Source: Terriglobia bacterium
Lineage (GTDB): Bacteria > Acidobacteriota > Terriglobia > Terriglobales > Acidobacteriaceae
Assembly: GCA_020073385.1 (NCBI GenBank)
Contig: JAIQFH010000044.1
Span: 1 to 64,000, forward strand
Length of the DNA stretch: 64,000 nucleotides
Direction of reading: 5' to 3'
A program made the translations under genes and the position numbers. How positions within the stretch are numbered: the stretch's first letter is position 1; each line of letters starts with the position of its first letter. Shown here piece after piece: positions 1 to 64,000 of the stretch. The notes under the pieces are model-generated. The model saw only the letters and a list, made by a program, of their open reading frames with translations, did no database searches and was not told the DNA's origin.

Positions 1-2
1 TG

Positions 3-359
3 CGGCGGCGGGGAGAGCTGTTGGAACGCAGCTTCGCGCACGCCTATGAGACCGGAGGGATGCGACGCGTGTACTTGCGAGGACGGGAGAATGTTCTCAA
101 GCGCGTACTGATCCACATGGGCGCACTCAACCTGTCGCTGGTGATGCGGCAGTGGCTGGGAAAAGGCACGCCTCGCGGCTGGCAGGGATTCTCGGCCGAC
201 GCACCACTGACTGGGCTGCAATTTTGGATCGCGATCCTGGGTGCCATTCAGGAAAGCACATCGCTACCGACGCCCAGATCCCCAGACTGTCCTGCGGTTC
301 GCCACTGTGATTCAACCCGCGGCGCAGTGACAAAAACTACTTCCGCCACGGACTGCTAG
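3..359 (+). CDS. Transposase, C-terminal part (IS1182/IS5-like), cut by window edge
   Basis: The reading frame is open from the first bases of the window, so this is the 3' end of a longer gene (118 residues seen). The block RRRGELLERSFAHAYETGG followed by RRVYLRGRENVLKRVLIH and a GTPRGWQG stretch is the characteristic end of DDE transposases of the IS1182/IS5 group. The ERSFAHAYE glutamate is in the position of the last catalytic acid of the DDE triad in that group. The Cys-terminated tail (ATDC) also fits, since many of these proteins end in a short tail closing with Cys. I could not identify the terminal inverted repeat of the element. Whether the gene is intact depends on sequence left of the window. 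Confidence 0.75.
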   Translation, partial: RRRGELLERSFAHAYETGGMRRVYLRGRENVLKRVLIHMGALNLSLVMRQWLGKGTPRGWQGFSADAPLTGLQFWIAILGAIQESTSLPTPRSPDCPAVRHCDSTRGAVTKTTSATDC

Positions 360-391
360 GGGAGGGGCGCACAGCGCTGTGCCCGCTCCCC
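359..391. terminator. GC-rich inverted repeat between convergent genes, possible bidirectional terminator
   Basis: An inverted repeat (GGGGAGGGGCGCACAGC facing GCTGTGCCCGCTCCCC) starts at the transposase stop codon and ends 14 bp before the stop of the convergent cupredoxin gene. There is no clear T-run on either side, so it may be a Rho-independent-like stop or part of the insertion-sequence end. Confidence 0.4.
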
Positions 392-405
392 CGCTCCGGT
401 ACGAC

Positions 406-987
406 TCACTTCGTGAGGGTGAAATCTGCTTTACCCGCACCCGACACTGTCACCGGCTTGGATTGATTCTTGGCACCTTCATGCCAAGCAATCACGGTGT
501 AACTGCCATCCGGCACATCCTTGATCTTGTAATTGCCGCTGTCGTCCGTCTCGGCGAAATACGGCGTTGGACTGACAATCACATATCCCGTCATTTCCGG
601 ATGTACATTGCACAACACCGGCACAACCCCAGCCTTAGCGAACGTGAAAGGACGTTTTTCACCTTTGGGCCAGGTTCCGAGATTGTGCCCCGCTTTCTTG
701 TCACCACTGATCGCGGTCCAAAAAGCGTTGTGTTGCACGGTATCGCTGTTCAGGAACTCCACCGTTGTTCCCTGTTGAATCACCATGATGTGAGGGGAAA
801 ACATGAGTCCCTTTTGGTCCATGACCGGATGGTCCTTGGGAGCCGGAAACGTCTTGCCAGCAATGGCATCGACGTAAACCACCGACTTCCCCTTCATGCC
901 GGTGACTTTGCCTTCGATGTCACCCGCCAGCGCCGCCATGCTCGACGCGACCACCATTGTGATCAACGCGCATGCTCTCAACTTCAT
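406..987 (-). CDS. Secreted cupredoxin (plastocyanin-like) with C-terminal carboxypeptidase-regulatory-like domain
   Basis: A 193-residue exported blue-copper protein, presumably an extracytoplasmic electron carrier. A signal peptide (about 1-21, ending AALA) is followed by a cupredoxin fold with a complete type-1 copper ligand set: His86 (VQHNAFW), then Cys126, His129 and Met132 in CNVHPEM. Residues about 135-193 form a short beta-sandwich of the carboxypeptidase-regulatory type (DSGNYKIKDVPDGSYTVIAW). The ATG at 987 was chosen because AAGGAG lies 7 bases upstream; an upstream GTG at 1005 would put that site inside the coding region. It lies 45 bp downstream of the heme-porin gene on the same strand, so the two probably share a transcript and may exchange electrons. 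The physiological partner is inferred, not shown. Confidence 0.85.
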   Translation of the reverse strand: MKLRACALITMVVASSMAALAGDIEGKVTGMKGKSVVYVDAIAGKTFPAPKDHPVMDQKGLMFSPHIMVIQQGTTVEFLNSDTVQHNAFWTAISGDKKAGHNLGTWPKGEKRPFTFAKAGVVPVLCNVHPEMTGYVIVSPTPYFAETDDSGNYKIKDVPDGSYTVIAWHEGAKNQSKPVTVSGAGKADFTLTK

Positions 988-1032
988 TGTGCTTCTCCTT
1001 TGCACTTCCCATCGATAGATATCCAGCTGTCG

Positions 1033-2385
1033 TTAGAAAAGGAATCGCGCAACCAGATAGACGGTGTTGTTACTACTGGCGTTGCGGCCCGCCGCATCGT
1101 AGTTAATGTTGCCGCCATTGAATCGTGTGTACCCGGTGTATTGCGCGGAGAGTTCCAGGTTCTGCCACGGCCAGTACGCGAAGTTCGCGATATAGCCTGA
1201 GCTTCTGGGATCGCCATTGGCGCTTCCGCTCACATCACCCGATGGATAAAGAAACGGATCGACCGTTCCGTGAGTATCGAACCAGCCGAATGTACCTGAT
1301 GCGCGATTGCCGAAATGGTATTCGGCATTCGCCATCAAAGTATTCAGATGGTGGCTGCCCGCAGAAGCCGCCTCCAGAGCTGCCATTGCGGCGAGGTTCG
1401 AATTCTCACGAATGTAGGTTCCACGCAGCGAAAGCACGTCGGTTCTGAACAACGTACGATCGATCTGCGCGTCCACAGCCCAGTCTGTGAAGTCATCCTC
1501 GAGGCCGGTGATCGCCCCGGGACTGGACCGCATGTGCATACCGTAGGTGCCAAACTCGTATTGCGTTTTCCCCGTGAGCTGCTGCCATGCCACGCGCCAG
1601 TAAGGTGCAAGACCGCGAACGTTAAATCCGAAATCAGTACCCGAGTTCGGTTGTGAAGCCCCGACGTGTTGTGAGCGGTAGAGCGCAGCGTCGAGGTACA
1701 GGTGGTTATTCCACATGGCATATCCGCCGACGCCCGCGACATCTTGTCCCAAGCTCGCGATGATTGGGGCAGCCGTGGGAGTGGGTGCCCAGTCATCGGC
1801 GACCCACGAGTAACCCCATGCTGGCGTGGTGTTCCACAGGTCCTCTATCGTAGGACCGTTGTTGGCATCCAGTCCGAACACCAGTTCCTTGCCACCGAGC
1901 ATGGTCTTATTCGCGTATCGGACATCTGTGTTGTCGATGCCGAAATGATCGTCTTGTACGTCATAAGTGACTTGAACGAAACTGCCAACATGGGTTGTCC
2001 ACCTTCCCGCCAGAAACAAGGACACATCCTGCGGCAACTCAAGACTGCCGTTCTGGGTTCCAGGCACCGGGGACTTCGTCGACGTAAATGAAGTTTCGAA
2101 CATAGCAGAGAGCGGTAGAGAAGCAAGTAGATCGAGCGCCGCGCGCTTCTTTCCCGCATCGGCCGTTACAACTTTTGTCTCATCCGCTCGATCCACATAA
2201 CCCAGCAGCTTGAACCTTCGTCCAGCCGGATTTAGCTCGGGAGGCGTGTAATGGCAACCGCTACAAGGTAAGCCCGTCTGTCGGGCAAAGCTTGGAACAG
2301 CCCTGAGGCTGGGAGGATTCACTGTCGCAAATAGCACAACCATGACAGGAACTACCGCTCCGAATAACACCGTCACTTTTTTCAT
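1033..2385 (-). CDS. Outer-membrane monoheme cytochrome-porin fusion (Cyc2-like)
   Basis: 450 residues. After a signal peptide (about 1-29) comes one heme-binding motif CSGCH (Cys41, Cys44, His45) inside SFARQTGLPCSGCH, with ELNPAGRRFKLLGY just behind it. The rest has alternating aromatic/polar strands typical of a beta-barrel and ends in YLVARFLF, with the terminal Phe that outer-membrane barrels use. This architecture, N-terminal monoheme plug plus barrel, is that of Cyc2-type proteins, which pass electrons across the outer membrane in iron oxidizers. Related single-heme barrels of unknown role also exist, so iron oxidation cannot be claimed. The start is supported by AGAGGAAA 6-7 bases before ATG. 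It is first in an apparent operon with the cupredoxin and is divergent from a diheme cytochrome. Confidence 0.75.
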   Translation of the reverse strand: MKKVTVLFGAVVPVMVVLFATVNPPSLRAVPSFARQTGLPCSGCHYTPPELNPAGRRFKLLGYVDRADETKVVTADAGKKRAALDLLASLPLSAMFETSFTSTKSPVPGTQNGSLELPQDVSLFLAGRWTTHVGSFVQVTYDVQDDHFGIDNTDVRYANKTMLGGKELVFGLDANNGPTIEDLWNTTPAWGYSWVADDWAPTPTAAPIIASLGQDVAGVGGYAMWNNHLYLDAALYRSQHVGASQPNSGTDFGFNVRGLAPYWRVAWQQLTGKTQYEFGTYGMHMRSSPGAITGLEDDFTDWAVDAQIDRTLFRTDVLSLRGTYIRENSNLAAMAALEAASAGSHHLNTLMANAEYHFGNRASGTFGWFDTHGTVDPFLYPSGDVSGSANGDPRSSGYIANFAYWPWQNLELSAQYTGYTRFNGGNINYDAAGRNASSNNTVYLVARFLF

Positions 2386-2535
2386 CTTAGGTTTCCTCTT
2401 GTCTCCTTATTTCTCTATTCCGTCCCGGAATACCGGGAGTCTTGCCTCGCCGTCTAATCAACCTGTCGTGATCTCGACACTTATCCCTGAAAGCGCTTCC
2501 AGCAATTTGGGAGACGGGCCTGGGGAAGAAACCGG

Positions 2536-2552
2536 CTGGCACATCGTGCCAG
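2536..2552. promoter_or_regulatory. 17-bp perfect palindrome, candidate operator
   Basis: CTGGCAC-ATC-GTGCCAG, 7-bp arms with a 3-bp centre, about 150 bp upstream of the porin-cytochrome start codon. The symmetry and position suggest a dimeric regulator site. It contains TGGCAC, but no GC lies at the sigma-54 spacing, so it is not a sigma-54 promoter. Confidence 0.4.
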
Positions 2553-2677
2553 ACGGTCAGGTAGCCTCAAGAAAGCAAGCCGCCCACGCCGCACTCACAC
2601 GGTTTCGGTCAATCTCACTAGTAGTGATTAAGGGGAGAAGACCCGAACACAACAGGAAGGGTCAACGCAGTTATGCC

Positions 2678-2691
2678 ACAAGTTCACTTGT
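2678..2691. promoter_or_regulatory. 14-bp palindrome ACAAGT-TC-ACTTGT
   Basis: A perfect inverted repeat with 6-bp arms. Its right half ACTTGTAA is the same octamer found in the two direct-repeat sites 39-41 bp further on, so all three may be bound by one regulator. Confidence 0.35.
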
Positions 2692-2717
2692 AAGATCAAT
2701 ACGAGAGCGCAGGAAGG

Positions 2718-2773
2718 TTGTAAATAACTTGTAAGATTTGTGGCGTTCCGTGCAAATTGTGAATAACTTGTAA
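2718..2773. repeat. Two 17-bp direct repeats, each made of phased TTGTRA-type hexamers
   Basis: TTGTAAATAACTTGTAA at 2718-2734 and TTGTGAATAACTTGTAA at 2757-2773 differ at one base. Inside each, TTGTAA-like hexamers recur every 11 bp (one helical turn), the layout used by OmpR/PhoB-type response regulators. The two copies are 39 bp apart. No such regulator gene is in the window. Confidence 0.45.
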
Positions 2774-3194
2774 CGTCAGTAGTTGTCTCGCGCAATTATC
2801 GGGCTGTCAGTCTGACTTCCTGTTCGTCCGCTTGCCCATGCTCTCCTAGAAGCAAACCGATAGCGTCACGCCTTCCGCACTACCCGTCCATTCACGGGGT
2901 GCACACAGGCCAACGGAAACTTTCGCGCCCAAGGATGCAGAAAACGTTGAAGCGCGAGCACGGCGCTCAAAACCTGTGCCGATGAGCACAATCGCCACGC
3001 TCACCAATCGTTGTCATGAGAACTCGAAGCGAGTTTACAAGAATTTTACGCCCGGCAAACATCGTCATTGTCGCAGAGCAAGAAGATGAAACTGAAGTGC
3101 GTTAATGTGCACACGGAACGTGTAGGTAGCGCGCAGCGATCCCAGGATTCATCTTCCATAACTCGCGCGCTCCAGCGGGAAAGATTCTCAGGCG

Positions 3195-4535
3195 ATGAAG
3201 AGTTTAGTACTGGTTTGTGTATTGGCAGTCTCTGCGGTGGGTCAGTCAGCTGACACTAAAGCTGTTCAAGTAACACCTGTGGCGGGCGAAAGCTGGCTCA
3301 ATCACCTCCATCGGGCCTTTGAAGAAACCAGCATGGGCAAGACCGGCCGCTTAGGTCCTCCTACTTCCACCGGCGACGAGGGAACAACGGGCTGGCAACT
3401 GCGTCCGGCGGTCGACTCCACCAAACGAACCGTGATCCTGCACGGTGCGGATCTCTATCGGCTGAATTGCCGGGGATGTCACGGCGAATTCGGCCTCGGC
3501 GTGCCTCCAGAAATCAACTCTGTCATCAACCCAACGAGATCAACGTCTACCCAACTCGTTATGGAGCGAATGAAGAATCTGGGCATGGACATGAGCCGGG
3601 CGGACGCGGCACAGCTCGCCAATCAGTCGAAGGCCGCCTTGCTGCAACGACTGCATCAGGGGGGCACGGACATGCCTCCGTTTCCGCACCTGAGCGAACC
3701 CGAGGTCCATGCCATTGTCGCCTATCTCAAGCAGTTGGCTGAGATCCCTGGCGCCGAAAAGCAGCAAGCAGCGGTGGAAGAATCGCGCCTCCGCGTAGGC
3801 GAGCACATCGTGAAGTCCACCTGTCACATCTGCCACAGTGGGGCAGGAGAGAATCCTAATGCGGAGCAGCTCTTCAATGGAGCGATCCCGCCACTCAATA
3901 CTCTGACCACTCGGACAAACCTGCCTGAGTTCGAACGGAAGATCAGAAGCGGTGCGCCGATCATGATGGGAACGCCGCCATCACCCTTTCGAGGCAGAAT
4001 GCCCGTTTTTTATTACTTGAGTGAAGACGAAGTGGCCGATGCCTACATATACCTCAAGCTCTACCCCCCCGAGTCGGGTCCTGATCCGGTAATGCCAGCC
4101 ACTGAACAGAAGCAGGCAGCCAGCAAGGTCGTGCCAGTCGGATTCACTGTCGAATCGACCGCTACTGCCTCACCAAGCAATGCTCGTGACCTGATAATGA
4201 TCGTCTTTCCAATCGCTGCAGAAATATTCGTGGGCCTATTGCTCGCCGGAGGCCTCTGGTTCACATTCCGGGAAATCAGAAGGCTGACAGCGCTAAGCAA
4301 CAGTCGCAAGGTATTAGTGATGGGTGATGGCAGCGTTGCGCAGCATACGCTTGGGTCGGCGTCGAGCAAGGCGCGACTCGGGAGGCACGCACAAATGCCG
4401 TCCACATCCGACGGTAATGCTACTGCCGAAGTGGCGAACCATGATGACGAGCCGGACTTTCACCACGAGGACTATCGCCGCTTCGAGAGTTCCTGGTTGG
4501 CGCGGTGGCTTGAAGGGGAGGACGAAGCGGCCTAA
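3195..4535 (+). CDS. Diheme cytochrome c with C-terminal membrane anchor
   Basis: 446 residues, exported by an N-terminal signal (about 1-16). There are two class-I cytochrome c domains: heme site CRGCH (Cys92, Cys95, His96) with likely distal Met160 (GGTDMPPF), and CHICH (Cys210, Cys213, His214) with likely distal Met269 (RGRMPVFYYLS). Each is followed by the usual closing helix (HAIVAYLKQL; DAYIYLKLY). A single membrane helix at about 333-358 and a charged, His-containing cytoplasmic tail suggest it is tethered to the inner membrane with its hemes in the periplasm. It could relay electrons between the inner membrane and the cupredoxin or outer-membrane heme-porin encoded divergently; this is inferred from position. 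The ribosome-binding site is weak. Confidence 0.82.
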   Translation: MKSLVLVCVLAVSAVGQSADTKAVQVTPVAGESWLNHLHRAFEETSMGKTGRLGPPTSTGDEGTTGWQLRPAVDSTKRTVILHGADLYRLNCRGCHGEFGLGVPPEINSVINPTRSTSTQLVMERMKNLGMDMSRADAAQLANQSKAALLQRLHQGGTDMPPFPHLSEPEVHAIVAYLKQLAEIPGAEKQQAAVEESRLRVGEHIVKSTCHICHSGAGENPNAEQLFNGAIPPLNTLTTRTNLPEFERKIRSGAPIMMGTPPSPFRGRMPVFYYLSEDEVADAYIYLKLYPPESGPDPVMPATEQKQAASKVVPVGFTVESTATASPSNARDLIMIVFPIAAEIFVGLLLAGGLWFTFREIRRLTALSNSRKVLVMGDGSVAQHTLGSASSKARLGRHAQMPSTSDGNATAEVANHDDEPDFHHEDYRRFESSWLARWLEGEDEAA

Positions 4536-4997
4536 GCCGCTGAGATAGTCGGGCCGCATGCAACTCAATGCAGAGGTCCCGTGGCGGCCGAGCAATCCGG
4601 CCTCATGAGTCCAGGCCGTCGAGTGAATGTGTTGTCCGCCGCGATGCAACGGCTCATCATTACTTGCTCGATTGCAGCGCATGCAGGGCCGCATGGCTCT
4701 GTGCGACCGATGGCGGAACATCGCCTTTCAACGTCAACCACAGAATGCCAGTTACAGAGCTGATTGTCCACACGGTCAGGTGCGGTGAGATCCAGACTCT
4801 CAGACAAGCGCGCGGCTGCGGTATTCTGCGGATTCTTTTCACCTGACGCGCACGCGCACCCAGTATTTAAGCAACTTTCGTCGCTCCGACGTCATCTTCA
4901 ACAGGACATCCTCTCGACTTGGCAAGACGCGGCGCGCCGCTCTGGCCTTCAAGTCACTGGACGAACGAAGGCGTGCTGAAGCCCGGTCAAGCTACGA
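4536..4997. other. Intergenic region without a supported gene
   Basis: About 460 bp between the diheme cytochrome and glgX. Several overlapping short frames on both strands exist, but none has a recognisable motif or a ribosome-binding site, and they shadow one another. The glgX promoter must lie here; I see no box clear enough to place it. Confidence 0.5.
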
Positions 4998-7163
4998 ATG
5001 GTCATCCAGACTGAACCCATCGTGTGGCCCGGAAAGCCCTATCCTCTGGGCGCCAACTGGGACGGCGAAGGCGTAAATTTCGCCTTATTCTCTGAACACG
5101 CAGAGGCGGTCGAGCTCTGCTTGTTCGATCAGACAGGCCGCCGCGAATTGCATAGCGTGCGGGTCAAGGAGCAGACCGATCAAGTCTGGCACTGCTACCT
5201 GCCCGAGGCGCGGCCTGGACTCCTTTACGGATACCGCGTCCATGGTCCCTACGATCCGAACAAGGGATACCGATTCAACCCAAACAAACTCCTGCTCGAT
5301 GCGTACGCGAAGCAGATCGTCGGCGACCTTAAGTGGAGCGACTCTCATTTCGGTTACCGCATTGGCAGCAAGAACGCCGATCTTTCCATGGATCGCCGCG
5401 ACAGCGCTCCCGGCATGCTCAAGGCCATGGTCATCGATCCGGCGTTTACCTGGGGAACCGATCGAGCCCCCCGCACTCCTTGGCATAAGAGCATCATCTA
5501 TGAAATGCATGTCCGGGGCTTTACCATTCAGCATCCCAAAGTTCCTGCGTCTTTGCGCGGAACCTACGCGGGACTGGCGACTGCTCCCGTCATCGACCAT
5601 CTACTCAAACTCGGAGTGACAGCTATTGAACTCATGCCCGTGCATGACTTCGTCGATGACCGCCGGCTCATCGAACGAGGACTGCGCAATTACTGGGGAT
5701 ACAACACGATCGGATTCTTCGCTCCGATGTCGCGTTACCTCGCCACCGGTTCGATCAGCGAATTCAAGACCATGGTCAAGACCATGCACTCGGCCGGCAT
5801 CGAAGTCATCCTCGATGTTGTTTACAACCACACTGCCGAGGGCAATCAGCTCGGGCCCACGTTGTCGTTCCGCGGCATCGACAATTCCGTTTACTACCGC
5901 ACCCTGCCGGATAATCCCCGCTATTACATGGACTACACCGGCACTGGTAACACCCTCAACATGCGCCACCCGCGTGTGCTGCAACTCATCATGGACAGCC
6001 TCCGCTACTGGGTGCTGGACATGCACGTCGACGGTTTCCGCTTCGACCTCGCCGCGACCCTGGCGCGCGAGTTGCATGAAGTCGACAAACTCGGCGCATT
6101 CCTAGACATCATTCACCAGGACCCGGTGTTGTCGCAGGTCAAGCTGATCGCCGAGCCCTGGGATCTCGGCGAAGGCGGATATCAGGTGGGCAAGTTTCCG
6201 ATCGGCTGGGCCGAGTGGAACGACCGCTACCGCGATGCCGTGCGTTCCTACTGGAAAGGCGACGGCGGCCAGATCGGAGAGCTTGCGTATCGCATCACCG
6301 GTTCCAGCGATCTCTACGCGCGCAGCGGACGGCGGCCCTATGCCAGCATCAATTTCGTTACTGCCCACGACGGATTCACGCTGCAAGACCTCGTCAGCTA
6401 CAACCAAAAGCACAACGAGGCTAACGGCGAAGACAGTCGCGACGGCACCGACAACAACCGAAGCTGGAACTGCGGCGTGGAGGGGCCAGCAGATGATCCA
6501 GCCGTCAACGCTCTCAGGGCGCGGCAGAAGCGAAACTTTCTCGCGACCCTTCTCTTGTCCCAGGGAGTTCCCATGCTCCTCGCCGGCGACGAACTCGGCC
6601 GCACGCAGCAAGGGAACAACAATGCTTACTGTCAGGACAACGAAATCAGTTGGCTGAATTGGGAGCAGCCTGGCGAGGAAAGAGAACTGGTTGCTTTTGT
6701 TCGAAGACTCATTGCGCTCCGCCAAAACCACCCAGTCTTTAGGCGCCGCAATTTCTTTCAAGGACGCTCCATCAAAGGCGCGGGAATCAAAGACATTCTG
6801 TGGCTTCGTCCCGATGGCCGAGAGATGCCCGATGAGGAGTGGAATCAGGAGCACGCTCGAACTCTTGGTCTTTTTCTTTCCGGTTCCGCAGTGGATGAAA
6901 TCGATGAACGCGGCCAACTCATCATCGATGAAAACTTCGTGCTTCTCATGAATGCGCATCATGAGGAGGTTCCATTTACCTTCCCAACAGCCGCGTCAGG
7001 AATGGTGTGGAGCTGCTTCCTCGATACATCTTTCGACCAGGTGCGCGCTCCCGGTACCGCCCACGAGCCCATGACCGCTTACCCCTTGCAGTCGCGCTCG
7101 CTGGCCTTGCTGGTCGAGCGCAAGCGCGAGCAAGGTCGTCAGAATGGCCCCAATGGAACGTAA
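4998..7163 (+). CDS. glgX: Glycogen debranching enzyme GlgX/TreX (isoamylase type)
   Basis: Hydrolyses alpha-1,6 branch points of glycogen, releasing linear maltodextrins for the two following enzymes. 721 residues, the usual length. An N-terminal early-set beta-sandwich (about 10-110, starting [19 protein letters not shown]) precedes the GH13 barrel. The catalytic residues are visible: nucleophile Asp350 in DGFRFD, acid/base Glu386 in AEPWDLG, and transition-state Asp458 in TAHDGFT. The N-rich [20 protein letters not shown] stretch is typical of GlgX. Its stop codon overlaps the start of treZ by 20 bp, indicating translational coupling. Because it sits with treZ and treY, TreX is the better functional name; the substrate is inferred from context. 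Confidence 0.95.
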
Positions 7164-8985
7164 GCACTCCATGCCGTTCGGAGCAGAATTACTGTCCGAC
7201 GGAAAGGTCCGTTTTCGTTTGTGGGCTCCCAACGCAAAGCGGGTCACACTCTGTCTCGAGAATGGCAGGCAAGGAGCTTACCCTCTGCTCCCCCTGGACA
7301 ACGGATGGTTTGAAAGGATCTCTCCCGAAGCAACGGCCGGCTCGCTCTATCGCTTTAAAATTGACGACAAAATTGAAGTACCCGATCCCGCTTCGAGATT
7401 TCAGCCTCACGATGTTCATGGTCCCAGCGAAGTAGTGGACTCGACCGTGTTTCAGTGGAGCGACGAACGCTGGCGAGGCCGTCGCTGGGAAGAAGCTGTC
7501 ATCTACGAAATGCACGTCGGGGCCTTCACCCCGGAAGGAACATTCCGAGGTGTAGAGCAGAAACTCGACTATCTTTGCTCCCTAGGGGTCACGGCCGTGG
7601 AACTGATGCCTGTCGCCGATTTTCCCGGCACGCGGAATTGGGGATACGACGGCGTCTTGCTGTTTGCGCCCGACAGTTCTTACGGCCGTCCCGAAGACCT
7701 CAAGCAACTCGTGCAGGCCGCCCACGCTAAAGGACTGATGATGCTTCTTGACGTCGTGTATAACCACTTCGGTCCCGAGGGAAACTACCTGCACCAGTAC
7801 GCGCCGCAATTCTTCACCAACCGTCACCACACGCCCTGGGGAGACGCTATCAACTTTGATGGGCCTGAAAGCCGGGTCGTACGGGATTTCTTCATCCACA
7901 ATGCGCTCTACTGGCTTGAAGAATATAACTTCGATGGCCTGCGCCTCGACGCCGTGCATGCGATCGTCGATGAGTCGAGTCCGGATATCCTCACCGAGTT
8001 GGCACAAACTGTACGGGAACGATTCGGCTCAGAAAGATTCGTCCACCTCATCGTCGAGAATGGCGACAACACCGCGCGCTACTTAAATCGTGACCAGGCA
8101 GGCGGCGTTCGATTGTATGACGCACAGTGGAACGACGATATCCACCACTGCCTGCACGTACTGCTGACGGGCGAAACCGACGGGTACTACGCCGACTATG
8201 CTCCCGATCCAATGCGGTACCTTTGCCGTTGTCTGCGGGAAGGCTTCGCTTATCAGGGCGACTACTCCGAGTATCATGGCAAAAATCGCGGCGAAGCTAG
8301 CAGCCACTTGCCTCCATCCGCCTTCATTTCCTTCCTGCAGAATCACGATCAGGTCGGAAATCGCGCCTTCGGCGAACGAATCGCCCAACTCGCCGATCCG
8401 CGCGCCCTGAAGGCGATTGTTGAGATTCTCTTCCTCGCTCCGCCTCCTCCATTGATATTTATGGGCGAAGAGTTTGGCGCTGCCTCGCCTTTTCTTTTCT
8501 TCTGTGATTTTCACGGAGAATTGGCCGCTGCCGTCACCAACGGAAGAAGAAGCGAGTTCGCGCGATTTACCAAGTTCAACTCCCCCGAGGAGCGCGAGTC
8601 TATCCCTGATCCCAATGCCGAGTGCACCTACTTACGATCCAAGTTGAACTGGGATAGCTTGCAGGATAAGGTTCACGCCGACTGGCTCAATCTGTACCGT
8701 GAATTACTTTCAGTCCGACAAAGCAAAGTCGCCCCACATCTTGGAAGATCATGCGTGACCCGATGCGACGTGTCTCAAGGCAGGGAGCGCAAGCTCTCAG
8801 TCGATTGGATCTTTGCAGACGGAGCACATTTGGAACTTCGCGCGAACCTCGGCGGCAAAGCAGTGTCGATGACGGAAGAGCAACGAACACCGCCGTTTTA
8901 TGCCAGCACACCGGAAGCGGCCACGGCGTTTGAGAATGGCTCCCTGCCGCCCTGGTCGGTGGTCTGGTTAGAACTTATCTCGTAA
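7144..8985 (+). CDS. treZ: Malto-oligosyltrehalose trehalohydrolase TreZ
   Basis: Cleaves trehalose off the end of maltooligosyl-trehalose made by TreY. 613 residues: a beta-sandwich (about 12-100) followed by a GH13 barrel with nucleophile Asp269 ([10 protein letters not shown]), acid/base Glu305 (LIVENGDN) and Asp402 ([13 protein letters not shown]). The last motif, and the [13 protein letters not shown] entry at about 122, are typical of TreZ rather than of glycogen branching enzyme. The start at 7144 overlaps glgX; ATGs at 7153 and 7171 are also possible, and the family often begins close to PFGAEL (residue 11). Translation is probably coupled to glgX. Confidence 0.93.
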
Positions 8986-9226
8986 GCGGTGTTGAAAGGG
9001 CGCGGGTTTAGACGCGCGATCCAATGTCAAAAAGGATGCGCGCTTTCGCCTTGAGGGAAATCTTCGAGAACCAACTTGAGCGGCGTTAACAATGGTCACT
9101 CGATTCCATAAGGCTTTCTCCTCAAAGATCTCCCCAGAACCCTGTATGGAGCCTCCCCCCTGCCGCATATAGCGTAAAGCTGGATTTTTGTACCCCGGTG
9201 TACCTGCGAAAGATATCCCCCAAAGA

Positions 9227-12139
9227 ATGAGGCGGTTCGACCAAATTCCGACGGCGACCTACCGCCTGCAACTCAATCCTCATTTCACCTTTCGTGATGC
9301 CACCGCGATCATTCCTTATCTCAGCCAGCTTGGGATCAGCCACTTCTACGTTTCGCCGTACCTGCGCGCGCGCCCAGGAAGCATGCATGGCTACGACATC
9401 ATCGATCACAATGCACTCAATCCCGAACTCGGCACGCCCGACGATTACGAGGGTTTCGTCTCGGAGTTGCATCGTCACGGCATGCGCCAGATCCTCGACA
9501 TTGTTCCCAACCACATGGGAGTCATGGGCAGCGATAACGCCTGGTGGCTCGATGTTCTCGAAAATGGCGAAGCCTCCGACTACGCCGACTTCTTCGACAT
9601 CGATTGGGACCCGATCAAAGATGAACTTAAAGGCAAGGTTCTGATTCCCGTTCTCGCTGAACAATATGGGAACGTGTTGGAGAAAGGTGAACTCAAGCTG
9701 ACCTTTGACGCCGAACGCGGAGAGTTCAGCATCTTCTATTTTCAGCATCGTTTTCCAGTCGATCCCAAAGAGTACTCGCGCATTTTGGGTTTCCAGATCG
9801 AACGCCTGCAGGACAAACTCGGGCCCACCCATGAAGACTTCCTCGAGCTGCAAAGCATTATTACCGCCTTCGGGCATTTGCCGGATCGTCGGGGCGCCAC
9901 ACCGGAGCAGAACGTCGAGCGCAACCGTGAAAAGGAAGTGCAGAAGCGCCGTCTGGCCGCTCTCTGCGCCCGATCTCTCGAGTTAACGGATTTCATCGTC
10001 GGGAATGTAACAACAATCAACGGCACGCCCGACGATCCCCGCAGCTTCGACGCTTTGCATGAACTCATCAAGGCCCAGCCCTACCGCTTCGCTCAATGGC
10101 GTGTTGCCGCCGATGACATCAATTACCGCCGGTTCTTCGACATCAACGATCTCGCTGCCCTTCGCACCGAGAACGATAAAGTCTTCAACCAGACGCACAA
10201 GCTGATCCTGGACCTTGTCACGCAGGGAAAACTCGACGGTCTTCGCGTCGACCATCCCGACGGCCTCTACGACCCGGCCCGTTATTTCGAACAGTTGAGC
10301 GGTCGCTTGCGGACAGAACTCAAACCCCAAGACCGCGAGGCTTATCTGATCGCGGAAAAAATTCTCACCGGCGACGAGCGCCTGCCAGAACAATGGCCCA
10401 TTGAGGGCACAACCGGCTACGAATTTGCCAACCTGGTCAATGGACTCTTCGTAGACCGTTCAGCCGGTGAAAAGATGGAGCGTATCTATCGATCCTTCAC
10501 CGGCATCTCATCAGAATTTGCAGACGTCGTCTATCGATGTAAAAGACACATCCTCAAGGTAGTGCTCGCCAGCGAACTGAACGTACTCGCCAATCTCCTC
10601 AGCCGCATCGCTCTTGCCAGCCGCTACACTTGCGATTTCACCCTTAACAGTCTTCGCAGCGCGCTAGGCGAAATCATCGCCAGTTTCCCCGTTTATCGCA
10701 CCTACGTGAATGGTCCTGAAGTCTCTGAGGAGGACCGGCGCTACGTCGAAAAAGCGGTCGTTGCCGCAAGGAAAAGGAGCAACGCTGCCGACCTGAGCGT
10801 CTTCGACTTCGTCCAGCACATCTTGCTGATCGACGTTTACGGCAGCGATGCTGGTTGGTACAAGCAGGCGGTAGTGCGTTTTTCCATGAAATTCCAGCAG
10901 GTCACGGCCGCAGTGATGGCGAAAGGACTGGAGGACACTGCGTTTTACCGCTACAACCGTCTGGTCTCTCTCAATGAAGTCGGTGGAAATCCCAGCCGCT
11001 TCGGCACAACAGTTGAGGAATTTCATCGCGCGAACCATGAACGACTGTCCTGCTGGCCTGACACGATGCTGGCTTCCTCGACGCACGATTCGAAGCGTTC
11101 CGAAGATGTGCGGGCACGCATCAACGTGCTCTCCGAGATGCCCCTGCTCTGGCTCCTTCATCTGCGCCGATGGCGTGACTGGAACCGCGGCAAGAAGCGA
11201 CCGATCGATGGCCAAGCTGCGCCGACGCGAAACGACGAGTACCTCCTGTATCAGACCCTCATTGGAACCTGGCCCTCGGAACCGCTCGACGATACTGGCT
11301 GGAAGATATACACAGAACGCATCGAGCAATACGCGCTCAAAGCGGCGCGCGAAGCCAAGGAACATACCAGTTGGGCCAACACTAATTCAGAATATGAGAG
11401 CGCGCTCGTTGATTTCACCCAAGCGATTCTCGATCGTTCCGCTCATAACCGCTTCCTGGCTGACTTCGAGGGTGTAGCGCGCCGCATTGTCCGCATCGGC
11501 GCCTTCAACAGCTTTTCGCAAACTCTTCTCAAACTGACATCTCCCGGAGTGCCCGATATCTACCAGGGAAATGAATTACTGGAGCTGAACCTGGTCGATC
11601 CTGATAATCGGCGACCGGTCGACTACGATCGCCGGAGGGAGTTGCTGGCGACGCTGAAGCGAGAAACCGCCTCAATCCACGAGTTGCCGGCCCGGGTTCG
11701 AAACTTGATTTCGGCACCTGACAGCAATGCTGCGAAACAGTACCTTGCTTGGAAGACCCTAACCTTCCGCCGCCAGCAGCCCGCTCTGTTTCATCGCGGC
11801 AGCTACATTCCTCTGCATGCAGCGGGAGAGAAGTCCGAACACGTGGTCGCTTTTGCTCGACAGCATGAAGGACGCACGCTCATTGTTGCGGTGCCGAGGC
11901 TCTCCGGCAGGTTGATGGGCGAGAGTCACGACTCGGTGTGTGAAGAGGCGATCTGGCGAGACACCACGCTCGAAATCCCCAGCGATGGCGTGACCTGTTA
12001 CCACAACCTTTTCACAGGCGAGTGCCTGCCGCTCAAACCGGATGCAATGGCCCGAATTCATCTCTCTCACCTGTTTCGCAACTTCCCTGTCGCGATCTTG
12101 TTCAGCGAACCGCAACCCTCAACTCAAAGTTGCACTTAA
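9227..12139 (+). CDS. treY: Maltooligosyl trehalose synthase TreY
   Basis: Isomerises the reducing-end alpha-1,4 bond of maltodextrins to the alpha,alpha-1,1 bond of trehalose. 970 residues from the ATG at 9227, which gives the family-typical opening IPTATYRLQLNPHFTF; the frame stays open to a TTG at 9188, but that has no advantage. Signature blocks include GSMHGYDIIDHNALNPELG, the nucleophile Asp342 in GLRVDHPDGL, and Glu377 in AEKILTGDERLP. The C-terminal part (SPGVPDIYQGNELLELNLVD) is also diagnostic. A 241-bp gap separates it from treZ, so it may have its own promoter, but the same-strand order glgX-treZ-treY makes a complete TreXYZ route. Confidence 0.94.
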   Translation: MRRFDQIPTATYRLQLNPHFTFRDATAIIPYLSQLGISHFYVSPYLRARPGSMHGYDIIDHNALNPELGTPDDYEGFVSELHRHGMRQILDIVPNHMGVMGSDNAWWLDVLENGEASDYADFFDIDWDPIKDELKGKVLIPVLAEQYGNVLEKGELKLTFDAERGEFSIFYFQHRFPVDPKEYSRILGFQIERLQDKLGPTHEDFLELQSIITAFGHLPDRRGATPEQNVERNREKEVQKRRLAALCARSLELTDFIVGNVTTINGTPDDPRSFDALHELIKAQPYRFAQWRVAADDINYRRFFDINDLAALRTENDKVFNQTHKLILDLVTQGKLDGLRVDHPDGLYDPARYFEQLSGRLRTELKPQDREAYLIAEKILTGDERLPEQWPIEGTTGYEFANLVNGLFVDRSAGEKMERIYRSFTGISSEFADVVYRCKRHILKVVLASELNVLANLLSRIALASRYTCDFTLNSLRSALGEIIASFPVYRTYVNGPEVSEEDRRYVEKAVVAARKRSNAADLSVFDFVQHILLIDVYGSDAGWYKQAVVRFSMKFQQVTAAVMAKGLEDTAFYRYNRLVSLNEVGGNPSRFGTTVEEFHRANHERLSCWPDTMLASSTHDSKRSEDVRARINVLSEMPLLWLLHLRRWRDWNRGKKRPIDGQAAPTRNDEYLLYQTLIGTWPSEPLDDTGWKIYTERIEQYALKAAREAKEHTSWANTNSEYESALVDFTQAILDRSAHNRFLADFEGVARRIVRIGAFNSFSQTLLKLTSPGVPDIYQGNELLELNLVDPDNRRPVDYDRRRELLATLKRETASIHELPARVRNLISAPDSNAAKQYLAWKTLTFRRQQPALFHRGSYIPLHAAGEKSEHVVAFARQHEGRTLIVAVPRLSGRLMGESHDSVCEEAIWRDTTLEIPSDGVTCYHNLFTGECLPLKPDAMARIHLSHLFRNFPVAILFSEPQPSTQSCT

Positions 12140-12222
12140 GAGAAGAGCAGGTCGCTAGAACTAAAGACTCCTGCTCATCAGGCCCACGGAACACAGCGTG
12201 CGGTCCCTTCCAGTTCGCCTGC

Positions 12223-12242
12223 ACTGTCCAGCAATGGACAGT
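12223..12242. promoter_or_regulatory. 20-bp palindrome, candidate upstream activator site for an NtrC-type regulator
   Basis: ACTGTCCA-GCAA-TGGACAGT, perfect 8-bp arms around a 4-bp centre. The TGTC-N8-GACA core resembles sites of NtrC-family activators. Its centre is about 128 bp upstream of the start predicted from the sigma-54 match, inside the usual 80-200 bp enhancer range. The cluster it precedes encodes an NtrC-type activator. Confidence 0.55.
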
Positions 12243-12333
12243 CCAATCTCCCAGCGAACATTTCGAGCATGCATCAGACACAACAACGTCATAGTATCGC
12301 CTTTGCTTTCAAAGATTTGATGGAAGCGCACGT

Positions 12334-12350
12334 TGGCCCTGAAGTTGCCA
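12334..12350 (+). promoter_or_regulatory. Sigma-54 (-24/-12) promoter match
   Basis: TTGGCCCTGAAGTTGCC fits the consensus TTGGCAC-N5-TTGC, with the obligatory GG (12335-12336) and GC (12347-12348) separated by exactly 10 bases. Predicted transcription start is about 12360, only about 3 bases before the adaptor ATG at 12363, so the transcript would be almost leaderless. The match has not been tested experimentally. Confidence 0.5.
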
Positions 12351-12362
12351 CATCGCAAGGTG

Positions 12363-13625
12363 ATGGATATCGCCCGCCCAGAGTTTAAGGAACGCAAACG
12401 TCGGCGCCAGATTGCCACGGCGGCCGTGGTCGTTGTCGTGGTAGCTGCCCTTACAATCGTCGTATATCGCCTTCGTCCCGCTGCGCCAACGGTCGAGCGC
12501 GGGACCGTCTGGACCGACTCGGTGAAGCGCGGCTCAATGTTACGCCAGGTACGCGGCATTGGATCCCTGGTGCCTTCGCAGGAATCCGTCTTGCAGATTC
12601 CCGCCGAGACCGAAGCCACCATTATTCGAATCCGGATGCTCCCGGGATCACTGGTGAACGCCGACAGCATTCTCGTCGAAATGAGTGATCCGCAGGTGGA
12701 ACAGGCAGCGGTGGACGCACATCTTCAATGGAAGGCGGCAGAGGCCGAGTATCAGAGCCAGCGCATGAAGCTGGAAAGCGACCTGATGAACCAGAAGGCT
12801 GGCGCCGCAACGGTGAAAGCCGACTACAACACGACGCAGTTGCAGTCGCAAACCGACAAGGCTCTGTACGATCTCGGCGTGATCTCCGGACTCGCCTATA
12901 AGGCTTCGAAGAGCAAGGCAGACGAACTCACCATCCGCAATGGACTAGAAGATCAGCGACTGGAGAGCACACAGAAAGCGATTGACGCGCAACTCGCGCA
13001 ATTGCAGGCCAAAGTCGACCAAATGCGAGTTCTGGCAGAGCTGAAGCAAAAACAACTCGATGCGCTGAAGGTCCGCGCCAAGATCGAAGGAGTTCTAGTC
13101 GAACTGCCGTTGCACGTAGGGCAGCACGTAACCCCCGGAACGATGCTGGCCAAGGTGGTGCAGCCTAATCATCTGATGGCGGAACTGAAAGTCGCCGAGA
13201 CCCAAGCACGGGATGTGCAGATCGGCGAACCGGCCTCGGTGGATACGCACAACGGAGTGATCGCCGGCTCGGTGATGCGGGTCGATCCCGGAGTGCAAAA
13301 CGGAACGGTAACCGTCGACGTCAAACTAGTAGGCGACTTGCCGAAAGGCGCCCGGCCTGACCTGAGCGTAGATGGCACGATCGATCTCGAGCGTCTGGAC
13401 AATGTGCTCTACGTGGGGCGTCCGGCATTCGGGCAGGAGAACAGCACAATCAGTCTATTCAGGCTTGACGGGGATGGGCGCGATGCGACGCGGGTCCCGG
13501 TGAAAGTGGGACGGGCTTCCGTCAATTCGATTCAAGTAATTGAGGGCTTGCACGAAGGCGACACGGTCGTGCTTTCCGACATGTCGCGCTGGGACAACAC
13601 CGACCGGATCCGGCTTCAGGATTAA
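12363..13625 (+). CDS. Periplasmic adaptor (HlyD/MacA-like membrane-fusion protein)
   Basis: Links an inner-membrane ABC permease to an outer-membrane channel. 420 residues from ATG 12363: a basic cytoplasmic start (MDIARPEFKERKRRRQ), one membrane helix (about 18-36), then lipoyl/barrel-sandwich halves around a long alpha-helical hairpin (about 105-235, rich in Gln/Lys/Ala), and a beta-barrel and membrane-proximal domain ending VLSDMSRWDNTDRIRLQD. I prefer this ATG over TTG 12333 because adaptors of this group commonly begin MDI-RPE and because 12333 lies inside the sigma-54 match; GTG 12360 is also in frame. It opens a cluster with ATPases, nine permeases and a TolC homologue, so it is probably their shared adaptor. 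Confidence 0.85.
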   Translation: MDIARPEFKERKRRRQIATAAVVVVVVAALTIVVYRLRPAAPTVERGTVWTDSVKRGSMLRQVRGIGSLVPSQESVLQIPAETEATIIRIRMLPGSLVNADSILVEMSDPQVEQAAVDAHLQWKAAEAEYQSQRMKLESDLMNQKAGAATVKADYNTTQLQSQTDKALYDLGVISGLAYKASKSKADELTIRNGLEDQRLESTQKAIDAQLAQLQAKVDQMRVLAELKQKQLDALKVRAKIEGVLVELPLHVGQHVTPGTMLAKVVQPNHLMAELKVAETQARDVQIGEPASVDTHNGVIAGSVMRVDPGVQNGTVTVDVKLVGDLPKGARPDLSVDGTIDLERLDNVLYVGRPAFGQENSTISLFRLDGDGRDATRVPVKVGRASVNSIQVIEGLHEGDTVVLSDMSRWDNTDRIRLQD

Positions 13626-13656
13626 GAACAAAACTCAAAATCGAGGCGAATGATTC

Positions 13657-14382
13657 ATGAGCGACGCTAGCCAACCACTCATTCAGATCACCGATATGAC
13701 GAAAGTCTTCTACACCGACGAAATCGAAACACACGCTCTGTCGGGCGTGCACCTTTCGGTCAACAAAGGCGAGTACGTCGCCATGTCAGGACCATCGGGC
13801 TGCGGCAAATCCACGCTGCTCTCGATTATTGGACTCCTCGACACTCCCACGGGCGGTCGATATTTTCTGAATAACAAGGCGGTGGAGAATCTGGATTTCG
13901 CTGAGCGGGCGCGCATCCGCAACCAGGAGATCGGATTCATCTTCCAGAGTTTCAACCTGATTGGCGATCTCACTGTCTATGAAAATGTCGAATTGCCACT
14001 GACCTACCGACAGCGTATGCCGAGCGCCGAGCGAAAAGGGCGCGTGATGGAGGCGCTGGAACGCGTGGGGATGGCACATCGCGTGAGGCATTATCCATCG
14101 CAACTGTCAGGCGGTCAGCAGCAGCGTGTCGCTGTGGCACGCGCACTTGGTGGAAAGCCCTCGATTCTGCTCGCTGATGAGCCTACGGGGAATTTGGATT
14201 CGCGCAACGGCGAGGCGGTTATGGAGTTGCTGGCCGATCTGCACCGCGAGGGCGCAACCATCTGCATGGTGACGCACGATCCCCGCTTCGCCAAGCACGC
14301 GCAGCGCGAAGTGCACCTGTTCGACGGGAAAGTGGTGGCCGAGGAAGAACTCAAGAAGCTGTTGGCGGATGTAGGCGCATGA
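13657..14382 (+). CDS. ABC transporter ATPase 1 (MacB/LolD type)
   Basis: Nucleotide-binding subunit that would drive the following permeases. 241 residues with all motifs intact: Walker A GPSGCGKS (45-52), Q-loop in FIFQSFNL, signature LSGGQQQR (150-157), Walker B ILLADEP (170-176), D-loop GNLDS and switch His207 in VTHD. It is close to the LolD/MacB/FtsE class that pairs with FtsX-fold permeases. Its stop codon overlaps the start of the first permease by 4 bp (ATGA), and it begins 31 bp after the adaptor, so co-translation with an ADOP-type permease is built into the sequence. Confidence 0.95.
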
Positions 14383-16838
14383 ACCACCTGCTTCAAGACC
14401 TTCGTTTTGCCTTGCGGCAGTTGCTGAAGAGCCTCGGCTTCAGCGCCGTTGCTGTACTGACGTTGGCACTCGGAATCGGCGCAAACACCGCAATTTTCAG
14501 CGTTGTAAACGGAGCATTGCTCCGTCCTCTTCCGTTCAAAGATCCCGACCAGATCGTTCGCGTCTGGCACACCCCGCCGGCAAAGAGCTTTCCCGGGATC
14601 CCCACGTTCTCGGTGTCGGCCGCGAATTATTTCGACTGGCAACGAGACAACCACGTTTTCGAGCGGATGGCGATCTACAACTACCGTGGCTTCACGCTCA
14701 CCAGCACCGCACAGCCGCTGCAGGTCGACGCTAGCGCCGTCAGTTCCGGTTTTTTTGAAACGCTAGGAGTTGCCCCCTTGCTGGGGCGCGTTTTTTCCCC
14801 CGAAGAAGACCGGCCGGGGCACACGAATGTGGTTGTCCTCAGTCACCGGTTCTGGCAGGAGCACTTCGGTGCGGATCCAAACCTTGTCGGCCACAACATC
14901 ACGATGGACGGAACGAATTTCCTGGTCGCGGGAGTAATGCCCGGAAGCTTCAGGTTCCCGGATTACGGCCCGATGCCCGTTCAGATGTGGACGCCAATGG
15001 GCTGGACCGACAAGGAACGCGCGGTCCGTGGAGAGCATCACTCTGTGGTTATCGCGCGGCTCAAGCCGGGCGTCGATCTGAAACAAGCGCAGGCTGAGAT
15101 GAACACAATTTCGAGCCGCCTTGAGCAACTCTATCCCGCGGATGATAAGGGATGGGGCGCATTAGTCGTGCCCCTCCATCAGGACATGGTCACTGACGTC
15201 CGGCCAGCGCTGCTCGTGCTGCTGGGTGCCGTCGCGTTTGTTCTGCTGATCGCCTGCGCTAACGTCGCCAACCTTGTGCTTGCCCGGACGTTCGCCCGGC
15301 AGAAGGAGATTGCAATTCGTACAGCTCTCGGCGCGAGTTCACCGCGTGTGTTCCGACAGGTTCTTACCGAATCTGTGTTCCTTGCCGTGATCGGCGGATC
15401 ACTTGGATTAATCGTCGCGGCTTTCGGTCAGCGTTTCATCCTGTCATTTCTGGCAAATCAGCTACCCGATTCGGTGATGGTTCACCTGGATCTGCAGGTG
15501 CTCGCATTCACAGCCTGCATTTCAGTGCTCACGGGAATCTTCGCCGGAGTACTTCCCGCCATCCGACTGGCCCACTCCGATGTCAACCAGGCGCTGAAAC
15601 AAGGTCTGGGGCGAACCGACGAGAGTTCCGCTAGCCACGGCACCCGCAGGATTCTGGTTGTGGTGGAAGTCGCACTCTCACTCGTTCTGTTGGTCGGCGC
15701 TGGACTGATGATCCGCAGTTTCCAACAATTGCAACGTGTGGCTCCCGGTTTCGAGTCTCATGGCGTTCTCACCATGACGGCTGCGATCGCTCGCGCAAAG
15801 TTTGCTCAACCCACCGAAGAAGTCAACTTCTTCGAACAAACGCTGCGGCGGGTGCGAGCACTTCCGGGGGTGGAAGCAGCTGGCGTTATCGACGACATTC
15901 CTCTAGACAACGGTGGCTCGCATCAGCCCATTTCGATCGAAGGGCAGCCCGAAGTGGCGATGGCCGATCAACCCGAGGTCGACGTCCGATTGATCAGCGC
16001 CGGCTACCTGCGATCGATGCATATCCCATTGCTGCGAGGACGCGATTTCGGGGATCAGGACGTCAGCGATAGGCCGGCCTCCATTCTGATCAGCGAATCA
16101 ATGGCGCGGCGTTTCTGGCCTGGCGAGGATCCCATCGGCAAACGTCTGACGCTGACGTTCTCTCCGAAGCAGGTTCGTGAAGTCGTAGGAGTAGTTGGAG
16201 ACGTGAAGCTCGACAGTCTGGACCAGGAGCGGCCCTCAACGACGCTTTACGTTCCCTTCGATCAGCTCGCCTCGACTGAGGAATCCAACTTCAGTTCTTT
16301 TCCCATGACGCTGGTTGTGCGCACTGCGACGACTCCGGCCAGCATGGTCTCGGCGGTCACAAACGCGATCCACGAAGTCGACGGCACCGTTCCAGTTCGT
16401 GACGTTCTCACCATGGATGACGTACTCACCAAATCCCTGTCGCAATCGCGATTCAACACGCTGCTGCTGGGCGTATTCGCGGGACTGGCACTGCTGCTGG
16501 CTGCCATTGGTATCTACAGCGTGCTCTCCTACAGCGTCAGGCAACGTGTGCCGGAAATCGGAATCAGGCTGGCTCTCGGCGCGCGCATGACAGATGTGCT
16601 GCGCATGGTCGTAATTGAAGGAATGAAGCCGACCCTGCTCGGGGTAGCGATCGGCGTGGCAGCGGCATTCGCTATGGGACGACTGGTAGCCAGCCTCATC
16701 TTCCAGGTGAAGCCAACGGATCCGGTGACATTCCTTGTAGTGGCGGCCTTGCTGGCATTAATCGCGTTGCTTGCCTGCATCATTCCTGCCTATCGGGCGA
16801 GCAAGGTCGATCCAGTGATCGCATTACGCAACGAATGA
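14379..16838 (+). CDS. ADOP-type FtsX/MacB-like permease 1 of 9
   Basis: 819 residues with the duplicated MacB layout: cytosolic amphipathic start ([18 protein letters not shown]), membrane helix about 21-43, periplasmic domain, FtsX core from about 276, a second helix at about 423 with a second periplasmic domain, and a final FtsX core from about 695. The ADOP family is described as acidobacterial, internally duplicated and lacking an adjacent ATPase, yet this gene overlaps an ATPase gene by 4 bp. First-domain marker: [10 protein letters not shown]. It is the only one of the nine ending in IALRNE rather than a Tyr-containing ALRYE/ALRYD. The transported substrate cannot be told from sequence; family relatives export antibiotics, peptides or lipids, or act as mechanical transmitters. 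Confidence 0.88.
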
Positions 16839-16850
16839 ACGAACAATCAA

Positions 16851-19295
16851 GTGACTGGCTTTCTCCAAGACGTTCGATACGCACTGCGCCAAATGCGCAA
16901 GGGCCCCGGTTTTGCGCTCAGCGCGATTGTGGTGCTGGCCCTCGGGATTGGCGCTACTACCGGCATGCTCGCAATTGTGCAGTCGGTGTTGTTGCGGCCA
17001 CTGGAGTATCGGGAACCGGAGAGGTTGGTGGCTGTGGACGTTTCGGGGAACGGAGATGAAGGAAGCAACTGGTTGGTTGTTCCGATAGACGATTTCCCGG
17101 ACATGCAGCGGAACCTTCACCAGTTTGAACAGCTCGCTGCGTTCAATAGTCTCCCTGTGCCGGTAGAAACCGATGAAGGCACCCAGATGCTGCTGGCGCC
17201 TGAAGTGACCACGAATTTCTTTCAGACCGTTGGCGTGTTGCCAGTGATGGGGAGGCCTTTCCTCGAGGGAGACGATGCGCCCGGCGCGGGAGCCGCAATT
17301 GTCAGCCATGACTTCTGGCAGAACTCGATGCACGGCACGAGCGCAGTCCTCGGCAGCAAGCTCAAGGTGAATGGGCAGTTGTACACAATCGTTGGCGTCA
17401 TGCCGCCCCGATTCCAATTTCCCGTCACGTACGGCAAAAGCATTTGGACTGCTCTGCAACTCACTCCCGATCAGAAGACAAGGCAGGGACTTGACAACTT
17501 CCAAGTCTTGGGCCGACTGAGGTCCGCCACATCGCTGGAGCAGGCCCGCGCCGAAGGGGAGGCGTTCATTCGAAACAGGAAGCCGAGTTCTGCTTCTACC
17601 CCTCCACTTCACTTCGGGGTTTATTCGTATCAGCACTACATCATCGGAGAGACGAGGCCCGCCCTACTCGCTCTGCTGGGGGCGTGCGTGGTGCTGTTGC
17701 TGATCGCGATTGTGAATACGGCCAATTTGCAGATTGCGCGGGCTGCAACGCGGCAAGGCGAGATCGCAATGCGAAGTGCCCTGGGCGCATCACGAGTGCG
17801 GATCGTCCGGCAGATGATTGTGGAGAGCTTGATCCTCTCGTTCGCCGGAGCGGCACTCGGTTGGTCTCTGGCGGCTGCATTTGTCGGCGTCGCTCGTCGT
17901 CTTTTTCCCCAGCAGCCCCGATTCGATTCGCTGCAATTCAATCCATGGACGCTGGTGGCTTGTTTGCTGATCACATTCTTATGCGGCTTGGGGGCAGCAA
18001 TCGCCCCTTCGTGGCATGTTCTGAAAAATCGGCGCGACTTGCTGGTTCAATCCAGCGCGAGGATCAGCCGTCATTCCCGGCTCAGCGGCTGGCTGGTTGC
18101 GGCGGAAGTTGCGCTTAGCACCGTTTTGCTGGTGGCTGCAGGACTTTTCCTCCGGACACTCCGTTCGCTCGAAAACGTTCCGCTGGGATTTAACTCCGAA
18201 AATGTCACGACTTTTCTCCTCTGGGCGCAGGGCGGCAATAGTCTCCCGATGCCGGTGAAAGTGGCTGCTTATCATCGCGTGCTGGACCGACTGGAGCAAC
18301 TGCCGAACGTTGACGCTGCCGGGTTGGTCACCTCTCTGCCCATCTCCGATTTTCAGATGGCATCTGGTTCGGGCTTTGCAGTTCCCGGTCTCCTCTCGGG
18401 CGATGAGAAGCCAGGCCCGTTTACTCGCGTCACTGCAGTGAGCCCCGGATATTTCCGAACGCTCGCCATTCCAGTCACAGCAGGCCGTGGACCCTCCGCA
18501 AGCGATACAGCGAACACGCAGCTAGTCGGAATCGTCAATCAGGCATTTGTCGAGAAATACCTGCGAAGCGTGAATCCGATCGGGCAGCAAATTATTCTCG
18601 AGAAACCTACGGGCATCCTCCAGCCCGTCACAATCGTGGGCGTGTCTGGAAATGTCGTGCAGTTCAATTCGATTGGCAATCCAGTGGAACCTGAACTCGC
18701 GCTTTCATACCTCCAACTACCGCCAGCCGCGCAGTTCTCTCAATACCTGATTGGCTTCGCAGACGGTTTTGCTGTTCGTACTCGGTCCGCTGCGGGTGAT
18801 ATCGGAGCAACCATCCGCGGGATCATGAAGAGCGAGGCCGCGGATTTTGCGATTGATGACTTGGTTCCCTTACGCCAGGCCGTCGAAGACAACATGACGA
18901 CGCAGCGTCTCACGCTTCAGGTCACTTCGTCTTTTGCGTGGATCGCGGTGTTGCTCTCTGCAGCCGGGCTCTATGCCGTATTGGCCTACGTCGTCGGACA
19001 GAGAATCCATGAAATGGGAATAAGGTTTGCGTTAGGCGCGACACGCGGGAATATTTTTGGCCTCATCGTGCGGCAAGGCTTGTGGATGGCCGGCGCAGGA
19101 CTGTTGTTGGGATGGGCCAGCGCCTTACTCGTAGGACGCTGGATACGCAATTTTCTTTATGGCGTCACCACCGCAGATCCGCTCACGTTTGCGATCGTCG
19201 GAATCATAGTCGTGCTCGCCGGTGTGGTGGCGGTAATGGTGCCTGCGCGGCGCGCCGCATCCGTCGATCCGATGGTGGCGCTGCGGTACGAGTGA
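16851..19295 (+). CDS. ADOP-type permease 2 of 9
   Basis: 814 residues, starting at a GTG 12 bp after permease 1 with no clear ribosome-binding site, so its translation may depend on the upstream gene. The conserved start (FLQDVRYALRQMRKGPGF) and end (DPMVALRYE) are present. First-domain marker: GVMPPRFQFP. The first FtsX core (from about 268) reads LLIAIVNTANLQIARAATRQ, replacing the ACANVANL sequence seen in several neighbours by AIVNTANL. The second core (from about 695) contains RIHEMGIRFALGATRG. It differs enough from its neighbours in the periplasmic parts that only the framework aligns by eye, arguing for an old duplication. Confidence 0.86.
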   Translation: MTGFLQDVRYALRQMRKGPGFALSAIVVLALGIGATTGMLAIVQSVLLRPLEYREPERLVAVDVSGNGDEGSNWLVVPIDDFPDMQRNLHQFEQLAAFNSLPVPVETDEGTQMLLAPEVTTNFFQTVGVLPVMGRPFLEGDDAPGAGAAIVSHDFWQNSMHGTSAVLGSKLKVNGQLYTIVGVMPPRFQFPVTYGKSIWTALQLTPDQKTRQGLDNFQVLGRLRSATSLEQARAEGEAFIRNRKPSSASTPPLHFGVYSYQHYIIGETRPALLALLGACVVLLLIAIVNTANLQIARAATRQGEIAMRSALGASRVRIVRQMIVESLILSFAGAALGWSLAAAFVGVARRLFPQQPRFDSLQFNPWTLVACLLITFLCGLGAAIAPSWHVLKNRRDLLVQSSARISRHSRLSGWLVAAEVALSTVLLVAAGLFLRTLRSLENVPLGFNSENVTTFLLWAQGGNSLPMPVKVAAYHRVLDRLEQLPNVDAAGLVTSLPISDFQMASGSGFAVPGLLSGDEKPGPFTRVTAVSPGYFRTLAIPVTAGRGPSASDTANTQLVGIVNQAFVEKYLRSVNPIGQQIILEKPTGILQPVTIVGVSGNVVQFNSIGNPVEPELALSYLQLPPAAQFSQYLIGFADGFAVRTRSAAGDIGATIRGIMKSEAADFAIDDLVPLRQAVEDNMTTQRLTLQVTSSFAWIAVLLSAAGLYAVLAYVVGQRIHEMGIRFALGATRGNIFGLIVRQGLWMAGAGLLLGWASALLVGRWIRNFLYGVTTADPLTFAIVGIIVVLAGVVAVMVPARRAASVDPMVALRYE

Positions 19296-19310
19296 GAGAG
19301 TGAGACAGCC

Positions 19311-21761
19311 ATGACTGCTCTGCTGCAAGATCTGCGTTACGCTCTACGGACCTTCCGCAACCGTCCGGCCTTTGCAGCCGTGGCGATCCTGACAATTGCG
19401 ATCGGCATCGGCGCGAATACGACCATCTTCGGCTGGCTGCGCTCACTGGTCCTGAATCCGTTTCCCGGAGCCGCAGATCCTGACCGCATCGTCGCGATCG
19501 AGAACACCGCGTCGGATGGCGAACCGCTCACCACTTCCTACCTTGACTTCCGCGACTTCAGGAACAACCTGCACCTGGTCAACTCGGTTTCGGCATACCG
19601 AGGCTATCTGTTCTCGGTGGGAGACGCGCCGAATGTGGAACGGGCTTGGGGTGAAATGGTCTCGGGTGGCGTGTTTGACATGTTCGGTCTCAAACCGGAG
19701 GCCGGTCGCTTTTTCTCTCTCGACGAGCGCGATGATGCTCAGAATGCCCATCCGGTCGTGGTCATCAGCCATGGATACTGGAAATCGCACTACGGACTGA
19801 ATCCCTCCGCCATTGGAAGCACGCTGCGTGTCAATCGAACTCCGCTGACGATTATTGGTGTAGCGCCCGAGGGCTTCCATGGTACTCACGCCAGCCTGGA
19901 CTACGACTTCTGGGCACCCCTCACGATGTACGGCCAAATGACTCACACCGGCGTGTGGATGTTGCAGGACCGCAACACGCGCAACTTCATGCTGCTCGCC
20001 CGGCTGGCCCCGGGAATTGCGATTGACCAGGCGCGCGGAGAAGTGCAGGCCCTCGCGAACCGCATGGCGGAAGCAGATGCCGACTCGAATCTGGGAGTCG
20101 GAGCGACGGTGCTTCCTGTGTGGCAATCGCATTTCGGTACGCAGGCAATGCTGCTCACCCCTGTGGCTGTCCTCATGGGCATCGGCGGCGTTGTTCTTTT
20201 AATCGTGTGTGCCAATCTTGCAAATCTGCTGTTGGCTCGCGCCACAGGACGACAGCAAGAGTTCAGCGTGCGCTTGGCGCTGGGAGCAAGACCCTGGCGG
20301 CTTATGACCCAGTTGCTGACCGAAACACTGCTCATGGCGCTCATCGGTTCGATGCTCGGGCTAATCCTTGCGAACTGGCTCGGAGGAGCGCTGCGCTGGC
20401 TTCTTCCGGTTGTCGCTCGGCCGGTGATGATTGCCCCTCCATTGGACACCCATGTTTTCCTGTTCACCGCGGCATTAGCCATCATCGTGACGGTTCTCGC
20501 AGGTTTGGTGCCCGCTCTGCATTCGTCCCGGGCCAACGTGAGCGAAGCACTGAAGCAGGGCGGACGCAGCGGAATCTCTGGTATTCACGCGCATCGCTTG
20601 CGCGGACTCATGGTGATCTCCGAGGTGGCGCTAGCGGTCGTGGCAATGGTCGGTGCTGCTCTCTTTCTCAAAAGCTTTGAGCGTGCCCGCTCGATGGATC
20701 CCGGCTTCGCCCCGGAGGGAGTGGCGCTTGCGCAATTCGATTTCTCCACTGCCAACTACGATGCCCAGCAAACCGACAACTTCTGCCGCCGATTACGGGA
20801 GCGGCTGGAGCAATTCCCAGGAGTGAGCGCAGTCAGCTATGACGATTCCGTGCCGCTCGGTTTTCACGGTGGCAACTGGGAGAGCCTTGAGGTCGAAGGA
20901 TACGTTCCTGCTCCGAACGAGAACATGAAGATCTATCGCGACTTGGTCTCTCCCGGTTATTTCGACTCGATGAAGATTTCGCTCGTCGAAGGCCGCGATT
21001 TCGATTGGCATGATGACTCCAAGTCTCCTCTAGTCATGATCGTCAATCAAGAATTTGCGCGACGATTTCTGCCGAACCACAGCGTGATCGGCCACAAGGT
21101 GCATGGATGGGGCCAGTGGTTCACCATCGTTGGGATCGCGAGGGATAGCAAATATCATCGCGTCACTGAAAACCCGCAACCTTATTTCTATATTCCGATC
21201 CGCCAGATCTTCCGCCCCGAATATGGTCTGACCTTTCACGTGCGCACTTCCGGGCCCGTCAATGAAGCGATCGCGGCGGTGCGCCGTGAGGCCGCCGCGA
21301 TCGATCCGGCAATCGTCCTGTTCGACGCCCAGCCCATGGCGGAGTACATCTCGGCATCACTGTTTGGGGCGAAGATCGCCGCAAATCTGCTCACCCTGCT
21401 TAGCGGTGTGGGACTGCTGCTGGCGGCGATGGGATTGTATGGCGTGATGGCGTATTCGGTAGCGCAGCGCACGCGCGAATTTGGAGTGCGCATAGCCATG
21501 GGCGCCAAACCGCGCGACATTGTGCGATTGATCCTGCGTGAAAGCGGAACGCTGACAATCTCTGGTATGGCGGCGGGATTGATCTTGGCGGCTTTGTCCG
21601 CTCGGATCGTCGCCAATGCAATCTACGGTGTCAGTCCTCTGGATCCTTTGACGTATGGGGCGGTGGGCCTGGTGCTAGTAGCGGTTGCGTTGGCGGCGAG
21701 CTATGTTCCTGCGCGCCGCGCAACGAAGGTAGATCCGATGGTGGCGCTGCGGTATGAGTGA
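19311..21761 (+). CDS. ADOP-type permease 3 of 9 (variant first periplasmic domain)
   Basis: 816 residues. It keeps the amphipathic start (LLQDLRYALRTFRNRPAF) and the DPMVALRYE end but belongs to a different subtype from most neighbours. After the first membrane helix it has LVLNPFPGAADPDRIV instead of a LRPLPY-type loop, and the first-domain marker is GVAPEGFHGTHASLDYDFW rather than GVMPxxFxFP. This GFxG form is shared in part with permease 7. FtsX cores lie at about 275-400 and 690-816, with RTREFGVRIAMGAKPRD after the second. The gap to the previous gene is 15 bp. The variant domain suggests a different periplasmic ligand or partner. Confidence 0.86.
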   Translation: MTALLQDLRYALRTFRNRPAFAAVAILTIAIGIGANTTIFGWLRSLVLNPFPGAADPDRIVAIENTASDGEPLTTSYLDFRDFRNNLHLVNSVSAYRGYLFSVGDAPNVERAWGEMVSGGVFDMFGLKPEAGRFFSLDERDDAQNAHPVVVISHGYWKSHYGLNPSAIGSTLRVNRTPLTIIGVAPEGFHGTHASLDYDFWAPLTMYGQMTHTGVWMLQDRNTRNFMLLARLAPGIAIDQARGEVQALANRMAEADADSNLGVGATVLPVWQSHFGTQAMLLTPVAVLMGIGGVVLLIVCANLANLLLARATGRQQEFSVRLALGARPWRLMTQLLTETLLMALIGSMLGLILANWLGGALRWLLPVVARPVMIAPPLDTHVFLFTAALAIIVTVLAGLVPALHSSRANVSEALKQGGRSGISGIHAHRLRGLMVISEVALAVVAMVGAALFLKSFERARSMDPGFAPEGVALAQFDFSTANYDAQQTDNFCRRLRERLEQFPGVSAVSYDDSVPLGFHGGNWESLEVEGYVPAPNENMKIYRDLVSPGYFDSMKISLVEGRDFDWHDDSKSPLVMIVNQEFARRFLPNHSVIGHKVHGWGQWFTIVGIARDSKYHRVTENPQPYFYIPIRQIFRPEYGLTFHVRTSGPVNEAIAAVRREAAAIDPAIVLFDAQPMAEYISASLFGAKIAANLLTLLSGVGLLLAAMGLYGVMAYSVAQRTREFGVRIAMGAKPRDIVRLILRESGTLTISGMAAGLILAALSARIVANAIYGVSPLDPLTYGAVGLVLVAVALAASYVPARRATKVDPMVALRYE

Positions 21762-21770
21762 GGAATAGCG

Positions 21771-24197
21771 ATGGAGAAACTTATTCAAGATCTTCGCTAC
21801 GCATTGCGACAGTTGCACAAGAGCCCTGGCTTTGGTTGCGCTGCAATCCTTATCCTTGCCCTCGGCATCGGTGCGACTTCCGCTATCTTCAGCGTTCTCT
21901 ATCCAGTCCTGTTCGAGCCGCTCCCCTATCCGCACGCCAACCGCATCATGACGATCTGGTACTCGGGACGCGATCGCGAGCGCATCGGCCAAGCGTTTCA
22001 CACATATCGGGAGGTGGCGGAGCGGAACCATTCCTTCGAAGCGCTGGCCGTGATGAAGCCGTGGCAACCCGCGATCAGTGGCGGAGATCAACCGGAGCGT
22101 CTCGATGGGCAACGCGTGAGTGCCGCTTGTTTCCGCGTGCTCGGAGTGCCGGTGACAATGGGGCGGGACTTCCAGCCCGCAGACGATGTGCTGAACGGAC
22201 CAAAGGTCGTCATCTTGAGCGATCGTCTGTGGCGGCGGCGATTTGGCGGCGACTCCGGCATTGTGGGGCAGCAAATCCGACTGGATGATCAGCCTTTCAC
22301 CGTAATCGGAGTGATGCCGAGCACGTTCGAGAACGTGCTGTCTGCAACGGCTGAGGCCTGGGCCCCATTGCAGTACGACTCTGGAAATGTCTCGTCGCCT
22401 GAATCCCGCGAATGGGGACACCACTTGCGCATGATCGGCAGATTACGCCCCGGTGTTGGACAAGACCAAGCGAAGAGTGACCTCGCGTGGATCGCGAGTA
22501 CTCCGGTGGCTGAGTTCCCGCGTCCGGGCTTCGTGTCGCTGGCGCAAGGATTTGTCGTTGACCGGTTGCAGGACGAGGTAACACGCGGCGTAAAGCCCGC
22601 GCTGGTTGCGGTATTCGGCGCAGTGATCCTGATGCTGCTAATCGCTTGCGTCAACGTGACCAATCTCGTGCTGGCCCGAACGGCTCGGCGGCAGGGCGAA
22701 ATCACGATGCGGATCGCGCTGGGTGCCCCAACTCAACGAGTCCGGTGGCAGCTTGTGACTGAGAGTCTGCTGCTGGCGATTCTCGGTGGCATCGTGGGGA
22801 TGTTCGTGACGGAGTTCGGCATTCGCATGCTGTTGGCTCTGAGTCCCCGCGGTCTGCCGCGAATGAACGAAGTTCGCCTGAACACCGCCGTCTTCCTGTT
22901 CGCGTTCGGTGTAACCGTGCTGGTGGGCTTTGTGGTCGGCCTTATCCCGTCCTGGCAGGCATCACGTGGAGATCTACAGAGGTCCCTGCAGGAAGGCTCA
23001 CAGCGCGTCGCCGGGAGCCACCAGCGAATTCGACAGTCGTTCGTCGTCGTGGAAGTCGCACTCGCGCTATTGCTGTTGGTCACTACTGGCCTGTTGTTTC
23101 ACAGCATACGGCGACTGCTTGCGGTTCCTCCCGGATTCGACGCTTCCAACGTGATCAGCCTTCAGGTGCAGACAAACGGCCGTCGATATGACGATGAGCA
23201 CGTGTCCAATCAATTTTTTACCCAAGCCCTTGAGGCGGTGCGTCAGGTACCAGGTGTCACGGCAGCGGCATTCACAAGCCAACTGCCATTGAGCGGAGAC
23301 ATGGACGTTTATGGCGCCCAGTTCGAGGACGATGATCCAGAAATTGCCTATCCCGCATACCGTTACGCTGTGACTGCGGACTATTTCGATACGCTGGGGA
23401 TTCCGTTGCGCCGCGGGCGTTTGCTGGATGCGCACGACACTGAAAAGACACCTCCCGTGGTCCTGATCAGCGAATCATTGGCGAAGCGACGCTTCCCCAA
23501 TCAGGATCCGCTGGGGAAGCGCCTACACATTGGCGGGCGGAACGACACACCAGAGTTCACGATTGCGGGCGTCGTTGGCGATGTGAAGCAGATGTCGCTC
23601 GGACTGAGTGATTCTGACGCCGTCTACACCACCACGACTCAGTGGACGTTTTCGGAGCGAACTTTGTCGCTTGTGGTTCGCGGTCGAGGTGACGTTTCTG
23701 CATTGGTTCCGGCAATCAAAAATGCCATCTGGTCGGTGGACAACGATCAGCCGATCGTGCGTGTCGCGCGCATGGAGACGTTGCTGGCCGAGTCGGCGGC
23801 GGAGCGGCGCTTCGTCCTGATTCTGTTCGAGGCATTTGGATTCGTAGCCCTAGCCCTGGCTGCGAGCGGAATTTATGGAGTTCTCTCCGGGAGTGTGGCG
23901 GAGCGAACCCGGGAGATCGGTGTTCGATCGGCGCTCGGCGCAACCCGCGGCGGCATTATTTCACTCATCGTGCGGCAAGGCATGACTCTCACCGCACTCG
24001 GCGCACTGCTCGGAGTTGCCGGGGCTCTGCTCGCAAGCCAGGCCCTCAGCGCACTTCTGTTCGGAATTTCACGTTTCGATCCATTTACCTATTTCACAGC
24101 GATTTTGCTGCTCTCGGCCGTTGCAGCGATGGCGTGTGCCTTACCAGCATGGCGTGCCTCGCGCATCGATCCCATGGTGGCGTTGCGATACGAGTGA
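21771..24197 (+). CDS. ADOP-type permease 4 of 9
   Basis: 808 residues, beginning 9 bp after permease 3 with GAGGA ahead of the ATG. Start LIQDLRYALRQLHKSPGF; end RIDPMVALRYE. First-domain marker GVMPSTFENVLSATAEAW, which lacks the FxFP of the classical form. The first FtsX core (from about 273) reads MLLIACVNVTNLVLARTARRQGEITMRIALGAP across its length. The second (from about 681) has SGIYGVLSGSVAERTREIG, where the loop carries Gly-Ser in place of the usual AYSV. Both FtsX cores and both periplasmic domains look complete, with no stop or frameshift, so it should be functional. Confidence 0.86.
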   Translation: MEKLIQDLRYALRQLHKSPGFGCAAILILALGIGATSAIFSVLYPVLFEPLPYPHANRIMTIWYSGRDRERIGQAFHTYREVAERNHSFEALAVMKPWQPAISGGDQPERLDGQRVSAACFRVLGVPVTMGRDFQPADDVLNGPKVVILSDRLWRRRFGGDSGIVGQQIRLDDQPFTVIGVMPSTFENVLSATAEAWAPLQYDSGNVSSPESREWGHHLRMIGRLRPGVGQDQAKSDLAWIASTPVAEFPRPGFVSLAQGFVVDRLQDEVTRGVKPALVAVFGAVILMLLIACVNVTNLVLARTARRQGEITMRIALGAPTQRVRWQLVTESLLLAILGGIVGMFVTEFGIRMLLALSPRGLPRMNEVRLNTAVFLFAFGVTVLVGFVVGLIPSWQASRGDLQRSLQEGSQRVAGSHQRIRQSFVVVEVALALLLLVTTGLLFHSIRRLLAVPPGFDASNVISLQVQTNGRRYDDEHVSNQFFTQALEAVRQVPGVTAAAFTSQLPLSGDMDVYGAQFEDDDPEIAYPAYRYAVTADYFDTLGIPLRRGRLLDAHDTEKTPPVVLISESLAKRRFPNQDPLGKRLHIGGRNDTPEFTIAGVVGDVKQMSLGLSDSDAVYTTTTQWTFSERTLSLVVRGRGDVSALVPAIKNAIWSVDNDQPIVRVARMETLLAESAAERRFVLILFEAFGFVALALAASGIYGVLSGSVAERTREIGVRSALGATRGGIISLIVRQGMTLTALGALLGVAGALLASQALSALLFGISRFDPFTYFTAILLLSAVAAMACALPAWRASRIDPMVALRYE

Positions 24198-24206
24198 GGA
24201 GATGTT

Positions 24207-26630
24207 ATGGAGAATTTGCTTCAGGATGTCCGGTACGCCCTACGGCAATTACGCAAGAGCCCGGGCTTCGCGATTACCGCGATTCTGATTCTGACGATCG
24301 GCATCGGCGCGAGCACCGCGATCTTCGGGTTTGTGGATGCGGCGCTGATCAGGCCACTGCCCTATACGGCACCCGAACGGCTGGTCGATGTCGCCGAGAG
24401 CGCCGCGATGTTTCCCCGCAACAACCTTTCGTATCCGGACTATCTCGACTGGAAGAGGCTGAATCAAGTTTTCAGCTCCCTCGATGCCTACAACCAGTAC
24501 GGGTACCTGCTGCGCAACGCTTCGGGAAGCGAACCTGTGTCGGCTGTGAGAGTGAGCAACGGCTTTTTCCGGAACCTGGGAGTGGCTCCCGTCCTTGGCC
24601 GAGATTTCCATGCCGGAGAAGACCAACTCGAAGCTCCGCAGACGGTGATGCTGAGCTATGCGACCTGGCAGAAGCGCTACGGCGGTAGAAAGGACATCGC
24701 CGGTGAAACCATTTCGCTCAGCGGGGTTCCTTTCACGATCATCGGCGTTCTACCCCAGAGCTTCCAGTTCGTTCCGCAAGGCGACGCCGAGTTCTGGACC
24801 ACGCTCCGCGCGGATGGCTACTGCAACACGCGCCGGAGCTGTCACAACTTGTATGGCATCGGACGCCTCAAGGATAGCGTGACCGTCGTAGCCGCGCTGG
24901 CCGACATGAAGGCGATTGCGCGGCAACTGGAGATCCAGTATCCGGATTCCAACCGCGGCCAGGGAGCCTGGGTGAAGCCGCTCTCCGACGTGTTCGTCAA
25001 GGAAGTACGCCCCATCTTTCTGGCGCTTCTCGGCGGCGCTGGACTGCTCCTGTTGATCGCTTGCGTGAATGTCTCAAGCCTGTTGCTGGTCCGATCGGAG
25101 AGCCGGAAGCGCGAGATCGCAGTGCGCGGTGCGCTTGGCGCGTCGCGTATCCGTCTCATGCGGCAGTTCACAACAGAGGGACTGGCGCTTGCCTTGGCTG
25201 GCGGCCTACTGGGCCTATCTGTTGCGCACGTGGGGATGAAGATCCTCATGAGTCTCGTCTCCAAGGATGTCATGGCCTATATGCCGTACCTGGCTGGGCT
25301 GGGCTTGAATTCCCATGTGCTGGCGTTTGCATTGGCGGTCTCACTGTGCGCGACCATCCTGTTCTCAATCACGCCTACGTTCCGATTGTCGGTTCGGGAA
25401 ATCAAGGAAGGATTGGCGGAGGGTGCACGCGGCTATGCCGGGACACTGTGGCGGCGTTTCGGAGCGAACCTGGTCGTCGTAGAGTTGGCGATTGCCGTCG
25501 TCCTGCTAGTAAGTGCGGGACTACTCGGCAAGAGTCTCTATCGATTGTTACATGTCGAAGTCGGATTCCAGCCCGACCACTTGGCCACGGTCGAGGTTCA
25601 GCTTTCTGAGACCGACTATTCCAAAAACCCAGAGCAGTCTCAAGCCGCGCGAAAGATCCTGGACCGGCTCTCAAATCTGCCCGGCGTACAGTCGGTAGGT
25701 CTCACCTCGGTCTTGCCTGTCAGTTTCAACGGGAATACAAGTTGGATCAGGATTGTCGGCCATCCCTACAACGGGGAACATAATGAGGTGAATCAGCGCG
25801 ACATAAGTTTCGCATTTTTCACCACCATACGCGCGAGGCTGCAACAGGGTAGATTCTTCACGGAATTTGATGATGCCTCCAAACCGCGCGTGGTGATTAT
25901 CAATCAGACTCTGGCCAGGAAGTATTTCCCCGGAGAAGACCCGATCGGCAAAAAGATTGGGGACACAAACCTTTCGCCTGACTCACTCTGCGAGGTGGTG
26001 GGAGTTGTGGAAGATATCCGCGACGGAGCGCTGGATGCGGAGATCTGTCCAGCCGTCTACTATCCGTTCCCTCAGAGCCCCGACAATGGATTCAATGTTG
26101 TCGTGCGCACCTCCCAGTCAGAAGCATCTCTGTTGCCGGCGATGGTGGCTGCAATCCATGAAGTCGACCCCGGCATCGGCACGATGAACGAAATGACTTT
26201 TGCCGCCAAAATTGACCAGTCTCCAAGCGCTTATCTGCATCGCTCGTCGGCATGGCTGGTCGGAGGCTTCGCCGCAGTTGCGCTCTTGTTGGGAGTAATC
26301 GGTCTCTACGGTGTGATTGCGTATTCGGTGGGTCGGAGAACGCGTGAGATCGGCGTGCGCATGGCGCTGGGCGCGCAACGCAAGTCGGTCTATCAACTGA
26401 TCCTGCGGGAAGCGGCCTGGCTGGTTGGGATTGGCATCGTGGCGGGCCTGTTTTGTTCCGTAGGAGCGGCCACCTTGATTCGCGGGCTACTGTTCGGAGT
26501 TCGCTCCTGGGATGCTGAAACCCTGGCTGCCGTGGCAGGTGTTCTTGCCGTGTTCGCCTTGCTGGCAAGTTACATCCCGGCGCGCAGGGCATCGCACGTC
26601 GATCCGATGGAGGCTTTGCGGTACGAATAA
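24207..26630 (+). CDS. ADOP-type permease 5 of 9 (cysteine pair in periplasmic domain)
   Basis: 807 residues, 9 bp after permease 4, with a good GAGGAG site. Start LLQDVRYALRQLRKSPGF; end HVDPMEALRYE, with Glu replacing Val in the tail. First-domain marker GVLPQSFQFVPQG. Immediately after it the protein has CNTRRSCHNLYG, with Cys206 and Cys212 on the periplasmic side, spaced for a local disulfide; I do not see this pair in the other eight. The first FtsX core (about 268) carries LLIACVNVSSLLLVRSESRKRE, so the NVANL motif is changed to NVSSL. The second core starts at about 683. Confidence 0.86.
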   Translation: MENLLQDVRYALRQLRKSPGFAITAILILTIGIGASTAIFGFVDAALIRPLPYTAPERLVDVAESAAMFPRNNLSYPDYLDWKRLNQVFSSLDAYNQYGYLLRNASGSEPVSAVRVSNGFFRNLGVAPVLGRDFHAGEDQLEAPQTVMLSYATWQKRYGGRKDIAGETISLSGVPFTIIGVLPQSFQFVPQGDAEFWTTLRADGYCNTRRSCHNLYGIGRLKDSVTVVAALADMKAIARQLEIQYPDSNRGQGAWVKPLSDVFVKEVRPIFLALLGGAGLLLLIACVNVSSLLLVRSESRKREIAVRGALGASRIRLMRQFTTEGLALALAGGLLGLSVAHVGMKILMSLVSKDVMAYMPYLAGLGLNSHVLAFALAVSLCATILFSITPTFRLSVREIKEGLAEGARGYAGTLWRRFGANLVVVELAIAVVLLVSAGLLGKSLYRLLHVEVGFQPDHLATVEVQLSETDYSKNPEQSQAARKILDRLSNLPGVQSVGLTSVLPVSFNGNTSWIRIVGHPYNGEHNEVNQRDISFAFFTTIRARLQQGRFFTEFDDASKPRVVIINQTLARKYFPGEDPIGKKIGDTNLSPDSLCEVVGVVEDIRDGALDAEICPAVYYPFPQSPDNGFNVVVRTSQSEASLLPAMVAAIHEVDPGIGTMNEMTFAAKIDQSPSAYLHRSSAWLVGGFAAVALLLGVIGLYGVIAYSVGRRTREIGVRMALGAQRKSVYQLILREAAWLVGIGIVAGLFCSVGAATLIRGLLFGVRSWDAETLAAVAGVLAVFALLASYIPARRASHVDPMEALRYE

Positions 26631-26642
26631 GGACATGATGCG

Positions 26643-29087
26643 ATGCATGCCTTAGTACAAGACGTTCGTTACGCGGGGCGCCAACTCTTCAAAAGCCCCG
26701 GATTCGCCGCGCTCACGATCCTTACTGTTGCCATAGGAATCGGCGCCGCCACGGCAATGTTCAGCCTGGTCGATCGCGTCCTCTTCCGCAGCCTGCCATA
26801 TCCGCATGATGAACAACTGGTGTCGGTCGGTGTGGTGGCACCGATCATCGACGGTGAGTTCCTTTTCGCGTCGAACTATCTGGACTGGCGCGAGCGCCAG
26901 ACTGCATTCACCAATCTCACTTCATCAACGGGCGTGAATGATTGCGATCTTACCGACGGACAACCGGTGCGAGTCGCGTGTGCTTCGGTGGCGTCCACTT
27001 TTTTGCCGACGTTCTCCGTGCAGCCGTTGCTGGGGCGCAATTTCACCCGCGAAGAAGATCAGCCAAAATCGCCCAAAGTAGCGCTGCTTACCTACAACTT
27101 GTGGCAGGACCGGTTCGCCGGAAACCGAAACGTGGTTGGCAGGGTGATGTCCGTCGATGGCCAGTCGACGGAGATCATTGGAGTGCTTCCGCGTGATTTC
27201 GAATATCCCACGCTCGCCCACACCGATCTGGTTATCCCGCAAGCGCTCGACGATTCTATCGTGCAACGGAACGCGATGGGACCGGTGGTCCGTGTATTCG
27301 GCCGGATGAAACCAGGCGCGACGGTGGAGCAAGCCAAAGCCGAGTTGCAGCCCCTGTTTCGCGATTTCGTGCAGTCTGCGCCGCCTCCTTTCCGGCAAGT
27401 GCTCCGCTTGCAAGTGCACTCCATCCATGATCTGCAGGTCCACGACTCTCGCCGTGCCGCATGGCTGCTCCTGCTGTCAGCAATTGCCGTTCTCGCGATT
27501 GCCTGTACCAACGCGGCCAATCTGGTCCTGGCCAGAAGTACGAGCCGGCGCATGGAATTGGCGGTTCGCTCTGCGCTGGGAGCAGGACGCGCTCGCCTGT
27601 TCCGTCAGAGACTGACGGAGAGCGTTATGCTTGCGCTCATCGGTGGAGCAGTCGGCACCGGACTCGCCTATCTCATTCTTCGTGTGTCTGTGTCGCTAGC
27701 CCCAGCGGGAATTCCGCGGCTGTCTGAAACGTCGATCGATATCCGGATTCTGCTCTTCGCGCTGGCGGTGTCACTGATATCGGGGATCTTCTTCGGGACA
27801 GCGCCCGCTCTCGAGAGGCCGCCCCAAATGCTCTCGGTAAACGCAGTGGCGGGACTGCGCCCCAGTCGTCTGCGACAGGGCCTGCTGGTTGTGGAAGTGT
27901 GGATTGCGATCATCCTCATGACCAGCGCGTTTCTGTTTGTCCGCAGCTTGCGAAAGCTCCAGGCCGAGCCTTTGGGGATGAATACACAAAACATTGTGAC
28001 GGCGGAGTTCACCCTGGGACAGCAGAAATACTCCACCGCCAAGCAAAGGCTTGCGTTCTTCGAGGCAGTTGAGAGAAGACTTTCAGAACTCCCCGGAATC
28101 GATGCCGCCGCTCTGACAGATTCACTTCCACCCAGTGCGCCCGCCCGCACCATGCCCTATTTTGCCTTGCAAGGAGAAGGTGAACCGCCCGTTGCTCCCG
28201 CCGAGGGCGTTGGCGGCATTGTGGGATGGCGGTGCGTCACGCCTGACTATTTTTCGGCGTTAGGAATCACGCTACTCCGCGGCCGTCCCTTCAACGAGCA
28301 GGACCGCGCCAGCGACGTTCACACAATCATTCTCAACCAAGCCTTGGCGCGAAAGATGTTTTCTACTGAAGATGTTTTGGGCAAGAAGATCCAATTTCGG
28401 ACCGACAGGGCGGCGCTGAGCGCCCCCTTCACAGTTGTGGGTGTCACGGGTAATACGCAAAACCAGGGTCTGGGTGGGACCCTCGGGCCCGAGTATTACA
28501 TGGTCCGCCACCACAGTGACAATGACATCGTCTTCAACTATCCGGATTCACAGCGCGCGAGCATCGTCATCCGCAGCGCGATCGCAGGCCCGGCTCTGGC
28601 GAAGGAGTTGCGGCAAACGATCGCCGGACTTGACCCGACATTGCCTGTCGAGTTGAGTACCTTAGCTCGAAATGTCAGCGGGATGGCAGAACGGCCGCGT
28701 TTCAGCGCCGCTCTCCTCTCCTTGTTTGCCCTCGTCGGCCTGCTCCTGACCGCGTTTGGAATCTATGGGGTTGTATCGCTGCTCGTGAATCAGCGCACTC
28801 AGGAAATCGGCATCCGTATGGCTCTTGGAGCTACACAGAGTCAGGTGGTTGGAATTGTCGTCCGGCAGGCTTCTGTTTGGATCGGCGTCGGCGCAGCAGC
28901 CGGAATCTTGGGATCGCTTGTGATGGCTCGCTGGATTGGTTCTATGTTGTTCGGCGTGCGTCCCAACGATCCTGTCACTCTGGCTGCAGCCGCCGGTGCT
29001 CTGGTGCTGGTGGCAGTAATTGCGGCATGGATTCCGGCTCGCCGCACTGCAAAAGTAGATCCCGTGGTAGCTCTGCGTTACGAGTGA
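26643..29087 (+). CDS. ADOP-type permease 6 of 9
   Basis: 814 residues; TAAGGA, formed by the stop codon of permease 5 and the following bases, serves as ribosome-binding site. Start LVQDVRYAGRQLFKSPGF, with Gly in place of Leu in the YALRQ motif; end KVDPVVALRYE. The first periplasmic domain has Cys101 and Cys113 (DCDLTDGQPVRVACAS), 12 residues apart and plausibly a disulfide, and the marker GVLPRDFEYPTLAH. FtsX cores begin at about 271 (AIACTNAANLVLARSTSRR) and about 690, where the loop reads YGVVSLLVNQRTQEIG. The second periplasmic domain is rich in Pro around APARTMPYFALQGEGEPPV, unlike its neighbours. Confidence 0.86.
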   Translation: MHALVQDVRYAGRQLFKSPGFAALTILTVAIGIGAATAMFSLVDRVLFRSLPYPHDEQLVSVGVVAPIIDGEFLFASNYLDWRERQTAFTNLTSSTGVNDCDLTDGQPVRVACASVASTFLPTFSVQPLLGRNFTREEDQPKSPKVALLTYNLWQDRFAGNRNVVGRVMSVDGQSTEIIGVLPRDFEYPTLAHTDLVIPQALDDSIVQRNAMGPVVRVFGRMKPGATVEQAKAELQPLFRDFVQSAPPPFRQVLRLQVHSIHDLQVHDSRRAAWLLLLSAIAVLAIACTNAANLVLARSTSRRMELAVRSALGAGRARLFRQRLTESVMLALIGGAVGTGLAYLILRVSVSLAPAGIPRLSETSIDIRILLFALAVSLISGIFFGTAPALERPPQMLSVNAVAGLRPSRLRQGLLVVEVWIAIILMTSAFLFVRSLRKLQAEPLGMNTQNIVTAEFTLGQQKYSTAKQRLAFFEAVERRLSELPGIDAAALTDSLPPSAPARTMPYFALQGEGEPPVAPAEGVGGIVGWRCVTPDYFSALGITLLRGRPFNEQDRASDVHTIILNQALARKMFSTEDVLGKKIQFRTDRAALSAPFTVVGVTGNTQNQGLGGTLGPEYYMVRHHSDNDIVFNYPDSQRASIVIRSAIAGPALAKELRQTIAGLDPTLPVELSTLARNVSGMAERPRFSAALLSLFALVGLLLTAFGIYGVVSLLVNQRTQEIGIRMALGATQSQVVGIVVRQASVWIGVGAAAGILGSLVMARWIGSMLFGVRPNDPVTLAAAAGALVLVAVIAAWIPARRTAKVDPVVALRYE

Positions 29088-29093
29088 GGACTT

Positions 29094-31604
29094 ATGGAAA
29101 CTCTGCTTCAGAACGTCCGTTATGCTCTTCGGCAGTTGCGCAAATACCCCGGATTCACCGCGGTTGCGGTGCTCACGCTGGCAGTAGGGATCGGAGCAAA
29201 CGCAGCGATCTTTTCCCTTGTGGATCAGGTTCTGTTGAAGCAGTTGCCGGTCTCGGAGCCTGACCGTCTTGTGCAGCTCAAGTTCGTCGGTTCCGATACG
29301 GGGCACACGGATTCTTACGCAGGCGCGAACGAACTCTATTTTTCTTTTCCGATGTATCGCGATCTGCGCGATCAGAACAGTGTCTTTTCCGGCATGCTCG
29401 CGATGTTCCCGAAGCAGGTCGGTATCCAGTGGAAGAACAGTTCGAGCCTGGTCAATAGCGAACTGGTCAGCGGAAATTATTTTTCTGTACTGGGCGTAAG
29501 ACCGGCGTTCGGGCGTCTCTTCCTGCCAGAAGATAGCGCGGCGCGTGGTGCGTCGCCGCTGGTTGTCCTCAGTTACCGCTACTGGACGCAGCACTTCGCT
29601 TCCGATCCTGCGGTCATCAACCAGGGTGTTTCGATCAACGGAAATCCGTTCACCATCATTGGCGTGGTACAGCCCGGTTTCGACAGTGCGATCAGCGGAA
29701 CCCTTCCCGACATCTTCGTTCCCATCACGATGAAGCCGCTGATGACGCCTGGATGGGACGAACTCGAAGATCGCAGATCGAAGTGGCTGAACATTGTGGC
29801 GCGATTAAAACCTGGGATCACGGTGCAGCAGGCGGAAGCTGGGATCACTCCCTTGTGGAAGTCAGTGCGGGCCACCGAACTCCAAAGCATCACCGCGCAC
29901 AGCCAGCGCTTTCGCGATCAGTTCGTGGCGAAAAGTTACTTGACGCTGCTCGACGCGTCCAGGGGATTCTCCCCTTTGCGGGAGAACATGCGAGTACCGC
30001 TCCTGATTCTCATGGGCATGGTGGGATTACTCACGCTGATGGCAACCGCCAACGTTGGCAGCCTTCTACTGGTGCGGGCCGCCGGCCGTACGCGTGAAAT
30101 GTCCGTGCGCTACTCCTTAGGCGCGAGCCGCGCGAGAGTTATCGGGCAACTGCTGGTGGAAGGCCTGGGGCTTGGCCTCTCTGGAGGAGCACTTGGGCTC
30201 TTGCTTTCACCCCTGCTCGCCAAGGCGCTCATCGCCTTGATCACCCCGGTCTCGGCGGCGGGAGGAACGTCGCCACTTTCCGCAACTCTGGATCGTAGCG
30301 TTGTTCTTTTCTCTTTTCTCGTCTGCGTCTTCGCTAGCATTCTTTTCAGCCTCGCACCCATCGTTCAGTTCTATCGTCCGAAAGTCACTGCTGCGTTAAA
30401 GCAGCAAACTGGGACCGGGGAAATCGAGCATGCGCGATTTCGCCGCGTCACCGTCGGCGTACAGATTGCGCTAAGCATGATGTTGCTGGTGGGAGCCGGA
30501 CTGTTCAGCCGCACACTGAACAATCTGAGGTCAGTGGATGTCGGCTTTGTGACGGACCATCTGCTCACGTTCCAGCTCGATCCGCGGCTCGCCGGATACC
30601 AACCCGCGGCTGTGACCTCCTTGTATAAACGACTTCTCGATACCCTGAGTTCCCAGCCCGGCGTGGAATCGGTGGGCATGACTGACGACCCGGTGCTGGC
30701 GAATTCCGACAGCACGTTCTCGATCGACGTTCCTGGATATCAATTTCAGGAGGGCGAACACCACAGTTTTGAATGGGAGCACGTAACTCCCGCCTACTTT
30801 TCCACGTTACGGCTTCCCTTGCTGGCCGGCCGTTTTTTCACCGACGGAGACACTCCCACTTCGAGCAAGGTCGTCATCGTGAATCAGAGTTTTGTGCGCA
30901 AGTTTTTTGGAACCGCGGAGCAGGCACTCGGAAAGACATTCACGGTCGGCAAGACCAATCAACCATTCTCGATTGTAGGCGTGGTGAAAGATGCAAAGCA
31001 TTCCAGCGTGCACGAGGCCTTTGTCCCGTTCTTCTATACCCCCATCTTCCAAGACGCAGAGCCTGGTTCAGTAGCCGTTTACATCCGGACTCAACAGGCA
31101 CCTGAGAACGCTGCCAGCGCAGTTCGCACTGCCGTGTCTCAGATCGATTCCAAGCTTGTTGTCGACACTCTGCAATCCTTGAATTCGGGGATCGATCTCA
31201 CGCTGACGTCGGAGCGCATGCTTTCTTTCCTGGCAAGCAGTTTCGGAGTCGTAGCAGCATTCATCACTGCGATCGGCCTTTACGGCGTGCTGGCATACTC
31301 GATCGCGCAACGAACGCGGGAAATCGGAGTACGCATGGCGCTGGGAGCAACGCGCGGAGCGGTCGTGAAATTGGTCTTGCGCGAGGTCCTCATGATTACT
31401 GGCTGCAGCGTAGTTGTGGCTGCACCGCTGTCCATCGCTCTGAGTAGCTTCGTCAAGAACCAACTGTACGGAGTCTCGTACAGCGACCCGAAGACGCTGA
31501 TTTTCGTCGTACTGACAATTGGAATCGTTGCGCTTGCAGCCGCTTCTCTACCTGCTCGCCGGGCCGTACGAGTGCAGCCGATCACAGCACTCCGCTACGA
31601 ATGA
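29094..31604 (+). CDS. ADOP-type permease 7 of 9 (longest, variant first domain)
   Basis: At 836 residues this is the longest of the nine; the first FtsX core starts late (about 300), so the extra length is in the first periplasmic domain. Start LLQNVRYALRQLRKYPGF (Asp to Asn); end RVQPITALRYE, the only tail with Gln for Asp. The domain marker GVVQPGFDSAISGTLPDIF is of the GF-type seen in permease 3 rather than the classical FxFP type. The first core carries TLMATANVGSLLLVRAAGRTREMSVRY in its length, the second (about 711) GLYGVLAYSIAQRTREIG. It starts 6 bp after permease 6 behind GAGGA. Confidence 0.86.
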   Translation: METLLQNVRYALRQLRKYPGFTAVAVLTLAVGIGANAAIFSLVDQVLLKQLPVSEPDRLVQLKFVGSDTGHTDSYAGANELYFSFPMYRDLRDQNSVFSGMLAMFPKQVGIQWKNSSSLVNSELVSGNYFSVLGVRPAFGRLFLPEDSAARGASPLVVLSYRYWTQHFASDPAVINQGVSINGNPFTIIGVVQPGFDSAISGTLPDIFVPITMKPLMTPGWDELEDRRSKWLNIVARLKPGITVQQAEAGITPLWKSVRATELQSITAHSQRFRDQFVAKSYLTLLDASRGFSPLRENMRVPLLILMGMVGLLTLMATANVGSLLLVRAAGRTREMSVRYSLGASRARVIGQLLVEGLGLGLSGGALGLLLSPLLAKALIALITPVSAAGGTSPLSATLDRSVVLFSFLVCVFASILFSLAPIVQFYRPKVTAALKQQTGTGEIEHARFRRVTVGVQIALSMMLLVGAGLFSRTLNNLRSVDVGFVTDHLLTFQLDPRLAGYQPAAVTSLYKRLLDTLSSQPGVESVGMTDDPVLANSDSTFSIDVPGYQFQEGEHHSFEWEHVTPAYFSTLRLPLLAGRFFTDGDTPTSSKVVIVNQSFVRKFFGTAEQALGKTFTVGKTNQPFSIVGVVKDAKHSSVHEAFVPFFYTPIFQDAEPGSVAVYIRTQQAPENAASAVRTAVSQIDSKLVVDTLQSLNSGIDLTLTSERMLSFLASSFGVVAAFITAIGLYGVLAYSIAQRTREIGVRMALGATRGAVVKLVLREVLMITGCSVVVAAPLSIALSSFVKNQLYGVSYSDPKTLIFVVLTIGIVALAAASLPARRAVRVQPITALRYE

Positions 31605-31614
31605 AGGAGAGGAA

Positions 31615-34041
31615 ATGACTGGACTAATGCAAGACGTTCGTTTCGGGTTGCGGCAGTTGCACAAAAGCCTTGGTTTCACGGCTGTTGCGGCGTTTACGCT
31701 TGCGCTCGGAATCGGCGCGAACACAGCGATCTTCAGCCTGGTCAGCGGCATCCTTCTGCGGCCACTTCCCTACCCACGGCCTGCCGAACTGGTGAGCGTT
31801 ACAGGAACTTATCCCAAAGGCGCGTTCGCCGCCATGCGCGAACAAGTCCATACCATGGACGTCGCAGCCTACGCCGAGGGACATGAATTCAACCTCACTC
31901 ACGTGGGCGAACCTGTGCGGCTAACCGGCACTGCAGTTTCTGCCGAACTGTTCTCGATCCTGGGCACGCGCGCTGAATTAGGACGGACATTCTCTTCGGG
32001 CGAGGACGCGCCCGGCCAGGACAATTATGTGGTATTGAGCCACGATCTTTGGCAACAACGCTTCGGAGGAGATCCGGGGATCATCGGGCGTGCAATTGAT
32101 CTTGAGGGAGTCAGTCGGCAAGTCGTAGGAGTTATGCCCGCCGATTTCCGTTTCCCTTCTCCCAAGACGCAGCTGTGGGTGCCCTTGCACAATGAGCCCG
32201 GCAATGTTGCGACGTATTGGGCGGGGGATTTCATGCCGGTCATTGGCCGGCTTCATCCAGGCGTAACCAAGGCGCAGGCAGGTGCTGAAATTCGCTTGTT
32301 CCAGTCGCACGTATTCGACTTGTTTCCCTGGACCATGCCAAAGGCCTGGAATGCGGATGTGACCGTCATTAAATTACAACATGGCATGGTAGCCGACGTT
32401 CGAACGCGGCTGCTGCTGCTGTTGGGCGCGGTCGGATTGATTCTGCTCATCGCCTGCGCCAATGTCGCGAATCTGACGCTGTCTCGCGCAGCGACCCGGC
32501 AGAAGGAAATGGGAATCCGCTCTGCTCTGGGTGCTGGGCCGCGACGGATCGCCAAGCAGTTGTTAACTGAGAGCGTGTTGCTGTCCGGTGTAGGTGCAAT
32601 CCTGGGGTTCACGATCGCTGCGTTTGGCCTTTCCGCACTGAAATCCGTGTTGCCCAACGACACGCCGCGGTTATTGGATGTACAGCTGGATTGGCGCGTC
32701 TTGCTTTTCACCCTTGGGCTTGCGGTTCTTACCGGGCTGGCCTTCGGCCTGGCTCCCGCCCTCGAATCTTCACGAGCGGCGTTAACGGAGTCTCTGAATG
32801 CCGCTGGCCGCGGCGCGTCAGCTTCGGTATCGCGGCGACTGCGCGGATCGCTTGCCATCGCTGAAGTCGCGTTCTCCATCATGCTGGTGATCGCGGCGGG
32901 GCTCCTCATTCGAAGCTTTCGCGCGCTGTCGCACGTTGATACAGGTTTTCAGCCGGAACGGACGCTGACTGCACGAATTGCTCCCGACCAGTCCCTTTGC
33001 GCTGATCCTCAACGATGCATCACCTTCTATCGCGACGTTGTCGAACGCGTTCGCAGCACGGCAGGAATCAGTGGAGCTGCGCTGGTAAACACACTGCCCC
33101 TCAGCGGGCGAGTCGCCAAGCGTTCGTTTGACATCGAGAACTTCAGGGCAGCATCTCCATCTCAGTCCCAACCGCTCTTCTGGCTCGATGTCGTCACTTC
33201 CGACTACTTCCGGGTGATGGGCGTTCCCCTGATCTCCGGCAGATGGCTCAACGAGAGTGACGAGTCAGGAGGTCCTCCGGTTGCTGTCGTCTCGGCGACT
33301 ACCGCCAAACGTTTCTGGACCGATGGTGATGCCGTCGGCAAGCATGTGCGATTCGTCGGAGAAACGAACTGGCGGACTGTCGTGGGGATCGTCGCGGACG
33401 TAAAAGGCTACGACCTTCAAAACAACGAGCCCACCTTCATGAGGGGGACGGCGTATGTTCCTTACACGTCTGCAGCGACTCTAGAGGACGGACGCCTGCC
33501 TGCTGAGATGACCATCGCCGTCCGGACAACGGGCGCCAGCGCCAATGCGGCCAATCTGCTTCGCAGCACGCTAGCCGGACTGGCCCCCAACATTCCGATC
33601 ACAGAAGTTCGAACCATGAACGCGGTCGTTTCTGAAGCGGCTTCGAGTTCTGCCTCCATCACGCTGTTGTTCGCTTCTTTCGCCGGCATAGCGCTGGTAC
33701 TGGGCATCGTCGGCGTTTACGGCGTGCTTTCTTATCTCGTCTCACGCCGCAGAAGAGAAATGGGTGTTCGCATGGCCCTTGGCGCGCAGCGCAGCGACGT
33801 ACTGTGGCTGGTCATGAAGGAAGGCGCAAAATTCGCTGCGAGCGGAATCGCCCTCGGCATAGGCGGCGCATTCCTTGTGGCACGGCTACTATCGAGCCAA
33901 CTCTACGGCGTCAGCCCGATGGATGCCGTCACCTACATCACCGTTTCAATCGTCGTCGCGATCGTCACGCTGGCAGCTTGCTATATACCGGCCCGCCGAG
34001 CTATGGCGATCGATCCGATCATCGCACTTCGCTACGACTAG
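31615..34041 (+). CDS. ADOP-type permease 8 of 9
   Basis: 808 residues from ATG 31615, which has AAGGAGAGGAA directly in front; the frame is open further upstream into the end of permease 7, but those residues do not resemble the family. Start LMQDVRFGLRQLHKSLGF; end AIDPIIALRYD, the only tail with a final Asp. Domain marker GVMPADFRFP. A second-domain segment reads DQSLCADPQRC, with Cys462 and Cys468 in the periplasm. FtsX cores begin at about 261 ([20 protein letters not shown]) and about 682 (YGVLSYLVSRRRREMG). Its marker and cores are closest by eye to permease 1. Confidence 0.86.
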   Translation: MTGLMQDVRFGLRQLHKSLGFTAVAAFTLALGIGANTAIFSLVSGILLRPLPYPRPAELVSVTGTYPKGAFAAMREQVHTMDVAAYAEGHEFNLTHVGEPVRLTGTAVSAELFSILGTRAELGRTFSSGEDAPGQDNYVVLSHDLWQQRFGGDPGIIGRAIDLEGVSRQVVGVMPADFRFPSPKTQLWVPLHNEPGNVATYWAGDFMPVIGRLHPGVTKAQAGAEIRLFQSHVFDLFPWTMPKAWNADVTVIKLQHGMVADVRTRLLLLLGAVGLILLIACANVANLTLSRAATRQKEMGIRSALGAGPRRIAKQLLTESVLLSGVGAILGFTIAAFGLSALKSVLPNDTPRLLDVQLDWRVLLFTLGLAVLTGLAFGLAPALESSRAALTESLNAAGRGASASVSRRLRGSLAIAEVAFSIMLVIAAGLLIRSFRALSHVDTGFQPERTLTARIAPDQSLCADPQRCITFYRDVVERVRSTAGISGAALVNTLPLSGRVAKRSFDIENFRAASPSQSQPLFWLDVVTSDYFRVMGVPLISGRWLNESDESGGPPVAVVSATTAKRFWTDGDAVGKHVRFVGETNWRTVVGIVADVKGYDLQNNEPTFMRGTAYVPYTSAATLEDGRLPAEMTIAVRTTGASANAANLLRSTLAGLAPNIPITEVRTMNAVVSEAASSSASITLLFASFAGIALVLGIVGVYGVLSYLVSRRRREMGVRMALGAQRSDVLWLVMKEGAKFAASGIALGIGGAFLVARLLSSQLYGVSPMDAVTYITVSIVVAIVTLAACYIPARRAMAIDPIIALRYD

Positions 34042-34055
34042 GAGAGCAACCGAGA

Positions 34056-36494
34056 ATGGCTCACATGATGCAAGACTTACGTTACGCTCTACGCCAACTG
34101 CGCAAGAATCCCGGCTTTGCCGCGGTTGCGGTGATCACTCTGGCCTTGGGAATTGGCGCCAACACGGCTGTCTTCAGTGTCGTTGATGCGGTCATGCTGC
34201 GACCACTGCCCTATTACCAGCCAGAGCAATTGATTGAAGCCCAATCGATCAATACCCACAACCCTCAGCCCAGTGCCATTTGCTATCCCGATTTTTTTGA
34301 TTGGCGATCGCAGAACCATACTCTGGAACATCTGGTTTCGTATCACGACGCATCTTTTACGCTGACTGGCATCGACCGGCCCCTGCAACTGGATGGCGAG
34401 GTAGTTTCATGGGACCTTCTGCCCGCCATCGGCGTGCGGCCGGAACTCGGCCGCGGGTTCACCCCCGACGAGGAAAAGACCGGAACGCGCGTCATACTGA
34501 TCAGTCACGCGCTATGGACGTCGCAATTTGCGGCTGACAGAACGGTCGTAGGACGCGCCGTCCGGCTAAGCGGTGATCTGTACACGATCATCGGCGTTAT
34601 GCCGTCATCATTCCGATTTCCGCTCACACGGCCCACGAATGGCGTTTGGACGACCCTGGCGGTCGACGACGATCCCACCGACCCGCATTCAAACATAAAG
34701 AATCGTGGTGGGCACTTCCTGAATGCTTTTGGGAGGAGAAAACCGGGAAAAACGGTGGCCGAGGTCGATCAAGACCTGCGCGCGATCGCCGTGAATCTCG
34801 CGAGAGCTTATCCGAATACAAACACCAAGCATGACTCGGCCCGCGCCATTCCCGAGATCGAAGCCGTGCTCGGCGATACGAGAACCGCTCTTCTCGTTGT
34901 GCTGGGTTCAGTCGCTCTCGTGCTCTTAATTGCGTGTGGCAACATCGCCAACTTGTTGCTTGCAAGGATGCGCGAGAGACAGCGAGAGATGGCGCTGCGG
35001 TCGGCACTCGGCGCTGGGAGACGCAGAATCGTTTACCAACTGCTCGCTGAGAGCCTTGTCCTCGGCATCTGCGGCGGAGCAGTCGGCTGCGGCCTCGCTT
35101 TCGTTTGTACTCCAGCGATTCTGGCCCTCATCGGGGATACAGTCCCGCGTGCGGCAGATGCGGGGGTCGACCTTCGCGTCCTCGGCTTTGCGATGCTGTT
35201 GTCACTCGCCGCAGGGATGATCTTTGGGGTGATTCCTGCGATTTCAGGTGCACGCACTGATCTTGTCTCCACCTTGAAAGAAGGCGGACGATCCGAAGCC
35301 CTTGGACGTGACTGGCTTCGTTCCGGCCTCATCATCGGCCAGGTTGCGCTTGGCCTCCTGTTGACGGCGGGAGCGGGCTTGCTCATCACCAGCTTTAATC
35401 GACTGCTTCACACCGACGAGGGATTTAACCCGGACAATCTGACCACGATGTTTTTCGACATGCCGGACACACATTATAAGGACACGCGCGGACAGTTCTA
35501 TCGTGACTACTTCGAGAAGCTCCGTGCACTGCCCGGTGTCCAATCGGCCGCCGGCGGCCTGGTTCTCCCCATGACGGAAGAAGGGATCGTCATCAGCTTC
35601 GAAGATCCGGAGCACCCTGTGCCCGAAGGCCAACAGCCCAGCGCAGACCTTGCGCCGATCACCCCCGGATATTTCAATGTGATGCAGATCCCTCTGCTCG
35701 AAGGACGAGATTTCTCGGAACGCGACGACGTGAAGACTGAGCCTGTAATGATTGTGAACCAAGCCTTCGCGCAGAAATTCTTCCCGGGCGAGAATGTGCT
35801 CGGGAAAAAGCTGAAACCGGGCGCGGGAAATGGCGATCCGGGTGGTCCGTCTTGGCGTGAGATCGTCGGCGTCGTGGGGAATGTGAGATTGGGCGCGATG
35901 CAGCGCGAAATGCATCCAGCAATGTACCTGCCCGCGAGCCAACTCAATACCTGGTGCTGTCTGTACTCGGTAGTTCGCACCTCGCTCGATCCGACAAGCC
36001 TCGGAGCGAGCGTGCAACGTCTTGTCTCACAAATGGACAAGGACATTCCAGTCACGCGCATCCGCACGATGAGAGAGTTGATGTCGAGCGAACTGAATGA
36101 ACCCCGCTTTGCGATGGTTCTGTTAACCGCATTCGCGGGCCTTGCCCTCGTGCTTACGATCGTAGGTCTCTACGGCGTCATGACGTATTCGGTTTCGCGG
36201 CGTACCCGTGAGATCGGTGTTCGAATGGCGCTGGGTGCTCCGCGTACGTCGGTGCTGACCATGGTTCTTCGCGATGCCGCAATCTTGCTGATCTCGGGGA
36301 TCACGCTTGGGACGGTGAGCGCCCTGGCATCTGCGTCGATTCTGCAGAGCATGCTCTACGGCGCCAAGCCTCGAGACCCGATCGTCATGACCCTTGTCTG
36401 CATCGGTGTTGGAACAGTTGGTTTGGTTGCCGCATACATCCCTGCCCGCCGAGCCGCCAGGGTCGACCCCATGGTCGCATTGCGGTATGAGTAG
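34056..36494 (+). CDS. ADOP-type permease 9 of 9
   Basis: 812 residues from ATG 34056, 14 bp after permease 8 with AGGAG upstream. Start MMQDLRYALRQLRKNPGF; end RVDPMVALRYE. Domain marker GVMPSSFRFPLTRP. Vicinal cysteines (Cys634-Cys635 in NTWCCLYS) lie near the end of the second periplasmic domain. FtsX cores begin at about 274 (LLIACGNIANLLLARMRERQRE) and about 687 (GLYGVMTYSVSRRTREIG). It is the last permease; 21 bp later comes the second ATPase, so the array is bracketed by an ATPase gene on each side. Confidence 0.86.
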   Translation: MAHMMQDLRYALRQLRKNPGFAAVAVITLALGIGANTAVFSVVDAVMLRPLPYYQPEQLIEAQSINTHNPQPSAICYPDFFDWRSQNHTLEHLVSYHDASFTLTGIDRPLQLDGEVVSWDLLPAIGVRPELGRGFTPDEEKTGTRVILISHALWTSQFAADRTVVGRAVRLSGDLYTIIGVMPSSFRFPLTRPTNGVWTTLAVDDDPTDPHSNIKNRGGHFLNAFGRRKPGKTVAEVDQDLRAIAVNLARAYPNTNTKHDSARAIPEIEAVLGDTRTALLVVLGSVALVLLIACGNIANLLLARMRERQREMALRSALGAGRRRIVYQLLAESLVLGICGGAVGCGLAFVCTPAILALIGDTVPRAADAGVDLRVLGFAMLLSLAAGMIFGVIPAISGARTDLVSTLKEGGRSEALGRDWLRSGLIIGQVALGLLLTAGAGLLITSFNRLLHTDEGFNPDNLTTMFFDMPDTHYKDTRGQFYRDYFEKLRALPGVQSAAGGLVLPMTEEGIVISFEDPEHPVPEGQQPSADLAPITPGYFNVMQIPLLEGRDFSERDDVKTEPVMIVNQAFAQKFFPGENVLGKKLKPGAGNGDPGGPSWREIVGVVGNVRLGAMQREMHPAMYLPASQLNTWCCLYSVVRTSLDPTSLGASVQRLVSQMDKDIPVTRIRTMRELMSSELNEPRFAMVLLTAFAGLALVLTIVGLYGVMTYSVSRRTREIGVRMALGAPRTSVLTMVLRDAAILLISGITLGTVSALASASILQSMLYGAKPRDPIVMTLVCIGVGTVGLVAAYIPARRAARVDPMVALRYE

Positions 36495-36515
36495 AATTCG
36501 GAAATCGGAGACAAA

Positions 36516-37226
36516 ATGATTCAGCTGAAACATCTTGAGCGCAGTTACAAAACGCCCGCCGGCCAGACTTGGGTGCTCCGGCGCGTCAATCTTGAAATTC
36601 GCGAAGGCGAATTCATCACCGTCATGGGGCCCTCTGGCGCCGGCAAGTCTTCCCTGCTGAATGTCCTCGCTCTGCTCGATGACGCATGGGAGGGCGAATA
36701 CTGGTTCCGCGAGGAGGCGGTTCACGCCTTGAAGCGCAAGCAGCGTGCGGAAGTTGCGAAGCGCAACGTGGGCATGGTGTTTCAGAGCTATCACCTGCTG
36801 GATGACCTCACGGTGCAGGAGAACATCGATCTTCCGCTCTCGTATAAGGATATTCCGCGCAAGGAGCGGCAGAGTCTGGTGGCCGACACGCTCGATCGCT
36901 TTCAGATCGTCGCCAAGAAGGATCTGTATCCCAGCCAGCTCTCGGGCGGGCAACAACAATTGGTTGGCATTGCACGCGCTGTCATCCACAAGCCGGCTCT
37001 GCTTTTGGCTGACGAGCCAACCGGAAATCTTCACTCGACACAGGCAAAGGAGATCATGGAACTCTTTCGAGACCTGAATCAGCAAGGAACAACCATCGTG
37101 CAAGTGACGCACTCAGAGACGAATGCGGCGTACGGAAGCCGCACCATTCAGCTACGTGACGGCTGGATGGTCGGGGATACAGCCAATCCTGGGCTCTCTC
37201 AGCCGGCGGAGGTAAGCGCATCGTGA
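36516..37226 (+). CDS. ABC transporter ATPase 2
   Basis: 236 residues, same broad class as ATPase 1 but clearly a different subfamily. Walker A GPSGAGKS (38-45), Q-loop VFQSYHLL, signature LSGGQQQL (142-149) with Leu where ATPase 1 has Arg, Walker B LLLADEP, and switch His in VTHS. The D-loop reads GNLHS instead of GNLDS, so the D-loop Asp is replaced by His173. Walker B Glu is kept, so hydrolysis should still be possible. It might pair with ATPase 1 as an asymmetric dimer or serve a subset of permeases; neither can be decided here. Its stop overlaps the TolC-like start by 4 bp (GTGA). Confidence 0.94.
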
Positions 37227-39157
37227 GCTTACATCCCAGAAATGGCAGGGTGATCGCCGCCATCGTGAGCATCGAATTCATTCTGTGCTTCTGCTCATTG
37301 GCCCAAGACCAGACGGCGTCATCTACACAGACCAGCGGGACGCAGCCGGACGCAGCCGTGAACTTCGAGATGCCGAAATCGCACAATCCTCTGAACGCGT
37401 ACACCCCAGATTCGGTCCCTGAGCCTGCCCTGTCGAATTCTCCTCATCTTGAGCAGTTGGTGCGTGATGGCAAGCTTTACCTTTCTTTGAAGGATGCCAT
37501 TGATCTCGCGCTTGAAGACAATCTCGATCTGGCCATCGCTCGCTACAACCTGCCCATCGCGAACACAGATATCCTTCGTACCAAGGCGGGTGGATTCTTT
37601 CGTGGGGTCAACACTGGTGTGGTTCAGGGAACACCAGGCGGAGGTGTTGGCGGATTTGGCACTGGCGCTCCCGGCGCGGGCGCGGGCGGCACTACCGGAG
37701 GCGCAGGCGGCGCAGGAGCTGGCGCTTCCGGACTCGTGCAGTCGACCCTTGGCGCCGGGACAGCGGTCTCGTCCTACGACCCGGCGATTCTTACCTCGAT
37801 CGGCGCCGAGCATCAGACCACACCCCTCGCAAACCTTCAGATCTACGGCGTGCCATCCCTGCAGTTGAACACCGGTTCAAGCACAATAGAATTCCAACAA
37901 GCCTTTCCCACCGGCACCAGCGTCAGCTTCCAGTTCAATAACAACCGCCAGACTAACAATAGCCCGTTCTTCTTCCTCTCGCCGTCCAACAACTCGATGT
38001 TTCGCTTCTCGTTCCAGCAACAACTGCTGGCAGGTTTTGGATTCGGCCCCAATCTGCGTTATCTGCGAATCGCACGCAATAATAAGCGGATCTCCGACAT
38101 TGCTTTCAAAGACCAGGTCATCGCTACAGTCACACAGATTGAAAACATATACTGGGACTTGGTCAGCGCCTATGAGCAGACTCGCGTCAACGAGCAGTCT
38201 TTCGCATTCGCCCAGCAGACGCTGGAGAACACAAAGAAGCAATTGCAGTTGGAAAGTGTCCCCACCATGGAGGTCATGCGGGCCGAAGCTGAAGTCTCTA
38301 AGCGTGCCCAGGAGTTGACCGTCGCCCGGACGAATCTTCAACTGCAAGAAACTCTCATGAAGAATGCCGTTACGAAGAGTCTCGACGACCCGGTACTGGA
38401 ATCGATGCCAGTGGTCCCAACCGACGAACAGACACAGCCTGCACCGATTGAGGCGATGAAGCCGATAGCAGGCTTGATCGCAGACGCGCAGCACAATCGC
38501 CCTGAACTTGCTGAGTCAGACATCGACCTCGTAAACCGCCAGATCAGCCGGCGCGCTGCTCGCAATGCCCTGCTGCCGTCCCTTTCGCTAGTGGGCTTTT
38601 ATGGTGGCTCCGGACTCGCGGGTCCCCTAAATCCTCTGTGCCAGGACTGCACTTCGAGTGTCCCTGTCGATTTCTCGGGAGCCCTCAGAAATGCCTTCAA
38701 TAATTCTTCTCCCGATTACTATATTGGGCTGAACTTGAGTATCCCCATTCGTAACCGTGTCGCGAAGGCAGATCAGTACCGCTCCGAGTTGGAGTATCGC
38801 CAGTCAGAGTTACGCTTGGAACAACTGAAGAAGCAGGTTCGGATCGAAGTGCGCAACGCACAATACGCTCTGGATCAGACCGGAGCGCGAGTTGAGGCGG
38901 CCCGGAAAGCGCGCGATCTGGCACAGCGCACTTTTGATATCACGAAAAAGGAACAGGAACTCGGCGCTGGCTCCAGCTATCAGACGCTTTCTGCACAGCG
39001 TGATCTCGCGTTGGCAGAACTTGATCTCGTAGGCGCGATGACTACATATCAGAAAGCGAAAGTCGAATTGGATCGCGCTACCGGCACAACCTTGGAACAT
39101 AATGGCATACTGATTCAGGACGCAATCAGCGGAGTGGTCTCCCACCACACGCCCTAA
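37223..39157 (+). CDS. TolC-family outer-membrane efflux channel with glycine-rich insert
   Basis: Would form the outer-membrane duct for the adaptor and permeases upstream. 644 residues from a GTG that overlaps the ATPase 2 stop; signal peptide to about residue 28. Two outer-membrane-efflux repeats: LSLKDAIDLALEDNLDLAIARYN (first half) and later LVNRQISRRAARNALLPSLSL, each followed by long helices (AYEQTRVNEQSFAFAQQTLE; KKQVRIEVRNAQYALDQTGA). It is longer than classical TolC (about 470 mature residues), mainly because of an N-terminal extension and a low-complexity Gly/Ala segment (about 138-170: TPGGGVGGFGTGAPGAGAGG and on). The insert is coded by GC-rich quasi-repeats and lies near the first helix-to-strand transition. 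Confidence 0.88.
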   Translation: MSLHPRNGRVIAAIVSIEFILCFCSLAQDQTASSTQTSGTQPDAAVNFEMPKSHNPLNAYTPDSVPEPALSNSPHLEQLVRDGKLYLSLKDAIDLALEDNLDLAIARYNLPIANTDILRTKAGGFFRGVNTGVVQGTPGGGVGGFGTGAPGAGAGGTTGGAGGAGAGASGLVQSTLGAGTAVSSYDPAILTSIGAEHQTTPLANLQIYGVPSLQLNTGSSTIEFQQAFPTGTSVSFQFNNNRQTNNSPFFFLSPSNNSMFRFSFQQQLLAGFGFGPNLRYLRIARNNKRISDIAFKDQVIATVTQIENIYWDLVSAYEQTRVNEQSFAFAQQTLENTKKQLQLESVPTMEVMRAEAEVSKRAQELTVARTNLQLQETLMKNAVTKSLDDPVLESMPVVPTDEQTQPAPIEAMKPIAGLIADAQHNRPELAESDIDLVNRQISRRAARNALLPSLSLVGFYGGSGLAGPLNPLCQDCTSSVPVDFSGALRNAFNNSSPDYYIGLNLSIPIRNRVAKADQYRSELEYRQSELRLEQLKKQVRIEVRNAQYALDQTGARVEAARKARDLAQRTFDITKKEQELGAGSSYQTLSAQRDLALAELDLVGAMTTYQKAKVELDRATGTTLEHNGILIQDAISGVVSHHTP

Positions 39158-39163
39158 ACAATC

Positions 39164-40573
39164 ATGCCCACGTCAGTCAAAACCGGAGACGAAGTCACGC
39201 TGTCCCGGCCAGACTCCGGAGCGCCCATCCGGATTCTGGCCGCGGATGATCAGGAACATATTCTCGACGCTTTGGAGTTCCTCCTTCGTCCGCAGGGATA
39301 CCGCGTCGACAAGGCCCGCTCTCCTGTATTGGTGCGCGAGGCTTTGAAGAGCACTTCCTACGACGCCATCCTCATCGATCTGAATTACACCCGAGATACT
39401 ACGTCCGGGCAGGAAGGACTCGATCTGCTCTCGGAAATCGTGGCAGTCGATGCCACCGTTCCCGTCATCGTCATGACCGCCTGGGCCAATGTTGAACTGG
39501 CGGTCGAAGCGATGCGCCGTGGCGCCCGCGACTTTGTGCAGAAACCTTGGGAGAACGAACGCCTGGTATCGATTTTGCGAACACAGGTGGAGTTACATCG
39601 AGCGCTGCAGCACGCCGCACGTCTGGAGGCCGAAAACCGCCTGTTGCGTGCAGAGGGCCGTCCGGAGTTTCTTGCGACTGCGCCCGCGATGCAGGCTGTT
39701 CTGGAAACGATCGCACGGGTCGGGCCCTCTGATGCCAACGTCCTGATCACCGGCGAGCACGGGACTGGCAAAGAAGTTGTGGCGCGTACCTTACATGCGC
39801 TCTCCGCGCGCGCATCTCGCTCTCTGGTAGCGGTAAATACGGGTGCAATTCCAGACGGAGTGTTTGAGAGCGAGTTGTTTGGCCACGTTAAAGGCGCATT
39901 CACAGACGCGCGTACCGACCGCATTGGCCGGTTCGAACTCGCTGACGGCGGCACAATTTTTCTGGACGAGATCGGCAACGTTCCCCTTCGCCAGCAAGCC
40001 AAGCTTCTGCGTGTTCTTGAGTCTGGCGAGGTGGAGCGGGTGGGTTCCTCCCGCTCGCGCCGCGTGAATGTGCGCGTGCTTTCCGCCACCAACACGGACC
40101 TCCCCGCCGCATGCCAGGCGGGACAATTCCGTGAGGATCTTCTTTTTCGGCTAAATACCGTTGAGGTTCGGGTTCCGCCACTGCGTGAAAGACGCGAGGA
40201 CATCGCTTTGCTGGGGGCGCATTTCCTTGCGCGTTATGCCGCGCGATACCGGCGTCCAGTGCAGAGATTCGATACGGCGGCATTGCAAGCGATGATGCAA
40301 TACTCCTGGCCTGGAAACGTGCGGGAATTGGAACACACGATTGAGCGGGCCGTACTAATGAGCCGCACGCCGGAGATCCAGCCCGCCGATCTCTCGCTGA
40401 GTTCTCCTCGCGCTCAGACTCAGAACCTGGAAGACCTCAGCCTTGAGGCGGTGGAAGCGGTCTTGGTGCGCAAGGCGCTGCAGCGGTTTCAGGGTAACGT
40501 CAGCCAGGCGGCGGAAGCGCTGGGCTTGAGCCGCGGCGCGCTTTATCGGCGCATGGAGAAATATGGGCTCTAG
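39164..40573 (+). CDS. NtrC-family sigma-54-dependent response regulator
   Basis: 469 residues. Receiver domain (23-140) with acidic pocket Asp28-Asp29, phospho-acceptor Asp72, Thr105 and Lys127. AAA+ domain (170-400) with Walker A GEHGTGKE (197-204), the sigma-54 contact loop as GAFTDA (244-249; the family consensus is GAFTGA), Walker B GTIFLDEI and arginine-finger region FREDLLFRLN. A Fis-type helix-turn-helix ends the protein (GNVSQAAEALGLSRGALYRR). It starts 6 bp after the TolC gene and overlaps the kinase gene by 11 bp. The candidate enhancer palindrome and sigma-54 promoter in front of this same cluster make autoregulation of the whole operon likely (inference). Confidence 0.95.
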   Translation: MPTSVKTGDEVTLSRPDSGAPIRILAADDQEHILDALEFLLRPQGYRVDKARSPVLVREALKSTSYDAILIDLNYTRDTTSGQEGLDLLSEIVAVDATVPVIVMTAWANVELAVEAMRRGARDFVQKPWENERLVSILRTQVELHRALQHAARLEAENRLLRAEGRPEFLATAPAMQAVLETIARVGPSDANVLITGEHGTGKEVVARTLHALSARASRSLVAVNTGAIPDGVFESELFGHVKGAFTDARTDRIGRFELADGGTIFLDEIGNVPLRQQAKLLRVLESGEVERVGSSRSRRVNVRVLSATNTDLPAACQAGQFREDLLFRLNTVEVRVPPLRERREDIALLGAHFLARYAARYRRPVQRFDTAALQAMMQYSWPGNVRELEHTIERAVLMSRTPEIQPADLSLSSPRAQTQNLEDLSLEAVEAVLVRKALQRFQGNVSQAAEALGLSRGALYRRMEKYGL

Positions 40574-42008
40574 CCCCATTGCTCCGAAGCCAAACCGTCC
40601 CCGAAAACGTACCCGCCTTCTCTATGAACATCGCATCAGCTTGTATTCTTTCCTGGTCGCGCTCCCCGCTCTTCTAGTGAGCACAGTCCTCGTGTGGATG
40701 CAGCCTTGGAGCACCAGCTCTCGGCTGGCTCTGACGGGCGCTGAACTCTTTGTATGGTGGCTGCTCGCTCTCGCACTCCAGGAGCAAACCACACGACCTC
40801 TGCAGACGCTGGCCAACGTCATCGGATCGCTGCGCGAGGAAGACTACTCATTCCGTGCCCGCAATGCGACCGCAGACGACGCGCTCGGCGAGCTTTCTCT
40901 TGAAGTAAATGCATTGGCCGACATGCTTTCTTCGGAGAAAGTGCGCACGATTGAAGCAACCGCGCTGTTGCAGCGCGTGGTCGATGAAATCGATGCTCCT
41001 TTATTCGCATTTGATCCCGCTACGCAGTTACGTCTGGTGAATCCCGCGGGCGAGCACCTGCTTCGCCAAAACAGAATTCGAATGATGGGGCGCAAGGCAA
41101 AAGAACTGGGGCTGCACGAATGTCTCACTGCGACTAACGAGACCGTCGTCGAGCTCAATGTCGGTGAGTCGCAGGTGCGCTGGCTCTTGCGGCGGAGTTC
41201 CTTTCGACAGGCTGGCGTACCTCACACTCTCGTGGTGCTATCCGATGTGAGTCGAGCACTTCGGGAAGAGGAGAGACGTGCCTGGCAGAGACTGATTCGA
41301 GTACTGGGCCACGAACTGAGCAATTCTCTCGCGCCCATTAAGTCGATTGCCGGAAGCCTCAGCTCGCGGGTTCAGTCAACCGACATCGATCCCGCCGTGC
41401 GCAGTGATCTCCAGCGAGGGCTTGAGATTATCGAGACGCGCTCAGCTTCTCTGCAACGCTTTCTCGAGGCATACCGCAAATTGGCTCAGATGCCAAAACC
41501 CAATCTGAAAGATGTCCCGCTGGGCGCTCTCGTCTCGCGTGTGGCGGCTCTTGAGGTGCGGGTTAAGGTGTGTGTGAGGGAGGGACCGGAGGTCATTTTT
41601 CAGGCCGATCCCGATCAACTGGAGCAGATGCTGATCAACCTGATCCGGAATGCCGCCGACGCGGTTCTGGAAAATACCGACGCCGCAGCGAAAGAGCCAT
41701 GCGAACCAGGAGCTCTCACGCAAGTGGCTGACGTCATAGTTCGCTGGGATGCTGATGCGAATCAAGTCATGCTGGCCATTGAAGACCAGGGACCGGGGCT
41801 CCTGAATCCCGCCAATGTGTTCACGCCCTTCTACACAACCAAACCGAACGGAAGCGGCGTAGGTCTGGTTCTATGCCGGCAGATCGCGGAAGCCCATGGC
41901 GGTTCGATCGAAATCAGCAATCGGCAAGACAGCCACGGCTGCCTGGTCAAGGTTGTACTGCCGAGATCAGCATACAGCTCGACACCGCAGACTAATTTCC
42001 GAAACTGA
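40563..42008 (+). CDS. Membrane sensor histidine kinase, partner of the NtrC-type regulator
   Basis: 481 residues. Two membrane helices (about 27-47 and 56-74) with almost no periplasmic loop between them, so the signal is probably sensed in the membrane or cytoplasm. A HAMP-like segment (78-130) and a PAS domain (131-230) follow. Phospho-acceptor His250 lies in RVLGHELSNSLAPIK, an H-box of the NtrB/NtrY-like type. The ATPase motifs are the N-box NLIRNAADAV, G1 EDQGPG, FTPFYTTK, and G2 GSGVGLVLC. The start lies inside the regulator gene (11-bp overlap). It closes the 15-gene cluster. No intrinsic terminator is seen behind it. Confidence 0.93.
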   Translation: MGSSPIAPKPNRPRKRTRLLYEHRISLYSFLVALPALLVSTVLVWMQPWSTSSRLALTGAELFVWWLLALALQEQTTRPLQTLANVIGSLREEDYSFRARNATADDALGELSLEVNALADMLSSEKVRTIEATALLQRVVDEIDAPLFAFDPATQLRLVNPAGEHLLRQNRIRMMGRKAKELGLHECLTATNETVVELNVGESQVRWLLRRSSFRQAGVPHTLVVLSDVSRALREEERRAWQRLIRVLGHELSNSLAPIKSIAGSLSSRVQSTDIDPAVRSDLQRGLEIIETRSASLQRFLEAYRKLAQMPKPNLKDVPLGALVSRVAALEVRVKVCVREGPEVIFQADPDQLEQMLINLIRNAADAVLENTDAAAKEPCEPGALTQVADVIVRWDADANQVMLAIEDQGPGLLNPANVFTPFYTTKPNGSGVGLVLCRQIAEAHGGSIEISNRQDSHGCLVKVVLPRSAYSSTPQTNFRN

Positions 42009-42016
42009 CGTCAGTT
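42003..42016. repeat. 14-bp perfect palindrome across the kinase stop codon
   Basis: AACTGAC-GTCAGTT, with no central spacer; it includes the TGA stop. Without a loop or T-run it is not a normal terminator and looks more like a protein-binding site. It could also be a chance palindrome. Confidence 0.3.
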
Positions 42017-42062
42017 CACACTTCTGCTTAGCTGCGGAAGCAGTCCCGCGTTCGTGAAAATA

Positions 42063-42407
42063 TCAGGGGCGCTGACGAACCTCAGCCGCCATGCCTGCCG
42101 ACTCGCTCGCAACTGGGCGACGTGGCGGAAGTGGGTTGGTTCCAGCCGGCGGCCGGCGCTCGATGATTCCGATGACCGGAGCCTCGTTCAGTCCGTCGAC
42201 ATAGGGTAGAGAAGCAAATACCTGCTCGCTGCACATGCGGTCGATCATGCGCTGCTGCCGTCCGCTGAGAACGGCGTGAGGGAGAATCGGAAAATTGCGG
42301 AACACCCACAACAGATATACCCGCTGGAGGAATGATGGCATTATGTAACGCGGCCCGATGGGTGTCTGCACCTGCACCACACCGGCCGCCAGTTTGTCTA
42401 TCAACAT
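42063..42407 (-). CDS. Small conserved protein of unknown function
   Basis: 114 residues. I do not recognise a named domain. The centre (GPRYIMPSFLQRVYLLWVFRNFP, then LSGRQQRMIDRMC) is well ordered: one aromatic-rich hydrophobic helix followed by an amphipathic helix. It resembles short proteins I associate with acidobacteria near PilZ or two-component genes, but that is memory rather than a search. The C-terminal 25 residues are Pro-rich and probably unstructured. It is convergent with the kinase gene (54-bp gap) and downstream of the PilZ gene on the same strand. Confidence 0.55.
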   Translation of the reverse strand: MLIDKLAAGVVQVQTPIGPRYIMPSFLQRVYLLWVFRNFPILPHAVLSGRQQRMIDRMCSEQVFASLPYVDGLNEAPVIGIIERRPPAGTNPLPPRRPVASESAGMAAEVRQRP

Positions 42408-42618
42408 ACTGGGCCCGTCCGTATCCTAAGTTTGGCCAGAGCAATTCTAGGGCCGCCATTATTGCACCGCTAGGGATGCAAGGGAAGCCTTTTTTTCACA
42501 GCTTCAACCAGACTTCATCGGCAAATCGAGCAGTAGATTTTAGGACCGTGCATTTTTGGGGTTGCGGGGGCGTGATCTTGCACGCACGCCACTGGGGCAA
42601 ATCGCCCCGAACCGCCCG

Positions 42619-42948
42619 TCAGACAGCTACTTCGGGGAGGATGTCCATACGGCGGATCTGGGCAGCCACCCCGAAGTCGGAGCCCTGTTCCTCGACCCGG
42701 ACAATGGTCGCCTGGCAGCAGACCCAGCACTTCTCGCCGGAGGTCAGTTCGGGTGGGAGGATTAGAACCAATTCGACGTCGGCTCCCTTCTCCATCTTCG
42801 AATTGGTATAGAGGAAGACGCCGTTTGCGCTGACGTCGCGGGTTTCGGCCGTGTGATCGATGCCCTTCGTGGTGCGGACACGTGTGGAGACACGCGTGGG
42901 GATTCTGGTTCCAGAGCGACGCTCGCCGTCGGGCTTCATAGGGCTCAC
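42619..42948 (-). CDS. PilZ-domain protein (probable c-di-GMP receptor)
   Basis: 109 residues, essentially one PilZ domain. The c-di-GMP contact motifs are present: RxxxR as Arg11-SGT-Arg15 and DxSxxG as Asp38-Val-Ser40-AN-Gly43, followed by beta-strands (GVFLYTNS, DVELVLILP, KCWVCCQATIVRVEEQ). Two vicinal cysteines (WVCC) are unusual but not part of the motif. The start is uncertain: GTG 42948 or ATG 42939, with no clear ribosome-binding site for either. The partner that it would control is unknown; a GGDEF enzyme that could supply the ligand is encoded at 55716-57563. Confidence 0.82.
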   Translation of the reverse strand: MSPMKPDGERRSGTRIPTRVSTRVRTTKGIDHTAETRDVSANGVFLYTNSKMEKGADVELVLILPPELTSGEKCWVCCQATIVRVEEQGSDFGVAAQIRRMDILPEVAV

Positions 42949-43035
42949 AAATGGCCCACTAACTCTACACCAAGCCGGGCGATTGGACGAGGGGTTCCGG
43001 GCTCCAAGTTGCGGAGCCCGGATTCGGAGCGGTGG

Positions 43036-44499
43036 TCAGATATTGGGGCGCTTCGAGCGAGCGGCCGGAACGACCAGAGCCTGTTCCATGGTCGGCATGT
43101 TGTTGCCGCGGAGTTTGGCTTCGGCTGCATGTAACTTCTCGGTCTGCATCGTCTGGTAGTAGGCCTGAACCAGCAGTTCCATGGTGAAAGGATTGTCCTG
43201 ATCCTCTTCCAGGCGCGCGATGGCATCTTCGTACTTCTTCTCATCCATCAGGAGCGTTCCCGCGGCTCCGTTGTAGGAGCTTTGGATCACGCGGTTGCGG
43301 CTGCCGTTGGCCATGGCTTCCAGATGCTGCAAGGACTTGTCGGCGAGCGGCTGATTCCCGGCGTGCGCAGCATGCACGACACGGTTGCGCAAAATGCGTG
43401 AGAGCTCTTCCTCGCGGTCTGAAATCGAGATGGTGGAGCGATGATCCAGTGATTCTTCGGCCAGCTTGAGATGCCTGAGCGCGACGTTGTCGTCAGCCTG
43501 ATACTCGGCCATATGCCGCAGCGCCTGCGCTTCCTGCAGATCGTGATTCTTGGCGTGAGCGGACTCAGCGATCTGCTGGAACTGCCGGTCGGCTTCAGCG
43601 TAGTTGCCGTCGCGGACGTAGGTCATCGCCTTCTGCATGGCATAGGTCAGGCGATCGGCTTCGTTGTGGGCGAAGCGAATGGCCTTGTCATACTCGATGC
43701 GAGCCTGCTCCTGATTGCCCATCAGCGCGTAGGTGTCGCCGAGACCGAGTTGCGAGGTCACGAAGTCCGGGTCCATCTTGAGCGCGGCGCGATAGTGGGC
43801 CAGGGAACTCTCGAAATCGCCGGCCATGCGTTTCAGTTCGCCGTAGGAATCCTGCGGATTGGGCTCTTTCGGAAGCAGGGCGACGTAACGATCCATCGCC
43901 TCAAACGCCTTGTCGAATTCGCGGTTGCGCGCTTCGACATACGCCAGATCGTTGAGCGCAGCGGGATAATTCTTGTCGATCGTAAGCGCGTGCTCCATCA
44001 TGTGACGCGCATGATCGTTACCGTTCTCTCCCATCAGCCAGTTGCCGGCGAGGTAGTACAGATGCTTGTCGCGGGGATACATGGCGAGCATGTCGTTCAT
44101 CGCCGTGATGCCGCCGAGGAAGTCTCCTTCTTCGACTTTGACGATCCAGGCAACCATCAACTGTTCGCCGGGAGTGGTCCTGGAAGCAAGATCTTTGGCC
44201 TTGGCGCGAGCTGCGCTGACTTCCTGAGGATTGCCGCTGTTGAATGCGATCCAGGCCCAAGCGACGGCGAGATTGGGATCTTCTTTCACCGCGGCGCGCC
44301 AGTCGTCGTTGCAGCGCTCAAGGTAAAGATTCTCGTAATCTTCCATGCCCTTGACGTAGAGCCCGCGGGCTTTGGCGGACGAAGTCGTGATCGGCAACGT
44401 GGCGGACTTAGCAGGCTTGGCACCGTGCGCAAACAGCGGCAGGGCGAACAAAGCGACAGCCAGGACTGCACAGGACTTCGATAAAAGAGCGCGGCGCAT
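43036..44499 (-). CDS. Exported TPR-repeat protein
   Basis: 487 residues with signal peptide (about 1-26, ending FAHGA). The body is a run of tetratricopeptide-like helical pairs, clearest at YLAGNWLMGENGNDHARHMM, YPAALNDLAYVEARNREFDK, ALKMDPDFVTSQLGLGDTYA and AEADRQFQQIAESAHAKNHD. No catalytic domain is visible, so it is probably a periplasmic scaffold or assembly factor. The ATG has GGAG 8 bases upstream. The PilZ gene follows 87 bp downstream on the same strand. Confidence 0.82.
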   Translation of the reverse strand: MRRALLSKSCAVLAVALFALPLFAHGAKPAKSATLPITTSSAKARGLYVKGMEDYENLYLERCNDDWRAAVKEDPNLAVAWAWIAFNSGNPQEVSAARAKAKDLASRTTPGEQLMVAWIVKVEEGDFLGGITAMNDMLAMYPRDKHLYYLAGNWLMGENGNDHARHMMEHALTIDKNYPAALNDLAYVEARNREFDKAFEAMDRYVALLPKEPNPQDSYGELKRMAGDFESSLAHYRAALKMDPDFVTSQLGLGDTYALMGNQEQARIEYDKAIRFAHNEADRLTYAMQKAMTYVRDGNYAEADRQFQQIAESAHAKNHDLQEAQALRHMAEYQADDNVALRHLKLAEESLDHRSTISISDREEELSRILRNRVVHAAHAGNQPLADKSLQHLEAMANGSRNRVIQSSYNGAAGTLLMDEKKYEDAIARLEEDQDNPFTMELLVQAYYQTMQTEKLHAAEAKLRGNNMPTMEQALVVPAARSKRPNI

Positions 44500-45054
44500 C
44501 GAGTTCTCCGGAAAGGTCTTATGGGGAGGATCTAACAGTCGCAGGGTAACATCGGCGTAACCAGAGAGCGAGGTGACGAAAGGAGATGGACGGTCAGGGT
44601 TGGGCGCCTAGCGTCAGGCTTCGGGCGTCAGGGGCACCGAGCTAACTTCGGATACGGGGGCCGCTTTTGATTAGCTACTTTTCCATTCTCGAGGATATTA
44701 CTTCTTGGTAACCCTCCCCCTCCCCCGGTCTACTGGAATCAATCGGTTAGCGGCAGATCTGGGGACAAAATCTTGGGGCACAATCAGTTGCGGGCAAAAT
44801 CCTCATATCAAAGAGCTTAGCTCCTCCGCTTCGGAAAAGCTACGCTGACGCGTGTACGGATCATGGAACAGATCGCCTGTGGAGCGCAAGGACAAATGTC
44901 ACATCGGGAGCCTGTGGAAATCTGTTTGGGCTCTGCTCGGCCTGGTTCTGGCTGTGGATTGGGCTTCGGCTGTGACTTCAGCTTCCGAGACGCCTCGCTT
45001 CGCTTCGGCGGGGCGGACGAAATACGTCCGCCCCTACACTGTCGACATCGTGAT
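44500..45054. other. Intergenic region, repeats only
   Basis: About 555 bp with no supported gene. The part nearest the TonB-receptor stop codon carries a strong hairpin (separate entry). The remainder is GC-poor by local standards around 44660-44710, near a possible promoter for the TPR gene, but no boxes are clear. Confidence 0.45.
45010..45034 (-). terminator. Hairpin GGGGCGGAC/GTCCGCCCC behind the TonB-receptor gene
   Basis: A perfect 9-bp stem with a 7-base loop ending 20 bp past the receptor stop codon. No T-run follows on the minus strand, so termination is uncertain. It shares the GCGGAC/GTCCGC core with the 50-bp repeats at 48663 and 48893 and may be a member of the same mobile palindrome family. 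Confidence 0.35.
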
Positions 45055-48000
45055 CTAGAACTTGAAGACAGCGGAAAGTTGGATTCCGCGCGGGCCGCCG
45101 CCACCTATGAAGGGGTTACCTATGCCCACATCGCCGGTCGCGGTGATGGGCAGGAATCCGTCGGTAACCTCGCGATTTCCAGTCAGTTTGAACGTTCCCG
45201 GGTAAGCGGCGTCCGCGATAAAGGCGGGAAGTAGCGGGTTCGAGAAGTTTGGATGGTTGAGCATGTTGAAGAAGTCCACGCCCAGCTTCATCGTGACTCG
45301 TTCGGTAATCGCGGTGTGTTTATAGATCGAGAAGTTCCATTCCTTAAACTTAGGACCACTCAGGGAATTGCGGCCCATGTTCCCATAGTGCCGCGTTCCG
45401 ATCGCACAGTCTGAGGCAAACCCGTTCGCTCCCTGCGTAGGGTCAACTGTACACGGGATTGCGTACGAACTGAGATCGAGGAAGTGGAAGGGATCGCGCT
45501 CGTTGATCCGGGCAGGCCCGACTACATCCGGCCGGTCAATGGCGTTCCCGCTGCCGCTGTAGTCATCCCAGAAGTTGTAGTTCAGGTTGAAGGGCTGGCC
45601 GCTCTGCAGAGTAAGTACGCTGTTGATGCCCCAGCCATTCTTAAGTTTCTGCCATCCGCCACTCATTTTCGGGAGATCGTAGGAGAAGTTCCAGGTAAAG
45701 CGATGTGGAATGTTGAAGTTTGAGGGCGCATATTCCAACTCAGGACGCGTGCTGTCCTGCGGTTGTGCGGCGTTCACCACAAAGTCTTCGCCATCACTCG
45801 AGTTGTCGAGGGACTTGGAGTAGACATAGTTCACGATGGACGAAACACCGTGCCAGCCGTTGACCCGCAAGCTGACTTGCAGAGAGTTGTAATTGGACCT
45901 GCCTGTGGAGTTCTCCTGTAGCGCGTAGTAAGCACCGTACGGATTGCCAGCAAGCGGACGCGCGTCCACGCCGAAATCCTGGATGCAATTGCAGGCGATA
46001 TCCGCGGCATTAATCTGCGCTTCGCTGGGCTGGGCGAGATCAAAGAAGCGCCAGAGACGGTGGCCCTGCGATCCCACATAGCCGACCTGCAGCACCGTCT
46101 TGCTGGAGAGCTGCTGCTGGATGTTCAGGTTGTAGTTCTCCATGTAGGGCGTTTTGATGTTGCGATCGAACGCGAAAACATCGCATTCAAAATCGCAGGT
46201 CGTGGTGGGGTTATAGACCGGAACACCGGGCTCGATTGTGCCGCCAGCCCCCGTAGAAAGAATCGGCGCAGGACCAATATTGTTGTAAGCGGGACCAGGT
46301 CCGAAGTAGGGAGCATACGGGAGATGGCCGAGCACCATGTCCTGGGAAAAACCATCGTAGAACATGCCCCAGCCCGCGCGAATCACCGTCCTTCCTTTGC
46401 CGGTGACGTCCCAAGACACACTCATGCGCGGCGCAAAGTTCGTCTTGTCGGAGTTATACAAGTTGGGCAGACCGGGCTGTCCGACCTGGGTCAGTGTAAA
46501 GGTACCGGTCCCGGGCGATGGCGAGATATCGGTGATATTGCTGAGGAGATTGTTCTTTTCTTTCACGACGCCGAAGTAGTCGTAGCGCAAGCCGATGTTG
46601 AAGGTCAGCCGGGGGGTGGCACGGATGCTGTCCTGCACGTAGAAGCCGAAGCCGTCTTCGTGCGTGTGGCGCGTGGTGTTGCCGAAGTACTGAAAGCCAT
46701 CGGTGATATTGCCCGCCAGGAAATTGTCGAGCGCCGGGATCGTGCCCCCTTCGCCGTCATCCGTATCCTTGAAGCGGATACGTCCGCGGAAGTACTTGTT
46801 GAAATATTGCTGAATGGATGTGCGGTGGTAGTCGACGCCAAACTTCACATCGTGCTTATTGATCTTCCACGAGAAGTTGTCGATGAGCTGATTGTTGGTG
46901 TCAAAACGATGCCGGGGCACGCTGCTGGTCGCCCCAAGTTGCGCAACGCCGCTAACCTGAATAATCGGCATGCCGGAATCGAAAGGAGCGGTTCCGTTGC
47001 AGAGAGAAGTGTCGGTGGCGGCGCAGAGGCCAATGGAACTGGGATGGAAAGCGCGATCCTCCGGGAAGAATCCTTCTGCAAAGCGGTTCCAGCCGTAGCG
47101 AAGCTCATTCACCTTGTCCGAACCGATGGTGTGCGTGTACGACAACGAGACCAGCTGTACGCGCGTCGGAGTGAGTGTGTTGTAGCCCGGCAACTGCCCA
47201 CCCGACGCAGTCAGCGCCAGCGGAAAAGCCTGAGTGCTATCGCCGAAGAAGTAGCGCCCAGTGAAGATGTTGCTTGGATTGAAGTTCTCGTCGATTTTGG
47301 CGATAAGACTCGAAAGATTGTTGAACGAGGGCGATATCACGGAAGCCTGGCCGTTGGGAAGGTTCGGGGCCGGCCAGGGGTTAAGAGCCAGGAGTTGCTG
47401 AATCACAGGATTGCTGGAATCTTGCGGAGCCAGCTGCCCATTCGGCCCGCTGCCAGTATTCGGCACATTGGCCACGGTGACGACACCGACCTTCTCCCGC
47501 TGTCCTTCGTAGTCAACGAAAAAGAATGTCTTGTCCTTCACAATCGGACCGCCAAGGGACCCGCCGAACTGGTTGTTGTGGAAGGGCGCCTCGGGCTGAT
47601 CGGCTGGGTTGAAGTAGTTGCGGGCGTCGAGCGCGTTGTTGCGGAAGTATTCGGCCGCCGTGCCATGGAAAGCGTTGGTACCACTCTTCGTCACGATATT
47701 GACGACCGCGCCAGCATTGCGGCCGTATTCCGGCTCGAAGTTGGAGAGGACGTTCACTTCGGCCACGGCGTTGATGGGAAGAATTGTTGATGGGGTGCCG
47801 AAAACCCCGGCCTGATTGATGGCGGGATCGTTGCGGTAGCCGTCGTTCATGTCGGTGCCATCGAGGAGATAGTTGTTGGAGCGTCCACGGGCGCCATTCA
47901 TGGAAAATTCGCCGAAGGACCCGGGGGAATCGGTGATCTGGTCCGGCGAACCGGCTACACCGGGACTCAGGAAGATCAGCTTGGTGTAATCGCGTCCGTT

Positions 48001-48435
48001 CACCGGCATGTCTTCGACGGTCTGCGCCGTTAGCACTCCGCCGAGGGTGTTAGTGGTGGTTTCCACTAAGGGCAATTGATCGGCCGAGACTTCCACTCTG
48101 GTGGAGACTTCGCCGGCTTTCAGTCCGGCATCGACGCGGCGTTCGGCGGCGACATCGACAGTTACGCCTCTGGCTATGAAGGTCTGGAAGCCGCTCTGGG
48201 TGACGGTGACGTCATACGTCCCGATGGGGAGTTCGGGCAGGGAGTAACTACCATCGCCGCTGGTTTCGGTGGCGCGCTCGAGGCCCGTGCCGGTGTTCTT
48301 TACTGTTACTTTCGCTCCGGCTACTACGGCGCCCGAGGGATCGGTAACGGTTCCGAGGATGGTTCCCCGGAAAGTCTGTGCCGACAGGTTCAGGGCTGCC
48401 AGCAGAACAAACACCAAGATGATGCGCGCTCTCAT
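45055..48435 (-). CDS. TonB-dependent outer-membrane receptor with carboxypeptidase-regulatory N-domain (Oar-like)
   Basis: 1126 residues. Signal peptide to about 19, then a carboxypeptidase-regulatory-like domain (about 22-110: GTILGTVTDPSGAVVAGAKV, DGSYSLPELPIGTYDVTV). A plug domain follows (VEDMPVNGRDYTKLIFLSPG, NGARGRSNNYLLDGTDMND), and a large barrel ends GIQLSAVFKF. This layout is typical of the large Oar-like receptor families of acidobacteria, which take up or bind polymers; the ligand is unknown. AAGGAG lies in front of the ATG. It appears monocistronic, with long repeat-bearing gaps on both sides. Confidence 0.9.
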   Translation of the reverse strand: MRARIILVFVLLAALNLSAQTFRGTILGTVTDPSGAVVAGAKVTVKNTGTGLERATETSGDGSYSLPELPIGTYDVTVTQSGFQTFIARGVTVDVAAERRVDAGLKAGEVSTRVEVSADQLPLVETTTNTLGGVLTAQTVEDMPVNGRDYTKLIFLSPGVAGSPDQITDSPGSFGEFSMNGARGRSNNYLLDGTDMNDGYRNDPAINQAGVFGTPSTILPINAVAEVNVLSNFEPEYGRNAGAVVNIVTKSGTNAFHGTAAEYFRNNALDARNYFNPADQPEAPFHNNQFGGSLGGPIVKDKTFFFVDYEGQREKVGVVTVANVPNTGSGPNGQLAPQDSSNPVIQQLLALNPWPAPNLPNGQASVISPSFNNLSSLIAKIDENFNPSNIFTGRYFFGDSTQAFPLALTASGGQLPGYNTLTPTRVQLVSLSYTHTIGSDKVNELRYGWNRFAEGFFPEDRAFHPSSIGLCAATDTSLCNGTAPFDSGMPIIQVSGVAQLGATSSVPRHRFDTNNQLIDNFSWKINKHDVKFGVDYHRTSIQQYFNKYFRGRIRFKDTDDGEGGTIPALDNFLAGNITDGFQYFGNTTRHTHEDGFGFYVQDSIRATPRLTFNIGLRYDYFGVVKEKNNLLSNITDISPSPGTGTFTLTQVGQPGLPNLYNSDKTNFAPRMSVSWDVTGKGRTVIRAGWGMFYDGFSQDMVLGHLPYAPYFGPGPAYNNIGPAPILSTGAGGTIEPGVPVYNPTTTCDFECDVFAFDRNIKTPYMENYNLNIQQQLSSKTVLQVGYVGSQGHRLWRFFDLAQPSEAQINAADIACNCIQDFGVDARPLAGNPYGAYYALQENSTGRSNYNSLQVSLRVNGWHGVSSIVNYVYSKSLDNSSDGEDFVVNAAQPQDSTRPELEYAPSNFNIPHRFTWNFSYDLPKMSGGWQKLKNGWGINSVLTLQSGQPFNLNYNFWDDYSGSGNAIDRPDVVGPARINERDPFHFLDLSSYAIPCTVDPTQGANGFASDCAIGTRHYGNMGRNSLSGPKFKEWNFSIYKHTAITERVTMKLGVDFFNMLNHPNFSNPLLPAFIADAAYPGTFKLTGNREVTDGFLPITATGDVGIGNPFIGGGGPRGIQLSAVFKF

Positions 48436-48662
48436 GTGGTCTCCTTACCACTCGTCAGATTTTTATGGGAGTTGATGGTTCTTTGTGGGTGCGCCGACTG
48501 TTCACCATCCAGCCCTGGGAAGCCTGCAATTCCTTGCACCGTAAAGAGATGCGCAGGCCCGGCCCACAAAGTAGCTGCGAAGAACACTAATCAAACTCGA
48601 TCGCGAGAGTCAACCAAAGAGTTATGGATCAAGGACATAGATTTTACGAATGCGGCGGGGCG

Positions 48663-48712
48663 GTCGCGGACGAGGACGTCCGCGACGACAGCCGGCAGGA
48701 TGCCGGCGCTAC
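48663..48712. repeat. 50-bp double-hairpin repeat, copy 1
   Basis: Two adjacent hairpins: GTCGCGGACG-AGGA-CGTCCGCGAC (10-bp stem) and GCCGGCA-GGA-TGCCGGC (7-bp stem). Copy 2 lies 230 bp further on; 46 of 50 positions agree. Confidence 0.75.
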
Positions 48713-48769
48713 CTAGACGCATTTTAGGTTTATCCCACGACCCGGAGCAGCTAGATGCGGTGCCCCCAG

Positions 48770-49038
48770 GGGCTGAAGCCCGCGTCTTTTTGTGTACTTA
48801 GACGGCACGGCTAAAGCCGTGCCCCACCCAAAACCTTTTTTCCTAAAGCGCACCGTGAGCGCACTAACCAAAATCATTACCTGAGAACGGCTGTCGCGGA
48901 CAGGGACGTCCGCGACGACAGCCGGTAGGATGCCGACGCTACGACTTGGCATGATCGGAAAGGGTAAGATCGCTAACGCCCTCAGAGGCTGAAGTCCATT
49001 GTTGATTCTGCGCGCTTTTCGCGGCGCTAAAGCGCCGC
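48770..49038. repeat. Three short palindromes with CTRAAG core
   Basis: GGGCTGAAGCCC (48770-48781), GGCACGGCTAAAGCCGTGCC (48804-48823) and GCGGCGCTAAAGCGCCGC (49021-49038). Each has perfect arms around a two-base AA or GA centre. The last is followed by TCTTCCACG, as is the copy at 59315. Copy 2 of the 50-bp repeat lies between the second and third. Confidence 0.65.
48893..48942. repeat. 50-bp double-hairpin repeat, copy 2
   Basis: Begins GTCGCGGACAGGGACGTCCG and ends GACGCTAC. The first stem keeps 8 perfect pairs plus one mismatch change relative to copy 1. Same orientation as copy 1. Confidence 0.75.
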
Positions 49039-49164
49039 TCTTCCACGGTACCACCGGCATTCAGGGGTTTTTCCGCAACCTCTGAAGCCGTGCCTTTTCA
49101 AAGCCTTTGCCGCCGGCGACACGGCCAAGGCCTACGGTTTCACAACATTCGTGGGGATCGCTAC

Positions 49165-50829
49165 TCAGAAAGTGAAGGCTACGCCACCGCGGATGGAACG
49201 GGCGGAATCTACGAGATAGACGGTTTGACCGTCCTGGCCGAGCACAGGCACATAGCCTTGGGCGAGCAGGTTGCGGAGATCAATCAGGGCTTCCATGTGG
49301 CCACCGAGAGTTGGAATCGGCTGGCGGATGAAAACGTTCAGATAAGGATCGCTTTGTCCAGGAGAGGCGTTGAACATGTCCACCGGAGTGAGGGACGTGC
49401 CATTGATCCAACGATAGGAGGCGATCCAGCGGGTGCGCGTACGCCCGACGGTTCCACTCAATTTCGCTGCCAGAGCATGACGGCGCTCGGTAGAGATCCA
49501 CTGCCCAGCCTGCTGAATCGGAACGTCAGGACGGGAGAGGTCCAACACGCCACCGTATGCGTAGTCGAGTGTCGCGGTCAGATCGGAGGCGAATTTGTGC
49601 TGCAGAACGACTCGCACGCCACTGGTGTCGAGATTACGGCCAGCGTAGCTGAAGGTGCCAGAACTCAAATCGGGCAGCAGGAATCCGTTGACTGAGGTCA
49701 CGTCTCCAACACCAGTCAGGGCCGGGTCAGTAATGCGGTCGGAGAACATCGCGACCTGGAAACTGTTCTTCCCCATGCGCTGCCTGAGGCTGACTTCCTG
49801 ATGATGGGCACTCTCGATCCTGGGCGAGAAGCTCAGCAGGCTGACGCGAGGATTGGATTCGCTCAAATCCGCGGGAGCGGAATCGAATCCTTTTTCTGTG
49901 CGGGTATCGGGACGCGAGGTCGTGTAATCGTATTCGACCACTGTGTTCGGGGAAAGATGCAGATCTGCCGAGGCGTAGGGGCGAAAAGCATTGAGGCGAC
50001 CGAGAAATTGAACAGTCTGGAGTTCGCTGCCAAACTTGAGTTCGAGGACGTCGCCGACGACGAAGTCATCCGCTGCGGAAAGCGCCAGCGCCTGCAGCGC
50101 GGCATTGTGCAGGTTGGGATCGGTGGGAGCGAAGCGGCTCACGCTCAGGGCCATCGTTGGCTCGGAACCATTTTGCAGATGACGCGAGTAACGGGCGCGG
50201 ACCACGGCGGACGGCAGGCTCTCACCGTAGGCGACGTTGCCGCTGAAGGCTAGTCGACTGTCGGAGAAGATGGAGCGTTCCAGAGTAAAGCTGGTGCTCA
50301 TGTCCGAACCGGTGCCGTAACCCGCGGCAGCGGATCCGGCGACGAACGAGACCTGTCCGGTGAAATCATGATTCTGTTTCTCGGCGGGAAGAGGATCGTC
50401 GAAGATACGCAGAATCGGGCGATTGGCAACCGAACGCAGGGTCCACTTCCAATCGTCGTCATCGGGGAGATTGCGGACCGGGCCAAGTTGCATTGCGCCA
50501 AGAAGCGTGCTCAGCGTGATGTTGACATTGAGGCTGGCGCCGGGACGCAGTCCGATCTTCTCGCGAAGCGCGGGCAAGAAGGAAGGAGCGCTGACTTTCA
50601 GACTATAGAAACCGGGCAACAGTCCGGTGGCGGTGAAGTGGCCGGCTTCATCGGTGAAGACGGTAAGGGTGCGGTTGGCAGCGCCGAGAATCTGAACCAC
50701 GGCGCCCATCTGGGGAGTTCCCGAGTTAGTGCGCACGAATCCGGAGATGGCTCCTGGCCGTTCTGCGGCCAGAGCCGGAAACGCGAGCCCAATTATGAAT
50801 GCCCAAGTTGCGAGCTTATTCAGCTTCAA
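49165..50829 (-). CDS. Outer-membrane barrel protein with N-terminal carboxypeptidase-regulatory-like domain
   Basis: 554 residues from a TTG start preceded by a G-rich stretch; no ATG or GTG lies upstream in frame before the end of the previous gene. Signal peptide to about 22, then a regulatory-like beta-sandwich (about 26-110: GAISGFVRTNSGTPQMGAVV, GHFTATGLLPGFYSLKV). The rest alternates strands and turns and ends SIRGGVAFTF, the terminal Phe of outer-membrane barrels. There is no recognisable TonB plug, and it is half the size of the receptor next door, so it may be a reduced relative. It lies 32 bp after the GWxTD gene and is probably co-transcribed with it. Confidence 0.75.
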   Translation of the reverse strand: MKLNKLATWAFIIGLAFPALAAERPGAISGFVRTNSGTPQMGAVVQILGAANRTLTVFTDEAGHFTATGLLPGFYSLKVSAPSFLPALREKIGLRPGASLNVNITLSTLLGAMQLGPVRNLPDDDDWKWTLRSVANRPILRIFDDPLPAEKQNHDFTGQVSFVAGSAAAGYGTGSDMSTSFTLERSIFSDSRLAFSGNVAYGESLPSAVVRARYSRHLQNGSEPTMALSVSRFAPTDPNLHNAALQALALSAADDFVVGDVLELKFGSELQTVQFLGRLNAFRPYASADLHLSPNTVVEYDYTTSRPDTRTEKGFDSAPADLSESNPRVSLLSFSPRIESAHHQEVSLRQRMGKNSFQVAMFSDRITDPALTGVGDVTSVNGFLLPDLSSGTFSYAGRNLDTSGVRVVLQHKFASDLTATLDYAYGGVLDLSRPDVPIQQAGQWISTERRHALAAKLSGTVGRTRTRWIASYRWINGTSLTPVDMFNASPGQSDPYLNVFIRQPIPTLGGHMEALIDLRNLLAQGYVPVLGQDGQTVYLVDSARSIRGGVAFTF

Positions 50830-50861
50830 CTCTGCCCCACCCCCTGGGGGAATGAAGGGAG

Positions 50862-52631
50862 TTACTCTACTGCAAACATCGCGGACGGATCAATCGTTTG
50901 CTTGGAAATGTTGTCGTTGATCTTGATCTGAATCCGGTAAATGCCCGGCTGAAGGTTAGCAGCCGCAATCGATTTCTGCAAGGTGACCTGGTCACCGACA
51001 TTGCCCATCGTGTCGGTGCTCTCGAGCTTCTGCACCACCGATTTATTGGTGGCGACGTTGGTGATTTGGTATTCGAAGGTGGCGGAAGGCTTGTGCGTCT
51101 TCTCGTCCATACCGAGATTATAGACCTGCATCCAGAAATTGAGTTTCTGATCGCGGTCGCGTTTGAATACAGCAGGCTTGCCGTCGGCCGCGCCGACCCG
51201 CGGTCGGACTTTCATGGTGCCGATCACAAAACTGCCGCTGCCGATCTGCGTTGTCGGAACTTTCTCCATCTGGTCGGCGACGATGAGGCTGGAGGTGGCC
51301 AGCTTGTCTTCCGAGTATTCCGGAACTGTGACGCTCCGGCTGTAGACGCCCTTGCGATCGCCGTTCACATCTTTGACGGCGATGTAAAGCTTGTAGTGGC
51401 CGGGGCGGAGCGGCATGGCCTTCCAGTAGACGGAGGCGTTCTCGGCGGTGCGCGGCAGCAACTCGGCGGGCACATCGACCTGCACGGTGTCTTCGAAGGT
51501 CTGCACAATTTTGCCGGTAAGCGTGGAGAGCTTGCCGTAGATGTTGACCGTTCCGCGCTGGACGCCTTCTTTGTTGACGAATGTGATGTCGCGATTCCTC
51601 ATCTGGATGGTGACGGGAACCAGCACGGTGTCGCTCGTTACCTTCACAAAGTCAGAGCGCACATCGAACGGCATCGGGTTGAGGATGACTTTGGAATTGA
51701 CCTCTTCGGTCAGGTCGGTGAACTTGATTTTGGGCGCCTGCTGCAGTTTGGCGAACTGCTCAAGCCGGTCGAATTGCTTGCTCTGGAGCATGGTGCTCTC
51801 AGGACCAACGCCAAGGCGCTCGAGGCCGCCGCCGTTGAAGCGGGAGGCCTTGCTGGCCATACCCATCTGTTCCCACATGGTCAGTCCGGCGTTCGGAGTC
51901 ATCAGCAAGGCGTCTTTTTCCGAGCGATCCATCGTCATGTGGTATTCGCCGCACATGCAGGTGTCGACAAACTCGATGATGACTTCCTGACCAATGCCTT
52001 CGATGTAGCGGTAGCGCCACTGCTCAAACGGGAAGGTAGAGGTCTCTCCGCCGCCTTCTTCCATCGGACGCTCATAGGAGCCGCCAGAGGGATGAGACTC
52101 GATTTCGTCGGGCTTGCCGAACACGATGTAGATGCGGCCGCGGTCCGTCTTCCATCCTGGGACACCGGCGGCGAAGTGCTCGTTGGCGTAGGCGATGCGC
52201 TGGTAGTGCTCTTCCTTATACTCGTTCTCTTCGGTGTCGGGCGTGGGATCGCGGCGCTGCCAGAAGGCTTCAATGAAGTTATCGCGCTCTTCGTCGTTGG
52301 AGAACTGCTTGAAGGCGGCGCGCTCTTCGTCGGTGATGATGTAGGCGACGTCTTCGTCCAACCACTTCTTGTAGGGCTTGCTCAATTCCTGCTTTAGAGC
52401 GCGAGCATTCTTTTTGCGCTGTTTTGCGTCGGTAGGCCGCTTCAGTGGGTCAACAGCATCGGCAGGTTGCGCCTGGGTGGTCGCCTCTTTGTCGGTGGGC
52501 TGCTGACTTGCCTGGGGCTCATCTTTGGGCTGCTCTTTTGGCGGATCCTGGGCGACGGCGACCGAGGTCATGAAACCCAATACTGAAATGAGCGCAACTT
52601 GAAGGGTTCTGTGAAAAGAAAACCGGAACAT
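50862..52631 (-). CDS. GWxTD-domain exported protein
   Basis: 589 residues from ATG 52631, chosen because AGGAG lies 8 bases upstream (an in-frame TTG at 52652 would swallow that site). Signal peptide to about 28 (ending VAVAQ), a charged Gln/Pro/Lys linker (about 30-75), then the GWxTD block (KKWLDEDVAYIITDEERAAF, then FIEAFWQRRDPTP and GRIYIVFGKPDEIESHP). A beta-rich C-terminal half follows. GWxTD proteins are widespread in acidobacteria and Bacteroidetes, but their function is not established. It precedes the barrel protein by 32 bp, which suggests envelope work in common. Confidence 0.85.
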   Translation of the reverse strand: MFRFSFHRTLQVALISVLGFMTSVAVAQDPPKEQPKDEPQASQQPTDKEATTQAQPADAVDPLKRPTDAKQRKKNARALKQELSKPYKKWLDEDVAYIITDEERAAFKQFSNDEERDNFIEAFWQRRDPTPDTEENEYKEEHYQRIAYANEHFAAGVPGWKTDRGRIYIVFGKPDEIESHPSGGSYERPMEEGGGETSTFPFEQWRYRYIEGIGQEVIIEFVDTCMCGEYHMTMDRSEKDALLMTPNAGLTMWEQMGMASKASRFNGGGLERLGVGPESTMLQSKQFDRLEQFAKLQQAPKIKFTDLTEEVNSKVILNPMPFDVRSDFVKVTSDTVLVPVTIQMRNRDITFVNKEGVQRGTVNIYGKLSTLTGKIVQTFEDTVQVDVPAELLPRTAENASVYWKAMPLRPGHYKLYIAVKDVNGDRKGVYSRSVTVPEYSEDKLATSSLIVADQMEKVPTTQIGSGSFVIGTMKVRPRVGAADGKPAVFKRDRDQKLNFWMQVYNLGMDEKTHKPSATFEYQITNVATNKSVVQKLESTDTMGNVGDQVTLQKSIAAANLQPGIYRIQIKINDNISKQTIDPSAMFAVE

Positions 52632-53200
52632 GAGGGGACTCCTACCAGACAACCGTCGTCTGCTTATTTTAGGCTCTTAACCTTGTGGAAAGCAAGGTTA
52701 AGTCTTGCCCAGAGAACTAATTGAGGCCCTTGTGCCGCGTTAGCTAGGAAGCAGCGGAAATGCGCCTGAGTTGCCTGAAGGGGGGGATTTTCCGGAATGT
52801 TTGTTCGGGAGACGGCGGCGGTTCGGAGCATCTCTGCGGTTCTGTACGCGCTGGTAGGGATCTTTCGACTACGCTCAAGATGACAGAGGGCTGCGGCCGC
52901 GGAGGGGCGAGACCGCCGTCGCCACAGCCGCCGGGGACGGCGGGGCTACGATAACCCCTGCCATCTCTTGAACTACGGGTCTATAATGGCAGGTTCCGGG
53001 GGCGCTCGGTAACAATCCCCACGTAACGGGTCTCGGCACTCCTAACTCATCTGATTGGGAACTTTCTCTGGAACGGGCACGTAACAGAGGATGTGTGCCC
53101 GTCACCGTGACCGGTGAGGATAGTTGCTTTTCTTGGAAGATTAACGTTATGGCGCGTATCTGACACCAGGAAAAAGGTTCCCCCGGACGTGACGGGAGCT
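52632..53200. other. Intergenic region with possible structured leader
   Basis: About 570 bp between divergent genes. It has a TATAAT at 52982-52987 and, further down, an 8-bp-stem hairpin ACGGGCAC (53073-53080) with GTGCCCGT (53095-53102). The octamer CACGTAAC recurs 69 bp apart (53010 and 53079). A GC-rich repeat-like stretch lies at about 52910-52950. No riboswitch class could be matched. Confidence 0.4.
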
Positions 53201-54595
53201 ATGAAAGCTTGGAAAAAAATCGCAATCGGTGTCGGGGTGCTGGTTGTAGTGGCGCTCATCATCGGCTTCACGGTTCGTCAGAGCAGCAAGAACGTGGCGA
53301 CTGTGCAGACGGGAAAAGCGCAGCGCCAGGATCTCTCTACGATCGTGAGCGCTTCGGGCGAGATTAAGCCGAAGACTTACGTCAATATCGGGGCCAACGC
53401 CTATGGAAAGATCGTCCACCTTTATGTGAAAGAGGGGGACAGCGTCAAGAAGGGTCAGTTGCTGGCCCAGATCGATAATGTGCAATCGGCCGCAGATATG
53501 ACGGCGAATCAGGCGGCACTGCAGGCCGCCGGGACGGACGCCACGGCTGCCGATGCCGCGCTGAAGACCGCGGAGGCCGACCTACTGCGCGCTCAAGCCG
53601 ACCACGAACGCTACAAGCAAGATTGGGACCGTGCGCAGAATCTGTACAAGGATGGCCTGATCGCGAAGTCAGATTTCGATATGCGCAAGAACGCATGGGC
53701 CACGGCTGATGCCGGCTTGTCGCAGGCGCAGGCGCGAGTAGCGCAGGCCAAAGCGCAGCAGGACTCGGCGGCAAAGCATGTCGCGCAGGCGAGCGCAACA
53801 TTAACTCGCGTGAAAGATGTACTGCAAAAGACGACTTATACCGCGCCCTACGATGGGGTGGTGACGAATCTGCCGGTGCGTGAGGGAGAGTCGGTAGTCA
53901 TCGGGATTCAGAACGCGCTCGGCAGTACGCTGATGACGATCGCCGACATGTCGATCATCACGGCAGAAGTGAAGGTTGACGAGACTGACATTGTGAACGT
54001 GAAACTGGGACAACCGGCGGAAGTGTCGATTGACGCCATCCCGAAGAAGACTTTTCACGGGAAAGTGTCAGAAATCGGGGATAACGCGATCGTGCGTTCC
54101 AGCGGCGTTTCGACTTCGCAGCAGAATGTAGCCAGCGAAGAGGCCAAGGACTTCAAAGTCGTGGTGACGTTGACTGACGCTCCGGTCGACTTGCGACCCG
54201 GGCTATCGACGACGGCGAAGATCACGACGGCGACTCGAAGCAATGTGCTCTCGGTTCCGATTCAGGCGCTGACCATGCGAACCAAGGAGCAAATGGATCA
54301 GCAGAACAACGCGCCCGGGTCTGTACATGCTGCATCGCCGGCCGTGAAGGATGTTGCATCTAAATCAAAAACCGATGACGAACTGCAGGGAGTGTTCGTG
54401 ATTCGCAGCAAGAAGGCGATCTTTGTGCCGGTCACGACCGGGATTACCGGCCGGACTGACATCGAGGTGCTGGATGGATTGAAAGAAGGGGACGAGGTCA
54501 TTACCGGCAGCTATAAGGTCTTGCGTAGCCTGAGGCCGGGGAGCAGCGTGAAGATCGACAATACGGCACCCAAGAAAGAAGAAGAAGAAACCTAA
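53201..54595 (+). CDS. Periplasmic adaptor (MacA-like membrane-fusion protein), second system
   Basis: 464 residues from ATG 53201 ([17 protein letters not shown]); the frame is open to 53114, but those residues do not fit the family. One membrane helix (about 7-24), first lipoyl half ([20 protein letters not shown]), a helical hairpin rich in Ala/Gln (about 95-210), second lipoyl half ([20 protein letters not shown]), beta-barrel and membrane-proximal domain. An insertion of about 45 residues ([20 protein letters not shown] onward) interrupts the last domain, and the C-terminus is KKEEEET. It is followed by an ABC ATPase after 122 bp, but no permease gene follows. Confidence 0.88.
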
Positions 54596-54717
54596 TAACC
54601 TTAGCCGGGCTGGCGCGTCCAAAGGGAAACCGGAGAAGGTCTCAGAAATCGGAGCCCAAAGAGAAGGAACATAGCCAAGATCGGAGAGGTCGAGTGGCAC
54701 CGGACCAGGAGAAAAAC

Positions 54718-55488
54718 ATGGCAACCGCAGAAGTTATCAGTATGCCCAATACCGCAATCCCGAACCCCACGGCTGTAGCGCCGCCGGAATCGTGCATGAT
54801 CGCGGCCGAAGATCTCTGGAAGACCTACGACATGGGCTCGGAGCAGCAAGTCCACGCGCTGCGCGGAGTGAACCTGCGCATTCAGCGCAATGAATACGTG
54901 GCGATCATGGGACCGTCCGGTTCGGGAAAATCAACTCTGATGAACCTGATCGGCTGCCTGGATACACCTTCGCAGGGCAAGTACTGGCTCAACGGCCAAC
55001 TGGTCAGCGAACTCGACGATGATGAACTGGCGCGGATTCGCAATAAAGAAATCGGATTTGTATTCCAGACCTTCAACCTGCTGGCACGCGCCACGGCGCT
55101 CCATAACGTCGAGTTGCCGCTGATATATGCCGGCGTACCGACCGAGGAGCGGATGGAAAGAGCAAAGGGAGCCCTGAGCGCGGTCGGTATGGAATCCCGC
55201 ATGAGCCACAAGCCCAACGAGCTCTCGGGTGGACAACGACAGCGTGTCGCGATTGCGCGCGCCCTGGTGAACAAGCCCTCGATCATCCTGGCTGACGAGC
55301 CGACTGGGAACCTGGACTCGCAGACTGGCCTCGAAATCATGGCGCTGTTTGACCGCCTGCAGTCCGAGGGGAACACGATCATCCTGGTCACGCACGAGCA
55401 CGATATTGCCGAATACGCGCATCGCGTAATTCACATAAAAGACGGCATTATCGCAAGCGATCAGAAGAGCAGCAACCATCGCAACTGA
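54718..55488 (+). CDS. ABC transporter ATPase 3 (MacB/LolD type), without adjacent permease
   Basis: 256 residues from ATG 54718, which has AGGAG 8 bases before it. An unusual N-terminal leader of about 27 residues ([20 protein letters not shown]) precedes the ABC fold. Walker A is GPSGSGKS, signature LSGGQRQR, Walker B IILADEP, D-loop GNLDS, switch His in VTHEH; all intact. MacA-type adaptors normally sit next to an ATPase-permease unit. Here the following gene is on the other strand and a terminator closes the operon, so the permease must come from elsewhere, for example from the nine-permease cluster. Confidence 0.94.
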
Positions 55489-55510
55489 TCCGTTTTCCGC
55501 TTCAAACACG

Positions 55511-55540
55511 ACGCCCAGCCAGCAGCTGGGCGTTTTCTTC
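55511..55540 (+). terminator. Rho-independent terminator behind ATPase 3
   Basis: ACGCCCAGC-CAGCA-GCTGGGCGT, a perfect 9-bp stem with a 5-base loop, followed by TTTCTTCT. It lies 22 bp after the ATPase stop and ends the adaptor-ATPase operon. Confidence 0.85.
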
Positions 55541-55715
55541 TGCGTTGGAAATAGTGATCGTTTAGTATTGCGTCCAGTCCGCGTGATCCGTGGTGTCCGG
55601 CGAGGAGGTCAAAGGCTTTAACCACAGAGGGCACAGAGGATCACAGGGGAAACCGGGAACTTATCAATGTGAATCTGTCTGACGCACTGCACGAGTGTCT
55701 TGCAGCTACCGCGCC

Positions 55716-57563
55716 TTACAATCCACCCTCGGTTTTTGAGGCCACCGTTCCGAGAGGATTTGCCTGGACATCCACACTGATCGAAACGTCGGCAACAGCG
55801 ACCCGGTCGCGCCCCTCTCGCTTGGCCCGATAGAGGGCGGCATCGGCGGCCTGAATCAGATCCCGTTCGTTCATCCCATGATTCGGGAGTGCCGCTACTC
55901 CGATGGAAGCGGCAATGAGTCCCAGAGAGCGGCCATCGTGCATGATCACGAGATCGCGGAGTTTCGCTCGGATGCGTTGGGCGCGCGCCTCGGCGGCACG
56001 CAAATCAGCCGTAGGCAGAATAATGACGAACTCCTCGCCGCCATAGCGACAGACAAAATCCTCCGCGCGAATGCTGCGCACAAGAAATGATCCGGTTTCC
56101 CGCAAGACGGCGTCGCCCGCATCGTGGCCGTAGGTATCGTTGAAATTTTTGAAATGGTCCAGATCAAGCATCAGGATGCCCAGTGCCTGTTCGGAACGGA
56201 TGGCGCGGCGGATTTCGCGATCGAGCGTTTCCTGCAGATAGCGGCGGTTGTACAAACCGGTCAGTGGATCTTTCGTCGACTGCGCGCGCAAGGCTTCGCG
56301 AAGGCGGATATTCGCAACGGAAAGTCCGACCTGCGCGGCGAAGGTGGTCTTGAAAGACATCTCTGCTTCGCCGAGGTTGGGGTCCTGATCCGTGGCTTGA
56401 ATGTGAAGGATACCGAGAGCCTCTCCCTGCGCCAGAATCGGAACGCACAAGTAAGCGCATTCGACCCCCGCGGCATGGCCACAGCGGGCAGTGCTGTCGC
56501 CGACGCAAACCAGATGGGGATGCCCGGCGCGCAGCGCCCAACAGGATTCCGGCTCGAAGGATGTCACCGGGAGATGGCAGTCGTGCCACTGACCTGCAAC
56601 CTCGACCAGATTGTGGGATGGATTGAACAAAGCAACGGCACCGCGGCGCGAAGGGAAGATCTTGGGCGCAAAGCCGAGCGCGGCCGTGAACACTTCTTCG
56701 CGAGTGTGGCAACTCTGCAATAACTCGCCCATCTTGGCCAGGAGCGTCGCCCGATGCGAGCGTTCTTCCTGGGCTTGCATCATCTCTTCGTTGTGCTCAT
56801 CGAGCGTCCGCCGGGCGAGGTCTTTTTCCCACATCTCCTGCTGCAAGCGGGTGTTGGTTTCGGCCAGTTCCTCGGTGCGCTCCTTGATCTGCTGTTCGAG
56901 GATCTGTTGATAGTGCTTCTGCTCCTCGATGTCAGTGCAGGTTCCAAACCATTGCAGGATGATTCCCTGATCGTCGCGCAAGGGGACGGCGCGATCGAGA
57001 TACCAGCGGTAGCCATGGGTCGCATCGTGGAGACGATACTCGATCTCGAAAGTCTCGCCCGAGCGCATGCATTTCTCCCACTTTTCCTTACAGGGAGTGC
57101 GGTCATCGGGATGAACGGATTCCGTCCAGCCATGCCCCAAGGCGTCGCTCTCGTGTGTGCCTGTCATCTCATACCAACGCTTATTGATGAACGACGTGCG
57201 GCCATTCGAGTCAGCGATCCAAACTATCTGCGGGATGGCCTCGGCGAGAGTCTGGAAACGGGCTGCGCTGCCATCGTCAGGATTTTCTCTCTTTGCCGCT
57301 CGGAGTGCGATCCACGACGCTATGACTGCGGCAAGAATTACCGAAAGCACCGCCGAATAGTGGGCAGGAACAAGTCTGAAAAATGGCACACGGGCGAAAC
57401 GGGTCGCTGCCAGGGCTCCCGCGACAAGGAAGATTACTGTGGCGAGGCACCAGACCCGACGCGCTCTGTGCTTTCGCGTTAGCGGGCCTGCAAGTTCCAG
57501 AGTTGAATAGGCAGTAAACACTGCGAGCACGATCGAGAGGGTAAACAAACCATGCTCTTCCAT
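55716..57563 (-). CDS. Membrane diguanylate cyclase, PAS-GAF-GGDEF
   Basis: 615 residues; makes c-di-GMP. Three membrane helices (about 7-25, 37-55, 66-90) resemble a shortened MHYT-type sensor but lack the MHYT motif. Then come a PAS domain (about 101-215, with PAC), a coiled coil (about 215-280), a Cys/His-rich GAF domain (about 285-425) and GGDEF (430-595). The active site is RYGGEEF (GGEEF at 508-512), and the inhibitory I-site RxxD is present as RAED (499-502), so product inhibition is expected. Signals could be redox or small ligands given the clustered Cys (Cys341, 353, 361, 369, 373), but this is conjecture. The PilZ protein at 42619 is a possible effector. Confidence 0.9.
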   Translation of the reverse strand: MEEHGLFTLSIVLAVFTAYSTLELAGPLTRKHRARRVWCLATVIFLVAGALAATRFARVPFFRLVPAHYSAVLSVILAAVIASWIALRAAKRENPDDGSAARFQTLAEAIPQIVWIADSNGRTSFINKRWYEMTGTHESDALGHGWTESVHPDDRTPCKEKWEKCMRSGETFEIEYRLHDATHGYRWYLDRAVPLRDDQGIILQWFGTCTDIEEQKHYQQILEQQIKERTEELAETNTRLQQEMWEKDLARRTLDEHNEEMMQAQEERSHRATLLAKMGELLQSCHTREEVFTAALGFAPKIFPSRRGAVALFNPSHNLVEVAGQWHDCHLPVTSFEPESCWALRAGHPHLVCVGDSTARCGHAAGVECAYLCVPILAQGEALGILHIQATDQDPNLGEAEMSFKTTFAAQVGLSVANIRLREALRAQSTKDPLTGLYNRRYLQETLDREIRRAIRSEQALGILMLDLDHFKNFNDTYGHDAGDAVLRETGSFLVRSIRAEDFVCRYGGEEFVIILPTADLRAAEARAQRIRAKLRDLVIMHDGRSLGLIAASIGVAALPNHGMNERDLIQAADAALYRAKREGRDRVAVADVSISVDVQANPLGTVASKTEGGL

Positions 57564-57726
57564 GGACTGAAATATTGTCGAGCCAGGCGTAAGGCCTCCC
57601 CGCAGAGGAATGGGCGCAGCTTTTCCTTGACACGAATTGCTGAAAGAATCATCGGCAGAGGGAAGGCCACTCTTCGTTAGAAATTCGTAATAGGGCTGTG
57701 GCCGGGAGTCGAAGTTTGTGCGGAAA

Positions 57727-57755
57727 GTAAAAGAGACGCAGCTAAGCTGCGTCTC
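57727..57755 (-). terminator. Rho-independent terminator behind the transpeptidase gene
   Basis: On the minus strand GAGACGCAGC-TTA-GCTGCGTCTC (10-bp stem) is followed by TTTTACTTT, 23 bp past the stop codon. It closes the ftsQ-ftsA-ftsZ-transpeptidase side from the GGDEF gene. Confidence 0.85.
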
Positions 57756-57777
57756 GGGTGAGAATTTTGCAGAGCGA

Positions 57778-58998
57778 TTACGGATTCGTATTGACCGTCT
57801 TCACCGTCGCTTCGTCGGATGGAGTTCCCTGACCGGCTACGAAGAAATTGTGGTCGTACATGTTGCGATACATGCGTCCGGCGATCTCGGCGGCCTTTGG
57901 GCCGAAGGTCGGGCGTCCACCTTGCAGAAAGATCACTACAACGACGCGACCCACGCTGGTGTTGGCGTAGGAAGCGAACCAGCCGTAGCGAGTTCCTTCG
58001 TGCGAGCAGGTTCCCGTCTTGCCCAGGATTTCTTCTTCGTTGAAGTTCAGGCGCAGGCTGCGCGCTGTGCCGTAATGGACAGCACCCAGCATCCCATCCG
58101 ACATCTCGGGGATGATGGGAGCGATGTCGAGCTGGCGCTTGACGCGCGGCTGGAAGCTGGCGACTTCTTCTGGAGTCGTCGGATGCTGCAGGTAGTAGAG
58201 GGTTCCGCCATTGGCGATCGCTGAAACCATAGCGCCGAGTTGCAGCGGGGTCATCGAGACCCCTTCGCCGTACGAACACATCTTGCCGACACCGCCAAGC
58301 TTTTCGGGAATGGCGGCGTCGGGATATTCGCCAATCTGTTCGCCGGGAATGTCGTATCCGGCAAGCTCGCCGAGTCCGTATTGGTGCGCGTAGTAGGCGA
58401 CTTTTTCAAAACCAAGCTTGCGGCCTAGAGTTTCGAAGTAGGGGTTGTTGGAGTGGGCCAGCGCCTCGGTCAAATTCATATGATAGCGACGGCCGAGACT
58501 GACTTCGGTTTCTTTCGAGACTAGGCCTTCGCTCAAGGCTGCCAGCGCAACCGAAAGCTTGATGGTGGAACAGGGCTGCGCGCCGCTGGAGAGAGCCAGC
58601 TTCTGGTTGACCATGGCGAGCACACGGCCGCTGGTCGGCTCGATTGCAACGACTGTGCCGTTCATGTTGCCGAGAGCATCGATCGCGGCCTGGCGGACAA
58701 CGAGGTCCTCGCCGGCTGTAATGTCGCCGGCGGCGACATCTTCGGCGAACGAGCTCATGTGGAAGCGCTCGTAGTAGCGACGGCGGCGATGCGTAGTCGC
58801 AGAAACCCGTGTCACGCCCGCGGTACGGCTTTTGGCCAGATGATGTATCCGGCGGCGCGTGCGAGGAGTTTCGCTGACTTTCTTGGAATTGGATTTCGTG
58901 GGGGTATGGGTGTTGATATGTGCGGCCCAGCTCATGCCGGCCAAGGCCAGACACGCGCAAAGGGTCAAAACGAGACGAAGTAGGCTTCCCTTAAACAT
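57778..58998 (-). CDS. Penicillin-binding transpeptidase-domain protein
   Basis: 406 residues. Signal peptide or anchor (about 5-26), an Arg-rich linker (about 36-80, containing TRRR and HRRRRYYERF), then a penicillin-binding transpeptidase fold. It has all three active-site motifs: STIK (144-147, nucleophile Ser144), SNN (183-185) and KTG (327-329). The absence of the N-terminal pedestal domain of class B PBPs makes it short (family members are usually 550-700), so it is either a minimal peptidoglycan transpeptidase or a relative of class D beta-lactamases. YGEGVSMTPLQLGAMVSAIA favours the PBP side. It lies downstream of ftsZ, which hints at septal wall synthesis. Confidence 0.85.
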   Translation of the reverse strand: MFKGSLLRLVLTLCACLALAGMSWAAHINTHTPTKSNSKKVSETPRTRRRIHHLAKSRTAGVTRVSATTHRRRRYYERFHMSSFAEDVAAGDITAGEDLVVRQAAIDALGNMNGTVVAIEPTSGRVLAMVNQKLALSSGAQPCSTIKLSVALAALSEGLVSKETEVSLGRRYHMNLTEALAHSNNPYFETLGRKLGFEKVAYYAHQYGLGELAGYDIPGEQIGEYPDAAIPEKLGGVGKMCSYGEGVSMTPLQLGAMVSAIANGGTLYYLQHPTTPEEVASFQPRVKRQLDIAPIIPEMSDGMLGAVHYGTARSLRLNFNEEEILGKTGTCSHEGTRYGWFASYANTSVGRVVVVIFLQGGRPTFGPKAAEIAGRMYRNMYDHNFFVAGQGTPSDEATVKTVNTNP

Positions 58999-59512
58999 CT
59001 TGATCTAATCCACTCCCCAGGAATCTAGGAATATTGATGCATGCAGCGTACCAGCGAGAGGTAACCTCACAGCTTCGGCCAGCTTCGCTGATAGTAAGGG
59101 ACTTACCAATTTTCCACAACTCTAAAGTTTCAATCGGCGAAAACGGTGTTTCTGATCTAACTTACTCCCAACCAGCGACATAGGCGGAGATTACCTGGGT
59201 TCTCACCCCTTCGGTAATGGGTTACCGGGTTACTAGAAAGGTACTGCTTATATGCAAACTTTTTCTCATTCACAAATACCGGGGCTAAAGCCCGAATCCC
59301 ATTCCGCGCTGGACGCGGCCCTGAAGGGCCGCTCTTCCACGAAGGCCGGGGCGCTCTCCACCAGGCTCGCGCTTCTAGCGGGCCCCACTTCCACCGGGAT
59401 CGCTCTTCTAGCGAGGGGCCCTCTCTTTCACCTAGTTGCTTCCACTACGGCCGCGCTTCGACCGGCATGGGAGGATTGTCCGGGTTACAGTAACATCCAC
59501 GCATCGTCTGAA
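58999..59512. other. Repeat-bearing gap between ftsZ and the transpeptidase gene
   Basis: About 510 bp with no supported gene. The half next to ftsZ holds palindromes GGGCTAAAGCCC (59282-59293) and GCGGCCCTGAAGGGCCGC (59315-59332), plus further GC-rich short inverted repeats up to 59425. The half next to the transpeptidase is AT-richer and may hold its promoter. Confidence 0.5.
59282..59332. repeat. Two short palindromes with CTRAAG core
   Basis: GGGCTAAAGCCC and GCGGCCCTGAAGGGCCGC, perfect arms around AA and GA. The second is followed by TCTTCCACGAAGG, as in the copy at 49021 (TCTTCCACGGTAC). Both lie in non-coding DNA. Confidence 0.65.
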
Positions 59513-60817
59513 TCACATCACGTCGTTGCGCTTGCGGAGGAAAGCAGGCACGTCGAGATCGTCCTGCTCGAAGTTCGCGGCCAGGTTCGTCAGGACGCTG
59601 GACCGCATGGCGTCGAGCGAAACTACTTCGGCAGAGACCTGTTCGGACGCAGGCGACTGCGCTGGTTCTTCGATGAATGAGCGATCGTCACCCATCCGTT
59701 CATGCGACATGTCCGGCTCCGACATGATGTGCTTCGGCGGTTCCGGCATGGGATCCCGCGGGCCGAGGGAGTCCGGGAAATCCATGGCCTCGTCGTGGGC
59801 GGCAGCAAACGAGACGCGGGTTTCCTGATGACGGTGACGTGTGGTTGGGGCTTCGCGGAATCCGGTGGCGATGACGGTGATCTTCACGCCGTCTTTCATC
59901 TTCTCGTCCAACACGGCGCCGAAGATGATATTGGCATCCTCGTGGGCGGCGCCCTGGATGATCGAGCAGGCCTGCTGCACTTCGGCGAGTTTCAGCGACG
60001 ACGAACCGGTGATGTTGATGAGGATGCCGCGGGCACCGTCGATGGCTCCGGCTTCGAGCAGGGGCGACGCGATCGCGCGCTGCGCGGCTTCGATGGTGCG
60101 CTTCGCGCCGCACGCAGAAGCGGTGCCCATGACGGCGTATCCCATGCGGGCCATGATCGTCTTCACGTCGGCGAAGTCGCGGTTGATGATGCCGGGGATG
60201 GTGATGATATCGGAAATTCCCTGCACGCCTTGGCGCAGAATGTCGTCGGCGATGCGGAAGGACTCGAAGAAGCCGGCGTCTTCGGCAACGGCGAGCAACT
60301 TTTCGTTGGGAATGACAATTGTTGTGTCGACCGATTCCATCAATTCGGATATGCCGCGTTCGGCCTGCTGCATGCGGCGTTTACCTTCGAAAGAGAAGGG
60401 CTTGGTGACGACAGCTACAGTCAGTGCGCCCATCTCGCTGGCGAGCGAGGCGATGATGGGAGCGGCTCCGGTGCCGGTACCGCCGCCGAGGCCCGTGGTA
60501 ACGAACACCATGTCGGCGCCTTCGAGGGCTTCGATAATTTTGTCGGAGTCTTCGAGGGCGGCTTTGCGTCCGACTTCGGGATTCGCGCCGGCGCCTAGAC
60601 CGTTGGTCAGTTTTACGCCGAGTTGCAACTTCACGGGGGCGTGCGACATGCGCAGTGCCTGCAAGTCGGTGTTGGCAACGATGAATTCGATGCCCTCCAC
60701 GCCGGCGTCAATCATGCGGTTGACGGCATTGCCGCCGCCTCCGCCTACACCGATGACTTTGATCTTGGCGTCGTTCCGGGCTTCCTCGTTAAAGCTGATG
60801 CGAATGTCGTTGCTCAT
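59513..60817 (-). CDS. ftsZ: Cell division protein FtsZ
   Basis: Tubulin-like GTPase that forms the division ring. 434 residues; AGGAG in front of the ATG. GTP-binding loop GGGTGTG (111-117), N-terminal glycine run [10 protein letters not shown] (21-30), and the T7 catalytic loop NRDFADV (212-218). After the globular part (to about 325) comes an acidic variable linker, then the conserved C-terminal peptide DVPAFLRKR that docks on FtsA. Upstream ftsA is 126 bp away on the same strand. All hallmarks are intact. Confidence 0.98.
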
Positions 60818-60877
60818 TTTTTACTCCTGTGAATTGTTCGGTTCTGCCTGCTTTCGTGCTCGTGTCAAGAAGTGGCC

Positions 60878-60938
60878 AGGGGTCAGGGGTCAGTACATCA
60901 TCACGCCACTGACCCCTTGCCCCTAATCCCTAATCCCT
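60878..60938. repeat. Heptamer tandem repeats with inverted-repeat arms in the ftsA-ftsZ gap
   Basis: AGGGGTC twice (60878-60891) and CCCTAAT twice plus a partial copy (60921-60938). GGGGTCAGT (60886-60894) pairs with ACTGACCCC (60908-60916), so the transcript between ftsA and ftsZ can fold into a hairpin. Confidence 0.6.
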
Positions 60939-60943
60939 GCCCT

Positions 60944-62164
60944 TCACGCTCCCTTTCCTACCAACAGCGCTTTCAATCTTGTTCCCCAGCGGTCTTCCTG
61001 CTGGCCGCGGGCGATGCGGGCGCGGTGTCCGTAGTTCGCCATGCCGAGCACCGTGGCGAATTCGGGCTCAGAGAGAGTCGATGGCATCTTGGCCAGCGGC
61101 GCGGGCCAGGAGAGCCGTACCGACCGGCGCAGCACCGATTCGGCGACATCGAAAATTCCTGGCAGGCGTGATGCGCCGCCAGTCAATACCATGCCCGCGA
61201 GGCACATATCGAACATGCCGCACTGGCGCAGCGTGTCACGCATCATTTCGAACAGTTCGCGGGCGCGCGGTTCGAGAATTTCGGCGATGAGGCGCTGCGG
61301 CATCAGGCGCGATGGGCGATCCCCGACCGAGGGAACTTCGACTTCGTTGCCTTCGGGAATCAAGGTCACGATCGCGTTACCGAAGATCTTCTTGATCTTC
61401 TCGGCCTCGGACAGCGGGGTGCAAAGGCCGACCGAAAGATCACTGGTGAAGTGGTCGCCGCCCACAGGAATCACGCCGGTCCAGGCGACGGCTCCCTGCT
61501 GAAATACGATCAGTTCAGTAGAACCGGCACCGATGTCGGCGAGACATACGCCGAGTTCGCGTTCATCGGATCGCAGGACCGAGTCGGCGGCGGCAAGAGG
61601 TTCAAAGACGGTATCGTCGACGTGAACGCCGGCTTTATTCACGGCGGTGATGACGTTTTGTGTCGCGCTGGTCGCAGCTGTCACCATGTGGACGCGTACT
61701 TCGAGGCGAGCGGCCATCATGCCGAGCGGATCGTGGATGCCAGCCTGCTCATCGAGGATGAATTCCTGGGGAAGAAGATGGAGTATCTCGCGGTCGGCGG
61801 GCAAGGGGATGGCGCGGGCACGTTCGACGGCCTGCTTGATCTCATCACGGCCGATCTCGTGCGGCCGCGTGCCCAGGCTGATGCCTCCATGGGTGTTAAT
61901 ACCGCGCACGTGCGCTCCGCCGATTCCGATGATGGCGTGCTCGACCGCGGCGCCAGCGACATCTTCGGCGGCCTCGACCGCCTTTTGAATCGATGCCACG
62001 GCTTTGTCGAGTTCGACGATCACGCCCTTGCGCGAGCCGCGGGATTCAGCGACGCCATGTCCGCGATAACGGAGGCCGGCCTCGGTGAACTCCGCCATGA
62101 GCGCGCACGTCTTGGCGCTGCCTACATCAATTGCGGTTAGAAAGCTTCCCTGCTGGTTTCCCAT
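60944..62164 (-). CDS. ftsA: Cell division protein FtsA
   Basis: Actin-like ATPase that ties FtsZ to the membrane. 406 residues: phosphate-1 loop AIDVGSAKTCALM (about 11-23), SHS2/1C domain with HAIIGIGGAHVRG and DREILHLLPQEFILDEQ, phosphate-2 ADIGAGSTELIVF, and adenosine loop VLTGGASRLPGI. The C-terminal end (GTRLKALLVGKGA) is amphipathic, as needed for membrane attachment. The ribosome-binding site is not obvious. It sits between ftsQ and ftsZ in the classical order, but with a 309-bp repeat-bearing gap before it. Confidence 0.96.
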   Translation of the reverse strand: MGNQQGSFLTAIDVGSAKTCALMAEFTEAGLRYRGHGVAESRGSRKGVIVELDKAVASIQKAVEAAEDVAGAAVEHAIIGIGGAHVRGINTHGGISLGTRPHEIGRDEIKQAVERARAIPLPADREILHLLPQEFILDEQAGIHDPLGMMAARLEVRVHMVTAATSATQNVITAVNKAGVHVDDTVFEPLAAADSVLRSDERELGVCLADIGAGSTELIVFQQGAVAWTGVIPVGGDHFTSDLSVGLCTPLSEAEKIKKIFGNAIVTLIPEGNEVEVPSVGDRPSRLMPQRLIAEILEPRARELFEMMRDTLRQCGMFDMCLAGMVLTGGASRLPGIFDVAESVLRRSVRLSWPAPLAKMPSTLSEPEFATVLGMANYGHRARIARGQQEDRWGTRLKALLVGKGA

Positions 62165-62473
62165 GTTTATAAATTCGTTCGTCCTACAGCATTACCTCAT
62201 CCGCGCGTGTTCCCTCAGCGGGTAAAGCCGCGCTGGGTTTTGGATCCTTGACGGCGTGGCTTTAAGCCTGTGCGTGAGAACTTTCAGGCGTCCCTCCGGG
62301 ACGCACTCAGTGTTCCGCCTTACCCGGCGCTGAAAGCGCTGGGCTATTTTCAGACGCCCCTCCGGGGCGCAAATCCTACGCGCTCGTCCCACAGCGCGGA
62401 TTGACAATGCGGTTCTCATGCACACCACTTTAAGCCGCGCTCTTTCATATCGCCCCTTTGAAACATGCATCAC
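62165..62473. repeat. Palindrome-rich spacer between ftsQ and ftsA
   Basis: 309 bp without a supported gene. TTTCAGGCGTCCCTCCGGGACGC (62282-62304) and a copy at 62348-62370 differ at three positions; each holds a hairpin (GCGTCCC-TCC-GGGACGC and CGCCCC-TCC-GGGGCG). Between them lies GCGCT-GAA-AGCGC (62327-62339). The changes within the stems are compensating, so the fold rather than the sequence is kept. Confidence 0.65.
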
Positions 62474-63760
62474 CTAATTCGGTCCCGTCGAAGGCCTTGC
62501 GACCGCCGGGCTAGGCTTCGGACTTGTCGTGTTCGCGGCAACCGCCGCCGATGGCTTCTTCCCGTAAGGCTTCGGTTTGGAATGCCTGGCCGGCTCTTTC
62601 CTGGGAGCAGACTTGACCACTCTCGCTGGGGCTTTCTTCGTTCTCGGCCTGGCCGCTGGCTTCTTTGCTGCCGCTTTCGGATCCAGCTTCTTCTCCGTCA
62701 ACTCAAATGCCGGCTTCGGAATTGAGCGATCGTGCGGATTGAGGTGCGTGATCAATGCTGCCGGCTTCACGCCTGCCGCCGCTGCCGCCTTCGCCGCCGC
62801 CACAGAGAGTGTTGGCTGCTTCGGCTTCCCTTCCATGTCAGGATTAACGATCACTTGGTTGTCGTAGCGAAGGTTCACCGACTCAAGCTTCTGGAACTGT
62901 TGCCGCCACTCCTGCACGTGGCTGACGTAGGTCCTGTAGCGCTTCAGGTAGTCGATCGAGCCGAGTTCGACCAACACATCGCCCTGGGGATTGTTCACGC
63001 GGACTTTGAGATTGTCGAGGTCGGAGAGGTCCACCTCGCTCAGATCCTGCGAATAGCGGGCACCGCCCGAGTCCAATTGCTGGACCAGTTCGTTGTAAGC
63101 CTTCATGCGTGGAATACGCGTGGAGAGCGGCTCTCCGGGATTCATTCCGAGAATGACCGGGAACGAATATTTGTGTTTCTGCGGCAGTTCCATGAGCGTG
63201 CCAACGGCGTCAATCAGGAAAATCCGTGGACCCACTCGCGCGAAAGCTACGGGCGTGCGCTCGTGGATTTCGACTTTCAAGCGATTGGGCACGAAGCGCA
63301 TGACGCTGGCCGACTCTACCCACGGGATCTGCTCGAGTTGCGCCTTCTGCTGGGTGAGCGGCACGAAGAAGGTGTTGCGGCCGATGTCGGCGCCCATGAC
63401 TTCCATGATCTGCGCCTTGGTCACATTCTCGATGCCGGTGACTTCAATGTTGTCGCTCGACTCGATGCGGAAGCGCCACGAGTGCTCGCCGTAGTTGTAG
63501 ACAGCGATCGCGATGACGGCGCCGACGCCCAAAATGCCTAGGGCGAAGCAGGCCCACATCACGCGATTGACAGTTTTCTTGGGAAGCGAACCACGGCGAG
63601 CGGAAACACGTTTTTGTCCCCGCAGGAAGGGTGATTCTTCAGCGACATCCAGATCTACCAGGCGCGCGTCATCGAGTTCCTCGCGCGCGGACGCGGAATT
63701 CCCGGCGTAGGGCGGGTACAACTCTTCCTGCAGGATGGTGGGACTCGGCTTCCGCGCCAT
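62474..63760 (-). CDS. ftsQ: Cell division protein FtsQ/DivIB with long basic Ala/Pro/Lys tail
   Basis: 428 residues. Cytoplasmic start (1-66), one membrane helix (67-88), POTRA domain (about 98-168: NIEVTGIENVTKAQIMEVMG to NRLKVEIHERTP), and the beta domain (170-300: FLIDAVGTLMELPQ, YLKRYRTYVSHVQEW). The fold ends at about 310; the last 117 residues are an Ala/Lys/Pro-rich, strongly basic low-complexity tail (for example PKAAAKKPAARPRTKKAPAR), absent from classical FtsQ (about 250-300 residues). As the C-terminus is periplasmic, the tail would face the cell wall. No clear ribosome-binding site. Confidence 0.93.
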   Translation of the reverse strand: MARKPSPTILQEELYPPYAGNSASAREELDDARLVDLDVAEESPFLRGQKRVSARRGSLPKKTVNRVMWACFALGILGVGAVIAIAVYNYGEHSWRFRIESSDNIEVTGIENVTKAQIMEVMGADIGRNTFFVPLTQQKAQLEQIPWVESASVMRFVPNRLKVEIHERTPVAFARVGPRIFLIDAVGTLMELPQKHKYSFPVILGMNPGEPLSTRIPRMKAYNELVQQLDSGGARYSQDLSEVDLSDLDNLKVRVNNPQGDVLVELGSIDYLKRYRTYVSHVQEWRQQFQKLESVNLRYDNQVIVNPDMEGKPKQPTLSVAAAKAAAAAGVKPAALITHLNPHDRSIPKPAFELTEKKLDPKAAAKKPAARPRTKKAPARVVKSAPRKEPARHSKPKPYGKKPSAAVAANTTSPKPSPAVARPSTGPN

Positions 63761-64000
63761 CAGTTCAGGTCAGTTGTCGCCAGGAATCGCTGAGCTTCTT
63801 CAATATAGCTGCAAATCTCGAAATGAGATACGGAAAAAATCCAGGGATTTGCACAGATGGGAACCGGGTTGGGTACGGGAGAGCAATTTGCAATTCTCGG
63901 TTCTCAGTTCTCAGTTAGAGGACATTTGTCATTCCGACGATGCGCGAGCAGAGGAGGAATCTGCTGTTTTGCCGAGGGCGAGAGACAAGCAGATTCCTCG
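63761..64000. other. Region upstream of ftsQ, to window end
   Basis: 240 bp with no supported gene. It contains heptamer repeats (GTTCTCA twice plus a degenerate copy, 63893-63917) and an inverted repeat, GAGGAATCTGCT (63954-63965) with AGCAGATTCCTC (63988-63999), cut close to its end by the window. The upstream gene of the division cluster is not visible. Confidence 0.5.

Follow-up and report, generated by a model that had tools for sequence, protein, structure and literature searches.

An exporter operon that ends in its own two-component pair

The 64,000-nt stretch of DNA analyzed here (the window) holds an exporter operon whose last genes encode a regulator and a kinase. What switches this operon on, and does the reach of the switch extend to other genes? 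The window belongs to an 8.2-Mb genome; judged by the adaptor gene, its nearest named relatives are Terriglobales-type Acidobacteria, and several of them are labeled Candidatus Sulfotelmatobacter. All 15 genes of the operon lie on the + strand (12363–42008) with intergenic gaps of –11 to +31 bp. They encode, in order, an HlyD-type adaptor, an ABC ATPase, nine ADOP permeases, a second ATPase, a TolC-type channel and, as originally predicted, an NtrC-type response regulator and a histidine kinase (Table 1). Each of the nine permeases (contig C129) gives a full-length match to TIGR03434 above the family cut-off of 622.3 bits. Among relatives, the start of the adaptor gene is kept as [AG]TG-GAY-ATH. 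No terminator-like site was found at 41900–43100. At three loci (L080, L085 and L087), the regulator–kinase pair lies upstream of the adaptor gene and not at the operon end.

Table 1. Positions of the regulatory elements and operon genes in the window
Feature	Position	Strand	Basis or remark
Upstream activator site 1, ACTGTCCAGCAATGGACAGT	12223–12242	.	Perfect 8-4-8; core TGTCC-N6-GGACA at 12225–12240
Degenerate activator site 2	12245–12260	.	Right half GAACA at 12256–12260, 20 bp after the GGACA of site 1
IHF-like site, TTTCAAAGATTTG	12307–12319	+	WWTCAAN4TTR
Sigma-54 –24/–12 promoter, TGGCCCTGAAGTTGCC	12334–12349	+	GG-N10-GC
Predicted transcription start	12360	+	Inferred: usual spacing of 12 nt counted from the –12 C
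HlyD/MacA-type periplasmic adaptor	12363–13625	+	Pfam HlyD_D23; start ATG (MDIARP)
ABC ATPase 1, MacB/LolD/DarD type	13657–14382	+	Domain-model matches
Nine tandem ADOP family duplicated permeases	14379–36494	+	TIGR03434, full-length
ABC ATPase 2	36516–37226	+	Domain-model matches
TolC-type outer membrane efflux protein	37223–39157	+	Pfam OEP
NtrC-type response regulator: receiver, AAA+ with GAFTDA, Fis-type HTH	39164–40573	+	PF00072, PF00158, PF02954
Histidine kinase, two predicted membrane spans and short loop	40563–42008	+	Domain matches, hydropathy

A palindrome and a sigma-54 promoter are conserved ahead of the adaptor gene

The original prediction placed a sigma-54 promoter and an upstream palindrome in front of the operon. 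The 8-4-8 palindrome is indeed perfect, and its center (12232.5) lies ~128 bp before the predicted start at 12360. Ten bases separate the GG (12335–12336) and the GC (12347–12348) of the promoter, as claimed. The further claim of ten matching consensus bases did not hold: by our own scoring, 9 of the 12 positions of TGGCACG-N4-TTGCW match, which makes the site a mediocre one. In the window, 27 GG-N10-GC sites score 9 or more, the promoter included, and five perfect 8-4-8 palindromes occur, activator site 1 among them; we therefore rejected the palindrome alone as statistical evidence. The exact core TGTCC-N6-GGACA is found eight times in the genome, about the chance level. With the frequencies of both elements near chance, the case made by this single sequence is weak.

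Relatives provide the stronger case. By adaptor homology, 65 loci (L011–L074 and L086) were grouped as Terriglobales-type; their labels vary, several reading only Acidobacteria or Acidobacteriales. The comparison table omits L030, L044, L051 and L086, whose matches are partial or whose contigs are short; L030, where 316 bases precede the match, could have stayed. Three more do not enter the counts: L034, whose start region is rearranged, and L049, with a run of N in the promoter, both of which retain the palindrome, and L038, which lacks the motif. All 58 usable loci carry the core with at most two mismatches: 35 have it intact, 21 differ at one position and 2 at two. All 58 also have, after the palindrome and near the start codon, a GG-N10-GC element scoring at least 7; at random positions in these loci, such an element lies 28–32 nt upstream in 1.8% of cases, and at ATG triplets in 2.2%. 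A footprint kept in 58 of 58 loci makes the elements significant despite their chance-level frequency in the single sequence. In L034 (9900–10070), the adaptor start and promoter region are seemingly deleted while the palindrome and second half-site remain, a layout that reflects either an assembly error or a rearrangement.

We also scanned 298 genomes of the order for a strict composite of palindrome, 67–97 bp and TGG-N9-TGC. It is present in 135 genomes, and a mirrored control in 9 (read off the table). The genome set overlaps contigs that were listed separately, duplicates being removed only in the analysis of start contexts. A looser composite (TGG-N10-TGC with TGTYC/GRACA) was discarded, as its spacing is wrong and it misses the window itself; it matched 46 of 150 genomes, many with TGTTC...GAACA cores. 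Lack of conservation in related genomes had been named as evidence against the original prediction; what we find is conservation of both elements, which confirms the observation of palindrome and promoter.

The palindrome has a weaker companion. A GGACA-like half (4–5 of 5 bases) stands at an offset of exactly 20 bp in 43 of 59 sequences, window included. One genome, G039 (L189 and L225–L228), has perfect tandem palindromes 21 bp apart and several composite places, two of which are on overlapping opposite stretches of one contig. In the planctomycete loci L078 and L083, inspected by eye, GGGATCG..ATCCC palindromes replace TGTCC..GGACA ~150–165 bp before the adaptor start, and a good sigma-54 promoter is followed by a Shine–Dalgarno-like leader.

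Could the palindrome act in RNA, as a hairpin with a GCAA loop that serves as terminator or attenuator of the upstream gene? A perfect 8-bp stem and, in the window's own genome, a GNRA-like loop would suit such a role. Yet the middle bases differ from relative to relative, genes of different kinds follow the same core, the spacing between palindrome and promoter is constrained, and no run of T follows the palindrome in the window. We consider this reading extremely improbable and rejected it.

The activator site is shared with scattered ADOP permease genes

The original prediction saw a closed circuit in which the kinase would sense the exported compound or envelope stress and the regulator would fire its own operon. 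That the operon carries site, regulator and kinase stands; the circuit was drawn too narrowly, since the site also precedes scattered ADOP and receiver-SpoIIE genes. We took up 90 composite sites, with the first 60 of the listed places that had no locus fetched for this purpose; L197 was not re-found, leaving 89, and an overlapping second match of L189 was left out of the set. These sites precede adaptor genes (33), ADOP permease genes (41), receiver-SpoIIE genes (3), a kinase-like gene (1) or nothing recognized (11). Every one of the 78 sites with a recognized downstream gene is in a genome with an ortholog of the regulator. The 11 others divide into 7 in such genomes and 4 in genomes without the regulator. 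ADOP genes were called with one ADOP of the window as query, and 31 of the 41 align from near the N-terminus. The other 10 align by inner or C-terminal stretches only; for the four of these that were scanned, the N-terminal halves alone give 464–505 bits on TIGR03434.

The scan of the genome for the palindrome before other ADOP genes, proposed with the original prediction, turned up three ADOP loci outside the operon, one with an exact core (C43:4360) and two with one mismatch (C55:81801 and C22:14048). A two-mismatch site 894 nt before an ADOP gene on C117 was left out of this count. The three are among 18 ADOP matches of the genome outside the operon that were checked, 17 of them lying over the TIGR03434 cut-off and one just under it. 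ADOP permeases are called orphan because members lack neighboring ATPases. In the ~1.5-kb flanks of these three loci and of 12 ADOP loci in other genomes, no homologs of ATPase 1 or the adaptor of the operon were found. The third composite match of the genome is L007 (C116:49794, reverse).

Activator site and sigma-54 promoter are also shared by a receiver-SpoIIE phosphatase gene of the same genome (C90:102215 onward; L005:1501–2822). Its receiver is 53% identical to that of the operon regulator, and DLNYTRDT is common to both. This suggests that one kinase may feed both a transcription branch and a phosphatase branch.

The operon regulator co-occurs with the site

The regulator passes the cut-offs of its three Pfam models. 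The GAFTGA motif is absent from it, loop L1 reading GAFTDA; variants of this kind occur in other NtrC-family members. We assign it to the family because the receiver, AAA+ and HTH domains are present, despite the altered loop. Among 35 orthologs examined, 33 have GAFTDA, also outside Acidobacteria; L087 has GAFTGA, and in L066 neither was found (L052, a 45% paralog, was left out of the count). The HTH stretch LGLSRGALYRR is identical in the window and in all 28 Terriglobales-type orthologs covered to their end.

At a threshold of E ≤ 1e-150, an ortholog is present in 178 of 296 genomes. It is found in 123 of 135 motif-positive versus 55 of 161 motif-negative genomes, the common total being taken as 296 (the composite scan covered 298 genomes, the ortholog search 296). 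Hence the strict composite is absent from 55 of the 178 regulator genomes, and the regulator from 12 of the 135 motif genomes. At the operon promoter, this co-occurrence is partly due to linkage. Conservation and co-occurrence strongly support the predicted ensemble of sigma-54 promoter, upstream activator site and self-encoded activator. From the co-occurrence we infer that the operon regulator binds the palindrome.

When alignments of every length are counted, the regulator has 41 matches in the genome, of which the next in rank is 41% identical, and with so many NtrC-type paralogs the pairing of regulator and site is statistical. Promoter and sites could thus be real and the palindrome be bound by another NtrC-type activator, the operon regulator acting elsewhere. 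The paralogs and the 12 motif-positive genomes without an ortholog fit that possibility. Against it, the 41 ADOP and 3 receiver-SpoIIE sites are all in ortholog genomes, though only 178 of 296 genomes have the ortholog, and the sites found in genomes without it are 4 of the 11 unclassified ones. Moreover, wherever the flank of a Terriglobales-type locus extends to the ortholog (29 of 29 loci), the ortholog lies downstream of the adaptor gene and on the same strand. We regard binding by another activator as improbable, and the operon regulator as the better candidate.

The kinase of the window has two predicted spans and a loop of ~11 residues, too short for a periplasmic ligand-binding domain to be likely. 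By simple hydropathy, 23 of 32 orthologs have exactly two spans, with loops of 4–17 residues, and the other 9 have one or three. More likely, the signal would be sensed within the membrane or by way of a partner transporter.

Gaps between activator site and promoter fall into groups

In nif-type promoters, an IHF element lies between activator site and promoter, and the consensus for IHF is WATCAANNNNTTR. An IHF-like block, WWTCAAN4TTR on either strand, starts 27–29 nt before T(-26) in 23 of 59 sequences versus 0.36 expected from order-1 resampled sequence, an expectation that flatters the match count because the motif was formulated after the loci had been seen, with its second base loosened. 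In L072, the block keeps its place though the activator site is much closer. Two groups of relatives have it on opposite strands, a departure from usual NtrC-family promoters. Four HU/IHF-family proteins are encoded in the genome, and none of the four scores above an IHF cut-off; the best fits IHF-beta at 111.2 bits (cut-off 115).

For 33 adaptor and 41 ADOP sites, with 67–97 bp searched, 69 of 74 gaps between palindrome and promoter measure 69–72, 80–84 or 88–95 bp. The gaps outside these groups are 74, 74, 76, 78 and 97 bp, and gaps of 50 bp and 53 bp were seen at one other locus and one further site of the window's own genome. A period of 10.5 bp is not specifically favored in this set of non-independent lineages: adaptor sites fit better at 11.5–12, and ADOP sites equally well at 9.5–10.25. 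The grouped gaps are consistent with a face-of-helix constraint but do not prove one.

The sigma-54 element sits next to the adaptor start codon

The original prediction was silent on the closeness of the promoter to the start codon. Of 81 unique contexts, the window among them, 80 have a distance of 28–32 nt from T(-26) to the adaptor start (40 nt in L042), and the predicted leader is 2–6 nt in those 80. In the window, the predicted transcript begins GTG-ATG, with both triplets in frame. The operon mRNA probably starts within 2–6 nt of the adaptor start codon, in which case translation of the first gene would be of the leaderless type.

Comparison of Shine–Dalgarno matches points the same way. 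Before the adaptor, these are no longer than in shuffled sequence (81 unique contexts). For ADOP genes of the regulon, the distance from T(-26) to the start is 34–206 nt (measured in 31 of 41), and their matches are longer than those of the adaptors (Mann–Whitney p ~2e-12, for 28 unique ADOP start contexts, one of which reads GAC and is misplaced and others of which may be a few codons off). These data suggest a conserved, sigma-54-driven leaderless mRNA for the adaptor.

Additional in-frame start codons weigh against this reading. The conserved M/V-D-I is the sole in-frame start between promoter and homology in 23 of 33 adaptor sites, and another in-frame start lies upstream in the other 10; two further ones are in frame in the window, GTG (12360) and TTG (12333). 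GTG serves as the start in 4 of 81 adaptor contexts, a point against leaderless translation. Close spacing of promoter and start is not confined to adaptor genes, since the C90 receiver-SpoIIE gene starts 28 nt after T(-26), with GGAGG adjoining its ATG.

Outside the Terriglobales type, four of four gammaproteobacterial loci have 27 nt from T(-26) to the start. The corresponding distances at two planctomycete loci are 38 and 44 nt, and both loci have Shine–Dalgarno-like stretches. Such stretches are also present in L075, L079 and L081 (labeled Vicinamibacterales or Vicinamibacteria), where no such promoter was found at that place; L081 has a weak match at 47.

An ordinary leadered operon would offer a simpler account: a promoter upstream of 12334 would give a longer leader, and the short sigma-54 leader would be incidental. 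There is room for such a promoter in the 223 bp between the end of the upstream neighbor gene (12139) and the start codon, and basal expression of regulator and kinase would be needed before induction. However, it leaves unexplained why adaptor Shine–Dalgarno matches stay at the shuffled level, unlike those of regulon ADOP genes, and why the 28–32 nt spacing is held so strictly. We judge a leadered operon unlikely, if less so than the involvement of another activator. 

More broadly, we tentatively propose, at slightly less than even confidence, a conserved class of sigma-54-driven leaderless mRNA: in exporter operons of this family from Terriglobales and some Gammaproteobacteria, an enhancer-dependent promoter would be fused to the adaptor start codon, such that the chassis would be leaderless and the dispersed permeases under the same regulator Shine–Dalgarno-initiated.

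A model for control of the operon and its regulon

Taken together, the evidence very probably reflects an enhancer-dependent sigma-54 promoter, controlled by the operon's own kinase–regulator pair, that serves both the operon and a regulon and has a probably leaderless first gene. In this model, the histidine kinase would phosphorylate the NtrC-type regulator, which would bind two sites in tandem ~128 bp before the start, the strong palindrome and, 20 bp farther on, the weak one. An IHF- or HU-type protein may bend the DNA between these sites and the promoter, and the looped regulator would then open RNA polymerase at the –24/–12 element. Transcription of the 15-gene exporter operon would include regulator and kinase, giving positive autoregulation; such a loop would need some basal expression from another promoter. 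The same site elsewhere would co-activate scattered ADOP permease genes and the receiver-SpoIIE gene. As the site is common to several loci, one switch could supply both a chassis (adaptor, ATPases and outer-membrane channel) and interchangeable permeases.

Discussion

Each part of this system is of a known kind: the enhancer-dependent sigma-54 promoter, the NtrC-type activator, the ADOP permeases and the MacAB/DarBCD-like exporter. In the available part of PMC7057263, sigma-54 promoters with NtrC-family activators are described as having a –24/–12 element and an activator site 100–150 bp upstream; the present locus likewise has the element, an upstream activator site and an NtrC-type AAA+ activator. 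Unlike the usual NtrC-family promoter, the one described here abuts the start codon, and its activator loop is GAFTDA.

Adaptor, ATPase and MacB-type permeases recall MacAB-TolC and DarBCD, and DarD is the best model for both ATPases. In the proteins scanned, none of the DarB, DarC, DarD and MacB models reached its cut-off (DarC, 70.2 of 450 bits; DarD, 244.4 and 245.7 of 375; DarB, at most 37.2 of 700 in four permeases). Unlike those systems, the operon has nine permeases, two ATPases and sigma-54 control. Compared with ADOP permeases in general, those of the window are encoded together with ATPases, adaptor, channel and regulator in one operon, and scattered members share the activator site.

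The kinase invites comparison with Bce modules (BceRS–BceAB), in which, in the part of that literature available, intramembrane-sensing kinases signal with ABC transporters. Here too a two-span, short-loop kinase is encoded with large-loop FtsX/MacB-type permeases, and this likeness makes sensing through the transporter or the membrane our preferred guess. Unlike Bce, the system has a tripartite exporter and an NtrC-type regulator with sigma-54, and contact between kinase and transporter is putative.

Leaderless mRNAs have been recognized in maps of transcription start sites as those that start at or within a few nucleotides of the start codon (portions of PMC3616915, PMC4842269, PMC3847290 and PMC5243855), as is predicted here. 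All leaderless starts described in the available text of PMC3616915 are AUG. The leaderless promoters in the corresponding parts of PMC4842269 and PMC3847290 are of –10 types; PMC4842269 found an extended –10 motif before leaderless genes and itself says that promoters specific to such genes have not been described. The promoter here is –24/–12 and is kept across an order. PMC3616915 and PMC5243855, in the parts available, report leaderless starts as well as sigma-54 promoters, and individual cases in which the two coincide may be contained in their supplements.

Open-access literature, a scope outside which most subscription papers fall, yielded no earlier report of the system under sigma-54 with leaderless, ADOP, sigma-54 with MacB operons or acidobacterial sigma-54 regulons. 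As far as these searches tell, two features appear new: a binding site and regulon by which scattered ADOP permeases would be linked with a chassis operon, and the conserved placement of a sigma-54 promoter right before a start codon.

If the model is true, the large acidobacterial family of ADOP permeases gains a predicted regulator with its binding site and regulon, and the shared activator site would tie some of the orphan permeases to the chassis operon. Named strains of Edaphobacter (E. lichenicola, loci L053–L056) and Granulicella (Granulicella sp., L061), which share the layout of the window, would offer a clear test case for sigma-54-dependent leaderless expression. Should the promoter indeed be fused to the start codon, impairment of canonical initiation would not stop production of the adaptor, and the exporter would be put together from a common chassis and lineage-specific permeases under one two-component switch.
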